A DNA stretch of 55,483 nucleotides from Bacillota bacterium. Lineage in GTDB: Bacteria > Bacillota > Negativicutes > Sporomusales > CTSoil-080. This document shows positions 1-55,483 of this stretch, piece by piece. Position 1 is the stretch's first letter. The number at the start of each line of letters is the position of its first letter. Under the pieces are notes generated by a model, which did no database searches, was not told the DNA's origin, and worked only from the letters and a program-made list of their open reading frames with translations. The stretch spans positions 1 to 55,483 of the forward strand of contig JAGGAD010000008.1 of NCBI GenBank assembly GCA_017889625.1, given 5' to 3'. Position numbers and translations under genes: made by a program.

Positions 1-11
1 GTGGGTCACCA
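1..11 (+). tRNA. tRNA-Glu, 3' tail only
   Basis: Only the 3' acceptor strand, discriminator A8 and CCA (9-11) of a tRNA lie inside the window. The end GGGTCACCA is the usual 3' end of Firmicute tRNA-Glu, and tRNA-Glu commonly precedes tRNA-Val in such clusters. The identity is inferred from this tail alone. Confidence 0.5.
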
Positions 12-16
12 TATTT

Positions 17-92
<76 letters not shown>

Positions 93-93
93 T

Positions 94-141
94 AAAAAAT
101 TAGGCTTCGTTGGCTTATCGGCCAACGAAGCCTAATTTTTT
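94..141 (+). terminator. Intrinsic terminator of the tRNA cluster
   Basis: A perfect 21-bp stem (94-114 with 121-141) has a 6-base loop and ends in six T. It starts 2 bases after the tRNA-Val CCA. A-rich and T-rich ends make it potentially active in both directions. Confidence 0.92.
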
Positions 142-166
142 ATGTATAAAGGCAAATGATAAATAT

Positions 167-230
167 AGTTATGATAAAGCCTAAACGTCCTGGGGTAATT
201 CCCTTAGGCCGTTTAGACTTTATCATAACT
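167..230. repeat. Long near-perfect hairpin between tRNA-Val and the TPR gene
   Basis: Bases 167-187 pair with 210-230 with a single mismatch (C180). After one more mismatch (188/209) the pairing continues at 189-195 with 202-208, two of these being G-T pairs. The whole 64-base block thus forms one stem of about 27 pairs around a 6-base loop. It lacks a T-tract and lies after an already complete terminator, so it does not look like a normal terminator. It could be a MITE-like repeat, a palindromic extragenic element or a structured transcript. The rest of 231-497 is AT-rich with no gene seen. Confidence 0.6.
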
Positions 231-497
231 GAAGGGTACGAGGCCGCTATCATAAAACCTAATTTTGGACGCCTACTTTCTGTTTACTTAATATAGATTA
301 TTCGGAACTAGAAAAATAGTTACCATAAAAAAAGACGATTTTTAATAGGTGAAATAAATTGTTTGTTGGCTTATTGTAAATGAAGAAGCTTGGCTGTGTA
401 ACGTTGAGTGATTTGAATACTTTTTTGCATCATGTTACTACTTGATAAAAAGGGGGCAGTAGAGATGTATTAGGAAAAATATTAGGGGGTGGATTTA

Positions 498-1148
498 TTG
501 AAAAAAATTATTTTAATCTTAGTGCTGGTGTTAAGTTGTACTTCCATCGTTTTTGCCGCAGATGGACAGGATGAGGCGAAAAATTCATTTGCAAAAACGA
601 TGGAACAAAGAAGAGAGAAAGCAATTAGTGAGTATGGTGATGCTCTAGCGAATAATCCAAATGATGCAGTTATTTATTGTAAACGTGGAAGAATATCTTC
701 TAGTAGAAAAGACCAATATGATTTAGCGTTTAGTGACTACGATATGGCAATTAAAATTAATCCAAAATATGCGTATGCTTATGTTAGCCGCGCAGAATTG
801 CATAATAAAATGGAGAATATTGATAAAGCTATTGATGATTATACTCAGGCAATTGCAATCGATCCTTCTTATGAAAGTGCATATATTGGTCGAGGAGATA
901 GCTATACTAAAAAAGGACGATATGACTTAGCAATTAATGATTTTAACAAAATAATTAAGATTTCACCGAAGAAGCCTGATGGTTATGGGAAATTAGAAAA
1001 TCTTTATGAGAAACAACACTTATATCAAGAGGCGATCACTGTATATCGCAAGTTTATTCTAACAATAGAACAAAATGATAATTCGATATATTTACCGATG
1101 GTCTCAATTCTTAAAGATAAAATTCGTGAATTGGGCGGGAATCCTTGA
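498..1148 (+). CDS. Exported tetratricopeptide repeat protein
   Basis: This 216-residue protein has an N-terminal hydrophobic signal, then three to four TPR units with the typical alternation of A-x-x-x-Y/F and N-P/D-P turns (AIKINP, AIAIDP, IIKISP). TPR proteins are helical scaffolds for protein contacts; the partner here is unknown. The signal could be cut after VFA by signal peptidase I. The upstream VLSC is a weak lipobox, so a lipoprotein is possible. The TTG at 498 is chosen because the ribosome binding site AGGGGGTGG ends 5 bases before it; a GTG at 489 overlaps that site. The gene stands alone and is followed by a terminator. Confidence 0.8.
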   Translation: MKKIILILVLVLSCTSIVFAADGQDEAKNSFAKTMEQRREKAISEYGDALANNPNDAVIYCKRGRISSSRKDQYDLAFSDYDMAIKINPKYAYAYVSRAELHNKMENIDKAIDDYTQAIAIDPSYESAYIGRGDSYTKKGRYDLAINDFNKIIKISPKKPDGYGKLENLYEKQHLYQEAITVYRKFILTIEQNDNSIYLPMVSILKDKIRELGGNP

Positions 1149-1210
1149 GCGCGGTTATTGATATATTTTAACTTTCGAGTTGTTGCGTGATGAATTATTT
1201 TTAAATTATG

Positions 1211-1240
1211 TACCCTGCTGAAATGGCGGGTATTTTTTTT
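1211..1240 (+). terminator. Terminator after the TPR gene
   Basis: A short stem, TACCC (1211-1215) with GGGTA (1228-1232), is extended by GC pairing around a bulge and runs into nine T. The remaining 1241-1518 holds no gene that I can see. It is AT-rich and presumably carries the promoter of the next gene. Confidence 0.75.
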
Positions 1241-1518
1241 TGACGGTTGTCACATACAAATTTAAATAATGAGTACTGAACAAACCTTTATATTCGAAAC
1301 ACGGTAACTTTTGGGAAACCTACTAACATAAATACAATGAACCTACAATAAAGTGCGTACTTCACAATAATAATTAGTCATGTTAACATGAATTTAAAAG
1401 AAATTAATAGACTATTTTGGCAAATCAATAAACGAGAAACAAATTAAACTATAAGACTTTGAGCAGCATTTATGCTGTGAGAGTTGAGTAAATTTAAGCG
1501 AGAATATAAGGAGGAAAT

Positions 1519-3489
1519 ATGAAGGAGTACCCTAATCTCTTTAGCCCAATAAAAATAGGTAATGTAATTTTTAAGAATCGATTGGTCATGGCCCCATTGA
1601 CCAGTGATAATTGTGTGGTTGACAATCGTCCATCAGAACAAAGTATTGCTTTCTATTCAGCTCGCGCTAGAGGCGGATTTGCCCAGGTAACGCTAGGTGA
1701 AGTGGATGTTGATACTGACTATGCTTGCCGGACAGATGCTTTTAATATAATTTCTGATCCGAATCCAAAGTATTGGCACTCGGGAGCTTATAATGAAGTA
1801 ACAATGGCGATTAAGGAGCATGGGGCGATTGCATCAATTGAAATTAATCACACCGGCGAGGCTAATCATCCTAAAAACATTATTGACCATAAGAATCCGA
1901 TAGGTCCCACCGGACATATTCGAGAAGACGGCATAACTATAGACGAAATGGACGAAGCGATGATGAATCAGGTAGCTGATAACTTCGCTAAGGCGGCCCA
2001 ATATGTAGAGCTTATTGGTTTCAATATGTGTATGGTTCATGGCGGGCATGGCTGGTTATTAGGGCAGTTTCTGTCGCCGCTTACCAATAAAAGAACGGAT
2101 AAATACGGTGGCAGCCAGGAGAATCGCGCTCGCTTTCCCCTAATGGTTATCGATAGAATTAGGCAGGCGGTTGGAAAAAATTTTCTTATTGAGTACCGGG
2201 TTAGTGGCGAGGAATTGGTTGATGGCGGTTTAACGATTGATGATGTTGTAGATTTTGCCAAAAGGATCGAGAATAAAGTTGACATTATCCATGTATCGGT
2301 TGGAATATATCATTTACATGTGGAATCCAGAACTTTTTCGTCGATGTATCACCCCCATGGTTGTAATGTTCATCTGGCAGAAGCGATAAAGAAAGCGGTT
2401 AGCACTCCCGTAGCTGTCGTTGGTGGAATCAACGATCCGGCTATGGCTGAGCAAATTATTGCCGAAGGTAAAGCTGATCTCGTCGCCTTAGGCCGACAAG
2501 CCTTAGCCGATCCGGAATTTCCTAATAAAGCCATTACCGGACGCACTGACGAAATAGCTCCTTGTTTACGATGCGGCTGTTTCAGTCCGATGCCGCAAGA
2601 GGAAGGAAAAATAACGCCGCCGCATACGTTTCAATGTACCGTTAATCCGGTAACAAGCAAAGAATTCAGAATGCAACTGGAACCAGCGGCTAAAAGTTCC
2701 AAGAAGGTGATGATTGTCGGCGGCGGTCCTGGTGGAATGTATGCGGCTATTACTGCGGCTGAGCGCGGCCATAAGGTTACTTTGTTCGAAAAAACCAACT
2801 CGTTGGGCGGAGCTTTGAAATTTACTGACTATGACCGATATAAGGATGATCTAAGACGGTATAAGGATTCACTCATTACTAGAATTAATAAACTAAATAT
2901 AACTGTTAAGTTAAATACTGAGGTTACTACCAATTTAGTGGAGCAGGAAAATCCGGATGCGTTGATTGTTGCTGTGGGTTCCAGCCCAATCGTTCCCAAT
3001 GTTTCGGGAATAGCCGGTTCAAATGTAATGCAGGCCCTTGATGTATATTGGAATCCGGAAAGGGTTGGTGCTAAGGTAGTAATGATTGGCGGTGGTCTGG
3101 TAGGCTGTGAGACCGGACTGCATCTGGCGGCGCTTGGTAAATCGGTTACGGTAGTAGAAATGATGGACAAACTAGCTCCCGATGCTACCGAAAGTCACCG
3201 AATTGCTTTATTTGATACTATGGATGGTAAAATTACCGCTAAGACTGAAACAAAATGTATCGCGATAACTTCTTCCGGCATTACCGTTGTCAATAAAGCC
3301 GGAGTAGAAGAAGTTATCACGGCAGATACAATCGTTTACGCTGTTGGTATGCGCGCTCATTCGAATATGGCCTTTGAGTTGTGTAAAGCAGCGCCAAAAC
3401 AGTATTTCTTTATCGGTGACTGCGTAAGTCCTCGTAAAGTTAAGCAGGCCGTACATGAAGGTTTCCATGCCGCAATGGATGTTTTCTAA
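1519..3489 (+). CDS. NADH:flavin oxidoreductase, Old Yellow Enzyme / 2-enoate reductase type
   Basis: This 656-residue enzyme has the layout of 2-enoate and 2,4-dienoyl-CoA reductases. An FMN-binding TIM barrel spans about 1-345 (MAPLT near 24, HGGHGWLLGQFLSP near 174, GRQALADP near 325). A 4Fe-4S cysteine cluster (C349, C352, C354, C373) follows. The C-terminal FAD/NAD(P) domain has dinucleotide motifs GGGPGG near 401 and GGGLVG near 520. Such enzymes reduce activated C=C bonds, passing electrons NADH-FAD-FeS-FMN. The Cys spacing (2, 1 and 18 residues) is looser than the usual C-x2-C-x2/3-C-x11/12-C. The start follows a strong AGGAGG 5 bases upstream. The gene is monocistronic and its substrate cannot be told. 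Confidence 0.9.
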   Translation: MKEYPNLFSPIKIGNVIFKNRLVMAPLTSDNCVVDNRPSEQSIAFYSARARGGFAQVTLGEVDVDTDYACRTDAFNIISDPNPKYWHSGAYNEVTMAIKEHGAIASIEINHTGEANHPKNIIDHKNPIGPTGHIREDGITIDEMDEAMMNQVADNFAKAAQYVELIGFNMCMVHGGHGWLLGQFLSPLTNKRTDKYGGSQENRARFPLMVIDRIRQAVGKNFLIEYRVSGEELVDGGLTIDDVVDFAKRIENKVDIIHVSVGIYHLHVESRTFSSMYHPHGCNVHLAEAIKKAVSTPVAVVGGINDPAMAEQIIAEGKADLVALGRQALADPEFPNKAITGRTDEIAPCLRCGCFSPMPQEEGKITPPHTFQCTVNPVTSKEFRMQLEPAAKSSKKVMIVGGGPGGMYAAITAAERGHKVTLFEKTNSLGGALKFTDYDRYKDDLRRYKDSLITRINKLNITVKLNTEVTTNLVEQENPDALIVAVGSSPIVPNVSGIAGSNVMQALDVYWNPERVGAKVVMIGGGLVGCETGLHLAALGKSVTVVEMMDKLAPDATESHRIALFDTMDGKITAKTETKCIAITSSGITVVNKAGVEEVITADTIVYAVGMRAHSNMAFELCKAAPKQYFFIGDCVSPRKVKQAVHEGFHAAMDVF

Positions 3490-3514
3490 TTAAATAGTAT
3501 ATATGTTCTTAAAG

Positions 3515-3558
3515 AGCACAACTGGCTTCGCGACGTTTGTTTCGAAGCCAGTTGTGCT
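3515..3558 (+). terminator. Strong hairpin terminator after the oxidoreductase
   Basis: A perfect 16-bp stem (3515-3530 with 3543-3558) has a 12-base loop and is followed by only a short T run. Bases 3559-3780 contain no further gene. Confidence 0.75.
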
Positions 3559-3782
3559 TTACGTTTGCCAAAATAATTTTAGTAAAAGTAAACAATAATT
3601 AAATAATATTACATTCCTTTATTTGGTTAGTATTAATAACTTGATAAGTTATTAATAGTTCATTTTGCTTGTGATTGTGCATATATTCCTACCATGGGAA
3701 TTTTTGCTTTTGTGCCAAATTTTATAGGCATAAGCAAAAATAAAAAATGCACGCAAATAAATCACAAAGCGAGGTCATGTCG

Positions 3783-4577
3783 ATGAGTATTAAGAAAAAA
3801 ATTCTAGGTGTGACAGTTGGCATGGTTACTGTCCTGTCTATCTTCGTCCCGCTTACTCAGGAAACTGCTAATAAGTTAATAGCAAAAGCCGATGTTTGGC
3901 AGAATTCTGTAAGAAGCGACAGCACAGATACCGGTAGCAGGCAGGTTATTGTTGGCGGGACAGTGTTTGCCGCACCGCATGGGCCAGGACCGGGACCTGA
4001 TGGGCACCCCCGCTACATTCCGAATGTTCCCGAAGGAGATATTTTCTGTGTTCCTTACATTGATACAACCCACATCTTTGACGGTGTCTTTGCCGCCCAA
4101 GATGGTTGGGTTTATCTTGAGCGAAGTGATTTCAAGAAAGATCCACAAAAAATGGTGGATGCCATCAACGATGCGGCCTGTGAAACTGCTGTTGGGAAAA
4201 AGAAAATTGAAATCTGCATGGGAGTTTTGGGTAGAGAAAGCTCCGACGCACAAAGCACCGAAGCAAAGGCTAAATTTTGGGTGGTGAATGTCTATAGCGA
4301 GGGTGAGACAACCGGTGTTGCAATAGATGAAAAATTCTATTCCAAGTCGGAATTGCAAGAAAAAGCCCAGCGCATTAGATTGAATATGGTCACTGACAAG
4401 ATGAACTCTCAGTTCTGGAGACGGTTTAGTGAAGAAGTAGATATGGGGATTAAGCTAATTGATCAGTTTTACGACAAAAAAATGTGGAATAAGGTTGGAC
4501 AGAGAGCTGGCGAAGAGCTAATTAACCGCGGAACGGGCAGCATTATGGACCATATTTTTGGCGGTCCTCGTTTTTAA
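3783..4577 (+). CDS. Secreted protein of unknown function
   Basis: I do not recognise the family. The 264-residue product has a basic N-terminus (SIKKK) and a hydrophobic stretch over about residues 8-24, consistent with a signal peptide or membrane anchor. A Gly/Pro-rich stretch (HGPGPGPDGHP) comes next. The rest is a mixed alpha/beta region with three Cys and a charged helical C-terminal part. ATG 3783 is preferred because GAGGT (3771-3775) lies 7 bases upstream; in-frame ATGs at 3747 and 3777 are poorly placed. It is flanked by terminators and so transcribed alone. Confidence 0.65.
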   Translation: MSIKKKILGVTVGMVTVLSIFVPLTQETANKLIAKADVWQNSVRSDSTDTGSRQVIVGGTVFAAPHGPGPGPDGHPRYIPNVPEGDIFCVPYIDTTHIFDGVFAAQDGWVYLERSDFKKDPQKMVDAINDAACETAVGKKKIEICMGVLGRESSDAQSTEAKAKFWVVNVYSEGETTGVAIDEKFYSKSELQEKAQRIRLNMVTDKMNSQFWRRFSEEVDMGIKLIDQFYDKKMWNKVGQRAGEELINRGTGSIMDHIFGGPRF

Positions 4578-4582
4578 TACTT

Positions 4583-4625
4583 AAAGTACATGCCACTTGC
4601 TGACATAAGAAGTGGCATGTACTTT
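4583..4625 (+). terminator. Terminator after the secreted protein gene
   Basis: A perfect 16-bp stem (4583-4598 with 4610-4625) has an 11-base loop. The run of T is short (4623-4626). Confidence 0.8.
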
Positions 4626-4699
4626 TGTTGAACCTAGTGGATGAGTAGGAGGTATATTGTCTGTTAAAATAGACGCCCCCGGCAAAACCCATGTTTGTA

Positions 4700-4728
4700 T
4701 TGACAGGACAATTGTAAAATGGTACTAT
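4700..4728 (+). promoter_or_regulatory. Sigma-A-type promoter of the cstA leader
   Basis: TTGACA (4700-4705) is a perfect -35 box. A 17-base spacer follows, then TACTAT (4723-4728) as -10, which puts the transcription start near 4735. It lies about 270 bases before the transporter start and directly before the T-box-like leader. Confidence 0.75.
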
Positions 4729-4734
4729 TTGTTC

Positions 4735-4876
4735 TAATAGAATATTTTAAATGCAATGAGCAGAAACATACTTCCTAAACGGCAAAGACGGCTGAGTAAT
4801 CAGCAAGTGAAGTGGTAACGCGGAGGACTATCCTTCGTCTTCAACACAAATAGGTGGAGGAGACGAAGGATTTTTT
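4735..4876 (+). promoter_or_regulatory. T-box-like attenuator leader of cstA
   Basis: AGTGGTAACGCGG (4811-4823) matches the T-box consensus GGTGGTACCGCGG, the segment that pairs with the uncharged tRNA acceptor end. Downstream, TCCTTCGTCT (4831-4840) pairs perfectly with 4861-4870 and is followed by six T: an intrinsic terminator competing with the antiterminator, as in T-box leaders. A small hairpin, GCTGA/TCAGC (4792-4805), precedes it. I cannot find a canonical Stem I with specifier loop in the roughly 75 bases after the predicted start, so the cognate amino acid is unknown. It presumably controls the transporter downstream in response to tRNA charging. Confidence 0.68.
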
Positions 4877-5006
4877 AATTTTACCTAAGACCATGGAAAA
4901 GCATCGCCAGGTCTTTCCCAAAAAGAGCCGCAGTTGCCATGAGCACGATATGGAAGTGCAGGCTCAGGATAAAATCAGTATAAAAGAAAGGGGAAATAAT
5001 TTTATT

Positions 5007-6701
5007 ATGAATGGCTTAACGCTGCTGTGTATTGCATTAATTGTTTGTGCCAGTGGTTATTTCATCTACGGTCGTTGGTTGACTAAGGTCTGGGGTATTG
5101 ATCCCGAGGCTAAAACACCGGCATATCGTTTTGAAGACGGTAATGACTATGTGCCTTCGTCTAAGTTCACGGTATTTGCTCATCAATTTTCCTCTATTAC
5201 CGGTGCGGGCCCGGTTACGGGGCCGATTATTGCCGCAATGTTTGGCTGGGCACCAGTCATGCTCTGGTTGATGATTGGCGGGATTTTCTTTGGTGCTGTT
5301 CAGGATTTTTCCGCTTTGTATGCTTCCGTTAAAAATGAAGGTAAGTCTATAGGGATGTTGATTGAAAGATATATTGGCAAAACCGGAAAGCAGATGTTCT
5401 TGTTGTTTTCCTGGCTGTTTACCCTACTGATAATAGCGGCGTTTGCCGACATCGTTGCTAGTACCTTCAACGGCTTTGATGCTAAGGGTCTGCAGGCTAC
5501 ACCAAATGCTGCGGCAGCTTCTATTTCAATGCTATATATTGTTGTTGCTATCTGTTTTGGACTTTTTCTAAAAAAATATCCGCTGTCAGAAAAACCAAAA
5601 CTAGTAATCGGTATTATACTAATTCTTGGTATGTTGGCAGTAGGTATCGCATATCCGCTTTATTTTGATAAGTCAACCTGGATTTATGTTATCTTTGCTT
5701 ATATATTTATGGCGGCGGTTATGCCGATGTGGCTGCTGATGGAACCTCGTGACTATTTGAGTTCCTTCTTACTGCTGGGGATGATTGTGAGCGGCGTGAT
5801 CGGTGTTATCTTTACCAATCCAACTATCGAACTTCCCGCCTTCGTTGGCTTTGAAGTAAGTGGTAAGCCTCTGTTTCCGATACTTTTTATAACCATTGCC
5901 TGTGGCGCAGTTTCCGGCTTTCATAGCTTGGTCTCTTCCGGGACTTCTTCCAAAACAATTACTAATGAAAAAGATATGTTGTTTGTTGGCTATGGCTCGA
6001 TGATGATTGAGTCTATTCTGGCAGTTGTTGCGTTGATTGTTGTTGGCGCTGCCGCTACCGGCGGTGTGATGCCCAAAGGTACGCCGTTTCAAATATTTTC
6101 AGCTTCTGTTGGAAATTTCCTGTCAATGTTCGGTCTGCCACGTCATATAGCTACTTGTGTTATCACGATGTGCGTATCGGCACTGGCATTGACTACCCTG
6201 GATTCCGTTGGCCGTATTGGACGAATGTGTTTCCAGGAGTTATTTACAAGTGTTACGACTGATCCGCTGAAGATGTCACTATGGCAGCGGGTATTGACGA
6301 ATAAATACGTTGCTACAATTATCACGTTATTCTGTGGCTATTTGCTTTGCTTGGGTGGTTATATGAATGTTTGGCCGTTATTTGGGGCAGCCAATCAATT
6401 ATGTGCGGCGCTAGTGTTAATCGCATTGGCTGTTTTCCTGAAAGTCACTGGACGCAAAGGGAAGATGCTCTATATACCGATGTGCTTTATGCTTGTCGCT
6501 ACCTTGCTTGCTTTGCTGATGTCAATCTACGGCATCGTCAAAAAAATATTCTTTGTTGGTGGTTTTGCCTTTTTGACAGATGGCTTGCAGTTAATCGTGG
6601 CCATTGCCTTGATTATTTTGGCACTATTGATTGTCTATCATAGTGTTGGCAGATTATTTGCTTCTTCTACCAGTGTACCAAGTCAGGCTAAAAACATATA
6701 A
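5007..6701 (+). CDS. cstA: CstA-family transporter (carbon starvation protein; pyruvate/peptide uptake)
   Basis: This is a 564-residue polytopic membrane protein with more than a dozen hydrophobic segments. It has typical CstA features: N-terminal YGRW, the FAHQFSSITGAGPVTGP stretch and SGTSSKT. Family members import pyruvate or peptides, often during carbon limitation. The reading frame is open back to 4854, but that part lies in the leader terminator and encodes a charged, non-conserved stretch. ATG 5007 begins exactly where the first membrane helix starts and has AAGGGGAA upstream at a slightly long distance. The T-box-like leader suggests amino-acid-dependent control, favouring an amino acid, peptide or related keto acid as substrate. 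Confidence 0.88.
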   Translation: MNGLTLLCIALIVCASGYFIYGRWLTKVWGIDPEAKTPAYRFEDGNDYVPSSKFTVFAHQFSSITGAGPVTGPIIAAMFGWAPVMLWLMIGGIFFGAVQDFSALYASVKNEGKSIGMLIERYIGKTGKQMFLLFSWLFTLLIIAAFADIVASTFNGFDAKGLQATPNAAAASISMLYIVVAICFGLFLKKYPLSEKPKLVIGIILILGMLAVGIAYPLYFDKSTWIYVIFAYIFMAAVMPMWLLMEPRDYLSSFLLLGMIVSGVIGVIFTNPTIELPAFVGFEVSGKPLFPILFITIACGAVSGFHSLVSSGTSSKTITNEKDMLFVGYGSMMIESILAVVALIVVGAAATGGVMPKGTPFQIFSASVGNFLSMFGLPRHIATCVITMCVSALALTTLDSVGRIGRMCFQELFTSVTTDPLKMSLWQRVLTNKYVATIITLFCGYLLCLGGYMNVWPLFGAANQLCAALVLIALAVFLKVTGRKGKMLYIPMCFMLVATLLALLMSIYGIVKKIFFVGGFAFLTDGLQLIVAIALIILALLIVYHSVGRLFASSTSVPSQAKNI

Positions 6702-6770
6702 AAGATGAACAATTACCCAAGGAAAACTAACTGATAATACTACGTTAAAAAGATGTATACTATAAAAGTT

Positions 6771-6816
6771 AAAGAAGCATCAGCCTTTTTCGATATAAGA
6801 GGTTGGTGCTTCTTTT
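6771..6816 (+). terminator. Terminator after cstA
   Basis: A 16-bp stem with two G-T pairs (6771-6786 with 6800-6815) ends in TTTT. Confidence 0.85.
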
Positions 6817-6882
6817 AAGTTCTGTTATGATGAAAGGAGAAGCTAAAACTAAGAAATTAATATAGTGGAGAGGAAACCGAAT

Positions 6883-7806
6883 ATGCCGATTACATTAGAC
6901 GATAAACTGGTTGTTGCTATATCCTCACGGGCGTTGTTTGATTTAGATGAGAGCAATGAAGTCTTTGAAAGCAAGGGCTTAAACCAATACACAAAATATC
7001 AGTTGGAACATGAGGACGAACAATTACGCCCCGGCGTGGCATTTCCTTTGATAAAACGACTATTGGCTTTGCGCTATCCAGAAACTGAAGAAAGTGCTGT
7101 GGAGATAATATTGGTATCTAAAAATGATCCCAATACCGGTCTTAGGGTATTTAACTCCATCGAACGGTATGGGCTGAATATTACCAGGGCGGCCTTCACT
7201 AATGGGAGATCGCCGTATCCATATCTGAGTACCTTTAAAACCGATTTGTTTTTGTCGGCAAATCCGGAAGATGTAAGGCTGGCTTTGGCACAAGGCCATG
7301 CTAGCGCAACAATTTACACCGGATTACAAATTAAAGATGATGAAACAAACGAAATACGAATTGCTTTTGACGGGGATGCCGTATTATTTAGCGATGAAGC
7401 AGAAAAAGTGTTTCAAGAGCAGGGGCTTGAAGCTTTTCAACGCTATGAAGTGGAGAAAAGTGATATTCCGTTGCCGCCGGGACCGTTTAAAGCTTTTCTT
7501 GAAGCTGTAAACAAGGTTCAAGACTGGTATCGGGAAATGCCGGATAAGCCAATAAGGACAGCGCTAGTAACAGCAAGAAGTGCGCCAACGCACAAGCGGG
7601 CGATAAAGACGTTACGATCATGGGGAATAAATGTAGATGAGGCATTTTTCCTAGGCGGAATGGATAAAGCACCTTTCTTGGAAAAATTCCGGCCACATAT
7701 CTTTTTTGATGATCAGCAAGCTTATTGCCAAAATGCCGCCAATCTTGTACCGACGGGACATGTGCCTGGGGGAATAAAAAATATTACCCTAAGGCAGGGT
7801 ATGTAA
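6883..7806 (+). CDS. 5'-nucleotidase, cytosolic NT5C1-like family
   Basis: This 307-residue protein resembles the 5'-nucleotidase family related to vertebrate cytosolic 5'-nucleotidase 1. It has the repeated RxLFD/DGDA elements (SSRALFDLD near the start, AFDGDAVLFSDE mid-protein), the LVTARSAPTHKRAIKTLR segment, and a late FFDDQ acidic motif. These fit a HAD-like fold that removes phosphate from nucleoside monophosphates. ATG 6883 is chosen because GAGAGGA sits 8 bases upstream; the GTG at 6865 overlaps that site. Its 3' end overlaps the convergent CPBP gene by 23 bases. No operon partner is seen. Confidence 0.85.
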   Translation: MPITLDDKLVVAISSRALFDLDESNEVFESKGLNQYTKYQLEHEDEQLRPGVAFPLIKRLLALRYPETEESAVEIILVSKNDPNTGLRVFNSIERYGLNITRAAFTNGRSPYPYLSTFKTDLFLSANPEDVRLALAQGHASATIYTGLQIKDDETNEIRIAFDGDAVLFSDEAEKVFQEQGLEAFQRYEVEKSDIPLPPGPFKAFLEAVNKVQDWYREMPDKPIRTALVTARSAPTHKRAIKTLRSWGINVDEAFFLGGMDKAPFLEKFRPHIFFDDQQAYCQNAANLVPTGHVPGGIKNITLRQGM

Positions 7807-8680
7807 ACAACAGGAAATGAACCAAATTTAGGCTGAAATGTACTAATATGCTGGACTCAATTTGCTTTGTTTTCTGAAAGAACCAGCCGTAGCCCAAGCC
7901 GGCAATGGTTCCCCAGATACTATAGGCTATCCCGCCGGCATAGTGAGCAAAGCCAAACAGCAGGGAAGCAATAACTAAGGCAAGCAAATTGCCCCACTTA
8001 AAGTTTATAAAAACCACCGCAAGGTTTTTTTGGATAAAGCCGCGGAAAATCGCTTCTTCGGCCACACAGACAAAGAGCAAGTTGGTTATTAGCCAAATCG
8101 GCAAGCATGCTGGCAGTTTGGGATCAAAATGAACTTCGCCGGCAAGCCGGGCAAGAAGAACAAGGATAAAAATAAATTTTATGGCCATGGGGATGGTTTG
8201 CTTACAGACAGCAAGCCATTCTGTTTTTTTTGTCAGTAATGGTTGCGTTAACCCCAGAATAAATAGCCCGACTATGGTCTTGTCATAATTAAGATACAGT
8301 GTAAATGGGATTCCATCTTGGCTAATAGCTACATTGGATAATACTTTCAGATTATGAAAGTAAGGAAATAAGTGGGCCCCTAAGCCACAAGACAAAAGGA
8401 GAATTACGATACTGGCAATTACTCGCCATACCAAAGGTGCGTTCTTTTGTTTGAAATAATGCAAGGCATACGCTAAAGTAAAAATTGGAAATACAGCATA
8501 CATGTCAAGCTGCTTACTCACTAAGCCGAAAATACACGCCAGGGCAAAGGTTATAATCCATAGGGGGATTTTGGGTTTATAAGGTATCCAGAGAAAGACA
8601 ACAGCCATAAACAAAAAACAATAGCAACAAGTTGTTAATCCCGGTAACAGCTCTGTGTCTATAATAGCGCACCTCCTCAA
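7784..8680 (-). CDS. CPBP family intramembrane protease (CAAX protease-like)
   Basis: This polytopic membrane protein has the three glutamic-protease motifs near its C-terminus: EEAIFRG (EExxxR), FGFAHY (FxxxH) and HFSLN (HxxxN). The family cleaves membrane substrates such as prenylated proteins or bacteriocin-related peptides; the substrate here is unknown. The start is doubtful. The only upstream standard codon is TTG 8680, which lies inside the ribosome binding site GAGGAGGTG. An ATT at 8665 sits at ideal distance behind that site. The next ATG, about codon 25, would cut into the first hydrophobic segment. The end overlaps the convergent nucleotidase gene. Confidence 0.85.
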   Translation of the reverse strand: MRRCAIIDTELLPGLTTCCYCFLFMAVVFLWIPYKPKIPLWIITFALACIFGLVSKQLDMYAVFPIFTLAYALHYFKQKNAPLVWRVIASIVILLLSCGLGAHLFPYFHNLKVLSNVAISQDGIPFTLYLNYDKTIVGLFILGLTQPLLTKKTEWLAVCKQTIPMAIKFIFILVLLARLAGEVHFDPKLPACLPIWLITNLLFVCVAEEAIFRGFIQKNLAVVFINFKWGNLLALVIASLLFGFAHYAGGIAYSIWGTIAGLGYGWFFQKTKQIESSILVHFSLNLVHFLLFTYPALG

Positions 8681-8691
8681 TTACTATAAAA

Positions 8692-8709
8692 GCCTGACAA
8701 ATGTCAGGC
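8692..8709. promoter_or_regulatory. 18-bp palindrome upstream of the CPBP gene
   Basis: GCCTGACA (8692-8699) is repeated inverted at 8702-8709 around an AA centre. It lies about 12 bases before the 5' end of the minus-strand CPBP gene, so it could be an operator or a small 5' hairpin in its mRNA. No T-tract follows on either strand. Confidence 0.45.
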
Positions 8710-8837
8710 GTAGTGTACTAGGAAAATATCAGGAAATTTATGCGATTTTACCACCGCTATTATAACACAGAAATCAATAGTTGGTACACTAATTTGCTAG
8801 CACTCTGTTTTTTGGTTATACGTTAACAGCGTAATAG

Positions 8838-9293
8838 CTAAATAAGTAAGGCGCTCCTCTCTTTATACCGGGTGATTAAAAACTCCGAATGAACGTTAAT
8901 AATACCGTTAATAGCCTGCAGTTTGTGGATATAGCGCTCCGCATGCGCTTGATCGTCTAGCAAAGCGTGAACATGTAAGTGCGGGCGACCGCTCATTTGA
9001 TACACGTTGGTAATTTCATCTGCTTCGAGAAGTTCGTTGGCAACTGCGTCCAGCTTAGACCACTCAACTTCGATATCAAAATATATTGATAGTAGCTTTC
9101 CGGCTTTCAAGGGGTTTATCACTACGGTAAATCGCTCAATAATGCCTCGGGCTACTAATTGATGAATCCTTTCACGGACTGCCGCACGGGTTAGATTAAC
9201 CAAACGTCCCAGATCGGCATTACTCAAACGGCCATTCTCAGATAAGTATTTCAATATTTTGGTGTCAACTTCATCGACGTTCTTTAACTGCAT
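8838..9293 (-). CDS. Lrp/AsnC family transcriptional regulator
   Basis: This 151-residue protein has an N-terminal winged helix-turn-helix (DTKILKYLSENGRLSNADLGRLVNLT with the recognition helix TRAAVRERIHQL) and a C-terminal RAM ligand-binding domain with GRPHLHVHALL. Lrp/AsnC proteins form octamers or dimers that sense amino acids and control metabolism or transport. It is divergent from the TauE/SafE-DUF1634 pair, with a 179-base AT-rich gap, so it probably regulates that pair. The start ATG has AGGAGACC upstream. Its length is normal for the family. Confidence 0.93.
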   Translation of the reverse strand: MQLKNVDEVDTKILKYLSENGRLSNADLGRLVNLTRAAVRERIHQLVARGIIERFTVVINPLKAGKLLSIYFDIEVEWSKLDAVANELLEADEITNVYQMSGRPHLHVHALLDDQAHAERYIHKLQAINGIINVHSEFLITRYKERSALLI

Positions 9294-9472
9294 GCCTAAA
9301 GGTCTCCTTTTATCACATTTATCTATCCATTGTAAAAAAAGATAATTTAATATTGATTCATTGTATATTTTATTTTATACTTATGGTATTGGATTTTCAA
9401 TATATTAATGTAATCGAAATATAATAATTGGCTCAAGAATATTCCAATCAGCCATATTTTGAGGTGTAACAT

Positions 9473-10312
9473 ATGACAATTCTTGCAATTAAAATTCTAC
9501 TTATTTCCATTTTCGCCGGCGGACTTGGTTCCATTCTGGGGCTTGGTGGAGGAATCATTGTCACCCCGGCGCTAACCTTGTTGTTTGGAATTGATATTCA
9601 ACATGCTATCGGTGCCAGTTTGATTTCGGTTATCGCCACTTCCAGTGGTGCGGCTATTGCCTATCTTCGCGACCGCATAACCAATATTCGCGTTGGTATG
9701 TTTTTAGAAATTGCTACTACGGTTGGTGCAATTACCGGAGCAATTATTAGCGGACTTATCCCACCTAGTTTATTATACATAATTTTTGGGGTGCTTTTAC
9801 TTTATTCTGCCCTTGCTATGATCAAAAAAGTAAAGCAGGAGGTACCGGGAGAAGTAGTTGCGCACAAACTTGCCCAGGTATTAAAACTACAAGGAAGCTA
9901 TTATGACAAAACCTTGCAAAAGCAAATTCCTTATAATGTCAGTAATGTATATGGCGGTTTCGGTGTCATGTATGGAGCCGGCGTAATCTCCGGACTTTTG
10001 GGAATTGGCAGTGGCAGTTTTAAGGTTATGGCGATGGATGTCTTTATGAAACTTCCTTTAAAAGTTTCCAGTGCAACCAGCAACTTTATGATGGGCGTTA
10101 CTGGTGCTGCAAGCGCAGGTATTTACTTGTTTCGCGGTGACATCCATCCTGCTACGGCAGCTCCAGTGGCTCTTGGCGTATTGATTGGCTCCACAATCGG
10201 CGCGCGAATTATGCAGCGGTTAAAGAGTAAAACAATCCGCAAATTATTTATTCCGGTATTGATTTATGTAGCATTAGAAATGATAGTTCAAGGCTTAGGG
10301 GTGAAATTTTAA
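9473..10312 (+). CDS. TauE/SafE family sulfite/anion exporter
   Basis: This 279-residue membrane protein has two homologous halves, each starting with a Gly-rich helix (GGLGSILGLGGGIIVTP near 17-33; GLLGIGSGSFKV in the second half), the hallmark of TauE/SafE permeases. Family members move sulfite, sulfoacetate or similar anions. It starts with ATG after AGGTGTAAC and overlaps DUF1634 by one base (TAATG), so the two are translationally coupled. The divergent Lrp regulator suggests control by an amino acid or related metabolite. Confidence 0.9.
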   Translation: MTILAIKILLISIFAGGLGSILGLGGGIIVTPALTLLFGIDIQHAIGASLISVIATSSGAAIAYLRDRITNIRVGMFLEIATTVGAITGAIISGLIPPSLLYIIFGVLLLYSALAMIKKVKQEVPGEVVAHKLAQVLKLQGSYYDKTLQKQIPYNVSNVYGGFGVMYGAGVISGLLGIGSGSFKVMAMDVFMKLPLKVSSATSNFMMGVTGAASAGIYLFRGDIHPATAAPVALGVLIGSTIGARIMQRLKSKTIRKLFIPVLIYVALEMIVQGLGVKF

Positions 10313-10680
10313 TGCAAATGGAATGTAAAAAGGACAACGATCTTTATGATATTGAAACTTTTGTGGGCCGTTCCCTTCAGCTTGGGGTTGTGATAAGCGC
10401 TACCGTTATTGTCGTCGGGATGATCCTTTTTATTGCCAGCGGTGAAGGCGGATTTCCTGGGGACACCTATCCCACGAGTTTCTCCACGATTTGGCAAGGT
10501 GTTCTTGCTTTAAAGCCCTACGCTATTATCTTATTAGGATTAATTCTCCTTATATGTACACCAATTTTTCGCGTAGGCATATCTATCCTAGTTTTCTTTA
10601 AGGAAAAAGATTGGTTGTATGTAGGTATCTCTTTCATAGTTTTTATAATTTTAATTAGCAGCTTTATTTTTGGCAAATAA
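10312..10680 (+). CDS. DUF1634 family membrane protein
   Basis: This is a small 122-residue protein with three hydrophobic segments (about 24-42, 65-83 and 99-118), matching DUF1634, a family usually found next to TauE/SafE exporters. It is probably an accessory subunit of the upstream permease. Its ATG overlaps the stop of the permease gene by one base. No catalytic motif is visible. Confidence 0.85.
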   Translation: MQMECKKDNDLYDIETFVGRSLQLGVVISATVIVVGMILFIASGEGGFPGDTYPTSFSTIWQGVLALKPYAIILLGLILLICTPIFRVGISILVFFKEKDWLYVGISFIVFIILISSFIFGK

Positions 10681-10694
10681 CCTGGAATGTGTAT

Positions 10695-10734
10695 AAAAAC
10701 AGCTTTTAAGCCGTAACGCTTAAAAGCTGTTTTT
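10695..10734. terminator. Bidirectional terminator between DUF1634 and LysR genes
   Basis: A perfect 17-bp stem (10695-10711 with 10718-10734) has a 6-base loop. Its A-rich left end and T-rich right end let it stop transcription from both convergent genes. Confidence 0.9.
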
Positions 10735-10737
10735 TAG

Positions 10738-11640
10738 TTACAAAGTTAATGCTGTTACTGTATCGAGTTCCTTTATGAATAACGGAATAGATGGATTATC
10801 GTAATCTTTTCGCCAAGCAACAATGGAGTAAGCCAAATCTCCGTCTCCTTCAAGTTCGATAAATTTTAGATTGGGATTTATATAGGCATTAAAAAAATAA
10901 TGAGGGAGTAATGCCACCCCGACCCCCGCTTCAATCATTAATAGGACAGTTTCGGGATCTCGGTGTTGACTAATGATTTTTGGGGTGAAATGTCCTTTAG
11001 TTATACAAAAATCCAGCATACGCTCGAAAGCGCCGTGATATTCCTGGGCATCAATAGTGACAAACGATTCATGGGCTAAAGACGAGAGATTAATAGCTGA
11101 CTCGTTAGCTAATGAATGTTCACGGTGTAAGACAATACAAATTTGGTCACTGCAGATTGTTTTCCATTCAAAATCAGGTATTTGCTGCAGCTTGTATGAC
11201 TCGGTAAACGCTATATCCAATAAACCAAGTTTTAGGCTGGAATTAATTGTCTCGGTGCTATTTTGTGTAAATGTTAAGTCAATATTTGGGTAGTTATGGC
11301 GAAAATTTCGGATTAGTTCAGGAAGAAACCGTTTTTCATTTGGTCCGAGAAAACCTACTTTTAAACTTCCGACAAAGCCAGAAGCGGCATGCTGTGTTTT
11401 GCGAATGGCTTCTTGGGTAATAGAAACCATAAGTTTTGCTTCGCGCAAAAATACACTTCCAGCCGGTGTGAGTTGAACTGACCGGTTATTGCGAATAAAT
11501 AATTGGACAGCTAATTGTTTTTCTAGCGCCATAATTTGTTGGCTCATAGCAGTTTGGGCAATAAAATGCTCTTTGGCGGCTTTAGTAAAATTAAGATGCT
11601 CAGCAACTGAAATGAAATACTGAATTTGGCGAATATCCAT
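10738..11640 (-). CDS. LysR family transcriptional regulator
   Basis: This 300-residue protein has the N-terminal helix-turn-helix typical of LysR (QIQYFISVAEHLNFTKAAKEHF, then TAMSQQIMALEKQL) and a C-terminal periplasmic-binding-protein-like effector domain. It is divergent from the flavodoxin-domain gene at 11924 and most likely controls it. It is clearly related to the second LysR at 21504-22430 (shared EYFISVAE..LNFTKAA..H.IAQTA.S), so the two may be duplicates serving parallel redox units. The start ATG has AAGGAGTT 5 bases upstream. Confidence 0.93.
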   Translation of the reverse strand: MDIRQIQYFISVAEHLNFTKAAKEHFIAQTAMSQQIMALEKQLAVQLFIRNNRSVQLTPAGSVFLREAKLMVSITQEAIRKTQHAASGFVGSLKVGFLGPNEKRFLPELIRNFRHNYPNIDLTFTQNSTETINSSLKLGLLDIAFTESYKLQQIPDFEWKTICSDQICIVLHREHSLANESAINLSSLAHESFVTIDAQEYHGAFERMLDFCITKGHFTPKIISQHRDPETVLLMIEAGVGVALLPHYFFNAYINPNLKFIELEGDGDLAYSIVAWRKDYDNPSIPLFIKELDTVTALTL

Positions 11641-11797
11641 GATGAACTCCTTAGAAAACCAGCTTTATCTTGTATATTGTTATTATATATCGCTGGCGAA
11701 TTGTTGGCATTAATAAGTTTTTCTTCTCATTCCACTTAATTTATATGTTATACATTGGCTCGTTACTAGAGTATCATACAAATTGTGATTTTTGTAA

Positions 11798-11829
11798 CTA
11801 TGTTTTATCGATTAAAAGATAAAACATAG
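11798..11829. promoter_or_regulatory. 12-bp inverted repeat in the LysR/flavodoxin divergent region
   Basis: CTATGTTTTATC (11798-11809) is repeated inverted at 11818-11829 with an 8-base AT-rich spacer. It lies 95 bases before the flavodoxin gene and about 160 bases before the LysR gene. A LysR operator is a sensible guess, although classic LysR boxes (T-N11-A) are shorter. Confidence 0.5.
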
Positions 11830-11923
11830 AAAACCAACGCTAATGTTTTTTGGCATGGATATGTCAGAAGTTTATAAGAAAAAAAGTGGTGAAATTTAAT
11901 TAAATAAATAATGGAGGGAAATT

Positions 11924-12868
11924 ATGAAAATTTTAGCAGTTACCGCAGGAAGAAAAAATGGAAATGGTGAAATTTTAACCAAGGCAGCATTGATGAGAGC
12001 TGAAGAACTTGGGGCAGAGGTTAAGCTGATTAATCTCCATGATTACAACATTAAACCATGTTCGGGGTGTGAATATTGTACAGTTAAGTTTACGCAAAAA
12101 GGTGAGGCTCCTGAATGCGCATATAAGAATATCGACGATATGGATTTGATTATGCGTGAATGGCTGGAGGCCGATGGAATTATCGTAACGGTTCCTGCCT
12201 ATTCCTTTATGCCGGCTGGGATTTATCGGGTATTTACTGATCGCTTTTTAGCTTATGAGCCAAATTTTCATAAACAAGTAGGTAATTCTGCTTACTTTCG
12301 TCATCGTGTGGGGGGCATTATCGGTAATGGTGGATCTACCCGCAGCTGGATGTCATTGACTTTGGAAAGTATTAACATCACCTTGTTATCACAAGATATT
12401 AAAGTAGTGGATCAAGTTCTGGTAACTCGCGCTCCAAGACCGGGACAAATTCTGCTTGATGAAGCGGCGCTTGTTAGGGCAGCTAAGTTGGGGGAAAACG
12501 TGGTAAAAGGAATTGAAAATTATAATGAAGTAACTTTTCTCGGTGATGAAAAATTAGGTTGGTGTCCGGTATGTCATTCAAATATTTTATCTTTAGGAGA
12601 ACCTCATTGGAACGAAGGCGGCTTTACCATTGAATGTCCGATTTGCCATTGCGGCGGCGATTTAGTCAAAGATGAAACTGGAAAATGGAAGTTTGTTATT
12701 GCTGAAGACGGTTATAGAAAATCGATGTTAGATGGCCGGGGCGCCAAAGATCATTTCTTTGAAATACAAGATACGATGAAAAAATACTTTACTGATATGG
12801 ACATAATTGAAGAAAAACGTAGAAAATACTCGGAATACAAGCCGTCAACAATTGCAAAAAATAAGTAG
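11924..12868 (+). CDS. NAD(P)H-dependent FMN reductase / iron-sulfur flavoprotein-like, with C-terminal Cys-rich domain
   Basis: The N-terminal part (about 1-200) is a flavodoxin-like fold of the FMN-reductase type: AVTAGRKNGNGE phosphate loop, then the compact cysteine motif CSGCEYC as in iron-sulfur flavoproteins. The C-terminal part has two CPxC pairs (CPVCHSN and CPICHCGG), probably a zinc ribbon or rubredoxin-like metal site, ending in a charged helix. At 314 residues it is longer than plain FMN reductases. It likely transfers electrons from reduced cofactors to an unknown acceptor. It has a perfect GGAGGG site, is divergent from a LysR regulator and is followed by a terminator. Confidence 0.82.
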   Translation: MKILAVTAGRKNGNGEILTKAALMRAEELGAEVKLINLHDYNIKPCSGCEYCTVKFTQKGEAPECAYKNIDDMDLIMREWLEADGIIVTVPAYSFMPAGIYRVFTDRFLAYEPNFHKQVGNSAYFRHRVGGIIGNGGSTRSWMSLTLESINITLLSQDIKVVDQVLVTRAPRPGQILLDEAALVRAAKLGENVVKGIENYNEVTFLGDEKLGWCPVCHSNILSLGEPHWNEGGFTIECPICHCGGDLVKDETGKWKFVIAEDGYRKSMLDGRGAKDHFFEIQDTMKKYFTDMDIIEEKRRKYSEYKPSTIAKNK

Positions 12869-12892
12869 GCATAAAGCAACTTAGATAATAAC

Positions 12893-12920
12893 AAAAAACC
12901 GCTATTAGAGCGGTTTTTTT
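12893..12920 (+). terminator. Terminator after the flavodoxin-domain gene
   Basis: AACCGCT pairs with AGCGGTT around a 5-base loop, flanked by an A run and followed by seven T. Confidence 0.88.
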
Positions 12921-13003
12921 CATTGTAAGCTCCCTCCTTGTCTACCGTACTTTTCCTTAGAAAAAGTTCACAATTATTTTTAATAAGAAAATCTTTACAA
13001 TGT

Positions 13004-13044
13004 TATATAACGTTGTTATACTAAAAATATAACAACGTTATATA
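13004..13044. promoter_or_regulatory. Perfect 17-bp inverted repeat, probable TetR operator
   Basis: Bases 13004-13020 and 13028-13044 are exact inverted copies with a 7-base spacer. Each arm is itself a near-palindrome, ATAAC-GTT-GTTAT, so the site looks like two side-by-side operators. It lies 56 bases before the reductase gene whose operon ends in a TetR regulator, which makes autoregulation by that TetR the obvious reading. Confidence 0.75.
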
Positions 13045-13099
13045 GAGTGTAAGCTGACTTTTTTACCCGGCGATTTGTTAAAAACAGAGGAGGTTTATT

Positions 13100-14482
13100 A
13101 TGAAGATTGTTGTTCTCAACGGGAGTCCTAAGGGCGAGACTAGCGTCACGATGCAGTATGTTGCTTTCATTCAAAAAAAATTTCCCCAGCATGAATTAAA
13201 AATAGTCAACATAGTTCCGCAAATTCGTCAGCTAGCAAGTGGTGGGCAGGCCTTCGATGAAGTAATTGAAACGATAAAAAGCGCTGACGGTATCCTGTGG
13301 GCTTTTCCTTTGTATGTGTTTTTGGTTCATTCTAACTATAAGCGATTCATCGAGCTGATATTCGAGCGTGAGGCAAAAGCTGCATTCCAAGGTAAGCATA
13401 CCGCGCTGCTGACAACGTCAATTCACTTTTATGATCATACAGCTCACAATTATATGCATGGTATTTGCGATGATCTGGATATGAAGGTTTATGCTTCTTA
13501 TTCAGCTGAAATGCGTGATTTATTTAAAGAAAAAGAAAGAGAAAATTTGCTTCAATTTTTTAATGGCTTCTTTGATGCAATCGATAGGGATGCCTCCGCA
13601 AGTAAGCTGTATTTGCCGCTTATAGTAAATGGTTCAGAATATACTCCAGGAACGGCTCAAGTAGCTTTTGATACCGAAGGTCAAAAAGTAGTGCTTGTAA
13701 CAGATGCTGAGGAGCAGCATACGAATTTAAATAAGATGATTGAAAAATTTGTTTCACATTTCGATGTGAATGTAGAAATAGTCAATTTGCACAACATTGA
13801 TATTAAAGGCGGCTGTCTCGGCTGCATTCGCTGTGGGTATGATAATACTTGCATATATAGTGGAAAAGATGGATTTATTGATTTTTATAATAGTAAATTA
13901 AGAAGTGCTGACATCTTAGTTTTTGCGGGGGCGATTCGTGATCGATATCTATCTTCATTATGGAAGACGTTTTTCGACCGGGGATTTTTCAATACTCACA
14001 TACCTGCCCTAGCAGGAAAGCAAATGGCCTTTTTGATTAGCGGCCCCTTGGGGCAACTGCCTAATCTCAGACAGATTTTTGAAGCTTATACGGAATGGCA
14101 GCGGACTAATCTGGTGGGGATAGTGACGGATGAGGCTGGTGATTCTAAGGCGTTGGATCAAGCGCTACAAGAATTGGCTAGGCGAAGTATAGCATATGGA
14201 AAGAGTAACTATATTAAACCGGCTACTTTCCTAGGCGTGGGCGGCGTTAAGATTTTTCGGGATGAAATATGGGGACATCTACGGTTTCCATTTGTGGCGG
14301 ATCATAAATTTTATAAGAGCAATGGAGTATATGACTTTCCGCAGAATAATTATGGTAAGAGGCTACGTAATTTTTTAGTTGGTTGGGTAATTAAATTACC
14401 AGTAGTCCGGAAAAAGGTTTATAGCAATTTAATGATAACTAAAATGATTGAGCCTTATAAAAAATTACTTAGTAAGCTATGA
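13100..14482 (+). CDS. Two-domain flavodoxin-fold NAD(P)H oxidoreductase
   Basis: This 460-residue protein contains two flavodoxin-like modules. The first (about 1-180) begins with the FMN-binding loop VVLNGSPKGETS. The second (about 198-370) repeats the fold (VVLVTDAEEQHTNLNK) and carries the iron-sulfur-flavoprotein-type motif CLGCIRCGYDNTC. The rest is a basic C-terminal region. Such proteins reduce quinones, azo or nitro compounds or metals using flavin. A fused pair is less common than a single domain. The TetR gene starts 20 bases downstream, forming an operon behind a palindromic operator. Confidence 0.82.
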   Translation: MKIVVLNGSPKGETSVTMQYVAFIQKKFPQHELKIVNIVPQIRQLASGGQAFDEVIETIKSADGILWAFPLYVFLVHSNYKRFIELIFEREAKAAFQGKHTALLTTSIHFYDHTAHNYMHGICDDLDMKVYASYSAEMRDLFKEKERENLLQFFNGFFDAIDRDASASKLYLPLIVNGSEYTPGTAQVAFDTEGQKVVLVTDAEEQHTNLNKMIEKFVSHFDVNVEIVNLHNIDIKGGCLGCIRCGYDNTCIYSGKDGFIDFYNSKLRSADILVFAGAIRDRYLSSLWKTFFDRGFFNTHIPALAGKQMAFLISGPLGQLPNLRQIFEAYTEWQRTNLVGIVTDEAGDSKALDQALQELARRSIAYGKSNYIKPATFLGVGGVKIFRDEIWGHLRFPFVADHKFYKSNGVYDFPQNNYGKRLRNFLVGWVIKLPVVRKKVYSNLMITKMIEPYKKLLSKL

Positions 14483-14501
14483 GGATTCTGATGGAGGAAT
14501 T

Positions 14502-15131
14502 ATGACAGATAACATTGAGCAAACAAATACGCGGGCAGTGATTCTGGAACAAGCCCGCCAGCTTTTTTTGTCATTGGGGTATAATAAAACAACAATGCGG
14601 ATGATTGCAGATGCTGCGGGAATTTCGACTGGGCCCTTGTATTTTTACTTTAATAGTAAAGCAGAGGTGTTTTTTTATATTTGTAGTGAGGCTTTTGATC
14701 GTCTAATTGATGATTTTCGCCAAGCTGCTGAAAATGATGGTCATGCAGGAGTACGCCTGCGCGATATTTATTACGCCTATAAATCTTTTTATTATCGAGA
14801 ACCGCAGCTCTTTGAAATTATGCATTTAGCAACTAATCCGATGAATGGCATTGGTCTTCCGCAACCATTAGAAGAGACGCTAAACCGGAAATCTGAAGAT
14901 ATGGTTAAAGTTATGGAGAAGGTAATTCAAGAGGGAATTTCCCGTCAGGAAATACGGCCTGTTGACCCGTGTCGATTGGCATTATATCTATACTCTGTTG
15001 CAGAAGGCGTTTTTCTCTCTAACAGCAGAGGGATTTTACAGCAGTGCGATATTAGTCTTGACGAAATGATTGATACGGCAATTGATTTAGTCGGATTAGG
15101 AATGATTGGTCTTCGAGAAAATATCTGTTAA
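14502..15131 (+). CDS. TetR/AcrR family transcriptional regulator
   Basis: This 209-residue protein has a TetR-type helix-turn-helix at the N-terminus (ILEQARQLFLSLGYNKTTMRMIADAAGIS, then GPLYFYFNSKAEVFF) and a helical ligand-binding C-terminal domain. ATG 14502 is chosen since GGAGGAAT lies immediately upstream; the open frame before it overlaps the reductase end. It probably represses its own operon via the 13004-13044 repeat and perhaps the next gene via a related site near 15216. Confidence 0.93.
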   Translation: MTDNIEQTNTRAVILEQARQLFLSLGYNKTTMRMIADAAGISTGPLYFYFNSKAEVFFYICSEAFDRLIDDFRQAAENDGHAGVRLRDIYYAYKSFYYREPQLFEIMHLATNPMNGIGLPQPLEETLNRKSEDMVKVMEKVIQEGISRQEIRPVDPCRLALYLYSVAEGVFLSNSRGILQQCDISLDEMIDTAIDLVGLGMIGLRENIC

Positions 15132-15215
15132 TGATTTTAAGACAAAGTCTTTGTTTATGTAATGGCGAATGTTGAAACTTATGTTTGCAGATACTAATTT
15201 TAGATTTACCGATTT

Positions 15216-15229
15216 ATATCAAACGTTAT
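15216..15229. promoter_or_regulatory. Possible second TetR-type operator
   Basis: Read on the minus strand, this is ATAACGTTTGATAT. It shares its first eight bases with the arm of the 13004-13044 repeat and keeps rough dyad symmetry. It lies just upstream of the ribosome binding site (AGGAG) of the GltB-like gene, so binding here would block that gene. The match is imperfect. Confidence 0.35.
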
Positions 15230-15242
15230 AACAGGAGCTAGT

Positions 15243-16769
15243 ATGCAAATCATTATAACCAATCCGGCATGGGGGCTTGTGACGGTAATTTGTGTGTTTG
15301 TTATTTTGATAATTTTAATACTTTTAATTAAGCCTATTTTAAGGTATAGCATTAAAAAAATAACTAATCATGCGTTAGAGATATTATTGACTGATAAGTA
15401 TACGCAGAACCTGGCGGAGTTTTTGCCTTCGCTGAAGCGGTTTTCGGTTTTAAATGCAATAGAATTAAGTCTGCGTACAGAAGAAGGACAGGTAATTACA
15501 AGGCCGTTAGGTTCGCCAAAACATTTTCTCGGTTATGAAAATTTGATGTTTTCGCCCACGCAAATGACTAAACTGCCCTTAACTGAAGGTACTCCGGTAA
15601 ATATGAGCGTAACCATCGGGCCAACGGCGGAAAAGCCTCTTACAATAAGTATGCCCTTAATGATTAGCGCCATGGGTTATGGTTTGGCTCTTAGTGAAGA
15701 AGCTAAGCGAGCTCTGGCAAGAGCTGCAAAAAAACTTCAAACAGTAACTAATTCTGGTGAAGGACCGTATTTGCCGGAAGAACGGGAAGAAGCCGATAAA
15801 TATGTTTTGCAGATTTGTCGCTGGTCGTGGGGAGAAAGAACGAATGAGCAGATAGCAGCTGCGGATATGTTAGAAGTTCAGATGGGCCAGGGGGCAGACA
15901 TAGGAACCGCCAGGATTAAAGCGAAAGAACTTCAAGGTAGAGCGCAGGAACTTGCCGGAATAATTCCTGGTCAGTCGCCGGCATCTTTACCTGCACCGCC
16001 GGGAGTTCAAAAACCTGAGGATTGGCCTGCGTTTATGAAAGATCTTCGTAAAAAAGCAAACGGTATTCCGATAGCTTTAAAATTGATGGCAACTGATCAT
16101 TTGGAGGAAGATCTATCGATAGCGGTAGATTTGGGGGTTGATGTTGTTGTTATTGATGGGGCTGGTGGAGGCTCTCATGCATCTACGCCAATTAAGCAGG
16201 ATGATTTCGGGATTCCGAGTTTATATGCTTTAATTAGGGCTAAACGATTTTTAGCTAATAGACCGATTAGTCTAATCATTGCGGGGGGGCATTTTACGCC
16301 GGGCCAGTGTCTGAAAGCATTGGCGCTAGGGGCGGATGCCATTTATCTTGGAACTTTGCCGCTCTTTGCCTTGGCGCATAATCAGTCGGCAAAAGTCACG
16401 CCGTGGGAACCGCTTACAACTCTTGTATATTATGATTCTCCAACTAAAACGCAGCTTAACATCGAGCAGGCTGCTGACAACGTGGTGAAACTGTTTACCT
16501 CGATGGTATTAGAAATGCAGGAAGCTATGCTTGCATTGGGAAAGACCACTTTGAAACAGCTTACGCCTGAAGATCTGGTTGCATTGGATACAGAAACATC
16601 ATGTATTACGGGCGTAAAGCTAGCGTTTGGGAAGCGGCAGATATCTGAAAAACCTGAAAACCGTATTAGTGATAAAGTGGTTTCGGACTTTATTATTGAC
16701 AAACAGCCAATGAATTTTAAAGCTATGCGGCTAAAAAAAACTAAAAAGTTGATTGTAAAAAAACTATAG
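15243..16769 (+). CDS. FMN-binding glutamate synthase-like protein (GltB central/FMN domain)
   Basis: This 508-residue protein has an N-terminal membrane helix (about 11-29), followed by the glutamate-synthase FMN barrel. Recognisable parts are PLMISAMGYGLALSEEAK, TNSGEGPYLPEE, QMGQGADIGTARIKAKE, VVVIDGAGGGSHASTP and IIAGGHFTPGQCLKALALGADAIYLGT. It lacks the glutaminase domain of true GltB, and the 3Fe-4S cysteines are not obvious. It belongs to the standalone, often membrane-tethered relatives, whose reaction is not settled. It lies behind the TetR-reductase operon and may share its regulator. Confidence 0.82.
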   Translation: MQIIITNPAWGLVTVICVFVILIILILLIKPILRYSIKKITNHALEILLTDKYTQNLAEFLPSLKRFSVLNAIELSLRTEEGQVITRPLGSPKHFLGYENLMFSPTQMTKLPLTEGTPVNMSVTIGPTAEKPLTISMPLMISAMGYGLALSEEAKRALARAAKKLQTVTNSGEGPYLPEEREEADKYVLQICRWSWGERTNEQIAAADMLEVQMGQGADIGTARIKAKELQGRAQELAGIIPGQSPASLPAPPGVQKPEDWPAFMKDLRKKANGIPIALKLMATDHLEEDLSIAVDLGVDVVVIDGAGGGSHASTPIKQDDFGIPSLYALIRAKRFLANRPISLIIAGGHFTPGQCLKALALGADAIYLGTLPLFALAHNQSAKVTPWEPLTTLVYYDSPTKTQLNIEQAADNVVKLFTSMVLEMQEAMLALGKTTLKQLTPEDLVALDTETSCITGVKLAFGKRQISEKPENRISDKVVSDFIIDKQPMNFKAMRLKKTKKLIVKKL

Positions 16770-16777
16770 GAAATACG

Positions 16778-16823
16778 ACAGCTATGAGTAAGATGGTTTT
16801 ATTCTTACTCATAGCTGTTTTTT
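16778..16823 (+). terminator. Terminator after the GltB-like gene
   Basis: A perfect 16-bp stem (16778-16793 with 16803-16818) runs into six T. A diverged copy of this element is found at 22721-22768. Confidence 0.92.
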
Positions 16824-17009
16824 ATATTTCAGTTAATAAGTTAAGGCAGGTATAATAAAAATTAGATTATTGCAAATGTTATTATTTTATTGCAATTTTC
16901 GTTTTAAGCCAATAAAAATTGGTTTTTATTCAGAAAATATGTTTGATATTTCGTTAAGGTTTGGCAGTTTAAAAATCAATTGAGGCTTATTGATAAAATG
17001 GAGGTTTTT

Positions 17010-18050
17010 ATGAAAGTAGCATTGTATGAGGGCGTCAGGTCAATAAAAATTGAAGAAAGGCCAAAACCTACGGCCGGCCCGGGCGAGGTTGTCGTTAAGG
17101 TCAAGTATTGCGGAATTTGTGGTACTGATACGCATGCTTATATGCATGAAGGCTTGATGACTCCGGGAACTGTATTTGGTCATGAAACGGTGGGGATAGT
17201 TGAAGAGATTGGCAGCGGCGTTGAAGGTTTTGCGGTTGGTGAAAGGGTAGCGGTTGGTGCGCCGGGGTCATGCCCGGAAGGTTGTTATTTTTGCCGGAGT
17301 GGCAGGTCAACGTTGTGCGTGAATGGGTTTGCCCGGACGTTGGGCATTGGTCCGGGTACGCAAGGTGCCTATGCCGAGTATGTTTTAGCTAAATATCCGA
17401 ATAGAATGTTAATTAAAATACCAGAAAAGGTTAAATTTGAAGAAGCTGTTTTGTTTGATATTTTTTCAACGGCCTATCATGCTTTTCGTCGGTCAAGTTT
17501 TAAGGGCGGACAGAAGGTGGTTGTAGTAGGGGCAGGGGCGATTGGGTTATCAATGGTTCAAATTCTAAAAGCGACAGGGGCCGATTATATTACCGTTCTT
17601 GATCTTGACGCTAAAAAGCGAGAGTTTGCACTGAGCATGGGGGCTGACTTAGCGTTAAATCCTATCGAATATCCTGATATAAAAGGTAAGCTGAACGAAG
17701 TTTATAACGGACTGGGGCCGGATATTGTATTTGAATGCGCCGGCAATCCTAAGGCGGTAGGAACTGCGGTAGATGTATGCCGTCCTGGCGGAGAGGTTAT
17801 TTTGATTGGAACAAATCCCGAACCATTATCGACAATAAATGAAATTCAGATTGGTTTATTTGAATTGGATGTAAAAGGCTCGTTTGCCTATAATGAGGAT
17901 GAAATACGAACTGTTTTGGGCTTTATGGAAAAAGGTAAAATTAATACCAATAAAATGCTTAATAAGATTGTAAAACTTGATGATGTTCAGGCTGCGCTGG
18001 AAGAGTTGTCGAAGACGACGGAGCCGGTACGGTATGCAATTAAGCTGTGA
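17010..18050 (+). CDS. Zinc-dependent alcohol dehydrogenase, MDR family
   Basis: This 346-residue protein has the full medium-chain dehydrogenase pattern: catalytic-zinc residues in CGICGTDTH and GHE, and a structural-zinc-like segment CPEGCYFCRSGRSTLC. The nucleotide-binding loop is VVVGAGAIGLS, followed by an acidic residue (LDLD) that favours NAD over NADP. It resembles sorbitol, galactitol-phosphate or threonine dehydrogenases; the substrate is not determined. ATG 17010 is chosen because TGGAGG lies 5 bases upstream. The next gene begins 33 bases after its stop and is very likely co-transcribed. Confidence 0.9.
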   Translation: MKVALYEGVRSIKIEERPKPTAGPGEVVVKVKYCGICGTDTHAYMHEGLMTPGTVFGHETVGIVEEIGSGVEGFAVGERVAVGAPGSCPEGCYFCRSGRSTLCVNGFARTLGIGPGTQGAYAEYVLAKYPNRMLIKIPEKVKFEEAVLFDIFSTAYHAFRRSSFKGGQKVVVVGAGAIGLSMVQILKATGADYITVLDLDAKKREFALSMGADLALNPIEYPDIKGKLNEVYNGLGPDIVFECAGNPKAVGTAVDVCRPGGEVILIGTNPEPLSTINEIQIGLFELDVKGSFAYNEDEIRTVLGFMEKGKINTNKMLNKIVKLDDVQAALEELSKTTEPVRYAIKL

Positions 18051-18083
18051 GGTTAAATATTATATTTTTGGAGGTATATTATA

Positions 18084-19007
18084 ATGAAGAAATATGTAGA
18101 TTTATTATTTAAGTCAATGGTTGCGCACGATCCGTTCATATTACCGTTGGCGGATTCCTATGCTGCAACCGAGAATTCTGAGCCGGCTGCATTAGGCGCG
18201 ATGAGCTGCTGGCGCACGGTAACCGGTCTGAATTGTATTGGGCAATGTATTATTGACAAAGCGGCCGGGCAGATTTTCGTTACCGCAAATCTTGCGGAGG
18301 GCGGGATGCCGTCAGTATTTTACGGCAGATTGAAGATTGAAAATGAGACAATTTCTGAGTTGGAACTGTATATTGACAGAGCGCCGGTCGATTCCGGGTT
18401 TATCTTTAAGCCGGAAGAAATGAATACACTGCCTAAGGGCTGGACTTCGCCGATTCCGGCGGATGGCAGAGCAACCCGGGAAGAATTGTTGGCAGTTGGC
18501 AAGGCCATCTTCGATAACAGCACCGGGGTGGAGTATGAGTCATCGGAAGACTGTATCTTAATGGAGATCGGGGGAATTGTCTATGAAGATCCTGAATATC
18601 TTGAAGGCTTAAACTTCGACGGCAAAGGGAATGAATATAGGTCGCAAGAGAAAGTCACCATTCCGGCGGGGTTAGCTCCGGCCCGGCCGACGGACCCCAA
18701 AGCCCGCGTTGCGGTTATCGATGAAGAACAAGGTATTGTAGTTAGTTTCGCGGTAGTCCATGGTTATGTTGCGCCTTATGTTGTTACTAAAGAAACCGGA
18801 TCGTGTTTTGTACCGGCCCAGATGATTGAGATGCATAGAGGGACGTTGAAGCCAGAAATGTTTAAGGGAAGAAAGGTCGCTCAAGAAATGCCGGCATCGG
18901 CGACAACGGTTGAAATTCTCCGGTTCCATTCCGGCAAGGTCCAAGGAATGCATCGGTATATCAACCTCCAAGGGCCCGGCGCCAGTACGCCATGGGTGGC
19001 TAAATAA
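18084..19007 (+). CDS. Uncharacterised protein, possibly DUF8021-like
   Basis: This 307-residue protein has no signal peptide or membrane helix. It carries notable segments HDPFILPLADSYAATENS, SCWRTVTGLNCIGQ and RLKIENETISELELYIDR. That pattern recalls small SnoaL/cystatin-like-fold proteins (DUF8021 type) seen near oxidoreductases; this is from memory and untested. A weaker repeat of the theme occurs in the second half (VSFAVVHGY, MHRYINLQGPG). It is co-transcribed with the zinc dehydrogenase, so a role in the same pathway is likely. A broken partial copy lies at 22849-23121, showing past duplication. Confidence 0.75.
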   Translation: MKKYVDLLFKSMVAHDPFILPLADSYAATENSEPAALGAMSCWRTVTGLNCIGQCIIDKAAGQIFVTANLAEGGMPSVFYGRLKIENETISELELYIDRAPVDSGFIFKPEEMNTLPKGWTSPIPADGRATREELLAVGKAIFDNSTGVEYESSEDCILMEIGGIVYEDPEYLEGLNFDGKGNEYRSQEKVTIPAGLAPARPTDPKARVAVIDEEQGIVVSFAVVHGYVAPYVVTKETGSCFVPAQMIEMHRGTLKPEMFKGRKVAQEMPASATTVEILRFHSGKVQGMHRYINLQGPGASTPWVAK

Positions 19008-19050
19008 GTCGATAGCAACTAAATTTTTGCGGTTGTAATAATTATAGGGA

Positions 19051-19092
19051 TGGCGTTTTTATTTCCTTATTAAAAAGGAAATAAAAACGCCA
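19051..19092 (+). terminator. Hairpin terminator after the uncharacterised gene
   Basis: A perfect 18-bp stem (19051-19068 with 19075-19092) has a 6-base loop. The 3' flank is not T-rich, so it may also protect the mRNA end. Confidence 0.75.
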
Positions 19093-19130
19093 ATCTGTTT
19101 CAGTAGTCTGACCTTGAATGGAGGGGGAAC

Positions 19131-19934
19131 ATGTCAAAGTTAGCTGGAGTGATTGATACGATTGATATTATAAAAAAGACGTGTCCGGTTGATGTAGTTA
19201 TTATTGTGGTGAATCGGCAAGGGGTAATTATGGGCATTGCGGCAGCGGGTTTTATGACAAACCAACCCCAGATTGGAGTTGACAGGCTGCCGAAAGAGGC
19301 CGCGGTTTACCAGGCGATGGAACAACAAAAAGTTATCACTGAAACGATGGAAATAATTAAGTCCCAGGCCTGCCCCATTGTGGAGGACGATGGAACGGTT
19401 AGTGGGGCGATGATTATGTCACAGAGTATGGAAACGCAAAATAGTCTTTATGCTGCGGCTAAAGAGTTGGCATCAGCAACTGAGCAACTGTCAGCGACAA
19501 CGGAGGAGTTGGGCGGTTCGGCATCACAGTTGGCGGAAGAATTGGCAAAGGTTAAAATTAGTAGTGAGAATGTTCTGACTAATATTAATAAAACGGATGA
19601 TATTTTAAAATTTGTGAGTGAGGTTGCCGCAAATTCTAATTTGCTTGGGCTTAATGCTGCCATTGAAGCGGCTCGAGCCGGAGAGCAGGGCCGGGGGTTT
19701 GCGGTTGTTGCGGAAGAAATTCGCAAAATGGCGGTGAATAGCGCTCAGTCAGTTAATGAAATCAAACATATTTTGCAAACCACGCACAGTGAAACGGTGA
19801 CGGTTGTCCGAACGATTGTCAATACATCGGAGTTTGGTGAGCGTCAGGCGGCTACTACGGAGGAAATTGCCGCAACGGTCCAGGCATTAGCGGAAGCGGC
19901 CGGGAAGGTTGAACAAATTGCCGGAAAGTTATAG
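19131..19934 (+). CDS. Soluble methyl-accepting chemotaxis-type signal transducer
   Basis: This 267-residue protein has no transmembrane segment. An N-terminal sensory region of about 110 residues ([17 protein letters not shown].., then [18 protein letters not shown]) precedes a compact MCP signalling hairpin. The highly conserved tip [30 protein letters not shown] lies near residues 181-210. Similar short cytoplasmic receptors (YfmS type) sense internal metabolites and act through CheA/CheW. It lies between the dehydrogenase pair and the MATE exporter. The start follows GGAGGGGG. Confidence 0.88.
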
Positions 19935-19962
19935 TTGTTGGTGACTTATGGAGGATGTAATC

Positions 19963-21336
19963 GTGGATAAGGCTAAATTACTTGGTGAGAGCAGAATTAC
20001 TTCCTTGCTGTGGCGGTTTTCGGTACCGGCTATTGTTGGCAATTTAGTTAATGCTCTATATAATGTGGTTGATAGTATTTTTGTGGGGCAGGGTGTGGGA
20101 GAGATCGGTCTTACGGCGGTAACGATTGCTTTTCCATTGATGTTAATATTAATTGCAATAGGGATGTTTGTTGCGGCGGGAACGTCTGCTTTGGTATCCA
20201 TGCGACTTGGTGAACAAAAGCTTGAGGAAGCGGAATTTATTTTAGGCAATGCTTTGACCATGATTATCGTACTTATTACGGTATCGACAAGTCTGGCCTT
20301 ATGGTTTCTTGATCCGTTGCTAATAACTTTTGGGGCGACACCTGATGTTTTGCCATATGCGCACGACTTTATGAGTATCATTCTGTGGGGAAGCGCATTT
20401 TTGCATATTGCGTTTGGCTTAAATAATGTTATCCAGGCGCAGGGGGATCCGGGAACTGCGTTAAAAACGATGTTGATATCGGCGCTAATTAATATTATTC
20501 TTAATCCTTTATTTATTTTTGGTATGCATTTAGGGGTTAAGGGATCGGCGCTAGCAACGGTCATTTCTCAGGCGGTGGCAGCAATTTGGGTACTAGCTTA
20601 TTTCATTAAGGGGCGTGGTTCGTTAAAGTTGCGAGTAAAGTGTCTGGCCTTACGTAAAGCTATTGTGGTTGATATTTCTAAAATTGGTGTGTCGGTTTTT
20701 CTTATGCAAATTAGCAATAGTGTAGTAATGGTTTTAATCAATAATAGTTTGGTTGTCTACGGTGGTGAACTTGCGGTGGCGGCTTATGGCATTATAAATA
20801 GGATGGTTATGTTGCTCATGATGCCGGTTATGGGGATTGTTCAGAGTGCTCAACCGATAATTGGTTATAATTATGGTGCTAGGTATTATGGACGGGTAAT
20901 TCAGACTATTAGAATAGCGCTGGCTGTAGCTACGATGTTATGTATCGGCGGATTTATTGTAGTGCAGGTTTTTGCAACGGAAATTGTTTGCTTATTCAAC
21001 GGTGGTCCTGAACTGGTAAAAATCGGCTCAAGAGGGCTAAAAATATTTTTGTTGATGTTGCCGTTAATCAGTCTGCCGATGGTTGGGGGAACTTATTTTC
21101 AAGCGGTCGGTAAAGCAAGTTATTCAATTGTTTTAAATTTGCTTCGGCAAGTTCTGCTGCTCATACCACTGGTCATATTTTTGCCGCCAATGTTTGGTTT
21201 AGTAGGAATTTGGGCCGCAGCACCAATTTCAGATGTTACTGCTACTGGGTTAACTATATTGCTGCTATTTAAGGAACTGAAAAAGTTAAAAGCCGATAAA
21301 CGGGGCTGGGGGCAGACTGCGGCTGAAACGGATTAA
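19963..21336 (+). CDS. MATE family multidrug/toxin efflux transporter
   Basis: This 457-residue protein has twelve predicted helices and conserved MATE features: the N-terminal WRFSVPAIVGNLVNALYNVVDSIFVG segment, QGDPGTALK after helix 5, and IGYNYGA. It exports cationic drugs or metabolites using a Na+ or H+ gradient. GTG 19963 is preferred to ATG 19948, since GGAGGA lies just before it. The gene is 28 bases after the soluble chemoreceptor and probably in the same transcript. Confidence 0.92.
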   Translation: MDKAKLLGESRITSLLWRFSVPAIVGNLVNALYNVVDSIFVGQGVGEIGLTAVTIAFPLMLILIAIGMFVAAGTSALVSMRLGEQKLEEAEFILGNALTMIIVLITVSTSLALWFLDPLLITFGATPDVLPYAHDFMSIILWGSAFLHIAFGLNNVIQAQGDPGTALKTMLISALINIILNPLFIFGMHLGVKGSALATVISQAVAAIWVLAYFIKGRGSLKLRVKCLALRKAIVVDISKIGVSVFLMQISNSVVMVLINNSLVVYGGELAVAAYGIINRMVMLLMMPVMGIVQSAQPIIGYNYGARYYGRVIQTIRIALAVATMLCIGGFIVVQVFATEIVCLFNGGPELVKIGSRGLKIFLLMLPLISLPMVGGTYFQAVGKASYSIVLNLLRQVLLLIPLVIFLPPMFGLVGIWAAAPISDVTATGLTILLLFKELKKLKADKRGWGQTAAETD

Positions 21337-21395
21337 TTGAAGTTATAGTTGTAGGCTTTTATATTGTTAATCAAACACGAAAAATCTAGATGGTA

Positions 21396-21436
21396 CCTCG
21401 GTCACATTGGTGACCGGGGATTTTATGTTTTTTGGG
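21396..21436 (+). terminator. Terminator after the MATE gene
   Basis: A 10-bp GC-rich stem (21396-21405 with 21410-21419) has loop ATTG. It is followed by interrupted T runs. The sequence just before it, TGGTACCTCGG, is one base from a T-box core, but no downstream gene on this strand would use it. Confidence 0.75.
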
Positions 21437-21447
21437 GTGAATAGTAT

Positions 21448-21497
21448 AACGTAAAACAGCTATTTGTCTTATGGTGGACAAATAGCTGTTTTACGTT
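21448..21497. terminator. Bidirectional terminator between MATE and LysR genes
   Basis: A perfect 21-bp stem (21448-21468 with 21477-21497) has an 8-base loop. It lies 6 bases from the end of the convergent LysR gene. Confidence 0.85.
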
Positions 21498-21503
21498 AAA
21501 AGT

Positions 21504-22430
21504 TTAGCCGGTTTCTTGGGGAGCAAGTAAGTCGCAGGGCGGTTGGCTTTTGATCATGTTTAAAAATAAGGGGATTATGGGGTTGGAATTGTTTGTTCGC
21601 CATACGGCTATTAATGATGTTACTCGGTCATAGTCCTCTTCCAGATCAATGAAGCGAATGGCAGGGCTGGCTTGGTTTTTGTAACAGCTAGGGAGTACGG
21701 TAATTCCTAGCTTTGCTTCAACTAATACTAACAGTGTTTCCGCTGAACTGGCTTGAGCTACGATTTTTGGTGAGACCCCGGTGTTATTGCAATCGTTTAC
21801 TATTGATTCAAAGCCAGATGGATTGCTTTTTTGATCAAAGAAGACAAAAGGCTCATTTGCTAAATCGGAGCGGTGAATTGTTGCTTTTTTAGCCAGGGGA
21901 TGATCGCAAGGGACTACGGCGCATAAGGGGTCAGCGAAAGCGACGCAGATATTTTCCCAAGAAAACTTTGGATCGATATTTAGGGCGTGTGAAAACTGAA
22001 ACAGTATATCTACTTTTCCATTATGTAATAAATCCTGGAGGTTGTTTGTATTGTTAACTAACTTCAGGTTGATGTTGGGATAGGCAAAGAGAAAATTCCG
22101 CAGCCAATGAGGAAAGTAGTCTTTTCCAACAAGACCGTAGAAGCCTAGCGTTAAATTGCCTTGGGCATTGGCATTGGCCAAAAGGGTAGTGTTTACGGCG
22201 TTTTCTAATTTTGTAACAATAGTTTTAACTTCGTTATAAAATACTTCGCCGGCATTGGTCAACTTAACGGTGCGTTTATTGCGGTAAAAAAGCGGTATTC
22301 CCAATTCTTTTTCTAAGGCAATAATTTGGTGACTTATTGCGGTTTGAGCAATGTAATGATGTTGGGCTGCTTTTGTAAAATTCAGATATTCGGCGACAGA
22401 AATAAAATATTCCAGTTGTTTAAGATTCAC
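21504..22430 (-). CDS. LysR family transcriptional regulator
   Basis: This 308-residue LysR protein has helix-turn-helix NLKQLEYFISVAEYLNFTKAAQHH and IAQTAISHQIIALEKELG, followed by a substrate-binding-like effector domain. GTG 22430 is chosen because it yields the family-typical N-terminus and has GGGAGGG upstream; longer starts add residues outside the family. It is a paralogue of the regulator at 10738. It diverges from a region that now holds only a decayed gene and then an MFS exporter, so its original target may be lost or may be that exporter. Confidence 0.9.
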   Translation of the reverse strand: MNLKQLEYFISVAEYLNFTKAAQHHYIAQTAISHQIIALEKELGIPLFYRNKRTVKLTNAGEVFYNEVKTIVTKLENAVNTTLLANANAQGNLTLGFYGLVGKDYFPHWLRNFLFAYPNINLKLVNNTNNLQDLLHNGKVDILFQFSHALNIDPKFSWENICVAFADPLCAVVPCDHPLAKKATIHRSDLANEPFVFFDQKSNPSGFESIVNDCNNTGVSPKIVAQASSAETLLVLVEAKLGITVLPSCYKNQASPAIRFIDLEEDYDRVTSLIAVWRTNNSNPIIPLFLNMIKSQPPCDLLAPQETG

Positions 22431-22468
22431 GATATGAACCCTCCCATTTTCATTAGGCCACAAAATCC

Positions 22469-22505
22469 TAATTCTTATATGCGGTAAAATTTTAATTCTT
22501 ATATG
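22469..22505. promoter_or_regulatory. Direct repeat upstream of the LysR gene
   Basis: TAATTCTTATATG occurs at 22469-22481 and again at 22493-22505, 24 bases apart start to start (about two helical turns). The pair sits 39 bases upstream of the LysR start codon and may be its binding site. Confidence 0.4.
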
Positions 22506-22720
22506 GTTAAATAAAAATTAAAATTGCATCAACATGAAATAGTTTAGCGTATGGTTCATTTAGAGGATTTTTTAGGGGAAAAAACTTAGTGTTTTATTAC
22601 AAGTTTTTAAATAAATGTAAAAAAATAATCACTACTTTTGACATTATACACCTAATCAAAAAAATAAGGAATAGGGCCTGGGATGAGTGCTTTATGATAA
22701 AAATTTGAAAACAAAGCGGA

Positions 22721-22768
22721 TAAGTAAGAACTTTTTGTGCTTACTCATAGCCGGTTTATATATTTCAC
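22721..22768 (+). repeat. Diverged copy of the terminator at 16778-16823
   Basis: The stretch with TAAGTAAG...CTTACTCATAG, then TTTATATATTTCA, resembles the GltB-like gene terminator and its 3' flank (ATGAGTAAG...CTTACTCATAG, TTTTTATATTTCA). No GltB-like gene precedes it here. It marks the left part of an old duplication that continues into the pseudogene below. Confidence 0.55.
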
Positions 22769-22848
22769 TTCTAAATTGGCTGTCTATATAATTAATTTAG
22801 AACATTACAAAGATTAACTGTTTTTGCAATGTTTTTAAAATTACTTTA

Positions 22849-23121
22849 ATTACGCACGATCCGTCCATATTATCGCTGGCGGCTTCCGATACCGCCACCG
22901 GTAATTTTGAGTCTGGCTAGTTAGGAGTGATGAGCTACTGGCGTATAGTAATCGGCCTGAATTATAGCTACCAATCCATTATCGACAAATTGGCCGGGCA
23001 GGTTATGGTTATAGCGAATGTTGCGGAGGGCTGCCGTCGGTATTTCGGAAGAGTGAAAATTGAAAATTCATCGAGATCGGGGGAATTGGCTATTAGCAAA
23101 AATATTCCCGTGCGGCAATGA
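22849..23121 (+). pseudogene. Decayed partial copy of the uncharacterised gene at 18084
   Basis: The translation from 22849 keeps HDPSILSLA, then has an in-frame TAG (22918), then continues LGVMSYWR, GLNYSYQSIIDKLAGQ, ANVAEG and FGRVKIEN. This parallels HDPFILPLA, LGAMSCWR, GLNCIGQCIIDKAAGQ, ANLAEG and YGRLKIEN of the intact protein. After KIEN about 218 bases are missing. The sequence resumes with 16 bases identical to 18564-18579 (here 23073-23088), now out of frame. A dehydrogenase copy is absent. The remaining 23122-23329 shows no gene and should hold the promoter of the MFS gene. Confidence 0.82.
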
Positions 23122-23329
23122 TTATGGAGTTACTTGTAGTGGTTTTAAAAGTGAGTTCAATTTTGTTGGAATAAGAAGAGTAGTACTGCTATCATTGTTA
23201 TAATTAGAATACTAACAAGAATTGGCAAAAATCTGTATATTCTGCATTAATTTTTAGCAGATAGCTTCAATAGCGTTAAAGAGCTAGATATTTTAGTAGC
23301 AAAACTTATTATAGGAGGTAAATAGTGAG

Positions 23330-24544
23330 ATGGTAACTAGTACAAAAGGTTGGGTAACGAAAATCGCGGTATTGTTTATATTTTTACTCAACGTGGAAAC
23401 ATCACTTGTGAATACGGCGCTTGGTGAAATTTCAAAAGCCTTTCCGGGGACAGATCCTGTTATGATTAACCTTATATCTACTTTCCCGGTTTTCTTTGCG
23501 TTGATAATGTCTTTTTTTATCGGAAAATTAGCTGAGAAATATGACAAGAAAAAGCTGTTGCTTTGGTCGTTAATTATTTATATTATTGGCGGTTTGGGCG
23601 GAGCCTTCATTAATGGCAGTATTGCTGAGTTGCTCATAATGAGAGCTTTTGTTGGTATTGGAGCCGGAATGTCGGCACCGTTATGCGGTTCAATTATTGC
23701 TGATCTGTTTGAACCAAAGGAGCAAGCGATGATGTTGGGGTGGTCTAATGGCTTTTCTAGTTTGCTGGCGGTTCTTATTACGATGCTAAGCGGTTGGTTA
23801 TGCGCCATAAACTGGACATATACTTTCTTGGCTTATGGAATATTTGTCTTTGTATTGCTATTAGAGATGTATGCGTTGCCGTCACTGCCAGCAGTTGTTG
23901 CCGCAGCAGAGGCTGAGACGAAAGAAAAACCCAAATATACAACCAAACAAAAAGTAAAGTTAGGCTTAATGGGCTTATATGTACTCTGTAACTTAATGGT
24001 TGGCATGTTGTTGTTTATGAAGATGCCGATCCTAATGACGCAAGAAAATATAGGCGGGCCGGTAGTTATTGCTACTGCCTTTTCTGCTAGTACAGTTATG
24101 GCTTGTATTTCCTCGTTGCTATTTGGGTATATCGTCAGATTCTTCAAGAGATATACCTTAGCGATATATTCGATTCTTACTGCATTGGCCTTTTTTATCA
24201 TTCTCAGCGCACATAGTGCAGATTTAGTGATTATTGCTTTAGCTTTCAATGGTTTTGCTATGGGGATGATGATGCCGGCGCTTCAACTGAAAGCGATTTC
24301 CACCGGGCCGAAAGCCAATGCAACTTATGCTACCTCCATAATTTTAGGTTCCTTATTTGTAGGACAAATATTGGCTACTTTTGTAGAAAAAGCGTTGGTA
24401 GTCTTTGGCGATCCAACTCCCCGGGCATTGTTCCTCTTTGGCGGCATTATGTTCATTGTTTATACGGTAGCGTATCTGATTTGGATTTTTGCGAATCCAA
24501 AAACTGATGCGGAAATAGCCTCCGATATGTCCGCTAACGCTTAA
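23330..24544 (+). CDS. MFS family exporter
   Basis: This 404-residue transporter has about 12 membrane segments. It carries the MFS loop signature GKLAEKYDKKKLLLWS between helices 2 and 3, an acidic residue in helix 1 (LNVETSLVNTAL), and a central basic loop (EAETKEKPKYTTKQK). It probably effluxes small molecules by proton antiport; the substrate is unknown. The start ATG has AGGAGGT 10 bases upstream. It follows the decayed gene and could be under the divergent LysR. Confidence 0.88.
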   Translation: MVTSTKGWVTKIAVLFIFLLNVETSLVNTALGEISKAFPGTDPVMINLISTFPVFFALIMSFFIGKLAEKYDKKKLLLWSLIIYIIGGLGGAFINGSIAELLIMRAFVGIGAGMSAPLCGSIIADLFEPKEQAMMLGWSNGFSSLLAVLITMLSGWLCAINWTYTFLAYGIFVFVLLLEMYALPSLPAVVAAAEAETKEKPKYTTKQKVKLGLMGLYVLCNLMVGMLLFMKMPILMTQENIGGPVVIATAFSASTVMACISSLLFGYIVRFFKRYTLAIYSILTALAFFIILSAHSADLVIIALAFNGFAMGMMMPALQLKAISTGPKANATYATSIILGSLFVGQILATFVEKALVVFGDPTPRALFLFGGIMFIVYTVAYLIWIFANPKTDAEIASDMSANA

Positions 24545-24714
24545 CAGTTTAATAAATTAACATTGCTGGTTCCTAGGTTCTTGAGGCAACAAGAAAACTC
24601 GAGAATATAGAAACATAAAGAAATGTGAAGGAGGTTGAATAATAGGAGGAAAGTTCCCCCATAGTCAAATGTAAACGTATTTTACCGTAGTTACATGAAA
24701 ATGGAGGTATAAGT

Positions 24715-25989
24715 ATGATGAAAAGAATTAGTGTAGTGTTGACCGTCATTTTTGTCCTAGGTATTGCTAGCGTGGCGGGAGCGGCGGCAGCAAATCCTTT
24801 TGGCGATGTACCGGCAGGTCATTGGGCCTATAGCGCGGTATCTCAACTTGCCAGGGATGGTGTGATCGAAGGGGATAGCGATCGGGTTTTTAATGGTGGT
24901 AGAACGGTAAGCCGCTATGAAATGGCCTTGATAGTTACCAGGGCAATGGCAAAAATGGACAAGGCCAATGCCGATGATGCCGCCCTGATAAGAAAAATGG
25001 TGGCCGAGTTTTCTAATGAACTTAATGGTTTAGGGGTTCGAGTTTCCGCATTGGAAACGAAAACGAATAAAACGACTATTTATTCGTTAGGGTTTATCAA
25101 GGACGATTATCATAATTTGGGTGCCAACACAACGCCTTACTTTGAACGTGGGTTTAAATATATTATCGGGTTTAATCATAGTGTGGATGGAAATTTTGTT
25201 CTTACCGCAGAAAACGAATACATAAGAAATATTAATTTTGGTAATTCAGCCCCGCCGGCCCTGATCCAAAATGAATTAAAACAACTAAACTTCCATGGCG
25301 ATATCGGAGATGTCAATGTTACTTTAGGTAAATATATTCATTATGATGCGATATTTGATGGTGAAGTTTTGGGAGCAAAAATAGCTGTCGGCAATAAACC
25401 GGAGGATAAATTGAAAGCTTCGATTCAATATGGCAGGTTAGCCGCCGCCTATGGGTTAGCTTCTTTCGATTCGGCTGCCGCGTTTGATCCACTATGGACC
25501 GGTACGGCTACGCCGCAATATTTTGCCTTGGAAGGAAGTTATGCCGTCAGCAAGGCTACTACGCTGAGTGGCAGCTATAGTCAAGGAAGTGCCGATAATT
25601 ATAACACCGCTAAATATGCTCTCGTGGGGGTAGATCATAACCTTACTAAGGATTTAGCCTTAAAAGCTTTTTATGGTAAATCTAACTATGCTTCAAACAA
25701 TAAAACTTATGCGCTTGGCGTTCAATATAAGAATGCTATTCCGCCGGTGCTGGGGTCTTATGACATCTGGGCACGTTATCTCAATGTTGACGCTACCTCG
25801 GTTATCAAAAGCGGTTATTGGGGATGGGATCGGGCCCATGGCGCCAAGGGACCCGAAGTCGGATATGATGTTGTGCTCATAAAAAATACGATTTTGTCGT
25901 TTGAGATTGATCTGATGAAAGCAACAACGGCCGGTGATAATTGGCAGGACTATTTCTATCGGGTGCAGCTCGGAATGTTCCTGTTCTAA
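24715..25989 (+). CDS. SLH-domain outer-membrane porin-like protein
   Basis: This 424-residue protein has a signal peptide (cleavage near VAGAAAA), one S-layer homology domain at about 27-80 (PFGDVPAGHWAYSAVSQLARDGVI, RYEMALIVTRAMAK), a short coiled linker (ALETKTNKT), and then a long amphipathic beta-strand region. That region ends in an aromatic residue (MFLF), as in outer-membrane barrels. This SLH-barrel design is typical of Negativicutes, where the SLH domain binds polyaminated peptidoglycan and links it to the outer membrane. It has its own GGAGGT site and a downstream hairpin. Confidence 0.9.
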   Translation: MMKRISVVLTVIFVLGIASVAGAAAANPFGDVPAGHWAYSAVSQLARDGVIEGDSDRVFNGGRTVSRYEMALIVTRAMAKMDKANADDAALIRKMVAEFSNELNGLGVRVSALETKTNKTTIYSLGFIKDDYHNLGANTTPYFERGFKYIIGFNHSVDGNFVLTAENEYIRNINFGNSAPPALIQNELKQLNFHGDIGDVNVTLGKYIHYDAIFDGEVLGAKIAVGNKPEDKLKASIQYGRLAAAYGLASFDSAAAFDPLWTGTATPQYFALEGSYAVSKATTLSGSYSQGSADNYNTAKYALVGVDHNLTKDLALKAFYGKSNYASNNKTYALGVQYKNAIPPVLGSYDIWARYLNVDATSVIKSGYWGWDRAHGAKGPEVGYDVVLIKNTILSFEIDLMKATTAGDNWQDYFYRVQLGMFLF

Positions 25990-26019
25990 GTTTCCGGATT
26001 ATAAAAACCTAACAGTTAA

Positions 26020-26058
26020 AGATTTGCCCCAGGGGTGGATGACCGCTGGGGCAAATCT
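26020..26058 (+). terminator. Terminator after the SLH porin gene
   Basis: A perfect 12-bp stem AGATTTGCCCCA (26020-26031) with 26047-26058 has a 15-base loop. Only a weak T run follows. Bases 26059-26246 show no gene. Confidence 0.75.
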
Positions 26059-26246
26059 CTATTTAGCAAGGGTTTATGCCAGAAGTGATTTTTTTAGGAA
26101 AAGAACTGATAAATATAAATTGGCAAATTTTAAAGTTCCAGGAGTATAGCACCTCGATACATAATAATGTTTCTTATTATAAATAGTAAACGTATCCAAA
26201 AATATGATGAGTTGACAGATAAGTACTCGTTTTACTTAGAAGCCTG

Positions 26247-27464
26247 GTGGTTGAAATGTTGAGAGAAGGGATTTGCTTGAAGATGGATGCTAAACTAGAA
26301 CAAGGTTCTTCGCTCTGGTCTAGGGATTTTAGTATCTTGTTTTTATCTAATTTTCTTTTGTTTTTTGGCTCGGAAATTCTCACACCGGTCCTGACGGTAT
26401 ATATGGCCCAGAACGGCGTAAATAATGTCCAAATTGGGATAGTTATGGGTAGCTTTACTTTTTCGGCCATTATCATTCGTGTTTTGGCGATTAAAGTTAC
26501 TGAATACTTTGGCAAAAGAACATTTCTATTTGCCGGATTATTGCTATGCGCTGTGGCCGCAGGTTGGTATTATTGGACAACTGCGATAGTATTAATACTA
26601 TCGCTTAGGGTGTTGCATGGCTTGGGGTTTGGTGCGGCAACAACGTTGTATGGTGCTATGGTATCAAATGCAATTCCTATAACCAGACTGGGGGAAGGAA
26701 TGGGCTTTTTCGGTACTGGCATTACCATTGCGGCTGCTATTGGCCCGTTTTTGGGAGCAATAGCTATTGCGAGTCCTAATTATCCCTGGGTGTTTATTTT
26801 ATCTGCCGGATTGAGCGTTTTGACGATAATTCTTAGTCTGTTTACAATAACTGGACGAGAGTCAGAAGACAACGAAAAAAAGTCAGGTAGTCCAATTTCT
26901 CTGGCTAATTTCATTGAAATTAAAGCGCTGTTTCCTTCAATTCTGGCATTGATCTTCGGAGTTTCAATGGCCGGGATGTTTACTTTTATGGTATTGTTTG
27001 GTACAGAAGCTAACATAGAAAGTATTGGTATATTTTTCCTAATTAATTCTTTGGCGGAGTTAATAATCCGCCCGATAGCAGGGCGCTTATATGATAAACG
27101 GGGGCATTTTTTGTTATTGGTACTAGGTGCTTTATTTTGTGGGGTTGGGACAGTTATTTTGCCTATTACTAAAGGTTTGCCATTGCTTATTGGTGCTTCA
27201 ACTTTGTATGGTGTTGGTGTGGGAATGCTCTTTCCGGTGTTGGAAACATGGGCGCTCAAGTCTGTGACTCCGGATCGCCGGGTTGCGGCAAACGCGACTT
27301 TTTATAACTTTCTTGATATTGGTGTTGGCCTAGGTTCAGTAATTTTGGGCATTATCGCACAGGCAACTAATTATGCTACGATGTATTTATATTCAAGTCT
27401 AGTTTTTGTCCTATTTTTATTGGTATATTCAACTTATTATATTAAACCGAATGTATCATCATAA
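26247..27464 (+). CDS. MFS family transporter
   Basis: This 405-residue major facilitator carrier has about 12 helices, with FFGSEILTPVLTVYM in helix 1 and a charged mid-loop (GRESEDNEKKSGS). The second-half signature GRLYDKRGHFLLLVLG is clear. It resembles drug or sugar efflux permeases; the substrate is unknown. ATG 26247 gives the longest form; TTG 26268 (GAAGGGA upstream) and ATG 26283 are also possible. It stands alone. Confidence 0.85.
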   Translation: MVEMLREGICLKMDAKLEQGSSLWSRDFSILFLSNFLLFFGSEILTPVLTVYMAQNGVNNVQIGIVMGSFTFSAIIIRVLAIKVTEYFGKRTFLFAGLLLCAVAAGWYYWTTAIVLILSLRVLHGLGFGAATTLYGAMVSNAIPITRLGEGMGFFGTGITIAAAIGPFLGAIAIASPNYPWVFILSAGLSVLTIILSLFTITGRESEDNEKKSGSPISLANFIEIKALFPSILALIFGVSMAGMFTFMVLFGTEANIESIGIFFLINSLAELIIRPIAGRLYDKRGHFLLLVLGALFCGVGTVILPITKGLPLLIGASTLYGVGVGMLFPVLETWALKSVTPDRRVAANATFYNFLDIGVGLGSVILGIIAQATNYATMYLYSSLVFVLFLLVYSTYYIKPNVSS

Positions 27465-27701
27465 CTGCTCAAGTTAAGACTGCATATAATAAAGCTATTG
27501 TGTGTCGCAGAGTAAAAAGTAAAGGAGTATCATCGTGTGGAGTCTTTGTTGCAGTTAAAGGCGTCGCTGACAGAATGATTGCCGGATTTGATGTTTATGC
27601 GCTATCATGATAGGCTTCAAACTTAGCCTTCCAGGATGGCGATTTTTTATGTCGATTGAGGTGATTTCTTGTTGGATAGGGTTATATCAGTTTGATTAAT
27701 T

Positions 27702-27710
27702 TGGTATAAT
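27702..27710 (+). promoter_or_regulatory. Extended -10 promoter element of the CoaC-like gene
   Basis: TGG-TATAAT matches the extended -10 consensus (TGn-TATAAT), with no good -35. Transcription would start near 27717, leaving a short leader before ATG 27748. An upstream ATG at 27709 overlaps the -10 box and is therefore unlikely to be the start. Bases 27465-27701 show no clear gene. Confidence 0.65.
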
Positions 27711-27747
27711 GGTTAAAAAATACAAATATAGAAAAGAGATAGAGGAT

Positions 27748-28299
27748 ATGTTAAAAGGGAAAAATGTTGTAGTTGGGGTGACGGGCGGTAGTCCGGCATA
27801 TAAGGCTGCGGATATTGTGAGCAAATTAGTAGCGCTGCATGCCAATGTAGATGTAATTATGACTAATAGTGCCACGAAATTTATTACGCCGCTGACGTTT
27901 CGTAATGCGTCGGGAAATCCGGTTGTTGATGATCAATTCGCCAATCCGGTTGTGTGGAACAAGGAGCATAAAAAGCTTTCTGATAAAGCGGATTTATTGC
28001 TGATAGCACCTGCAACGGCTAATATTATCGGAAAAGCGGCCAACGGCATAGCGGATGATATGTTGTCTACCACTATTCTGTCAACCGAGGCGATAACTGT
28101 TTTTGCTCCCCATATGAATCCGAAAATGTATCAAAAAGCGGTAGTGCAAAGGAACCTGAAAACTTTGCGAGACGACGGATGCCAAATTATTCAGCAGGAA
28201 AAAATAATGCCCAGTGGTAAGACGTTGTATAGTCTGCTTGCAGATGTCGATTTTATTATTCAAGAAGTAACTAGGCTGCTGATGGCAGAAGATAGGTAA
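27748..28299 (+). CDS. Flavoprotein of the phosphopantothenoylcysteine decarboxylase (CoaC/HFCD) family
   Basis: This 183-residue protein is a standalone HFCD flavoprotein: VVVGVTGGSPAYKA phosphate loop, TNSATKFITPLTF, the catalytic-histidine region (WNKEHKKLSDKADLLLIAPATANIIGKAANGIADD) and the PHMNPKMY variant of the PxMNxxMW motif. The usual substrate lid with ACG is replaced by MPSGKTL, so the lid cysteine used by CoaC is missing. No CoaB ligase domain follows. It may decarboxylate another cysteine-derived substrate (as in peptide maturation) or act as another flavoprotein. ATG 27748 starts the family-conserved part. Confidence 0.82.
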   Translation: MLKGKNVVVGVTGGSPAYKAADIVSKLVALHANVDVIMTNSATKFITPLTFRNASGNPVVDDQFANPVVWNKEHKKLSDKADLLLIAPATANIIGKAANGIADDMLSTTILSTEAITVFAPHMNPKMYQKAVVQRNLKTLRDDGCQIIQQEKIMPSGKTLYSLLADVDFIIQEVTRLLMAEDR

Positions 28300-28476
28300 G
28301 CTGTTAGAAGAAAATCGGTTTTTGGTATATTTAAGTTGCGGTAGGCGTATAATTATAGAGAATATTTTCTAGCGGTTAGTCATACAATTAATTCCCATAT
28401 AATGGTTGACGTTTATTAAATAGAGGGATAATATATTAATGGTAGGAGTATAATGTCAGAACGGAGTTGACTTAGC

Positions 28477-28674
28477 GTGAGAACTGACAAAGATTTATTT
28501 GCAATCTTAGACAGAGAGCCGCTAAAGGTTGTTATAACCGAAGAAACCCGTAATGAGACCCTGCGAATGTCGGAACGTTGCCGGGGGTCGGTTCGTCTTG
28601 CTACGGGAAGATTTTATACCGACAAAGAATATGAGGAGAAACGGCGCTTGGTATATGGCACTGCTCTTCGATAA
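28477..28674 (+). CDS. Small hypothetical protein (65 residues)
   Basis: I do not recognise it. The product is highly charged (15 Arg/Lys, 12 Asp/Glu) and without a membrane segment. It starts at GTG with GGAG about 10 bases upstream. It ends 12 bases before the next gene, so the two are probably co-transcribed. A 5-codon open frame with its own site (ATG 28453 to TGA 28470) lies just before it. It could be a small regulator. Confidence 0.55.
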   Translation: MRTDKDLFAILDREPLKVVITEETRNETLRMSERCRGSVRLATGRFYTDKEYEEKRRLVYGTALR

Positions 28675-28686
28675 TTTGAGGGGTTC

Positions 28687-29367
28687 ATGACTCATAAGGA
28701 GTATTTGCATTTAATTTTTCGGATAAATGCTTCTACACAAATGCTTTTTGCTATTGTAGAAGAGTTCGAGTTTAAAATGTATATGGGACCTATTAATGAG
28801 CAAAGAAATGCGCACACTCATTTGCTTCGGGCGTTGGCCGCAATCGAAGGGTTTAAAGGTGATGCTGAAGAACCTTATATAGTAGATAATTTGAAAAGCG
28901 CAGTAAACCATGAGTATCGCGCTTTTTATGATGTTGCTGACTGGTTTACGTTAAAGATGCGTGAGGAAATTATTAATACTTTAAAACCATATTCTGATCA
29001 AGCCATTCAGATGGCCCTACCAAAGTATTTTTCTGAGTATTCTCCTAAAATCGAGGGACTCTCGACTGAAATTGCAAGGTTGCGATTAAAGAAAGATGTT
29101 GGCAATGGTGATCTTAGTGTACATTTAGAGCCTTATGAAAAAATAGTTCGTGAACTATGGGAAATTTATAAAATAATCACTTCCCGTAAAGCGGTGCTGG
29201 CTGATGTTGCTATCCGCCAAAGCCGAGGCGCAAAGCAGAATGCCTGGCGTCTGTGGCGTGGTTCGATAGTAATTGCAATTTTAACTTTTATATTGACACA
29301 ATGTTGGAACAGTTGGGGCTCGTTATATTCAGCGGCTGAAACTGTATGGAAATCCATAGCAAAATAA
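28687..29367 (+). CDS. Hypothetical tail-anchored membrane protein
   Basis: The 226-residue product is not a family I recognise. Most of it is helical and charged (residues 1-185), with one hydrophobic segment near the C-terminus (GSIVIAILTFILTQCW, about 197-212), which suggests a cytoplasmic domain anchored to the inner membrane. It has a GAGGGG site close upstream, follows the 65-residue gene closely and is followed by a terminator, so these two form a small operon. Confidence 0.7.
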   Translation: MTHKEYLHLIFRINASTQMLFAIVEEFEFKMYMGPINEQRNAHTHLLRALAAIEGFKGDAEEPYIVDNLKSAVNHEYRAFYDVADWFTLKMREEIINTLKPYSDQAIQMALPKYFSEYSPKIEGLSTEIARLRLKKDVGNGDLSVHLEPYEKIVRELWEIYKIITSRKAVLADVAIRQSRGAKQNAWRLWRGSIVIAILTFILTQCWNSWGSLYSAAETVWKSIAK

Positions 29368-29384
29368 AATCTGTGATGAAAACA

Positions 29385-29407
29385 AACCCGGGACAAGTTC
29401 CCGGGTT
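29385..29407 (+). terminator. Terminator after the hypothetical membrane protein gene
   Basis: A 9-bp GC-rich stem (29385-29393 with 29399-29407) has loop CAAGT and is followed by AAATATTTTT. Confidence 0.82.
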
Positions 29408-29565
29408 AAATATTTTTATAGAGCAGGCTAAATTATACAACAATTGACTTAAGATAAGAAGCTTGATATTCTGGAGAAAAGTAAAAATGGATAGGCAAAG
29501 CGCGGCGTTTGTGTAATAAGTTGGGAAGTGTTACGAAGGTTTAGTGAAGGAGTAATTTATTTTCT

Positions 29566-32500
29566 ATGATAACTACCGAATGGATTAAGGCAGCGGCAGC
29601 TAATGGACCTTCATACAGCCGGGGGTATCAGTATTATCGTAATGGTTATGTGAAGAAATTGCAGTTGTTGGAAGACGGGTTAACTTTACAAGCAAGAGTA
29701 AGGGGTGGGGATTTATACGCTATAGCGCTTGAGATCAACGAAAAATATCAAATTTCAGGCTACAGTTGCAACTGTCCGGCATTTAGTTCGTATTATGGTG
29801 CCTGTAAGCATATTGTAGCCGCGATGTTAGCCCTTAAAGATGAGTGGAGTTACTATTTCCCGGAGGATGTGTTTGGCGAGGTGATGCCATTAGCCAGAAC
29901 GGCACCTGTAAAGAAAACACCTGCTTTTTTGCCGTCGGCACAAGCTTTTTTGCGTTTTTTCTGCAATGAAGCTACCAATATATCTGCCTCTACCGGGAAA
30001 AAGCAGGTAACGCTATTACCGACATTGTTTTTTGTTAAGGGGTCGCAAAAGCGCAGTTGGCTGGAATTCACGATCGGTACTGACCGGATGTATGTTTTAA
30101 AGGATATTTCACAGCTTCTTGTTGCGGTTCAAAGCGGAAAGACGATAAGTTACGGCAAAAATTTTGTTTTTGATCCACGGCTGATGGAATTTGATCTCCG
30201 CTCACAAGTTATCATTGATCTGATGCAGCAGGTTTATACGGAAGATCAGCAACGCGCTGATTGGTCATTTTCGAATGCGGTGTCGGCTGTGAATGCACGT
30301 CAACTCAGACTGACTAATACTATTCTATGCAAATTTCTGGCGGCAGTTGGTGAACAGCCTTTTTCAGCAAATATAGCAGGAAATCAGGAAACTGCGATTA
30401 GGGTTATAAACGGAAGGCCTCCGGTGAATATTGTTGTAAAAGCGGCTGAAGAGGGAATTTCTTTGGCTCTCAATATAGATGCTATTTATGGTCTTGATAC
30501 AGCGTGTAAATATATTTATTACAAACAATATATTTATGAAGTGGATGGGGAGTTTTCCCGTTACATAAAGCCATTGTTAGAGTGCTTTGGTGAAACCGAA
30601 GGCGGAAAAGTATTTATTCCTACGGCGGCGGCAACAAATTTTTTTACCGCGGCGTTGCCATCACTTGAAACAATTGGTTCAGTAAATGTGGAACCGGAGG
30701 TATATAATCGTTTCCAACGTGAACCATTGGAAAGTCGGGTATATTTTGATAAATCCGGCGAGGGGATGAGTGCCCGGATTGAGTTTCATTATGGTGAACT
30801 TATTATTAATCCGGTAAAAGCTGTTAGTGATAATGAAACAAAAATCAATGATCAATGGCTATTGCGGGAAATTGCAGAGGAAGCTCGTTTGGTGACCATC
30901 TTCCGGCGGTATGGTTTTAGTGTTGAAAATGATTCTTTTGTGCAGGCTGATGAAGAGGCAACTTATGAATTTTTGCAGCACGGCTTACCTGAACTTCAGG
31001 ATATGGCAGACATATTTTATTCGGATGGTTTTAAATCGGTAGCAATTAAACGCCCAGGAAAGTTTGCTGCGGGGGTAAAACTGAACAAAGATACCGATCT
31101 GCTTGAGTTTTCCTTGCAGTTTGTGGAGGTGTCGCCGCAAGAACTTTGGTCATTAATTGGATCTTATAAACTGAAAAAAAAATATCATCGTTTGGCTGAT
31201 GGATCGTTTATTCCCCTGGATTCACCGGATTTTCAGATCGCTGCCCGCTTAATTGATCAGCTTAGCTTAAAGCCGGCCGATCTTGAGAAGCGTGAGATTG
31301 AACTGCCGAAATATCGGGCTCTTTATTTGGATAGTCTAGCCCGGGAATCAAATGATTTTTCTATGGAACGAAACAGCTCGTTTCGGAAGATGGTTCAGGA
31401 TGTCAGAGAACCACGGGATACGGAGTATGTTCTCCCCGAGGGAATAAATGGTACGCTTCGCGGATACCAGAAAACCGGGTTTAGATGGCTCAAATCGCTT
31501 GCTGAATACGGCTTTGGTGGTATTCTGGCTGATGATATGGGACTGGGAAAGACGCTGCAAGTACTTGCGTTTATTTTGTCCGAAAAGAGAAATGGGCAAA
31601 AACCGTCAATCGTTATTGCGCCAACCTCGCTTGTTTATAATTGGCAGGAGGAGGCTGCCAAATTTGTGCCTGATCTTAACGTGGTCGTGATATCTGGTCA
31701 GCAAGACGAAAGACATGAACTTTTTCGAGATATTATGGCGGCTGATCTTGTGGTGACATCGTATGGACTGATTAAACGAGATATTGAGCTTTATGCGGAT
31801 AAAGAGTTCGGGTACTGCTTTTTGGATGAAGCACAGCATGTAAAGAATCCTAATACGATGAATGCTAAATCTGTGAAAAAAATTAGAGCAAAAAACTATT
31901 TCGCGCTTACGGGAACCCCGATTGAAAATACGTTGACTGAGTTATGGTCTATATTTGATTTTTTAATGCCGGGATACTTGTTAAGCCATAAGGCGTTTAG
32001 TAAGCGCTTCGAAGCGCCTATCGTAAAAAACAAAGACCAGGAGGCAATGGTTGAGCTTAGTCGGTATATGAACCCCTTTATTTTACGGCGGATGAAGCGG
32101 GAAGTGTTGCATGAACTGCCGGAAAAGGTTGAAAGTAAGCTGAGCAATGAAATGACTGCGGAACAGTCTAAGGTTTATGCCGGTTGGCTGCTTAAGGCCC
32201 GGGCTGAAATGGAGGGCGAAATACAGAAGAACGGTTTTGAAAAAAGCCAGATTAAGATATTATCACTGCTTACTCGTTTGCGCCAGATTTGCTGTCATCC
32301 GTCGTTGTTTATTGAAAATTACCAGGGTGGAAGCGGCAAATTGGATATGCTGGAAGAGATTATCAACGATGCTATTGGCGGTGGGCATAGAATATTGCTT
32401 TTTTCCCAGTTCACCGGGATGTTGGGGCTTATTAAAGATAAATTGGGTGAACTTGATATACCGTATTTTTATTTGGATGGGGCGACCAAGGCGGAGGAAC

Positions 32501-32850
32501 GCATTAGGCTGGTTCGTGCTTTTAACGGTGGAGAAATGGACATTTTTCTGATATCACTGAAAGCGGGAGGAACCGGGTTAAATCTTACTGGAGCGGATGT
32601 GGTTATTCATTATGATCCATGGTGGAATCCTGCGGTAGAAGATCAGGCAACAGACCGGGCTTATCGAATTGGACAGAAAAAATCTGTGCAGGTTTATAAG
32701 CTGATTACTAAAAATACTATTGAAGAAAAAATTTATATATTGCAGCAGAAAAAGAAGGAATTGATCGATAATCTTATTAAGCCGGGCGAAAATTTTATCT
32801 CTAAGATGAGTGAGTCCGAAATACGAGGGTTATTTGATCTGACTTTTTAG
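29566..32850 (+). CDS. SNF2 family DNA translocase/helicase with SWIM zinc finger
   Basis: This 1094-residue protein has a SWIM zinc finger at about 68-82 (C68-x-C70-x9-C80-x-H82), a long SNF2-associated middle region (about 130-600) and a C-terminal SF2 ATPase core. Motif I is DDMGLGKT (near 651), motif II DEAQ (near 753), motif III TGTPIEN, and the helicase C domain has LFSQFTGM, SLKAGGTGLNLTGAD and DQATDRAYRIGQ. Bacterial members of this SWF/SNF group remodel nucleic acid-protein complexes; the exact role is unsettled. No methylase, nuclease or other defence gene is adjacent. It starts at an ATG after a purine-rich stretch. Confidence 0.92.
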   Translation: MITTEWIKAAAANGPSYSRGYQYYRNGYVKKLQLLEDGLTLQARVRGGDLYAIALEINEKYQISGYSCNCPAFSSYYGACKHIVAAMLALKDEWSYYFPEDVFGEVMPLARTAPVKKTPAFLPSAQAFLRFFCNEATNISASTGKKQVTLLPTLFFVKGSQKRSWLEFTIGTDRMYVLKDISQLLVAVQSGKTISYGKNFVFDPRLMEFDLRSQVIIDLMQQVYTEDQQRADWSFSNAVSAVNARQLRLTNTILCKFLAAVGEQPFSANIAGNQETAIRVINGRPPVNIVVKAAEEGISLALNIDAIYGLDTACKYIYYKQYIYEVDGEFSRYIKPLLECFGETEGGKVFIPTAAATNFFTAALPSLETIGSVNVEPEVYNRFQREPLESRVYFDKSGEGMSARIEFHYGELIINPVKAVSDNETKINDQWLLREIAEEARLVTIFRRYGFSVENDSFVQADEEATYEFLQHGLPELQDMADIFYSDGFKSVAIKRPGKFAAGVKLNKDTDLLEFSLQFVEVSPQELWSLIGSYKLKKKYHRLADGSFIPLDSPDFQIAARLIDQLSLKPADLEKREIELPKYRALYLDSLARESNDFSMERNSSFRKMVQDVREPRDTEYVLPEGINGTLRGYQKTGFRWLKSLAEYGFGGILADDMGLGKTLQVLAFILSEKRNGQKPSIVIAPTSLVYNWQEEAAKFVPDLNVVVISGQQDERHELFRDIMAADLVVTSYGLIKRDIELYADKEFGYCFLDEAQHVKNPNTMNAKSVKKIRAKNYFALTGTPIENTLTELWSIFDFLMPGYLLSHKAFSKRFEAPIVKNKDQEAMVELSRYMNPFILRRMKREVLHELPEKVESKLSNEMTAEQSKVYAGWLLKARAEMEGEIQKNGFEKSQIKILSLLTRLRQICCHPSLFIENYQGGSGKLDMLEEIINDAIGGGHRILLFSQFTGMLGLIKDKLGELDIPYFYLDGATKAEERIRLVRAFNGGEMDIFLISLKAGGTGLNLTGADVVIHYDPWWNPAVEDQATDRAYRIGQKKSVQVYKLITKNTIEEKIYILQQKKKELIDNLIKPGENFISKMSESEIRGLFDLTF

Positions 32851-33190
32851 AAAACACCAACATCACGAACCTGTATCTGGTGGCAAGTATTGGCAACTTT
32901 GGCTCCCGCAATGAAATTATCCAGGGGGTTACTCTAATAATCTGATATTATTAGACAATTATTTCGCCAGTTTTAAGGATTTAGATTTAGACAGTTTTTT
33001 CAACAGCGCCAGCGACGGTAACCTTAATCATATAGACAATTAGCCGCCTTGTCCAAACATAAAAAACTACCGGTGACAATAATGACCACGGGGGACACAA
33101 ACGCTCCCGTGCCAAGGGTATAGTGGCAAGTTTTGGCAATAATTATATCGGCCGACCTAGTATTCATCCCGGCAAAGCTGGCAAATAATA
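32851..33190 (+). pseudogene. Degraded remnant of an Asn/Gly-rich repeat protein
   Basis: Between the helicase and the small RNA there is coding-like sequence in shifting frames. It reads NTNITNLYLVASIGNFGSRNEIIQG, then in another frame DNYFASFKDLDLDSFFNSASDGNLNHIDN before a stop, then VASFGNNYIGRPSIHPGKAGK. The VAS-GN repetition and Asn/Gly content suggest a surface or beta-helix-type repeat protein broken by frameshifts and stops. No start or ribosome site is recognisable. Bases 33191-33365 show nothing further. Confidence 0.5.
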
Positions 33191-33371
33191 TGAGCTGTCC
33201 AATCAAGTTTTATCAGATAGTACGACTAATCGTGAAGATAGCGGGAATTCAAAAGTGATCAGAGTTACTGTAAGAATGTAGCTAAATCGGTGTACAGAAA
33301 GCAAAACACAGCAAAAGCAAGTGATACGTCATGTATGGGAAGTGGATAATGTGGAAAAGGTCATTTTGTAC

Positions 33372-33400
33372 TTGCTTCTTGTGTAGTAATGGATTATAAT
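33372..33400 (+). promoter_or_regulatory. Sigma-A-type promoter of the structured RNA
   Basis: TTGCTT (33372-33377), a 17-base spacer and a perfect TATAAT (33395-33400) predict a start near 33407, about 300 bases before the cyclase gene. Confidence 0.7.
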
Positions 33401-33406
33401 GCAAGT

Positions 33407-33550
33407 AAGATATTAACAATAACTGGATATGATTGTGGGTCGCTTGTATTAAGGATCAAGAAAAAATCTTGCTCTTGAATAGTTCAAGCCCAGCTCATTA
33501 CAGTACGACAACTTAGGTTGTTGTATGGTTGTGAGCTGGGCTTTTTGTTT
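33407..33550 (+). ncRNA. Candidate small RNA or attenuated leader, about 145 nt
   Basis: The stretch starts just after a good promoter and ends in a strong terminator. A 12-bp stem (33486-33497 with 33532-33543) encloses a second 9-bp hairpin (TACGACAAC/GTTGTTGTA) and is followed by a T tract. Upstream there is a smaller repeat, CAAGA...TCTTG. It has no open frame worth noting. Either it is an independent RNA, or it is the 5' leader of the cyclase operon stopped by attenuation. I could not match it to a known riboswitch class or to 6S RNA. Confidence 0.55.
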
Positions 33551-33707
33551 TATCATGGTAGTGGCGTCGATGTTCCGGTTGATTTTAGCCTAGCGAAGAA
33601 TCAGCCGCTATTTAGATAGCATAGTTGGGAGGATTTTTTAGTAGTCAAGAAAAGCATTTTAGGGTTATAAGGTTAAAAAATTTACTAAAAGGGAGAGGAA
33701 TATTAAT

Positions 33708-34514
33708 ATGTCATTTGTTACTGACCCCTACTCAGGTCTGCAATTATTAGAACTCAGCCATGTTTGGGGCCATGGTGTACCATCTTACCCCGGACAAGCT
33801 GATGTAAAGATGTTTCGTGCCGTAAAACATGCGCAACATGGGGTTTTAGCATGGAAAATTAATACGGTGATGCATACCGGAACGCATATGAATGCTCCTT
33901 TGCACCTTATTCAGCGTGGGGCTGATTTATCTGAAATTACTGAAGATCGTTTTTTTGGTAATGGTGTTGTTTTGAGTATTCCTAAAGGCAGCTATGAAGT
34001 GATTACTGCTGAAGATTTGGCAGCTGCCAATCCGAAAGTTCAGCGAGGCGATATTGTTGTGATTGTCACCGGCTGGCATCATAAATATTCTGATGCTTTA
34101 GAATATTATGGAGAGTCGCCGGGATTAAGCAAAGATGCTGCTGAATGGCTGGTAGAAAAAGAGTGTAAACTGGTTGCGGTTGATACTCAGCAGATAGATC
34201 ATCCTTTAGCGACTTCGTTAGGGCCTAACCGCGGTGGACCAACGATGCGGCGTTTAGCTGATAGTTATCAAAAGGCTACAGGGCTTGATCCCAAAAAAGA
34301 GCACGGTGAGTGGAATATTGCTCACAAAACTCTTTTAGGTGCGGGAATTCCAACGATTGAACAAGTAGGCGGTGAAGTTGATCTGTTGGCGGGGAAAAGG
34401 GCTACGTTTGTGGCTACACCGTGGAAATTCAAACATGGGGATGCCTGTCCGGTAAGATTTGTAGCGATTATCGATTCAGTGGGTAATTGTCGGATTGATT
34501 CGGGAAATCAATGA
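33708..34514 (+). CDS. Cyclase family metal hydrolase, paralogue 1
   Basis: This 268-residue protein belongs to the cyclase/kynurenine formamidase-like family (amide or lactone hydrolysis with a divalent metal). The signature HxGTHxDxPxH appears as HTGTHMNAPLH (H56, H60, N62, H66), with Asn replacing the metal-ligand Asp. Other conserved parts are the ITAEDL and DIVVIVTGW segments. It has a strong GGGAGAGG site and lies 24 bases before a second paralogue. The pair is probably an operon behind the structured RNA. Loss of the Asp may alter metal binding or make it a partner subunit. Confidence 0.88.
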   Translation: MSFVTDPYSGLQLLELSHVWGHGVPSYPGQADVKMFRAVKHAQHGVLAWKINTVMHTGTHMNAPLHLIQRGADLSEITEDRFFGNGVVLSIPKGSYEVITAEDLAAANPKVQRGDIVVIVTGWHHKYSDALEYYGESPGLSKDAAEWLVEKECKLVAVDTQQIDHPLATSLGPNRGGPTMRRLADSYQKATGLDPKKEHGEWNIAHKTLLGAGIPTIEQVGGEVDLLAGKRATFVATPWKFKHGDACPVRFVAIIDSVGNCRIDSGNQ

Positions 34515-34538
34515 TTTATAAGCGAGAGGAGTAACAAC

Positions 34539-35321
34539 ATGAGCCTTCAGATATATAATTTAAGCCATAATTTTGAGCAGTTTATGCCAGAATGGCCCTC
34601 AAGTCCTGGCGTTAACGTGACGGTTAATAAATTTCATGCTAGGGATGGCCTATATGAAGTAAATTGGGAGGGAATTATGCATCGCGGAACGCATATGGAT
34701 GCGCCGCTTCATGTCACTGAAAATACGCCTGATATTACCGGTTATCCTTTGTGGCAGCTTTGTGGCACAGGGGTGGCTGTATCTATACCCAAAGGGAAAT
34801 GGGGCCTTATTACGGCTGAAGATCTCGAAAATGCCCGCCCGAAAATCCAGGAAGGCGATATTGTTATGATTAATACTGGATTTCATCATAAATGGGCGGA
34901 TACTGATGAATATTTTGCCTATGGTTGCGGTATTTATCGGGATGGTGCCCAATGGCTAGTTGATAAAAAGGTGAAATTGGTTGGCTATGGACATCAGGCT
35001 AATGACCATCCGATAGCGACTAAATTAGTTGATCATGGCCTTGGTCCTACTCAGCCGCAGCTAATTGAAGAGTGGAAAAAAGAGTATGGTCGTGATCCAA
35101 AAGTCGATTTTCCTGATTGGGAGGCTGGTCATAAAACTCTAATGGTCAAAGGTGGTATTCCTGGTATAGAAAATATTGGCGGTGATTTGGATAAGGTTAC
35201 CGGCAAACGGTGCTTTTTTATGGCTTTCCCTTGGCGTTGGGAAGGCGGGGATGGTTGTATCGTTCGCGTTCTTGCGATCACTGATCCTGAACAGAAATTT
35301 CGTTTTGAGGCAGGAAAATAA
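34539..35321 (+). CDS. Cyclase family metal hydrolase, paralogue 2
   Basis: This 260-residue member of the same family keeps the complete signature, HRGTHMDAPLH (H48, H52, D54, H58). It shares segment order with its upstream neighbour (IPKG.W.LITAEDL, GDIVMINTGFHHKW, G.GP.). It is expected to be the catalytically competent copy. Substrates in this family include N-formylkynurenine and other amides or cyclic compounds; the local genes do not tell which. GAGAGGAG lies upstream of ATG. A terminator follows. Confidence 0.9.
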   Translation: MSLQIYNLSHNFEQFMPEWPSSPGVNVTVNKFHARDGLYEVNWEGIMHRGTHMDAPLHVTENTPDITGYPLWQLCGTGVAVSIPKGKWGLITAEDLENARPKIQEGDIVMINTGFHHKWADTDEYFAYGCGIYRDGAQWLVDKKVKLVGYGHQANDHPIATKLVDHGLGPTQPQLIEEWKKEYGRDPKVDFPDWEAGHKTLMVKGGIPGIENIGGDLDKVTGKRCFFMAFPWRWEGGDGCIVRVLAITDPEQKFRFEAGK

Positions 35322-35375
35322 GCTTAAAGATTTAAAAATTAATTTTAGCAGCAAGATATTTGCTGAGATGTTATT

Positions 35376-35408
35376 GTCGCTTAAAATTTTGTTTAAGCGA
35401 CTTTTTTT
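35376..35408 (+). terminator. Terminator after the cyclase operon
   Basis: A perfect 10-bp stem (35376-35385 with 35392-35401) has a 6-base loop and is followed by seven T. Confidence 0.92.
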
Positions 35409-35490
35409 GTGAAAAACAGGATTAGCTTAATAGCTGTTGTTCGAGTAACTTAAAGCATGGTTGTACTGAAAAGAATATTTAATATTGAGA

Positions 35491-35525
35491 TTTCGAAAAA
35501 TGATATAGTATATCATTTTTCGAAA
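35491..35525. promoter_or_regulatory. Perfect 35-bp palindrome upstream of ppsA
   Basis: The 16-bp arms 35491-35506 and 35510-35525 are exact inverted copies around AGT. The core is GATATAGTATATC. A second short site, TAGTATACTA, follows at about 35537-35546. Both elements recur in diverged form at 35647-35704, just before the gene, so this looks like a multi-site operator. Confidence 0.6.
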
Positions 35526-35646
35526 AGCTGTTTAAATAGTATACTATAATTAATAAAAACGAAAATAAAATTTTGTAAAGAAGGCGCTTCGGGCGGGTGA
35601 GTTGGTGAAAGCATCAGAAAAGGGAAAAATAGTGTTGGCTTTTCTG

Positions 35647-35704
35647 AAAAAAAGTGATATAGTATATACTAATTAAAGAACTTAGTTAAATAGTATACTT
35701 TAAT
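35647..35704. repeat. Second copy of the TAGTATA operator block upstream of ppsA
   Basis: This block has GATATAGTATATACTAATT followed by GTTAAATAGTATACTTTAATTGA. It parallels the block at about 35495-35553 (GATATAGTATATC, then TTTAAATAGTATACTATAATTAA) at a distance of about 150 bases. TAGTATATACTA is a perfect 12-bp palindrome. The last site ends some 20 bases before the start codon and would overlap the promoter or ribosome site region. Confidence 0.6.
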
Positions 35705-35721
35705 TGATGAGGAAGGTAATT

Positions 35722-38121
35722 ATGATGGACAGAGAAAATAGCTTATTATTATGGTTTGACGAAATTAATAAGAACGATGTTCAAATTGTTGGCGGAAAAT
35801 CGGCATCATTGGGGGAAATGACATCAAATACTAAGGTTCCAGTTCCTTATGGGTTCGCCACAACTGCTTATGCCTACCGCTATTTTATTCAGGAAAGTGG
35901 GCTGGAGAGCAGAATTGCTTTGTTGCTCAATCAATTAGATGATGTTGAAGATTCAAGAAAACTCCGCGAGATAAGCGCCCAAATTAGAAATGAAATTATG
36001 CAGGCGTCAATGCCTGGTGATTTGCAAAAGGCGATTGCGGAAGCTTATAATGCGTTGGCGGCTAAGGTTGGTGAAAAGGATCCTTATGTTGCGGTACGTT
36101 CTAGTGCGACTGCGGAAGATTTACCTGATGCTAGTTTTGCCGGACAACAAGATACATATTTAAATGTTCAGGGTGCTGATACTATTGTTAGTAAAGTGAA
36201 AGAGTGCTATGCTTCTACGTTTACTGACAGAGCAGTTTACTATCGGGTTAAACAAGGTTTCGATCATATGGAAGTAGCTTTGAGTGCAGTTATACAAATG
36301 ATGGTGTTCTCTCGGGCTGCTGGTGTTATGTTTACAGTAGATATTACTAATGGAAATGATGAAAATGTACTGATTGAAGGTGCGTGGGGTCTTGGCGAGT
36401 ATGTAGTTCAAGGAACGGTTACGCCGGATAACTTTACGATTCGTAAAAGCGATTTGGCAATTTTAAGCCGCAATATTCATGAAAAACCAGTAATGTTGGT
36501 ACGTAAACCATCTGGTGATTGTGAGGAGCAGCAAGTTCCGGTAGATATGGCTAAAGCGCAAGTTTTGACTGATGAACAAGTTGCAGAGTTGGTTAGATAT
36601 GCGTTAGCTATTGAAAAACATTACGGTTCGTACATGGATATTGAATGGGGTATCGATGAACGTGATGGCAAGGTATGGATTCTGCAAGCGCGTCCGGAAA
36701 CGGTTTGGTCGCGGCGGAATAAAGAAAATAAAGGCAAGAAATCAAGTACAACTGAAAATTCGCTGAATGTGAACCGCACCGCTGTTACTAAAGGCCTTCC
36801 AGCCAGCCCTGGCAGGGGCGCTGGGGTTGCCCACGTTATTATGGATCCTGCACAGATTGACCAATTTAAAGAGGGCGAAATATTAGTTACGGAGATGACT
36901 GCTCCTGACTGGGTACCAGCGATGAAAAAGGCGAAAGCGATTGTTACCGACTCGGGCGGTATGACTTGCCATGCGGCGATTGTAAGCCGCGAACTTGGTA
37001 TTCCTTGTATTGTTGGCACTAAAAGTTGCAGTATGGCAGGAACTGCTACAATTAAGGATGGTATGGAAATAACGGTTGATGCAACTACCGGCATAGTATA
37101 TGAAGGTATTGTCAGCGATTTAGTAAAGCCAGCTGCTGCAGATTCTTCGGCGGTACAATCTGGACCAGTTGAGGTATTCCCGGTTACCGGAACAAAGGTC
37201 TATATGAATTTGGGTGATCCTGATCTTGCTGATAAGTATTCGAGTTTACCTTGCGATGGTATTGGCTTGATGCGGGAAGAGTTTATTTGGACTACGTTTA
37301 TTCATGAGCACCCGCTGTATCTTATTGAAACCGGTCAGCATGAAAAGGCGGTTAATAGCCTGGCGGAAGGTATACGTAAAGTTTGTCAAGCCTTGGCACC
37401 GCGTCCGGTTGTGTTAAGGTTCAGCGACTTTAAATCATCGGAATATCGTGATCTTAAGGGCGGAGATAAATATGAACCTTATGAACCAAGCGCTTTATTG
37501 GGGTGGCGTGGGGCTTCAAGATATTATGATCCGAAATATACCGAAGCGTTTAAATTAGAATTAAAAGCAGTTCGCAAAGTTCGGGAAGAATACGGGCTGA
37601 AAAATCTGTATGTAATGATTCCTTTCTGCCGTACAGTTGGTGAGGCTGAGGCTGTAACAAATCTAATGGCAGCTGAGGGCTTGAGACGTGGACCTGATTT
37701 TAAGGTTTGGTTAATGGCGGAAATACCAGCTAATATATTGTTAGCTGATCAATTTAATCGTTATGTAGACGGATATTCGATTGGATCAAATGATTTGACC
37801 ATGTTGCTATTAGGTTGTGACCGTGATAATGATACGGTTGCCCATCTCTTTGATGAACGGAATCTGGCTGTAAAACGGGCGGTTAGACATTTGATCAAGG
37901 TAGCGCACCGCGACGGAAAAACTGTTTCGATCTGTGGGCAGGCACCGAGCGTTTATCCTGATTTCGCCGAGTTCTTAGTAAAAAGCGGCATTGATTCGCT
38001 GTCGGTTAATCCGGATGCGGTTAAAGCAACGAAAAAATTGGTTGCTCAAGTGGAACAAAAAATTGTTTTAGACAAATTAACCGGCCGCGGTTTAGCCGAA
38101 ACAGAAGACTACGAGCTATAA
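35722..38121 (+). CDS. ppsA: Phosphoenolpyruvate synthase (pyruvate, water dikinase)
   Basis: This 799-residue enzyme makes PEP from pyruvate and ATP, releasing AMP and phosphate. The order of parts is: an N-terminal ATP-grasp domain (GGKSASLGEM, VRSSATAEDLPDASFAGQQDTYLN), the swivelling phosphohistidine domain with TDSGGMTCHAAIVSRELGIPC, and the C-terminal PEP/pyruvate barrel with GIGLMREEF, SIGSNDLT and the catalytic-cysteine motif CGQAPS. Its length matches bacterial PpsA. ATG 35722 is chosen because GAGGAAGG lies 5 bases upstream; the TTG at 35704 precedes that site. It is alone, between terminators and behind repeated palindromes, so it has dedicated regulation. Confidence 0.95.
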   Translation: MMDRENSLLLWFDEINKNDVQIVGGKSASLGEMTSNTKVPVPYGFATTAYAYRYFIQESGLESRIALLLNQLDDVEDSRKLREISAQIRNEIMQASMPGDLQKAIAEAYNALAAKVGEKDPYVAVRSSATAEDLPDASFAGQQDTYLNVQGADTIVSKVKECYASTFTDRAVYYRVKQGFDHMEVALSAVIQMMVFSRAAGVMFTVDITNGNDENVLIEGAWGLGEYVVQGTVTPDNFTIRKSDLAILSRNIHEKPVMLVRKPSGDCEEQQVPVDMAKAQVLTDEQVAELVRYALAIEKHYGSYMDIEWGIDERDGKVWILQARPETVWSRRNKENKGKKSSTTENSLNVNRTAVTKGLPASPGRGAGVAHVIMDPAQIDQFKEGEILVTEMTAPDWVPAMKKAKAIVTDSGGMTCHAAIVSRELGIPCIVGTKSCSMAGTATIKDGMEITVDATTGIVYEGIVSDLVKPAAADSSAVQSGPVEVFPVTGTKVYMNLGDPDLADKYSSLPCDGIGLMREEFIWTTFIHEHPLYLIETGQHEKAVNSLAEGIRKVCQALAPRPVVLRFSDFKSSEYRDLKGGDKYEPYEPSALLGWRGASRYYDPKYTEAFKLELKAVRKVREEYGLKNLYVMIPFCRTVGEAEAVTNLMAAEGLRRGPDFKVWLMAEIPANILLADQFNRYVDGYSIGSNDLTMLLLGCDRDNDTVAHLFDERNLAVKRAVRHLIKVAHRDGKTVSICGQAPSVYPDFAEFLVKSGIDSLSVNPDAVKATKKLVAQVEQKIVLDKLTGRGLAETEDYEL

Positions 38122-38140
38122 AAAACCGATTGTTTGAAAG

Positions 38141-38180
38141 AAAAACCGTTACCGCACGTAAGCGTGGTAACGGTTTTTTT
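38141..38180 (+). terminator. Terminator after ppsA
   Basis: AAAAACCGTTACC (38141-38153) pairs with GGTAACGGTTTTT around an imperfect inner loop. A run of seven T follows. Bases 38181-38403 show no gene. Confidence 0.9.
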
Positions 38181-38403
38181 ATAAGGCTATAAAAGCACTT
38201 TAAGCGGAAGATTCTGTTGCAAAAGGGGAATACATGATTATTAAAGGCAGCTGAAAGCAGGAATTATGGAAAAAACGGCGGATTATAGTATACAACGCAA
38301 CTAATAAAAAATTCTATGGTTAGCGCAGGTGCACAAAAAAACTAATATATTGTGCGCAATAGTAGTAATGGTTTAGGCAGCAGATAATGAAGGAGAGAGA
38401 AAT

Positions 38404-39729
38404 ATGCGCACTTGGGGAAAAGTTTTATTTATTTGGTTATTGACAATGATGCCGGCGACGATGGGATTGACCGCACCCCAGATTCAATCAGAAGCGGCTT
38501 ATCTGATTAATGCTGATAATAATAAAGTCCTTTATGAAAAAAACGGTGATAAAATTATGTATCCGGCTAGTACGACGAAGATTATGACTACACTGGTGGC
38601 TCTTCAGCACGGCGAGCTGGATTCAATTGTCACGGTAGGCGCAGATGCTGTTGGCTTGGAAGGTTCTAGCCTGGGGTTAAAAGCGGGCGATCAGTTGACG
38701 CTGCGGGACTTGCTGCGCGGGATGATGGCGGTATCCGGCAATGATGCCGCGCAAGTGGTAGCTGAACAGGTTGGCGGCGGTTCAAGTGAGGTTTTTATTA
38801 ACTGGATGAATGAGACTGCGGCGGCAGTGGGGGCCAGTAGCACTCATTTTTCTAATCCTCATGGCCTGCCTGACCCGGACCATCAGTATACAACAGCACA
38901 AGATTTGGCGGTTATCACCGCGTATGCGTATCAGCAGCCAGGCTTTGGCGATTATGTAAGCCATAAGTATCAAACGATTCGGTTTATCAACCGTGGTATC
39001 AGCGAAACCGAAGTAAATATGAACGAACTGTTGGGCCTGTATCCTGGCTGTAACGGCGTAAAAACCGGAACGACGCAAGAAGCGGGGGAGTGTCTGGTGG
39101 CGTCGGCAAAACGAAATGGGGTACAACTTATTGCCGTAGTGTTAAATAGCAGCAATCGTTGGCAAGATGCCGCATTTTTATTGGATTATGGATTTAAGCA
39201 AGTGGGAGGGCAACAACCTAGTGATACGGTTGTTACTAAACAACCGGTAGAGCAGCCCGGTTATAAGGTTGTTACTTCTAAGGGGCAAGGATCTGGTTCG
39301 AATGGTACTGCAACTGGCGGCAACTTAGATAATACAACGGCGGATAATAAGCTGGTAAGTAGTCGGGGAGATACTAAGTGGCAGCCAGTTAGTAATAAGG
39401 CTGATTCAGGAACGGATAAGCTATTAGAAGTCGGTTGGTCCGGTGGCGGTTCGGTGGATGCGGCGTATTTATTTCCCGCTAATGGTGTTTATTTGGGACC
39501 GGTCGTTAAACGTGATTCGCAAAAGACGGATAAGATTACTTGCGGGGTGCGCTTGGCAGAACAGCTATTGACGAATAAGCTGGCGGAACTTGGCGTATAT
39601 GGCGATGGTTCGGCTGATGCAGCATATTTATTTCAGGTTAATTGGGGCTACGTTGGACCGACTGTAAAGTATGATCGGCAGAAAACAAGTAAGGTTACAT
39701 TTGGCGTGCGTTGTAGCATACCGATTTAA
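38404..39729 (+). CDS. D-alanyl-D-alanine carboxypeptidase (PBP5/DacA family) with repeated C-terminal tail
   Basis: This 441-residue protein has a signal peptide and the penicillin-binding active site: S56-T-T-K59 (SxxK), S111-G-N113 (SxN) and K220-T-G222 (KTG). It trims the terminal D-Ala of peptidoglycan stem peptides in the periplasm. After the enzyme domain (to about 265) comes a Gly/Thr/Ser/Asn-rich linker (270-340). Two similar repeats follow (about 350-384 and 403-437: GS.DAAYLF...G..GP.VK.D.QKT.K.T.GVR) in place of the usual PBP5 C-terminal domain and amphipathic anchor. The repeats may form beta hairpins; their role is unknown. Confidence 0.9.
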   Translation: MRTWGKVLFIWLLTMMPATMGLTAPQIQSEAAYLINADNNKVLYEKNGDKIMYPASTTKIMTTLVALQHGELDSIVTVGADAVGLEGSSLGLKAGDQLTLRDLLRGMMAVSGNDAAQVVAEQVGGGSSEVFINWMNETAAAVGASSTHFSNPHGLPDPDHQYTTAQDLAVITAYAYQQPGFGDYVSHKYQTIRFINRGISETEVNMNELLGLYPGCNGVKTGTTQEAGECLVASAKRNGVQLIAVVLNSSNRWQDAAFLLDYGFKQVGGQQPSDTVVTKQPVEQPGYKVVTSKGQGSGSNGTATGGNLDNTTADNKLVSSRGDTKWQPVSNKADSGTDKLLEVGWSGGGSVDAAYLFPANGVYLGPVVKRDSQKTDKITCGVRLAEQLLTNKLAELGVYGDGSADAAYLFQVNWGYVGPTVKYDRQKTSKVTFGVRCSIPI

Positions 39730-39776
39730 GAAAATATTGCTGATGTATCAGCAGCATGAGTCAAGGAGAATAAAAA

Positions 39777-40253
39777 ATGGCTATAGAAGCAGTAAAAGCT
39801 TATTTTGAAGAATATGGCCGGGCGGATGATATTCTAGAATTTGATGTATCAAGTGCTACGGTAGACCTTGCGGCGCAAGCTTTAAAAGTAATTCCTGCAC
39901 GTATTGCTAAGACGCTTTCGTTTCAAAGTGAGTCGGGCTGTATCTTAATTGTGACCGCTGGGGATGCCCGGGTGGATAATAGCAAATTTAAAGGTGAGTT
40001 TGGCATTAAGGCCCGCATGTTAAAGCCGGAGGAAGTGCTGGCGTTAACCGGTCATGCGGTGGGCGGTGTGTGCCCGTTTGGAATTAAAAGTCCAGCGGTT
40101 AAAGTCTTTGTGGATATTTCGCTAAAAAGATTTGAAACAGTTTTTCCGGCTTGCGGCAGCAGTAACTCGGCTATTGAATTGTATTGTAATGAGTTGTATG
40201 AGTATTCGCAGGGGTTAAAATGGATAGATGTGTGTAAAAATTGGCAAGTGTGA
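39777..40253 (+). CDS. YbaK/EbsC family aminoacyl-tRNA deacylase
   Basis: This 158-residue protein is of the YbaK/ProX type, with the conserved basic K in AKTLSF, FKGEFGIKARML, and GHAVGGVCPFG. These trans-editing enzymes hydrolyse mischarged tRNAs such as Cys-tRNA(Pro) or Ala-tRNA(Pro). The start ATG follows AAGGAGA. It lies 47 bases after the carboxypeptidase and may be co-transcribed. Length is normal. Confidence 0.9.
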   Translation: MAIEAVKAYFEEYGRADDILEFDVSSATVDLAAQALKVIPARIAKTLSFQSESGCILIVTAGDARVDNSKFKGEFGIKARMLKPEEVLALTGHAVGGVCPFGIKSPAVKVFVDISLKRFETVFPACGSSNSAIELYCNELYEYSQGLKWIDVCKNWQV

Positions 40254-40376
40254 GATTGCTGTAACATTTTTGTAAAGATAATATTTTATAATAAATACGA
40301 GGAATTTACCAAGACGTAGTAGTAGATTTGCTTATCTAGGTTGCACTAGAAGTATTAGTTTGGAGTGGGTTGAGAA

Positions 40377-41255
40377 ATGTTTCATAATTTACAGTATTAT
40401 TTTCTAAAAGCAATAAGCAAAACTATTTGTTTATTGCCATATTTCGTAGTTGTACATATTGGTCGGGGGCTGGGTTACTTGTATTATCTGGCGGCTAAGC
40501 GTCAACGCGAGCGAGGAATTGACCAAGCTATGCGTGGGTTAGAGGCATCACCAGCTGAGGCGGAAAAAGTTGTTAGAGGTTTGTTTTATAATTTGGGTCA
40601 AACCTTGTTGGAAGTCATGTATATGCCGGCGCTTAATTCGAAAAAGATGAAAAAACTTATTTCAATTGAGGGACTAGATAATCTTGATAAGGCTATGAAA
40701 TTGGGTAAAGGCGTTGTTTTTCTTACCGCACATATTGGTAATTGGGAGTGGCTGGCAGCGGCTTTATCATCGACTGGTTTTCCGATTACCACGATTGTGA
40801 AAGCACAGCCGAATGACCAGTATAATCGTTTTTTGAATGAGTATCGGGAAATGATGGGGGTAGAAGTGTTTAGTCGCGGAACATCAGAAATGCTTGGTGC
40901 CGCTCGGGCTTTAAAAAAGGGAAAGGTATTAGGCTTTTTGGCTGATCAAGATGGTGGGGAAAAGGGCGTATTTGTTGATTTCTTAGGGAAAAAAGCGTCT
41001 ACTCCTGCCGGGCCGGCTGTTTTTGCGGAAAAATTTGAGTCGGCGATTGTACCGGGATTTATTTTTCATCGCCCCAACGGAGGACATCATATCGTTATTG
41101 GCAGTCCCTTTATATATGAAGCGGATAGTGATTCTGAACTAGCCTTGGAAAAAAATACAGTGCGAATGACTAAAATTATTGAAGAGGCGATTAAGCAGCA
41201 TCCTAAAGATTGGTTATGGTTCCAAAAACGTTGGAACACACAGTATCGAGGTTGA
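40377..41255 (+). CDS. Lysophospholipid/lipid A acyltransferase (LpxL/HtrB family)
   Basis: This 292-residue membrane-associated acyltransferase has a hydrophobic N-terminus and the catalytic H-x4-D/E motif as AHIGNWEW, followed by conserved ADQDGG and the late KDWLWFQKRW segment. LpxL/HtrB enzymes add secondary acyl chains to the lipid A precursor at the inner membrane. This fits a diderm cell with lipopolysaccharide. It is followed closely by the DUF523 gene. Confidence 0.9.
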   Translation: MFHNLQYYFLKAISKTICLLPYFVVVHIGRGLGYLYYLAAKRQRERGIDQAMRGLEASPAEAEKVVRGLFYNLGQTLLEVMYMPALNSKKMKKLISIEGLDNLDKAMKLGKGVVFLTAHIGNWEWLAAALSSTGFPITTIVKAQPNDQYNRFLNEYREMMGVEVFSRGTSEMLGAARALKKGKVLGFLADQDGGEKGVFVDFLGKKASTPAGPAVFAEKFESAIVPGFIFHRPNGGHHIVIGSPFIYEADSDSELALEKNTVRMTKIIEEAIKQHPKDWLWFQKRWNTQYRG

Positions 41256-41291
41256 AGTCCCCAAGTTACTGTCCAGGAAAGGGGTGTTAAC

Positions 41292-41705
41292 ATGATCGTA
41301 GTGAGTGCTTGTTTAGCGGGGGTCGAGTGCAGGTATAATGGCCAGAATTTTGCCATCCCGGAAATAGTCGAATTGGTGAAAAAGGGACAGGCCATACCGA
41401 TTTGTCCAGAAGTTTTGGGAAAATTATCAACCCCGCGGCCTAGTGTGGAGCAGTGTAAAGGAAAATTTCTAACGCAAAGTGGTGACGATGTAACCGCTGA
41501 GTTTTTAACCGGGGCAAGGGTGGCAACTGAAATTGCCAAGTTAGTAGGAAGTAAAAAGGCTATTTTGAAATCAAAGTCACCTTCTTGCGGCTGTGGAATG
41601 ATTTATGATGGAACGTTTACAGGGAAGTTGATTAATGGCGACGGGGTTTTTTGCAAATTTTTAAAAGAAGAAAATATCCAAGTGTTTACGGAAGATGAAA
41701 GGTAA
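41292..41705 (+). CDS. DUF523 domain protein
   Basis: This 137-residue member of DUF523 has the family's conserved cysteine-containing stretches: SACLAGVECRYNG at the N-terminus, PICPEVLGKLSTPRPS mid-protein and KSKSPSCGCGMIYDGTF near the C-terminus. The Cys residues suggest a metal or thiol function, but the role is not known. It starts 36 bases after the acyltransferase with AAGGGG upstream. Confidence 0.9.
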   Translation: MIVVSACLAGVECRYNGQNFAIPEIVELVKKGQAIPICPEVLGKLSTPRPSVEQCKGKFLTQSGDDVTAEFLTGARVATEIAKLVGSKKAILKSKSPSCGCGMIYDGTFTGKLINGDGVFCKFLKEENIQVFTEDER

Positions 41706-41766
41706 GGGGGCAGTATCAGCGGCCCTCGTTTATAAAAATAAATATTATGAAGTTTTTTTATGTTTT

Positions 41767-41804
41767 AATCTGCAGGCGGCTTGATTGCTCCTGCAGATTT
41801 TTTA
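41767..41804 (+). terminator. Terminator between DUF523 and the convergent LysR gene
   Basis: A perfect 10-bp stem (41767-41776 with 41790-41799) has a 13-base loop, a T-rich 3' flank and a 5' T/A-rich flank. Confidence 0.88.
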
Positions 41805-41830
41805 TATAAAGAGTACTATCGTATAGTTTT

Positions 41831-42739
41831 TTAATCGCCAGATGGAAAAGCTCTCTTATTTAGTTTGGTAAATATTTTAAGAAAATGACGGGCTGAAGGA
41901 GATAATGGTCGGCTTCGCAGCCAAATAATTGCGGTTGAGGTTTCAATGCTTGGGTTAACAATTGTTTTGTAAATAAGGTTGTTGCTGGGAATAAGACCGA
42001 TAGCTGCCCGCGGCAGAACTGCGATACCTACATCAGCGTCGGCCCAGGCAATGAGGGGCATGATATCATCGCTTTTACAGAGCAAGTACGGGCTAAAGCC
42101 CACTTGCTGACAATGTTCGGTAAGTAGGGCTTCGTATTTCCGATGAATCATTAAGGGTTTATTGGCTAGTTCGGAAAGGGGAATAAGGTCTTGTCTATTA
42201 TTGAAAGGATAGCTACTGTTGTTTTTAATGGCAATAACGAGTGGCTCTTTCTCTAATTGGATTGATTCATAGGTATCGGTATCAAATGAAAAACGAACTA
42301 AACCGATTTCGATTAATCCACTGTTTAATAACTCAATAATTCGGACAGATTCGCCTTCCCATAATTCAAAATTTACATAGGGGTAGTTATTTCGAAAAAA
42401 ATGGGCTACTTGCGGCAATATGGTTGCCCCGGAGGAGGATGCAGTGCCGATGGATAAAGTGCCTTGTGCACCTGTTTCAATATCATGAATTTCTTTTGCT
42501 GTAATATCAATTAAATTAAGTAATTGTTCGGCCCGGTTGAGTAACTGGACCCCAGCTTCAGTGAGTTGAATTTTACGGGAACCGCGTTCAAAGAGTTTGG
42601 CACCCAGCTTTTCTTCTAATTGTTTCATTTGCCGGCTTAAAGGCGGTTGTGCCATGTGCAGGCGCTGGGCGGCTGTTGTAATATTGCCTTCTTGGGCAAC
42701 TACTTGAAAATAGTGAATGTCTCGGATATTTAGCAGAAT
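41831..42739 (-). CDS. LysR family transcriptional regulator with a probable non-standard start codon
   Basis: The LysR effector domain and helix-turn-helix are intact. The first standard start, ATG 42655, would remove the first 28 residues, including half of the DNA-binding domain. The conserved N-terminus (NIRDIHYFQVVAQEGNITTAAQRLHMAQPPLSRQ) continues in frame upstream to a TAG, with no ATG, GTG or TTG. ATT 42739 or CTG 42736 lies 9-12 bases after GGGAG and would give about 302 residues, the normal length. It is divergent from the HDCR-like cluster and probably regulates it. Confidence 0.85.
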   Translation of the reverse strand: MLLNIRDIHYFQVVAQEGNITTAAQRLHMAQPPLSRQMKQLEEKLGAKLFERGSRKIQLTEAGVQLLNRAEQLLNLIDITAKEIHDIETGAQGTLSIGTASSSGATILPQVAHFFRNNYPYVNFELWEGESVRIIELLNSGLIEIGLVRFSFDTDTYESIQLEKEPLVIAIKNNSSYPFNNRQDLIPLSELANKPLMIHRKYEALLTEHCQQVGFSPYLLCKSDDIMPLIAWADADVGIAVLPRAAIGLIPSNNLIYKTIVNPSIETSTAIIWLRSRPLSPSARHFLKIFTKLNKRAFPSGD

Positions 42740-42952
42740 AGCAAACCACTCCCTTATATGGCATACCTATAAAGTATGTAAATTAAACTATATTAGTATT
42801 ATTAGTATAGAAATGAATCTGATAAAATCTTAGTATAAGATAATTATTTTCGTAAATCGACAATTTACCATTGATCGTAGTCCTTTCATAGGTTATGCGG
42901 TTGACTTGAAATTGGACAAAGGTATGTTAGGGAAAGTTAGAGGGTGTAAGCA

Positions 42953-43543
42953 TTGAATGCACAATTAAATTCATTTGTAGTGGCAGATCCAAAAAAATGT
43001 ATTGGTTGTCGGGCTTGTGAAATTGCCTGTGCAGTGGCGCATTATGATAAAGAAATAAAAACGGTTGGCTGCCTGGACCGGCCACTGATTTCCAGGTTGT
43101 ATCTTGTGAAAACTGCGGAGGTTACAATGCCTGTGCAGTGTCATCACTGTGAAAATGCTCCATGTGTTAAAAGTTGTACGGCTAAGTGCATTGAGTACCA
43201 AGATAATAAAATATTGATTGATGAGGAACGCTGTATCGGCTGCAAAAGCTGTATATTGGCTTGTCCGTTTGGTGCTATTGAATTGATTATATCACCATGT
43301 GAGATAGAGAAAAAGAATCTCTTGTCAATGAATACTGGAGGGAAAGAGAATAGTAGCCAGGCGGTTGTTGCTAGTAAGTGTGATTTATGTACACGACGTT
43401 CACAAGGACCGGCTTGTGTAGAAGTGTGTTCGCAGCAAGCCCTTAGATATGTTGACTTTTATACAGAAAGAAAACGGCGTCAAAGTGAGGCGGCACAAGC
43501 AATCGGTGCGTTTGTTGAAAGTTTTAGGGGGCAGGAGGGGTGA
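42953..43543 (+). CDS. HycB/HydN-like polyferredoxin subunit (four 4Fe-4S clusters), copy 1
   Basis: This 196-residue ferredoxin-type electron carrier has four cysteine groups: CIGCRACEIAC, CHHCENAPCVKSC, CIGCKSCILAC and CDLCTRRSQGPACVEVC. It resembles HycB2/HycB3 of hydrogen-dependent CO2 reductase, carrying electrons between hydrogenase and formate dehydrogenase. It starts at TTG 42953 with AGGGTG upstream. The hydrogenase begins just after its stop, over an AGGAGGGG site, so the two are coupled. It is longer than the second copy because of an inserted stretch before the last cluster. Confidence 0.88.
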   Translation: MNAQLNSFVVADPKKCIGCRACEIACAVAHYDKEIKTVGCLDRPLISRLYLVKTAEVTMPVQCHHCENAPCVKSCTAKCIEYQDNKILIDEERCIGCKSCILACPFGAIELIISPCEIEKKNLLSMNTGGKENSSQAVVASKCDLCTRRSQGPACVEVCSQQALRYVDFYTERKRRQSEAAQAIGAFVESFRGQEG

Positions 43544-43545
43544 AG

Positions 43546-44928
43546 ATGGCAAAAAGAATGCGAGAATTTATTAGAATTGATCCTGAACTTTGTAGCGGCT
43601 GTCAGCGTTGTCATACGGTATGTCCAGTTGATGCGATTGAAGGAGAACCGGGAGAACCGCAAAAAATTTGTGGAGATGCCTGTGTTATGTGTGGTCAATG
43701 TGTGCAAATATGCAGTGCTTATGATGCCTTTTTTGAAAAGGATGCGGATTGGCGGGTACAAAAGCTAAGAGAGCGGAATATGCCGGACGGCACAAATGAG
43801 CCACTGTTTGCGGCTCATTATCGGGGTAATTTTCTGGCAGTAAAAGAAATTTTAATGCATAAAAATAAATTTACTATGGTGCAATGTGCACCGGCAATTC
43901 GCGTTGCTTTAGCTGAAGAATTTGGAATGCCTCTGGGCAGCCTTGTGCCGGGGAAAATGGCGGCGGCATTAAGGCGGTTAGGGTTTGACCGGATTTATGA
44001 TACGAACTTTGCCGCGGATCTAACCATAATGGAAGAGGGAAGCGAGTTAATTAAGCGGCTAACAGAAGGCGGAACGCTGCCGATGTTTACCTCGTGTTGC
44101 CCGGCTTGGGTTAAATTTATAGAAGATAAGTATCCGGAACTTGTTGGCCATTTGTCTAGTTGTAAATCTCCGCAACAAATGGCGGGAGCCATCTTTAAAA
44201 CGTATGGTGCCGGACTAGATGGAGTAGCCGGGGAAAATATATATAGTGTGGCGATTATGCCGTGTACGTGCAAGAGTTTCGAGGCTGGACGTCAAGAGAT
44301 GAAGGCCAGTGGATATCAAGATGTTGATGCGGTTTTAACAACAAGGGAGCTAGGGTATCTCATAAAAGAAGCGGGCATTGATTTTGCTGGTTTGCCGGAA
44401 GAAGAATTTGATAAGCCATTGGGGATATATTCGGGTGCTGGTAATATTTTTGGTGTAACCGGCGGAGTAATGGAAGCGGCCATCCGTTCTGCGTATGAGA
44501 TGGTTAGCGGCAAGCCGTTAGATAGTATCAATGTAACTAGTGTCCGTGGCGAAATAGGTGTTAGAAGGACGATAATTGACGCTGGTGAGTTTCAATTAAA
44601 AACAGTGGTTGTGTCTGGGTTAAAAAATGTATTGTCGTTATTGGAAACGGTAAAACAGGGAAACGCTGAATTTGATTTTATGGAAGTGATGACTTGTCCG
44701 TCGGGATGCATAAGTGGCGGAGGACAACCCAAAATGCTTTTGCCGCTGGATGTTCCTGACGCTTATCATAACCGACGCAATAGTCTTTACCGGCATGATG
44801 AAGAACTGACGTATCGTCAGTCGCATGAAAATCCAGAAATTAAAACCGTCTACGAACAATTCCTTGGGGAACCGCTGGGACATCAATCACACAAATTGTT
44901 GCATACGAGCTATAAGGCTAGTTCTTAA
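43546..44928 (+). CDS. Iron-only [FeFe] hydrogenase, HydA2-like catalytic subunit
   Basis: This 460-residue hydrogenase has two N-terminal 4Fe-4S sites (CSGCQRCHTVC at 16-26; CGDACVMCGQCVQIC at 42-56) and then the H-cluster domain. Its three signatures are present: FTSCCPAW (181-188), MPCTCKSFE (238-246) and EVMTCPSGCISGGGQP (380-395). It interconverts H2 with protons and electrons at the di-iron H-cluster. It lacks the NAD-linked domains of bifurcating hydrogenases, so it depends on the neighbouring polyferredoxins. ATG 43546 has GGAGG 7 bases upstream; a GTG at 43540 overlaps that site. Confidence 0.93.
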   Translation: MAKRMREFIRIDPELCSGCQRCHTVCPVDAIEGEPGEPQKICGDACVMCGQCVQICSAYDAFFEKDADWRVQKLRERNMPDGTNEPLFAAHYRGNFLAVKEILMHKNKFTMVQCAPAIRVALAEEFGMPLGSLVPGKMAAALRRLGFDRIYDTNFAADLTIMEEGSELIKRLTEGGTLPMFTSCCPAWVKFIEDKYPELVGHLSSCKSPQQMAGAIFKTYGAGLDGVAGENIYSVAIMPCTCKSFEAGRQEMKASGYQDVDAVLTTRELGYLIKEAGIDFAGLPEEEFDKPLGIYSGAGNIFGVTGGVMEAAIRSAYEMVSGKPLDSINVTSVRGEIGVRRTIIDAGEFQLKTVVVSGLKNVLSLLETVKQGNAEFDFMEVMTCPSGCISGGGQPKMLLPLDVPDAYHNRRNSLYRHDEELTYRQSHENPEIKTVYEQFLGEPLGHQSHKLLHTSYKASS

Positions 44929-44988
44929 AGCGACAAAGCGATGATGAACCGGATAAAGCTAGGGGTTACACGCAGGAAAGGTGAAGCT

Positions 44989-45978
44989 ATGTTTGACAAG
45001 TATCGACGAGTAGTCGATTATCTGAGAATTTCGGTGACGGATCGTTGTAATTTTCGTTGTCGCTACTGTATGCCGCCGCAGGGGAAAAGCTTACATGATG
45101 CCGATGAATCATTAACGTATGAGGAATTGTTGCGAATTATCCGCATATTGGGGCAACATGGCGTAAATAAAATTCGTCTTACTGGCGGGGAACCGCTAGT
45201 GCGCAGGGGAATTGTTGAGTTTATTCATAATATACGTCAGATTAATACGATTAAAGATCTGGCGATGACGACAAACGGAAGTTTGCTTGGCAAGAATCGG
45301 ATGGCTGAAAGACTCAAACAAGCAGGACTGGATCGAGTAAATATCAGTATCGATACTGTGGATTCGGCGGATTTTGCTGATATTACTGGAAGAGGAAACC
45401 TGGACGATGTGCTTTTGGGATTGAAAAGTGCGTTGTTAGCTGGTTTTAAGCCGGTGAAAATTAATGTTGTAGTCACGGAAAAACTATCAGATCATGATAT
45501 TGCTTATTTTATTGCTCAGGTGTATCAATATTCTGTGGCCATACGATTTATTGAATATATGCCGCTAGGACCAACCCCTATTAGTCCGGGGAAAAGTATA
45601 TTGATGGTCAAACAGATGATTGAGCAAGCGAGTAGTAGGATGTTACAGTCTGAAGTCGTGATGTACGGAAATGGTCCGGCCCGGTATTATCGGTTGCCAA
45701 AAGCGAAAGGCGTATTCGGGTTTATTACGCCGATGTCGGATCATTTTTGTCATAAGTGCAATCGTCTTCGGTTGACGGATGATGGTAAACTTAAGCCTTG
45801 CTTGCTTTCTAATCAAGAAGTTGATATCAAAGCAGCCTTGCGCAACGGGTGTACGGATCAAAATATATATGAATTTTGTCGGCAGGCGTTACAAAATAAA
45901 GGGCTAAAGCATCAATTGGATTATAATACATCGGAAAAATTTTCTGTAACGCGACCGATGTTCCAAGTTGGTGGATAA
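44989..45978 (+). CDS. moaA: GTP 3',8-cyclase MoaA (molybdopterin biosynthesis)
   Basis: This 329-residue radical SAM enzyme has the N-terminal cluster C20-x3-C24-x2-C27 (CNFRCRYC), the LTGGEPLVRRG segment, a C-terminal second cluster (CHKCNRLRLTDDGKLKPC) and the final Gly-Gly needed by MoaA. It rearranges GTP into the first pterin intermediate with MoaC, supplying the Mo/W cofactor of formate dehydrogenase. ATG 44989 follows AGGAAAGG. Its place inside the hydrogenase/formate dehydrogenase cluster links cofactor supply to the enzyme; other moa genes are not in the window. Confidence 0.93.
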   Translation: MFDKYRRVVDYLRISVTDRCNFRCRYCMPPQGKSLHDADESLTYEELLRIIRILGQHGVNKIRLTGGEPLVRRGIVEFIHNIRQINTIKDLAMTTNGSLLGKNRMAERLKQAGLDRVNISIDTVDSADFADITGRGNLDDVLLGLKSALLAGFKPVKINVVVTEKLSDHDIAYFIAQVYQYSVAIRFIEYMPLGPTPISPGKSILMVKQMIEQASSRMLQSEVVMYGNGPARYYRLPKAKGVFGFITPMSDHFCHKCNRLRLTDDGKLKPCLLSNQEVDIKAALRNGCTDQNIYEFCRQALQNKGLKHQLDYNTSEKFSVTRPMFQVGG

Positions 45979-46010
45979 ATAGCAAGTACGGAATCTTAGG
46001 AGGAAGAAAT

Positions 46011-46526
46011 ATGAATCAATTTGTAATAGCAGATCCAGATAAGTGTATCGGTTGTCGCACTTGCGAAGTAGCTTGCGTGCAAGCTCACCGGTTGGGCCAG
46101 TCGGTGGCCAGTTTGACGGAAAAGTTTTTCTCACCGCGGTTGACAGTGATACAAACAGCTAAGATCAGTGTACCGATTCAGTGCCGTCATTGTGAGGATG
46201 CACCTTGTGCTAAAGTCTGCCCTGTAAAGGCGATTGTACAGCGTGACCGTTCCGTTCAAGTTATTTCGAATAAGTGCATAGGCTGTAAATCTTGTATAAT
46301 GGCCTGTCCGTATGGTGCGATTGAACTTGGTGCCGCTGAAGCGGATGTCGATGGTGGTAATAAAGTTGATGCTATTAAATGTGATTTATGCCGTGATACG
46401 ATCGACGGTCCGGCTTGTATAAAGGTTTGTCCGACGAAGGCGTTGCGGAAAATCGATGAGCTAAAGCTCAGAGAGGGTATGCGAAATAATCGAAACCGAG
46501 CAGCCGGCGGCGCGATGAATTTTTAA
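46011..46526 (+). CDS. HycB/HydN-like polyferredoxin subunit (four 4Fe-4S clusters), copy 2
   Basis: This 171-residue protein has the same four-cluster layout as copy 1: CIGCRTCEVAC, CRHCEDAPCAKVC, CIGCKSCIMAC and CDLCRDTIDGPACIKVC. It lies directly before the formate dehydrogenase gene (25 bases between), so it is probably its immediate electron partner, as HycB1/2 are in acetogenic CO2 reductase. The start ATG has AGGAGGAAG upstream. It is clearly paralogous to copy 1. Confidence 0.9.
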   Translation: MNQFVIADPDKCIGCRTCEVACVQAHRLGQSVASLTEKFFSPRLTVIQTAKISVPIQCRHCEDAPCAKVCPVKAIVQRDRSVQVISNKCIGCKSCIMACPYGAIELGAAEADVDGGNKVDAIKCDLCRDTIDGPACIKVCPTKALRKIDELKLREGMRNNRNRAAGGAMNF

Positions 46527-46551
46527 GAAGGGCATACAGGGAGGTTAAATT

Positions 46552-48684
46552 ATGACAAATAAGGTGTTGACAATCTGTCCGTATTGCGGCAGTGGTTGCA
46601 AAATTTATCTATTAGTAGAAAATGGCGAGATTATCGGGGCGGAACCAGCTCCGGGACGAAATAATGAAAGTGAGTTATGTCTAAAAGGATATTACGGATG
46701 GGACTTTCTTAAAAACTCAAAACGATTGACCGCGCGGTTGACTAAACCATTATTGCGGCGTAGCCGGGCGGATGATTTTGAAGAGGTATCTTGGGAAGAA
46801 GCGATCGGTTTTGCAGCTCAAAAATTGCAGGAAATTAAGAAGAAATACGGACCAGATGCCATCATGGCAACTGGCTCAGCACGTGGTCCGGGAAATGAAG
46901 CTAACTATGTTATGCAGAAATTTGTCAGGGCCGCTCTAGGAACGAACAATATTGACCATTGTGCCAGGGTGTGTCATGGATCGTCGGTGTCCGGTTTAGC
47001 GGCAACTTTAGGAAACGGGGCTATGTCTAATTCTATTCCGGAAATTGAAGATACAAAATGTATTATGATTTTTGGCTATAATCCGGGCGTATCTCATCCG
47101 ATTGTGGCCAGAAGGATTATAAAAGCGCGGGAAAAAGGAGCAAAGATTATTGTTGTTGATCCACGGTTTACAGAGCAAGCAAAAATAGCTGATCTGTGGC
47201 TGCCGATTGCTAATGGTACCAATATGGCGTTAGTGAATGCGTTAGGCCATGTATTACTTGAAGAAGAATTATATAATAAGCAATATGTGGACAGTTATAC
47301 CGAAGGGTTTTCCGAATATGAAAAAATCGTCGCGGAATATACGCCTGAATATGCCGAAACCATTACTAAAATTCCGGCTAAAGCAATTCGCGATGCAATA
47401 CGGATGTATGCGGAGGCTCCCAGTGCTACGATTCTATGGGGCATGGGGGTAACGCAATTCGGTCAGGCCGTAGATGTGGTGAAAGGTTTGTCGTCGCTGG
47501 CTTTATTGACGGGAAATCTCGGACGTCCTAATGTGGGCGTTGGTCCGGTGCGTGGGCAAAACAATGTGCAGGGAGCCTGCGATCACGGTGCCTTGCCAAA
47601 TCTTTTTCCGGGGTATCAGCCAGTAAATGATCCGGTTGTCAGGAGTAAATTTGAAAAGGCCTGGGGGGTAAATTTGCCGGAAAAACCAGGGTATCATTTG
47701 ACGGATATACCACATTTGGCGAAAAAAGGAAAGGTAAAAGCCTATTACATCTTTGGCGAGGACCCGGTGCAAAGCGATCCGGATGCAGCTGGCGTCCGGG
47801 AAATGTTGGATAGCATGGAACTGGTCATTGTTCAAGATATTTTTATGAATAAGACGGCTTTGCATGCTGATGTTATTTTTCCGGCTACTTCTTGGGGCGA
47901 ACACGAGGGTGTTTATTCTGCGGCTGACCGGGGCTTTCAAAAATTTAATAAGGCTATCGAGCCTAAAGGTGATGTCAAACCGGATTGGGAAATTATTTCA
48001 CTGGTATCGACTGCGATGGGGTACCCGATGAAGTATAAAAATACCGAGGAAATTTGGGAAGAACTTCGTACCTTGTGTCCTATTTATGCGGGGGTAACAT
48101 ATAAGCGCTTGGAGGAACTGGGAACCATTCAATGGCCTTGTCCCAATGAACAGCATGAAGGTACGAAATACTTGTATGAAGGAAATAAGTTTGATACTCT
48201 CAGCGGCAAAGGGTTGTTGTTTGCTGCAAAATATCGTCCGCCAAAAGAGCAGCCGGATCATGAATATCCGTTGGTACTTTGCACGGTCCGTGAGGTTGGG
48301 CATTATTCGGTACGGACGATGACGGGGAATTGTGCGGCTCTGCAGGTATTAGCCGATGAACCGGGATATATACAAATGCATCCGGATGATATTTTGCAAC
48401 TGGGGATCAAAGATCAGGAACTTGTGTGGGTATCTTCACGCCGTGGTAAAGTAATGGCTAGAGCTTTGGCAACAGAACGGGTAACAGCAGGAACAGTCTA
48501 TATGACCTATCACTGGTGGATTGGGGCTTGTAATGAGCTGACCATCGATTATTTGGATCCGATTTCTAGAACCCCAGAATATAAATATTGCGCGGTAAAA
48601 GTGGAGAATATCGCCAAACAAGCCTGGGCGGAAAAGTATGTTCAGATAGAATATGGTAAGTTAAAGAAAAAAATGTTTTGTTAA
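46552..48684 (+). CDS. fdhF: Formate dehydrogenase, FdhF-type (H2-linked), cysteine variant
   Basis: This 710-residue molybdo/tungstopterin oxidoreductase interconverts formate and CO2. An N-terminal 4Fe-4S site (C9, C12, C16, C43) is followed by the conserved Lys44. The active-site segment NIDHCARVCHGSS places Cys141 (codon TGT 46972-46974) where E. coli FDH-H has selenocysteine, followed by His142. The rest has the molybdopterin-binding order of this family, ending with the cap domain (REVGHYSVRTMTGNC). It lacks extra NAD or ferredoxin domains, consistent with an HDCR or formate hydrogen lyase subunit. It has GGGAGG upstream. Confidence 0.93.
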   Translation: MTNKVLTICPYCGSGCKIYLLVENGEIIGAEPAPGRNNESELCLKGYYGWDFLKNSKRLTARLTKPLLRRSRADDFEEVSWEEAIGFAAQKLQEIKKKYGPDAIMATGSARGPGNEANYVMQKFVRAALGTNNIDHCARVCHGSSVSGLAATLGNGAMSNSIPEIEDTKCIMIFGYNPGVSHPIVARRIIKAREKGAKIIVVDPRFTEQAKIADLWLPIANGTNMALVNALGHVLLEEELYNKQYVDSYTEGFSEYEKIVAEYTPEYAETITKIPAKAIRDAIRMYAEAPSATILWGMGVTQFGQAVDVVKGLSSLALLTGNLGRPNVGVGPVRGQNNVQGACDHGALPNLFPGYQPVNDPVVRSKFEKAWGVNLPEKPGYHLTDIPHLAKKGKVKAYYIFGEDPVQSDPDAAGVREMLDSMELVIVQDIFMNKTALHADVIFPATSWGEHEGVYSAADRGFQKFNKAIEPKGDVKPDWEIISLVSTAMGYPMKYKNTEEIWEELRTLCPIYAGVTYKRLEELGTIQWPCPNEQHEGTKYLYEGNKFDTLSGKGLLFAAKYRPPKEQPDHEYPLVLCTVREVGHYSVRTMTGNCAALQVLADEPGYIQMHPDDILQLGIKDQELVWVSSRRGKVMARALATERVTAGTVYMTYHWWIGACNELTIDYLDPISRTPEYKYCAVKVENIAKQAWAEKYVQIEYGKLKKKMFC

Positions 48685-48768
48685 AATGTGTGTCTGGTTG
48701 GTTAGCAGATGATTAGCTAAGTAGCTTGACAGTAAAATAGATAGCTTGTTTTGTATAATAATAGTTCA

Positions 48769-48801
48769 AAAAATGGCACCTGCATTTGCAGGAGCCATTT
48801 T
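48769..48801 (+). terminator. Hairpin after fdhF
   Basis: AAAATGGC pairs with GCCATTTT, and CCTGCA with TGCAGG inside it, with A bulges between. It could end the fdhF operon. A TATAAT lies 10 bases upstream (48754-48759) with a TTGACA 22 bases before it, so a weak promoter may also start here. Otherwise 48685-48996 shows no gene. Confidence 0.55.
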
Positions 48802-48996
48802 ATAGTAGTGGGGTTATAAACGGCAGATTAACCTAAATTGGCCTAAAATAAAAGTTGCTAAAGTATATGTAGAGCAGGTATGATGAGTATTAATTGGCGT
48901 GAGTCAGTTTTTGATTTTTTTGTTTTATTTCGTGAAGAGTGCCGAAACTAAGCGATTAATATTTATATAAATCATATAAAAGGATACAGTATAAAA

Positions 48997-49899
48997 ATGA
49001 TTAATTTTAAAACGATCACACTATCTGACAAGCAATGGATTGATCAGCTCCTGGCTAAAGTAAATAAACGAGGGTGCGAATATACGTTTACCAATATGTT
49101 TATTTGGAGTTATAAATTCGATGTAAAGGTTGCGAAAGTCAACGATTATCTTGTAGTTAAGTTGAATCTTCCGGCCGGACGATGCTATATGTATCCGGTT
49201 GGCAGCGGCGATATAAAGCCGGTTATCATCGAACTGAAGCGGGATGCGGAAGAAAGTAACCATGATTTTTTTATGACCGGTGTCGATCAGAAAAGCGTTA
49301 GCGAGTTGGCGGAACTTTTCCCTGATTGCTTTGTGTATGAGGAAGAACGGTCTAGCTTTGATTATCTCTACTCTGTGGAAAAGTTGGCTGAACTGTCCGG
49401 GAGAAAATTGCATGGAAAACGAACTCATATAAGTCGGTTTATTGAAAATAACCCTGATTGGAGTTATGAGCCGTTAACTCAAGACAATATCCAGGAGTGT
49501 TATCGGATGGATCGAGAGTGGTACAAGTTAAATCCGGATAATCAATATCGAACCGATCTCAATGAAGGCAATGAAATAAAACGGGCTCTTGACAATTATG
49601 CGGAGCTCAAGCTAGATGGAGGTATCTTGCGTTCTAATGGTCGAGTAATCGGCTTTACCTTGGGGGGAAAGATCAATGAAGATACCTATGATGTGCATTT
49701 TGAAGAGGCGTATAAAGATATTAGTGGGGCTTACACGATGATAAATAGAGAATTTGCCCGATATATCAGACAGACGTATCCGGAGGTTGTTTATATTAAC
49801 CGCGAGGATGATTTAGGTATGCCGGGGCTTAGAAAAGCAAAGCAGTCTTATTATCCGGATTTGATGATTGAAAAACATAGCGCAATTTATAAGAAGTAA
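48997..49899 (+). CDS. DUF2156 domain protein (GNAT-fold, lysyl-phosphatidylglycerol synthase C-terminal-like)
   Basis: This 300-residue soluble protein matches DUF2156, a double GNAT fold related to the C-terminal part of MprF. Typical parts are FTNMFIWSY at the N-terminus, RTHISRFIENNPDWSYEPL mid-protein, and INREDDLGMPGLRKAKQSYYPD at the end. The family is thought to transfer an acyl or aminoacyl group; the substrate is unknown. It starts at ATG after AAAGGATAC. A second GNAT protein follows 27 bases downstream, and the two are probably one operon. Confidence 0.88.
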   Translation: MINFKTITLSDKQWIDQLLAKVNKRGCEYTFTNMFIWSYKFDVKVAKVNDYLVVKLNLPAGRCYMYPVGSGDIKPVIIELKRDAEESNHDFFMTGVDQKSVSELAELFPDCFVYEEERSSFDYLYSVEKLAELSGRKLHGKRTHISRFIENNPDWSYEPLTQDNIQECYRMDREWYKLNPDNQYRTDLNEGNEIKRALDNYAELKLDGGILRSNGRVIGFTLGGKINEDTYDVHFEEAYKDISGAYTMINREFARYIRQTYPEVVYINREDDLGMPGLRKAKQSYYPDLMIEKHSAIYKK

Positions 49900-49926
49900 C
49901 ACTTAATATATATATAGGAGCAATGT

Positions 49927-50802
49927 ATGATCGAGATGAGACTGTCCGATTCCAGCCAAATAAGTCGACTTAAGCAGATTTGGAAAAGTTGTTTTGGCGA
50001 TAGTGATCAGTATATCAATTTCTTTTATAATAATTGCTATAAGCCGGATGAAACAGCGATTTTGTTGGAGAATGGTCAAATAGCTACGATGCTTATATTA
50101 CTGCCTATGACAATTGTGGTGCCTGATGGACGAAATCTTCTGACAAGATATTTGTATGCTTTTGCGACAGACCCTGTGTTTAGGCGGAGAGGGTTTGGCG
50201 GACAACTTATAGATTTTGCGGATAAGCATGTAGCTCGACTAGAGAATGATTCTGTAATTACTGTTCCGGCGAATGAAAAAATGTTTGGTTATTTCGGCAG
50301 TAAGGGCTATGCCAAGGCTTTTTTTATTCGCGAAGGTAAATTTTCACGCCAGCAAATAGTTTCAGGCAGTTTGGCGGGGAAAATCACGCCAGCTACGGCT
50401 GCAGAGTATAATGCATTGCGGAATAAGCTTTTGACCGGCAGAATGTATGTGAAGTATGATGATTATGCAATGGATTATCAGAAGAAATTGGCGGTTGAAT
50501 CAGGTGCGGATTGTTATATCATCAATATCCGGGGGATTACTGGTTGTGCAACCGTGGAAAGCTACCCAACAGGTACGGTACTTATTAAGGAGATGCTTTT
50601 GCCTGACGAGCAATTACCGGCAGGATTGGCGTTGATTGGTGATATTTTGCCTGCTGGTACGTATGTGGTTCGCACACCTGCCTTTCTTGGTGCAAGGTTA
50701 GGTGGCGAAGTGCGGCCTTATGGCATGGTAAGTTGGTGTCGAGATGTACTTGATGTTGAAACGTCCAACCGGTTTGGTTATATGGCGTTTGCCTATGATT
50801 GA
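49927..50802 (+). CDS. GNAT family N-acetyltransferase (Eis-like)
   Basis: This 291-residue protein has an N-terminal GNAT domain with the acetyl-CoA loop FRRRGFGGQLIDFADKHV (about 81-98) and a C-terminal sterol-carrier-like half, resembling Eis-type acetyltransferases. It would acetylate an amine on an unknown small molecule or protein. It is paired with the DUF2156 gene, a common arrangement in this group of bacteria. The start has AGGAGCA upstream. Confidence 0.88.
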   Translation: MIEMRLSDSSQISRLKQIWKSCFGDSDQYINFFYNNCYKPDETAILLENGQIATMLILLPMTIVVPDGRNLLTRYLYAFATDPVFRRRGFGGQLIDFADKHVARLENDSVITVPANEKMFGYFGSKGYAKAFFIREGKFSRQQIVSGSLAGKITPATAAEYNALRNKLLTGRMYVKYDDYAMDYQKKLAVESGADCYIINIRGITGCATVESYPTGTVLIKEMLLPDEQLPAGLALIGDILPAGTYVVRTPAFLGARLGGEVRPYGMVSWCRDVLDVETSNRFGYMAFAYD

Positions 50803-50862
50803 ATTAAATTTTTGGTAAGTGTATATACTATACATGACTTTAGGAGTAAAGGGGATAAAGTT

Positions 50863-51306
50863 ATGTATGGGTTAATGCCGTTTCGTGATAAAAGTTTACC
50901 GGTGAGAGATTTTTATAATCAACTGCTAAGTGGTATGTTGGAGGATGATTTGTTAACAACCTTCGGTAACCCCGCTCTTACGAACGCTTTTCGTGTAGAC
51001 CTTCGGGAGACCGAAAATGAATATATTGTTGAAGCGGACTTGCCGGGAGTTAAAAAAGGTGATATTACATTACGTTATGAAGGACAGTATTTAACTATTT
51101 CGGCTAAAAGAGATGAAGTTAATGAAATAAAAGACGAAAGTTATGTTCGTAAAGAGCGGCGGTGCGGACAACTGCAGCGAAGCATTTATGTAAACAATAT
51201 AATTGAAGACAGAATTGAGGCCAAGTTTAATGATGGTGTACTTTCAGTAAGTCTTCCTAAGCAGGATAAAGCGCAAAAACGGCGGGGGAATATTCAAATA
51301 AATTGA
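50863..51306 (+). CDS. Small heat shock protein, Hsp20/alpha-crystallin family
   Basis: This 147-residue chaperone has the alpha-crystallin domain at about 45-140 (VDLRETENEYIVEADLPGVKKGDITLRYEG, then the conserved FNDGVLSVSLPK). The start MYGLMPFRDKS is typical of Firmicute Hsp18. It binds unfolding proteins during stress. ATG 50863 is preferred over the upstream in-frame start at 50812, which adds a non-family extension. No CIRCE element is seen upstream. Confidence 0.92.
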   Translation: MYGLMPFRDKSLPVRDFYNQLLSGMLEDDLLTTFGNPALTNAFRVDLRETENEYIVEADLPGVKKGDITLRYEGQYLTISAKRDEVNEIKDESYVRKERRCGQLQRSIYVNNIIEDRIEAKFNDGVLSVSLPKQDKAQKRRGNIQIN

Positions 51307-51314
51307 TAAACAAG

Positions 51315-51347
51315 AAAAGCTGTACTCTCCATAGTACGGCTTTTTGA
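51315..51347 (+). terminator. Terminator after the hsp20 gene
   Basis: A 12-bp stem with one G-T pair (51315-51326 with 51333-51344) has a 6-base loop and is followed by T. Confidence 0.85.
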
Positions 51348-51500
51348 ATTTTATGCAGGTGTATATTTTATAAATATCAACACAATAGATGATTCATCTG
51401 CTCCAATATTAGCTGTTTTTGGCAGATGGCAGGATAAGTACAATGTTTTGCCTAAATATAGCATCAAGTCTAATGGGCGTTGCGTAGGAGGAATACGAAG

Positions 51501-51539
51501 ATGTTTTACTGTTGGCAGAAAGGAATCGGAAATGACTAA
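51501..51539 (+). CDS. 12-codon upstream open reading frame coupled to the MBL gene
   Basis: A strong AGGAGGAA (51486-51493) lies 7 bases before ATG 51501. This opens a 12-codon frame (MFYCWQKGIGND) whose stop TAA (51537-51539) overlaps the start region of the next gene (ATG 51532). It may couple translation of the metallo-hydrolase or act as a regulatory leader peptide. Its amino acids show no obvious attenuation run. Confidence 0.4.
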   Translation: MFYCWQKGIGND

Positions 51540-52308
51540 AATACTTTTTCTAGGAACAAGTGATTCTAAAGGTGTTCCCCGACTGATGTGTAATTGTAAG
51601 GTTTGTCAATCCCAAGATGCTAAAAACAACCGAAAGAGATCCAGTCTTTTAATCAAGGGTGAGGCCTCAACACAATTACTTATTGATATTTCACCTGACT
51701 TTAAGACGCAATATATGAATATATCAAAAAGCATTGACCATATTCCGGATGTCCTGGTCACGCATGCTCACTACGATCATATTGGTGGGTTAGGTGATTT
51801 TGCCGATATGAGTTTTTGCAATCATGGGAATGTCAGCTTGATAAGTCCACCGGACATTATTGAGATGATTGTAAATCGCAACCCTTATTTAAAAAATAGA
51901 GATGGTTTAACTTTTATATCCGAATATTGTTGGAAGTTTGACCAATGGATGATAAATTTCCATAAGGTTAATCATGGAAACAACGGTTATTCTTACGGAA
52001 TTATTTTTCAAAAGAACAACTATAAATGGGGCTATTTTTCTGATGCCATTAATTTGTCGCCACAAGAATTGGAACCGATGTATGATTGTGATCTATTAAT
52101 TCTCGGGACTAATTATTGGGATGAAAGTGAGGGTAGTGATCGGTCGGTTCATGACGTACAAGAAGGACTGGCCCTTAAAGAAAAATTGCGTGTTAAAACA
52201 ATGGTATTGACCCATTTATCGCATGAAATTGAATATTACTATCATAGTGCGTTGTTGCCGGATAATGTTCAGTTTGCCTTTGACGGCATGGAGTTTGAAA
52301 TTGATTAA
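51532..52308 (+). CDS. MBL-fold metallo-hydrolase, PhnP-like phosphodiesterase family
   Basis: This 258-residue metallo-beta-lactamase-fold enzyme has a PhnP-like N-terminus (GTSDSKGVPRLMCNCKVCQ, with a cysteine cluster that may bind structural zinc). The metal motif is THAHYDHIGG, and a late TWxLTHLSHE-like histidine region (LTHLSHE) follows. PhnP enzymes hydrolyse cyclic phosphodiesters; the substrate here is unknown. ATG 51532 starts the family-conserved part and has AAAGGA 7 bases upstream; the open frame extends to 51448. It overlaps a short leader frame. Confidence 0.88.
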   Translation: MTKILFLGTSDSKGVPRLMCNCKVCQSQDAKNNRKRSSLLIKGEASTQLLIDISPDFKTQYMNISKSIDHIPDVLVTHAHYDHIGGLGDFADMSFCNHGNVSLISPPDIIEMIVNRNPYLKNRDGLTFISEYCWKFDQWMINFHKVNHGNNGYSYGIIFQKNNYKWGYFSDAINLSPQELEPMYDCDLLILGTNYWDESEGSDRSVHDVQEGLALKEKLRVKTMVLTHLSHEIEYYYHSALLPDNVQFAFDGMEFEID

Positions 52309-52399
52309 TAGGATAAGTTGGAAAATCAGTTTTTTATAAAGTCAGTATATATCGAAATAGGAAATGATTTGGGGACTTTTGAGCGGAGGGGAAACGGTT

Positions 52400-52747
52400 A
52401 TGGCCAAAATTGCAAGCCAAGCTAAACGACTGCGGGTTTATATTGGGGAAAGTGATCATTGGAAGCGCCGGTCACTCTATCAAGCTATTGTTGCAAAAGC
52501 CAAAGAATTGGATATGGCGGGCGCTACTGTAACGCGTGGGCTTATGGGTTATGGAGCTAATAGCCGCATTCATACGGCCAGTATAGTGGACTTGTCCGAC
52601 GATCTGCCGATACTGGTAGAAATTATTGATAGTGAAGAGTATATTAATAATCTGCTCCCGTTTTTGGATGAGATGTTAGAAGAGGGCCTGGTTACTATTG
52701 ATGATGTAGAAGTTATAAAATATGGACGAAAGCCCCCGACGCGTTAA
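52400..52747 (+). CDS. DUF190 domain protein
   Basis: This 115-residue protein has a DUF190 ferredoxin-like/GlnK-like fold: RLRVYIGESDHWKRRSLYQAIVAKAKELDMAGATVTRG near the N-terminus and VEIIDSEEYINNLLPFLDEML later. Members are often encoded next to CrcB fluoride exporters, but no CrcB is present here. The function is unclear; small-molecule sensing is possible. ATG 52400 has GGAGGGG upstream. Confidence 0.9.
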   Translation: MAKIASQAKRLRVYIGESDHWKRRSLYQAIVAKAKELDMAGATVTRGLMGYGANSRIHTASIVDLSDDLPILVEIIDSEEYINNLLPFLDEMLEEGLVTIDDVEVIKYGRKPPTR

Positions 52748-52804
52748 AGCAATTGCCCGGTAATAAAGATTTTCGATTTTAAGCTGGGGAAGGGGAGAAC
52801 CAGT

Positions 52805-52861
52805 ATGATTCATAAATTTTATTTGTTGCTATTACTTGCCCAGCTGGGGCTTGTTTCATAA
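52805..52861 (+). CDS. Putative 18-residue hydrophobic small protein
   Basis: ATG 52805 opens MIHKFYLLLLLAQLGLVS before TAA 52859-52861, with a strong purine-rich site (GGGGAAGGGGAGA, 52785-52797) upstream. The product is a basic tip followed by a continuous hydrophobic stretch, like small membrane peptides. It lies between the DUF190 and pentapeptide genes. It may equally be a chance reading frame. Confidence 0.35.
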   Translation: MIHKFYLLLLLAQLGLVS

Positions 52862-52886
52862 TCTATTGTAATTGTGGGAGGAACTA

Positions 52887-53537
52887 ATGTACAAGAAATC
52901 AGCTAAGCCCAAAATAACAGAACCCAATTTGCCGTCTGATTTACCACTGTTAGGCGTTGACTCTATTCAAGATGAAGAGGTTATTGAATTGGGGTTAATA
53001 CAAGATTCTCGGATTCCCTTTCAGACTGCCGAAAATATTGTTATTAGCCAAGCTATATTTAGAAACGTTGCCTTTAACCATATTAGCCTGCCTAATGCTA
53101 AACTAACTGATATAATTTTTGAAAAATGTGACCTTTCTAATGTGGATTTCAGCCAATGCTTCATGGACCGCGTCCGGCTAAACAACTGTAAGCTGATTGG
53201 CATCAATTTGACTGAAGCATCGTTACGAAACATTGTTTTTGATAACTGCAATGCCTCATATGGCGTCTTGCGGTACTTTGATTGCAAAAAAGTCGAATTT
53301 AAAAACACTTCCTTCGCTGAAGCGGATATGTACACAGCTACGTTGAATGATGTAAGTTTTACCCATTGTAACCTTGATAAAGCCCAATTATCCGGCACTA
53401 AACTGGCCGGCATTGATTTAAGCACTTGTGAATTTTATCAACTGGCGTTAACCCCGGAAGAACTCCGTGGTATGATTATTGCACCTGAACAAGCTATAGC
53501 ACTTGCCGGTATATTTGGAGTGGTTATAAAAGAATAG
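52887..53537 (+). CDS. Pentapeptide repeat protein
   Basis: This 216-residue protein has a run of A(D/N)LxX-type pentapeptides from about residue 50 to 190 (ISLPNAKLTDIIFEKCDLSNVDFSQCF, TLNDVSFTHCNLDKAQLSGTKLAGIDLS). These form a right-handed quadrilateral beta-helix. Some such proteins mimic DNA and protect gyrase, others are scaffolds; the role is not determined here. ATG 52887 has GGGAGGA 5 bases upstream. The end lies 7 bases from the convergent chemoreceptor gene. Confidence 0.88.
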   Translation: MYKKSAKPKITEPNLPSDLPLLGVDSIQDEEVIELGLIQDSRIPFQTAENIVISQAIFRNVAFNHISLPNAKLTDIIFEKCDLSNVDFSQCFMDRVRLNNCKLIGINLTEASLRNIVFDNCNASYGVLRYFDCKKVEFKNTSFAEADMYTATLNDVSFTHCNLDKAQLSGTKLAGIDLSTCEFYQLALTPEELRGMIIAPEQAIALAGIFGVVIKE

Positions 53538-53544
53538 GGGATAG

Positions 53545-55242
53545 TCAGATAAAAAATTGCTCTTCGGCGGCAGCAGACACGGTTTGCGTTTGTCCGGCCG
53601 TTGCCTTGCTAATGGCGTCAATTTCTTTGATTGAGGTTACGACATTTTGATTGCCGTCAGCTACTTCCTTAATTGCTATGGAAATGGATTTTAGTTGACT
53701 AGAAACATTAGTAATAGAGAGAAAAATTTGGTTGAAAATCTGGGCTGCGTTATTTACGACTTCAGTTCCGACTTGTACTACGTTTGTGCCTTCATTCATG
53801 GCTGATACCGCATTAGTAGTATCAGCCTGGATATCAGCAATTAGGCTGGCAATCAGCTTAGCGGCATCTTGGGACTGCTCGGCCAATTTTCGAACTTCTT
53901 CTGCAACCACGGCAAAGCCTCGGCCTTGTTCCCCTGCCCTGGCTGCTTCGATAGCCGCATTTAGGGCCAAGAGATTAGTTTGGCTGGCAATATTTGAAAT
54001 GGTATCCACGATTTGCCCAATTTCATTAGAACGTTCGCCTAGTTTAGTTACTAATTGCGCCGACTGGGTCACTGTTTTTTCAATATGAGTCATCTTGGCA
54101 GTAGCTTCTTCCAGGGCCGTTCGACCCGCTTCAGCCGCTTGAGCCGACTCAGTTGATGCGTCATTGACAATTTCGGCGTTTGCGGCAATTTCCTTGACGC
54201 CAGCTGACATTTGGGTTACCACTGAAGTTGTATTGTTTACGGCGTTGAGTTGATCAGTGGCACCTGTAGCAACTTCGGTAATGACAACTGCTACCTGGTT
54301 AGCGGCTTTAGCTGTCTGCTCGGCGCTGGCGGTCAATTCTTCCGAAGAAGCTACAACCTGTTCGGCTGATTGTATAATATGGCGGATAATCTCGCGCATA
54401 TTTTTATTTAAAATATCTAGGGCGGTGGCAATTTCGCCGAATTCATCGCGACGGTTTGTAATATCAGCGCTGATATCCGCCGAATAATCACCCTCCGCCA
54501 TTGTAACAATCCGGTTTCGAATTCGCAGCATTGGTTTAGCCAGAGCATTACCAAGTAGAAATGCCAATAATGTGGATAAGATGATCCCAACTAAACAGCA
54601 TAATAGTCCTATTGTTATTTGGCCTCTTAATAAAGCGGCTTGTTCTTGTTCTTTTTTTGCAACAAGAACGTCGATTTCGTCGATCCAGTTGCCTGTACCA
54701 ACAATCCAATTATATGGTTGAAATAATAAAGTGTAGGACCGTTTTGGCAATGGTTCGGTCTGGTTAGGTTTAGAAAACCAATAATTAGTATAGCCGCCGC
54801 CTGGCTGCATGCCGTTGCCAATAAGGTCTTTGATGAACTCAGTTCCTTTGGCATCTTTGGAACTTAAACGGTTCTTTCCTTCCTGATCCCGCCCTAGCAA
54901 AACGACATTTACTCCATCAGTGGTATCAATCCAGAAATAATTTCCATTATCGAAACGAAGGTTTCGGATAATATCAGCGGCTCGTTTTTTGGCATCTGTT
55001 TCTGACAATAAGCCCTGTTGTTGCTGGTTGTAAACATCCTGAAGGATGCTTATTGCGGTTTCTACCTCAAACCTAACATTGCGGTCAAAAGAGTCAATTA
55101 ATTCAATACGGTACTGATTAACTGTATTTTTGTTGTCTTCTACCGTTCGATAAATATTATAAGACCCAACAACTAAGGAACAGATCAACCCAGTTAAGAT
55201 CATGGCAAAAATAATTTTAAATTTAATAGAGCGTAGTGTCAT
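53545..55242 (-). CDS. Methyl-accepting chemotaxis protein with Cache sensor, C-terminally shortened
   Basis: This 565-residue transmembrane receptor has helix 1 at about 8-28, a periplasmic single-Cache sensor ([32 protein letters not shown]), helix 2 at about 205-228, a HAMP domain, and a long MCP signalling domain with the conserved tip [30 protein letters not shown]. It ends abruptly with AAAEEQFFI, where most relatives continue about 35 residues after EEQ. The terminal helix is therefore missing or replaced. It converges on the pentapeptide gene. Confidence 0.92.
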
Positions 55243-55388
55243 ATTATTATTTCCCCCTAGCTAAATAATACCGTAACGAATTCATCTAAAAAGAAGCGTG
55301 TCGACGCTGCTAGGATGATTTCGCCATAATGCGATAATATCCTTCAGATGCTTAACGTTTTTTGTTAAATCTGAAGATACGATCAATT

Positions 55389-55428
55389 GAAAGGCGAGAT
55401 GCCACTTTGAAAGGCGAGACGCCATTTT
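55389..55428. repeat. 20-bp tandem repeat, two copies
   Basis: GAAAGGCGAGATGCCACTTT (55389-55408) is followed directly by GAAAGGCGAGACGCCATTTT, with two differences. It lies about 150 bases upstream of the chemoreceptor start. It may be a regulatory site or the edge of a neighbouring gene beyond the window. The rest of 55243-55483 shows no gene. Confidence 0.6.
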
Positions 55429-55483
55429 GTAAATCGACAAGTGAATATTTGTAAACCAAACGCAGTTTTTGTATTCGAAATGC

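Follow-up and report, generated by a model that had tools for sequence, protein, structure and literature searches.

A predicted transcription attenuator upstream of tandem cyclase genes belongs to an RNA family that co-occurs with one clade of DUF3870 proteins

Results

A structured leader precedes two tandem cyclase genes

The stretch of DNA analysed here (the window) comprises 55,483 nucleotides of a Bacillota bacterium (contig JAGGAD010000008.1). On its forward strand, a promoter, a structured leader and a strong terminator are followed, 154 nt after the terminator, by two tandem genes of the PF04199 cyclase family (Table 1). This arrangement had been described in an earlier note made from the letters alone and was confirmed by the sequence and by comparison of the fold with shuffled sequences: the transcript 33405-33552 folds with -50.9 kcal/mol (z = -6.05), and none of 200 shuffles was equally stable. 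Directly after the terminator hairpin lies TTTTTGTTTT.

Table 1 Features of the leader and the cyclase genes in the window
Feature	Position	Strand	Basis or remark
Sigma-A-type promoter	33372..33400	+	TTGCTT 33372-33377, 17-nt spacer, TATAAT 33395-33400; sequence and counterpart in locus L038 of a relative
Type-B attenuator element, whole	33437..33553	+	132.5 bits (model R1), 84.2 bits (model R3); 50-copy alignment A9
P1 5' strand (GCTTG), antiterminator	33442..33446	+	covariation in alignment A9
P2 5' strand	33453..33461	+	covariation; one mismatched pair in the window copy
P2 3' strand	33467..33475	+	covariation
P1 3' strand (CAAGC)	33485..33489	+	its AAGC forms the first bases of the terminator 5' arm
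Terminator 5' arm	33486..33497	+	fold and covariation
Inner hairpin within the terminator loop	33504..33525	+	33504-33512 pairs with 33517-33525; fold
Terminator 3' arm	33532..33543	+	fold and covariation
Terminator T-rich tail	33542..33551	+	sequence
Second hairpin, between terminator and cyclase gene 1	33575..33607	+	33575-33584 with 33599-33607; also in L038
Cyclase gene 1, 268 aa, PF04199	33708..34514	+	E 8.9e-34
Cyclase gene 2, 260 aa, PF04199	34539..35321	+	E 5.7e-29; 42% identity to gene 1
Terminator-like hairpin and T run after cyclase gene 2	35376..35401	+	terminator scan; probable end of the cyclase operon

The leader was first recovered in a relative by plain BLAST (81% identity; genome G002, contig JAGGAC010000031.1, locus L038), where it lies upstream of the orthologous gene. 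At the equivalent position, L038 carries the promoter counterpart TTGATT-N17-TATAAT, which indicates that the window promoter is conserved. The window -35 box matches the consensus at only three of six positions, which explains why a promoter scan did not return it; the terminator scan missed the leader hairpin because its loop, which holds the inner hairpin, exceeds 8 nt. No U tail follows the second hairpin (CCGGTTGATT ... AATCAGCCG), which may act at the level of translation or mRNA stability. In L038, a c-di-GMP-I riboswitch (9926-10012, 76.6 bits) overlaps the start of a predicted 276-aa ORF.

The product of cyclase gene 1 is probably a metal-dependent ring-opening hydrolase and shares 30-36% identity with the four other element-linked cyclases that were aligned. 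The window cyclases may act as ring-opening enzymes in catabolism of the gallate, pyrogallol or phloroglucinol type. In the excerpted text of PMC10470551, the related dihydrophloroglucinol cyclohydrolase (DPGC) has Trp20 and Tyr22 where isatin hydrolase has Ile32 and Leu34.

An Rfam search gave no plausible match, in line with the earlier note, which had assigned the RNA to no known class. At gathering cut-offs, only a tRNA was found in the window and nothing in eight element-bearing loci, and weak matches at relaxed thresholds were implausible (for example isrJ, 25.1 against a cut-off of 37).

The leader belongs to a family of elements at unlinked loci

BLAST searches with the leader retrieved related hairpins at unlinked loci, in the gap that separates a DUF3870 gene from an MBL-fold gene (L007) or from a TctC gene (L005). 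A covariance model built from four copies (R1) was searched in 150 relatives and matched in 12 genomes; a renewed search of the surroundings yielded 74 matches, many of them antisense. After removal of antisense matches of the terminator palindrome, 53 sense candidates were inspected and 50 copies from 11 genomes, referred to as type-B elements, were kept: 11 in G022, the most in any genome, seven each in G000 and G002, five in G017, four in G025, three each in G001, G004, G011, G020 and G137, and one in G027. Excluded from these counts were the only match in G104 (L163, E 5.8e-4), judged to be a chance terminator, a copy that was too divergent (L162:14436) and a shortened one (L164, G022:C11). 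The last (L164 3678-3765) retains P1/P2 and the terminator 5' arm, lacks the 3' arm and is possibly a degenerate copy.

A refined model (R3), trained on the 50 copies including that of the window, scored the window leader with E = 3.5e-16, and the sole other match across the window below E = 1.6 was the antisense of the leader hairpin. Over 398 phylum genomes, R3 matched only in G000 and in Moorella sulfitireducens SLA38 (G448), which carries a single type-B element, lies outside the class and is the one positive among the 397 other phylum genomes. Five elements are present in Sporomusa termitida DSM 4440, and tandem complete elements were found at five loci (L146, L147, L148, L155 and L161). 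The earlier note had proposed a comparison upstream of homologous cyclase genes. Such a comparison finds the element at only 1 of 69 cyclase loci and would alone have missed the family.

As far as our searches show, the leader belongs to a previously undescribed RNA family of probable transcription switches in gut and soil anaerobes. No description of the type-B element was found in the literature covered, which takes in few subscription papers and includes PMC8632094, PMC6429828 and PMC12456013 in excerpt; given that coverage, an earlier description of the RNA family or its protein partner is possible. Regulated terminators as such are well established, as are antiterminator proteins; it is this RNA family and its candidate protein partner that appear undescribed within the searches made.

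Two mutually exclusive helices covary

Conservation of the structure in relatives was assessed in a structure-blind MAFFT alignment of the 50 type-B copies (A9) and is borne out by covariation in P1 and P2 and in the terminator. For P1 and P2 together, standard pairs occupy 93.1% of cells compared to 84.7% in shuffled alignments, and 65 cells are doubly changed compared to a shuffled mean of 18.4, a value reached in none of 500 shuffles, where the controls for pair counts keep the relatedness among the sequences. When the partner strand was slid by one to three columns as a control, pairing was at most 48.8%. Double changes occur at all nine pairs of P2 and at two of the five pairs of P1; P2 is weaker in the window than in the family consensus. 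For the terminator, pairing reaches 97.6% of cells and the doubly changed cells number 14, again a value that no shuffle out of 500 attained.

Three alignment columns as scored (65-67) belong both to the 3' strand of P1 and to the 5' arm of the terminator; in the window, the shared bases are 33486-33489. Since both helices use these bases, only one of the two folds can form at a time. Every one of the 50 copies has a terminator segment of greater stability than its antiterminator segment (medians -31.2 and -13.4 kcal/mol, respectively), which suggests that termination is the default and that read-through needs a stabilised P1/P2. The element combines what defines an attenuator, namely a U-tailed terminator upstream of a gene and a terminator-excluding helix with covariation. 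We infer from the exclusive helices and their relative stabilities that the type-B leader is a regulated terminator that is off by default.

Type-B elements precede catabolic genes

Downstream of 49 of the 50 copies, an ORF of 90 aa or longer begins on the same strand at a distance of no more than 420 nt; on the opposite side this holds for 14 of 50. Many copies lie within operons, between genes. The downstream genes, which were assigned partly by sequence similarity and partly by eye, encode PF04199 cyclases, an AhtL-like molybdenum enzyme (with the PF21423 pyrogallol-hydroxytransferase domain) and other molybdenum enzymes, BKACE and SDR proteins, 3-hydroxyacyl-CoA dehydrogenase, thiolase, phosphobutyryltransferase- and butyrate-kinase-like proteins and MtaA/URO-D methyltransferases. 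In addition, there are genes for MFS, SSF, TctC and TRAP transporters, a chemoreceptor, MoaA and MoaC-MobB. Judged by their sequences, these genes point to a putative regulon for anaerobic catabolism of phenols of the gallate, pyrogallol and phloroglucinol type. Sensing of the molybdenum cofactor was considered for the MoaA and MoaC-MobB targets and set aside, because several other targets (TctC, MFS, cyclase and methyltransferase) work without molybdenum. The type-B element at L152 (678-797) stands before the gene of a 497-aa protein that is predicted to be secreted and resembles surface-layer proteins, an odd target for a catabolic regulon.

The gene set resembles the phloroglucinol cluster of Clostridium scatologenes as described in the available portion of PMC10470551, which comprises the cyclase-family DPGC, the BKACE-type TAL, the 3-hydroxyacyl-CoA dehydrogenase TfD, thiolase and butyrate kinase, and whose expression rises 4.2- to 5.7-fold with phloroglucinol. 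Unlike for the type-B regulon, that portion of the account has a transcriptional regulator and mentions no RNA leader (PMC10470551).

Clade B of DUF3870 co-occurs with type-B elements

DUF3870 (PF12986) is encoded in 63 of the 150 relatives. An alignment of element-adjacent members (A10) separates a clade B of 18 genes, which score 136-177 bits, from all others (next best 70.7 bits). Clade-B genes are present in exactly the 11 genomes with type-B elements (11/11) and in none of the 139 others. The two are distributed patchily together: of nine genomes in genus g8, four have both and five have neither, and family f3 with six genomes is split three to three. Thirteen of the 18 genes lie within 300 nt of a type-B element, two more end an element-led operon (G017:C2 and G027:C1), and three have no full element nearby. 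At two of these three exceptions (L235 and L237), a shortened type-B-like hairpin, AGGCAGGCCTGGCTC..., follows just after the DUF3870-B gene and precedes a methylmalonyl-CoA-mutase-like gene; it is possibly a decayed or overlapping element. In Moorella sulfitireducens, the gene order is DUF3870-B, element, molybdenum enzyme, FeS subunit and TRAP transporter, and in Sporomusa termitida the plasmid NZ_CP036260.1 carries, after the element, genes for a sodium:solute symporter, a GntR regulator and DUF3870-B. The window genome has three clade-B copies, on contigs C59 and C106, and no DUF3870 gene near the window locus itself.

When 18 DUF3870 members were compared with Pfam, all 18 matched PF12986 only, with neither a CAT domain nor another RNA-binding family among the matches. 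No relation to HutP was detectable (hhalign probability 0.4%), and a profile search of PDB chains found no solved structure for DUF3870. The literature mentions of DUF3870 and of PF12986 amount to one paper each, on a Bacteroides lipoprotein; in the part available of PMC4387736 (2015), PF12986 is assigned to a beta-rich domain of that lipoprotein. The DUF3870 profile matched no PDB chain of the kind described there, and the family meant in that paper may be a different one.

Other DUF3870 clades adjoin different attenuators

Two other DUF3870 clades have different attenuators, types A and D, directly downstream in a layout like that of type B. The type-A motif reads GCTGCTTTGTTTAT ... TAAATAAAATCCAGCA ... 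TGCTGGATTTTTT, its P1 covaries (11 sequences), and it precedes genes for dipeptide epimerase, M20 peptidase, MurI and D-aminoacylase, named by eye from sequence. The type-A model (R2) gave 33 matches at E<=1e-6 over the 150 genomes, one of them antisense. Among the 32 sense matches, 24 lie directly downstream of a same-strand DUF3870 gene; setting aside the 11 training loci, the figure is 13 of 21. The eight exceptions include leaders of dipeptide-epimerase genes and of predicted secreted or peptide-binding proteins. Type-A elements are present in G003, G018 and G023 without a clade-A DUF3870 (clade judged by sequence or bit score) and in G064 without a DUF3870 of any clade, which implies that in these genomes another protein serves or none is needed.

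The type-D motif, TTATCTATTGGT ... TACCGAGATAGATAAGACC, gave nine matches in 7 of 150 genomes, with a pattern defined from six of these matches so that three are independent; the reversed control pattern gave none. All nine adjoin DUF3870, eight downstream of the gene and one upstream. A tree of 77 DUF3870 sequences keeps the 21 A, 11 B and 8 D labels in different clades, although it was a quick one based on few columns and leaves many forks unresolved. A further clade (C, 24 of 77 sequences) is not directly followed by an attenuator. Among the DUF3870 sequences of this attenuator-free kind, a clade marked by SGYAKLPTGITASE... (L215, L216, L218, L221, L223, L224, L230-L234 and L245-L247), mostly has TauE-like permease or MiaB-like genes next downstream.

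Discussion

Protein-dependent antitermination and its alternatives

The reading we favour, with a confidence somewhat above even, is protein-dependent antitermination, in which clade-B DUF3870 would stabilise P1/P2 of the type-B attenuator and thereby give read-through. By default, the nascent RNA would fold into the strong terminator and transcription would end before the cyclase genes. Once stabilised, P1 carrying P2 would take the first bases of the terminator 5' arm, and RNA polymerase would read through into the cyclase genes. The stabilising factor would be a clade-B DUF3870, supplied in trans from contigs C59 and C106, that binds the hairpin of P1, internal loop and P2; the trigger is probably an aromatic growth substrate or intermediate of the gallate, pyrogallol or phloroglucinol type. 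The window copy would be a trans target of the regulon for anaerobic phenol degradation.

The next best reading is a metabolite riboswitch, in which the hairpin of P1, internal loop and P2 would serve as the receptor for a phenolic or ring-opened intermediate and so block the terminator, DUF3870 being a co-regulated accessory. The element is compact and strongly conserved and has its own promoter, it serves a large common regulon with up to 11 copies in one genome, and its tandem copies recall an arrangement known from riboswitches. It is mainly the type-A elements without a clade-A DUF3870 that keep this reading a tangible, if doubtful, possibility. Against it, each of three RNA types would need its own clade within a single protein family, and an aptamer would be expected to have a larger binding core. 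We rank a strict riboswitch second because the protein clade co-occurs perfectly with type B in the 150 genomes, again in Moorella, and usually adjoins it. The label of riboswitch given earlier therefore stands as a possible case of ligand binding by RNA alone, behind a protein-dependent switch.

A different trans factor, protein or RNA, might drive the switch with DUF3870 as a metabolic partner only. DUF3870 has no known activity and its clade C has no adjacent element, as this would allow; we nevertheless hold it to be unlikely, as DUF3870 genes directly precede three attenuator types before unrelated targets (dipeptide epimerase, MurI, D-aminoacylase, SHMT-like, TctC and cyclases). Of the two options that the earlier note had left side by side, a stand-alone small RNA or an attenuating leader, the leader is upheld by the covariation of exclusive helices and by the downstream genes. 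A small RNA ending at its own terminator would fit the promoter and the terminated transcript of about 140 nt; it is very improbable in view of the same-strand gene in 49 of 50 copies compared to 14 on the other side and of the many copies inside operons. Least credible is a plain terminator that belongs to the region upstream and owes its further structure to chance; this reading would account for the strong hairpin and is already contradicted by covariation of P1 and P2 outside it and by conservation at unlinked loci.

Extending protein-dependent antitermination to the whole family, we regard it as an evenly balanced proposition that the widespread DUF3870 proteins of Firmicutes are RNA-binding transcription antiterminators, whose clades read private hairpin codes (A, B and D) and control different catabolic regulons; type B would then serve RNA-level induction by plant phenols in strict anaerobes, with the window element as a trans target. 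This would provide a first functional hypothesis for the large DUF3870 family and a possible account of how anaerobes switch on polyphenol and tannin breakdown, with relevance for soil carbon and gut metabolism. As several candidate RNA-protein pairs with different codes are found in one genome, their specificity is directly testable, and Sporomusa termitida DSM 4440 offers a cultured host.

Comparison with known systems

In the hut operon of Bacillus subtilis, the gene of the small regulator HutP is followed by a regulated terminator and the catabolic genes, and read-through depends on the inducer. The DUF3870 gene directly upstream of a regulated terminator in types A, B and D follows the same layout, although not at the window locus; in contrast, DUF3870 shows no detectable sequence relation to HutP (PF09021), and type B has many unlinked target copies. 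HutP itself is present in 45 of 60 relatives, in up to four copies and as separate genes, and HutP-family paralogs and DUF3870 genes are some 2 kb apart in G007:C7, G006:C13 and G012:C7. Reliance on protein antiterminators in these anaerobes may be much greater than currently recognised.

The RAT of LicT, SacY and BglG is a short, protein-stabilised hairpin that contains asymmetric internal loops and shares the bases of its 3' side with the terminator 5' arm. The type-B antiterminator hairpin overlaps the terminator in the same way; however, its RNA sequence is different, DUF3870 has no CAT RNA-binding domain, and the regulons concern catabolism of phenols, peptides and amino acids rather than PTS sugars. 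With riboswitches that terminate unless a ligand is bound, type B has in common the mutual exclusion of antiterminator and terminator, the tandem copies and a catabolic regulon, whereas it differs from them in matching no Rfam family and in being linked to a protein clade.
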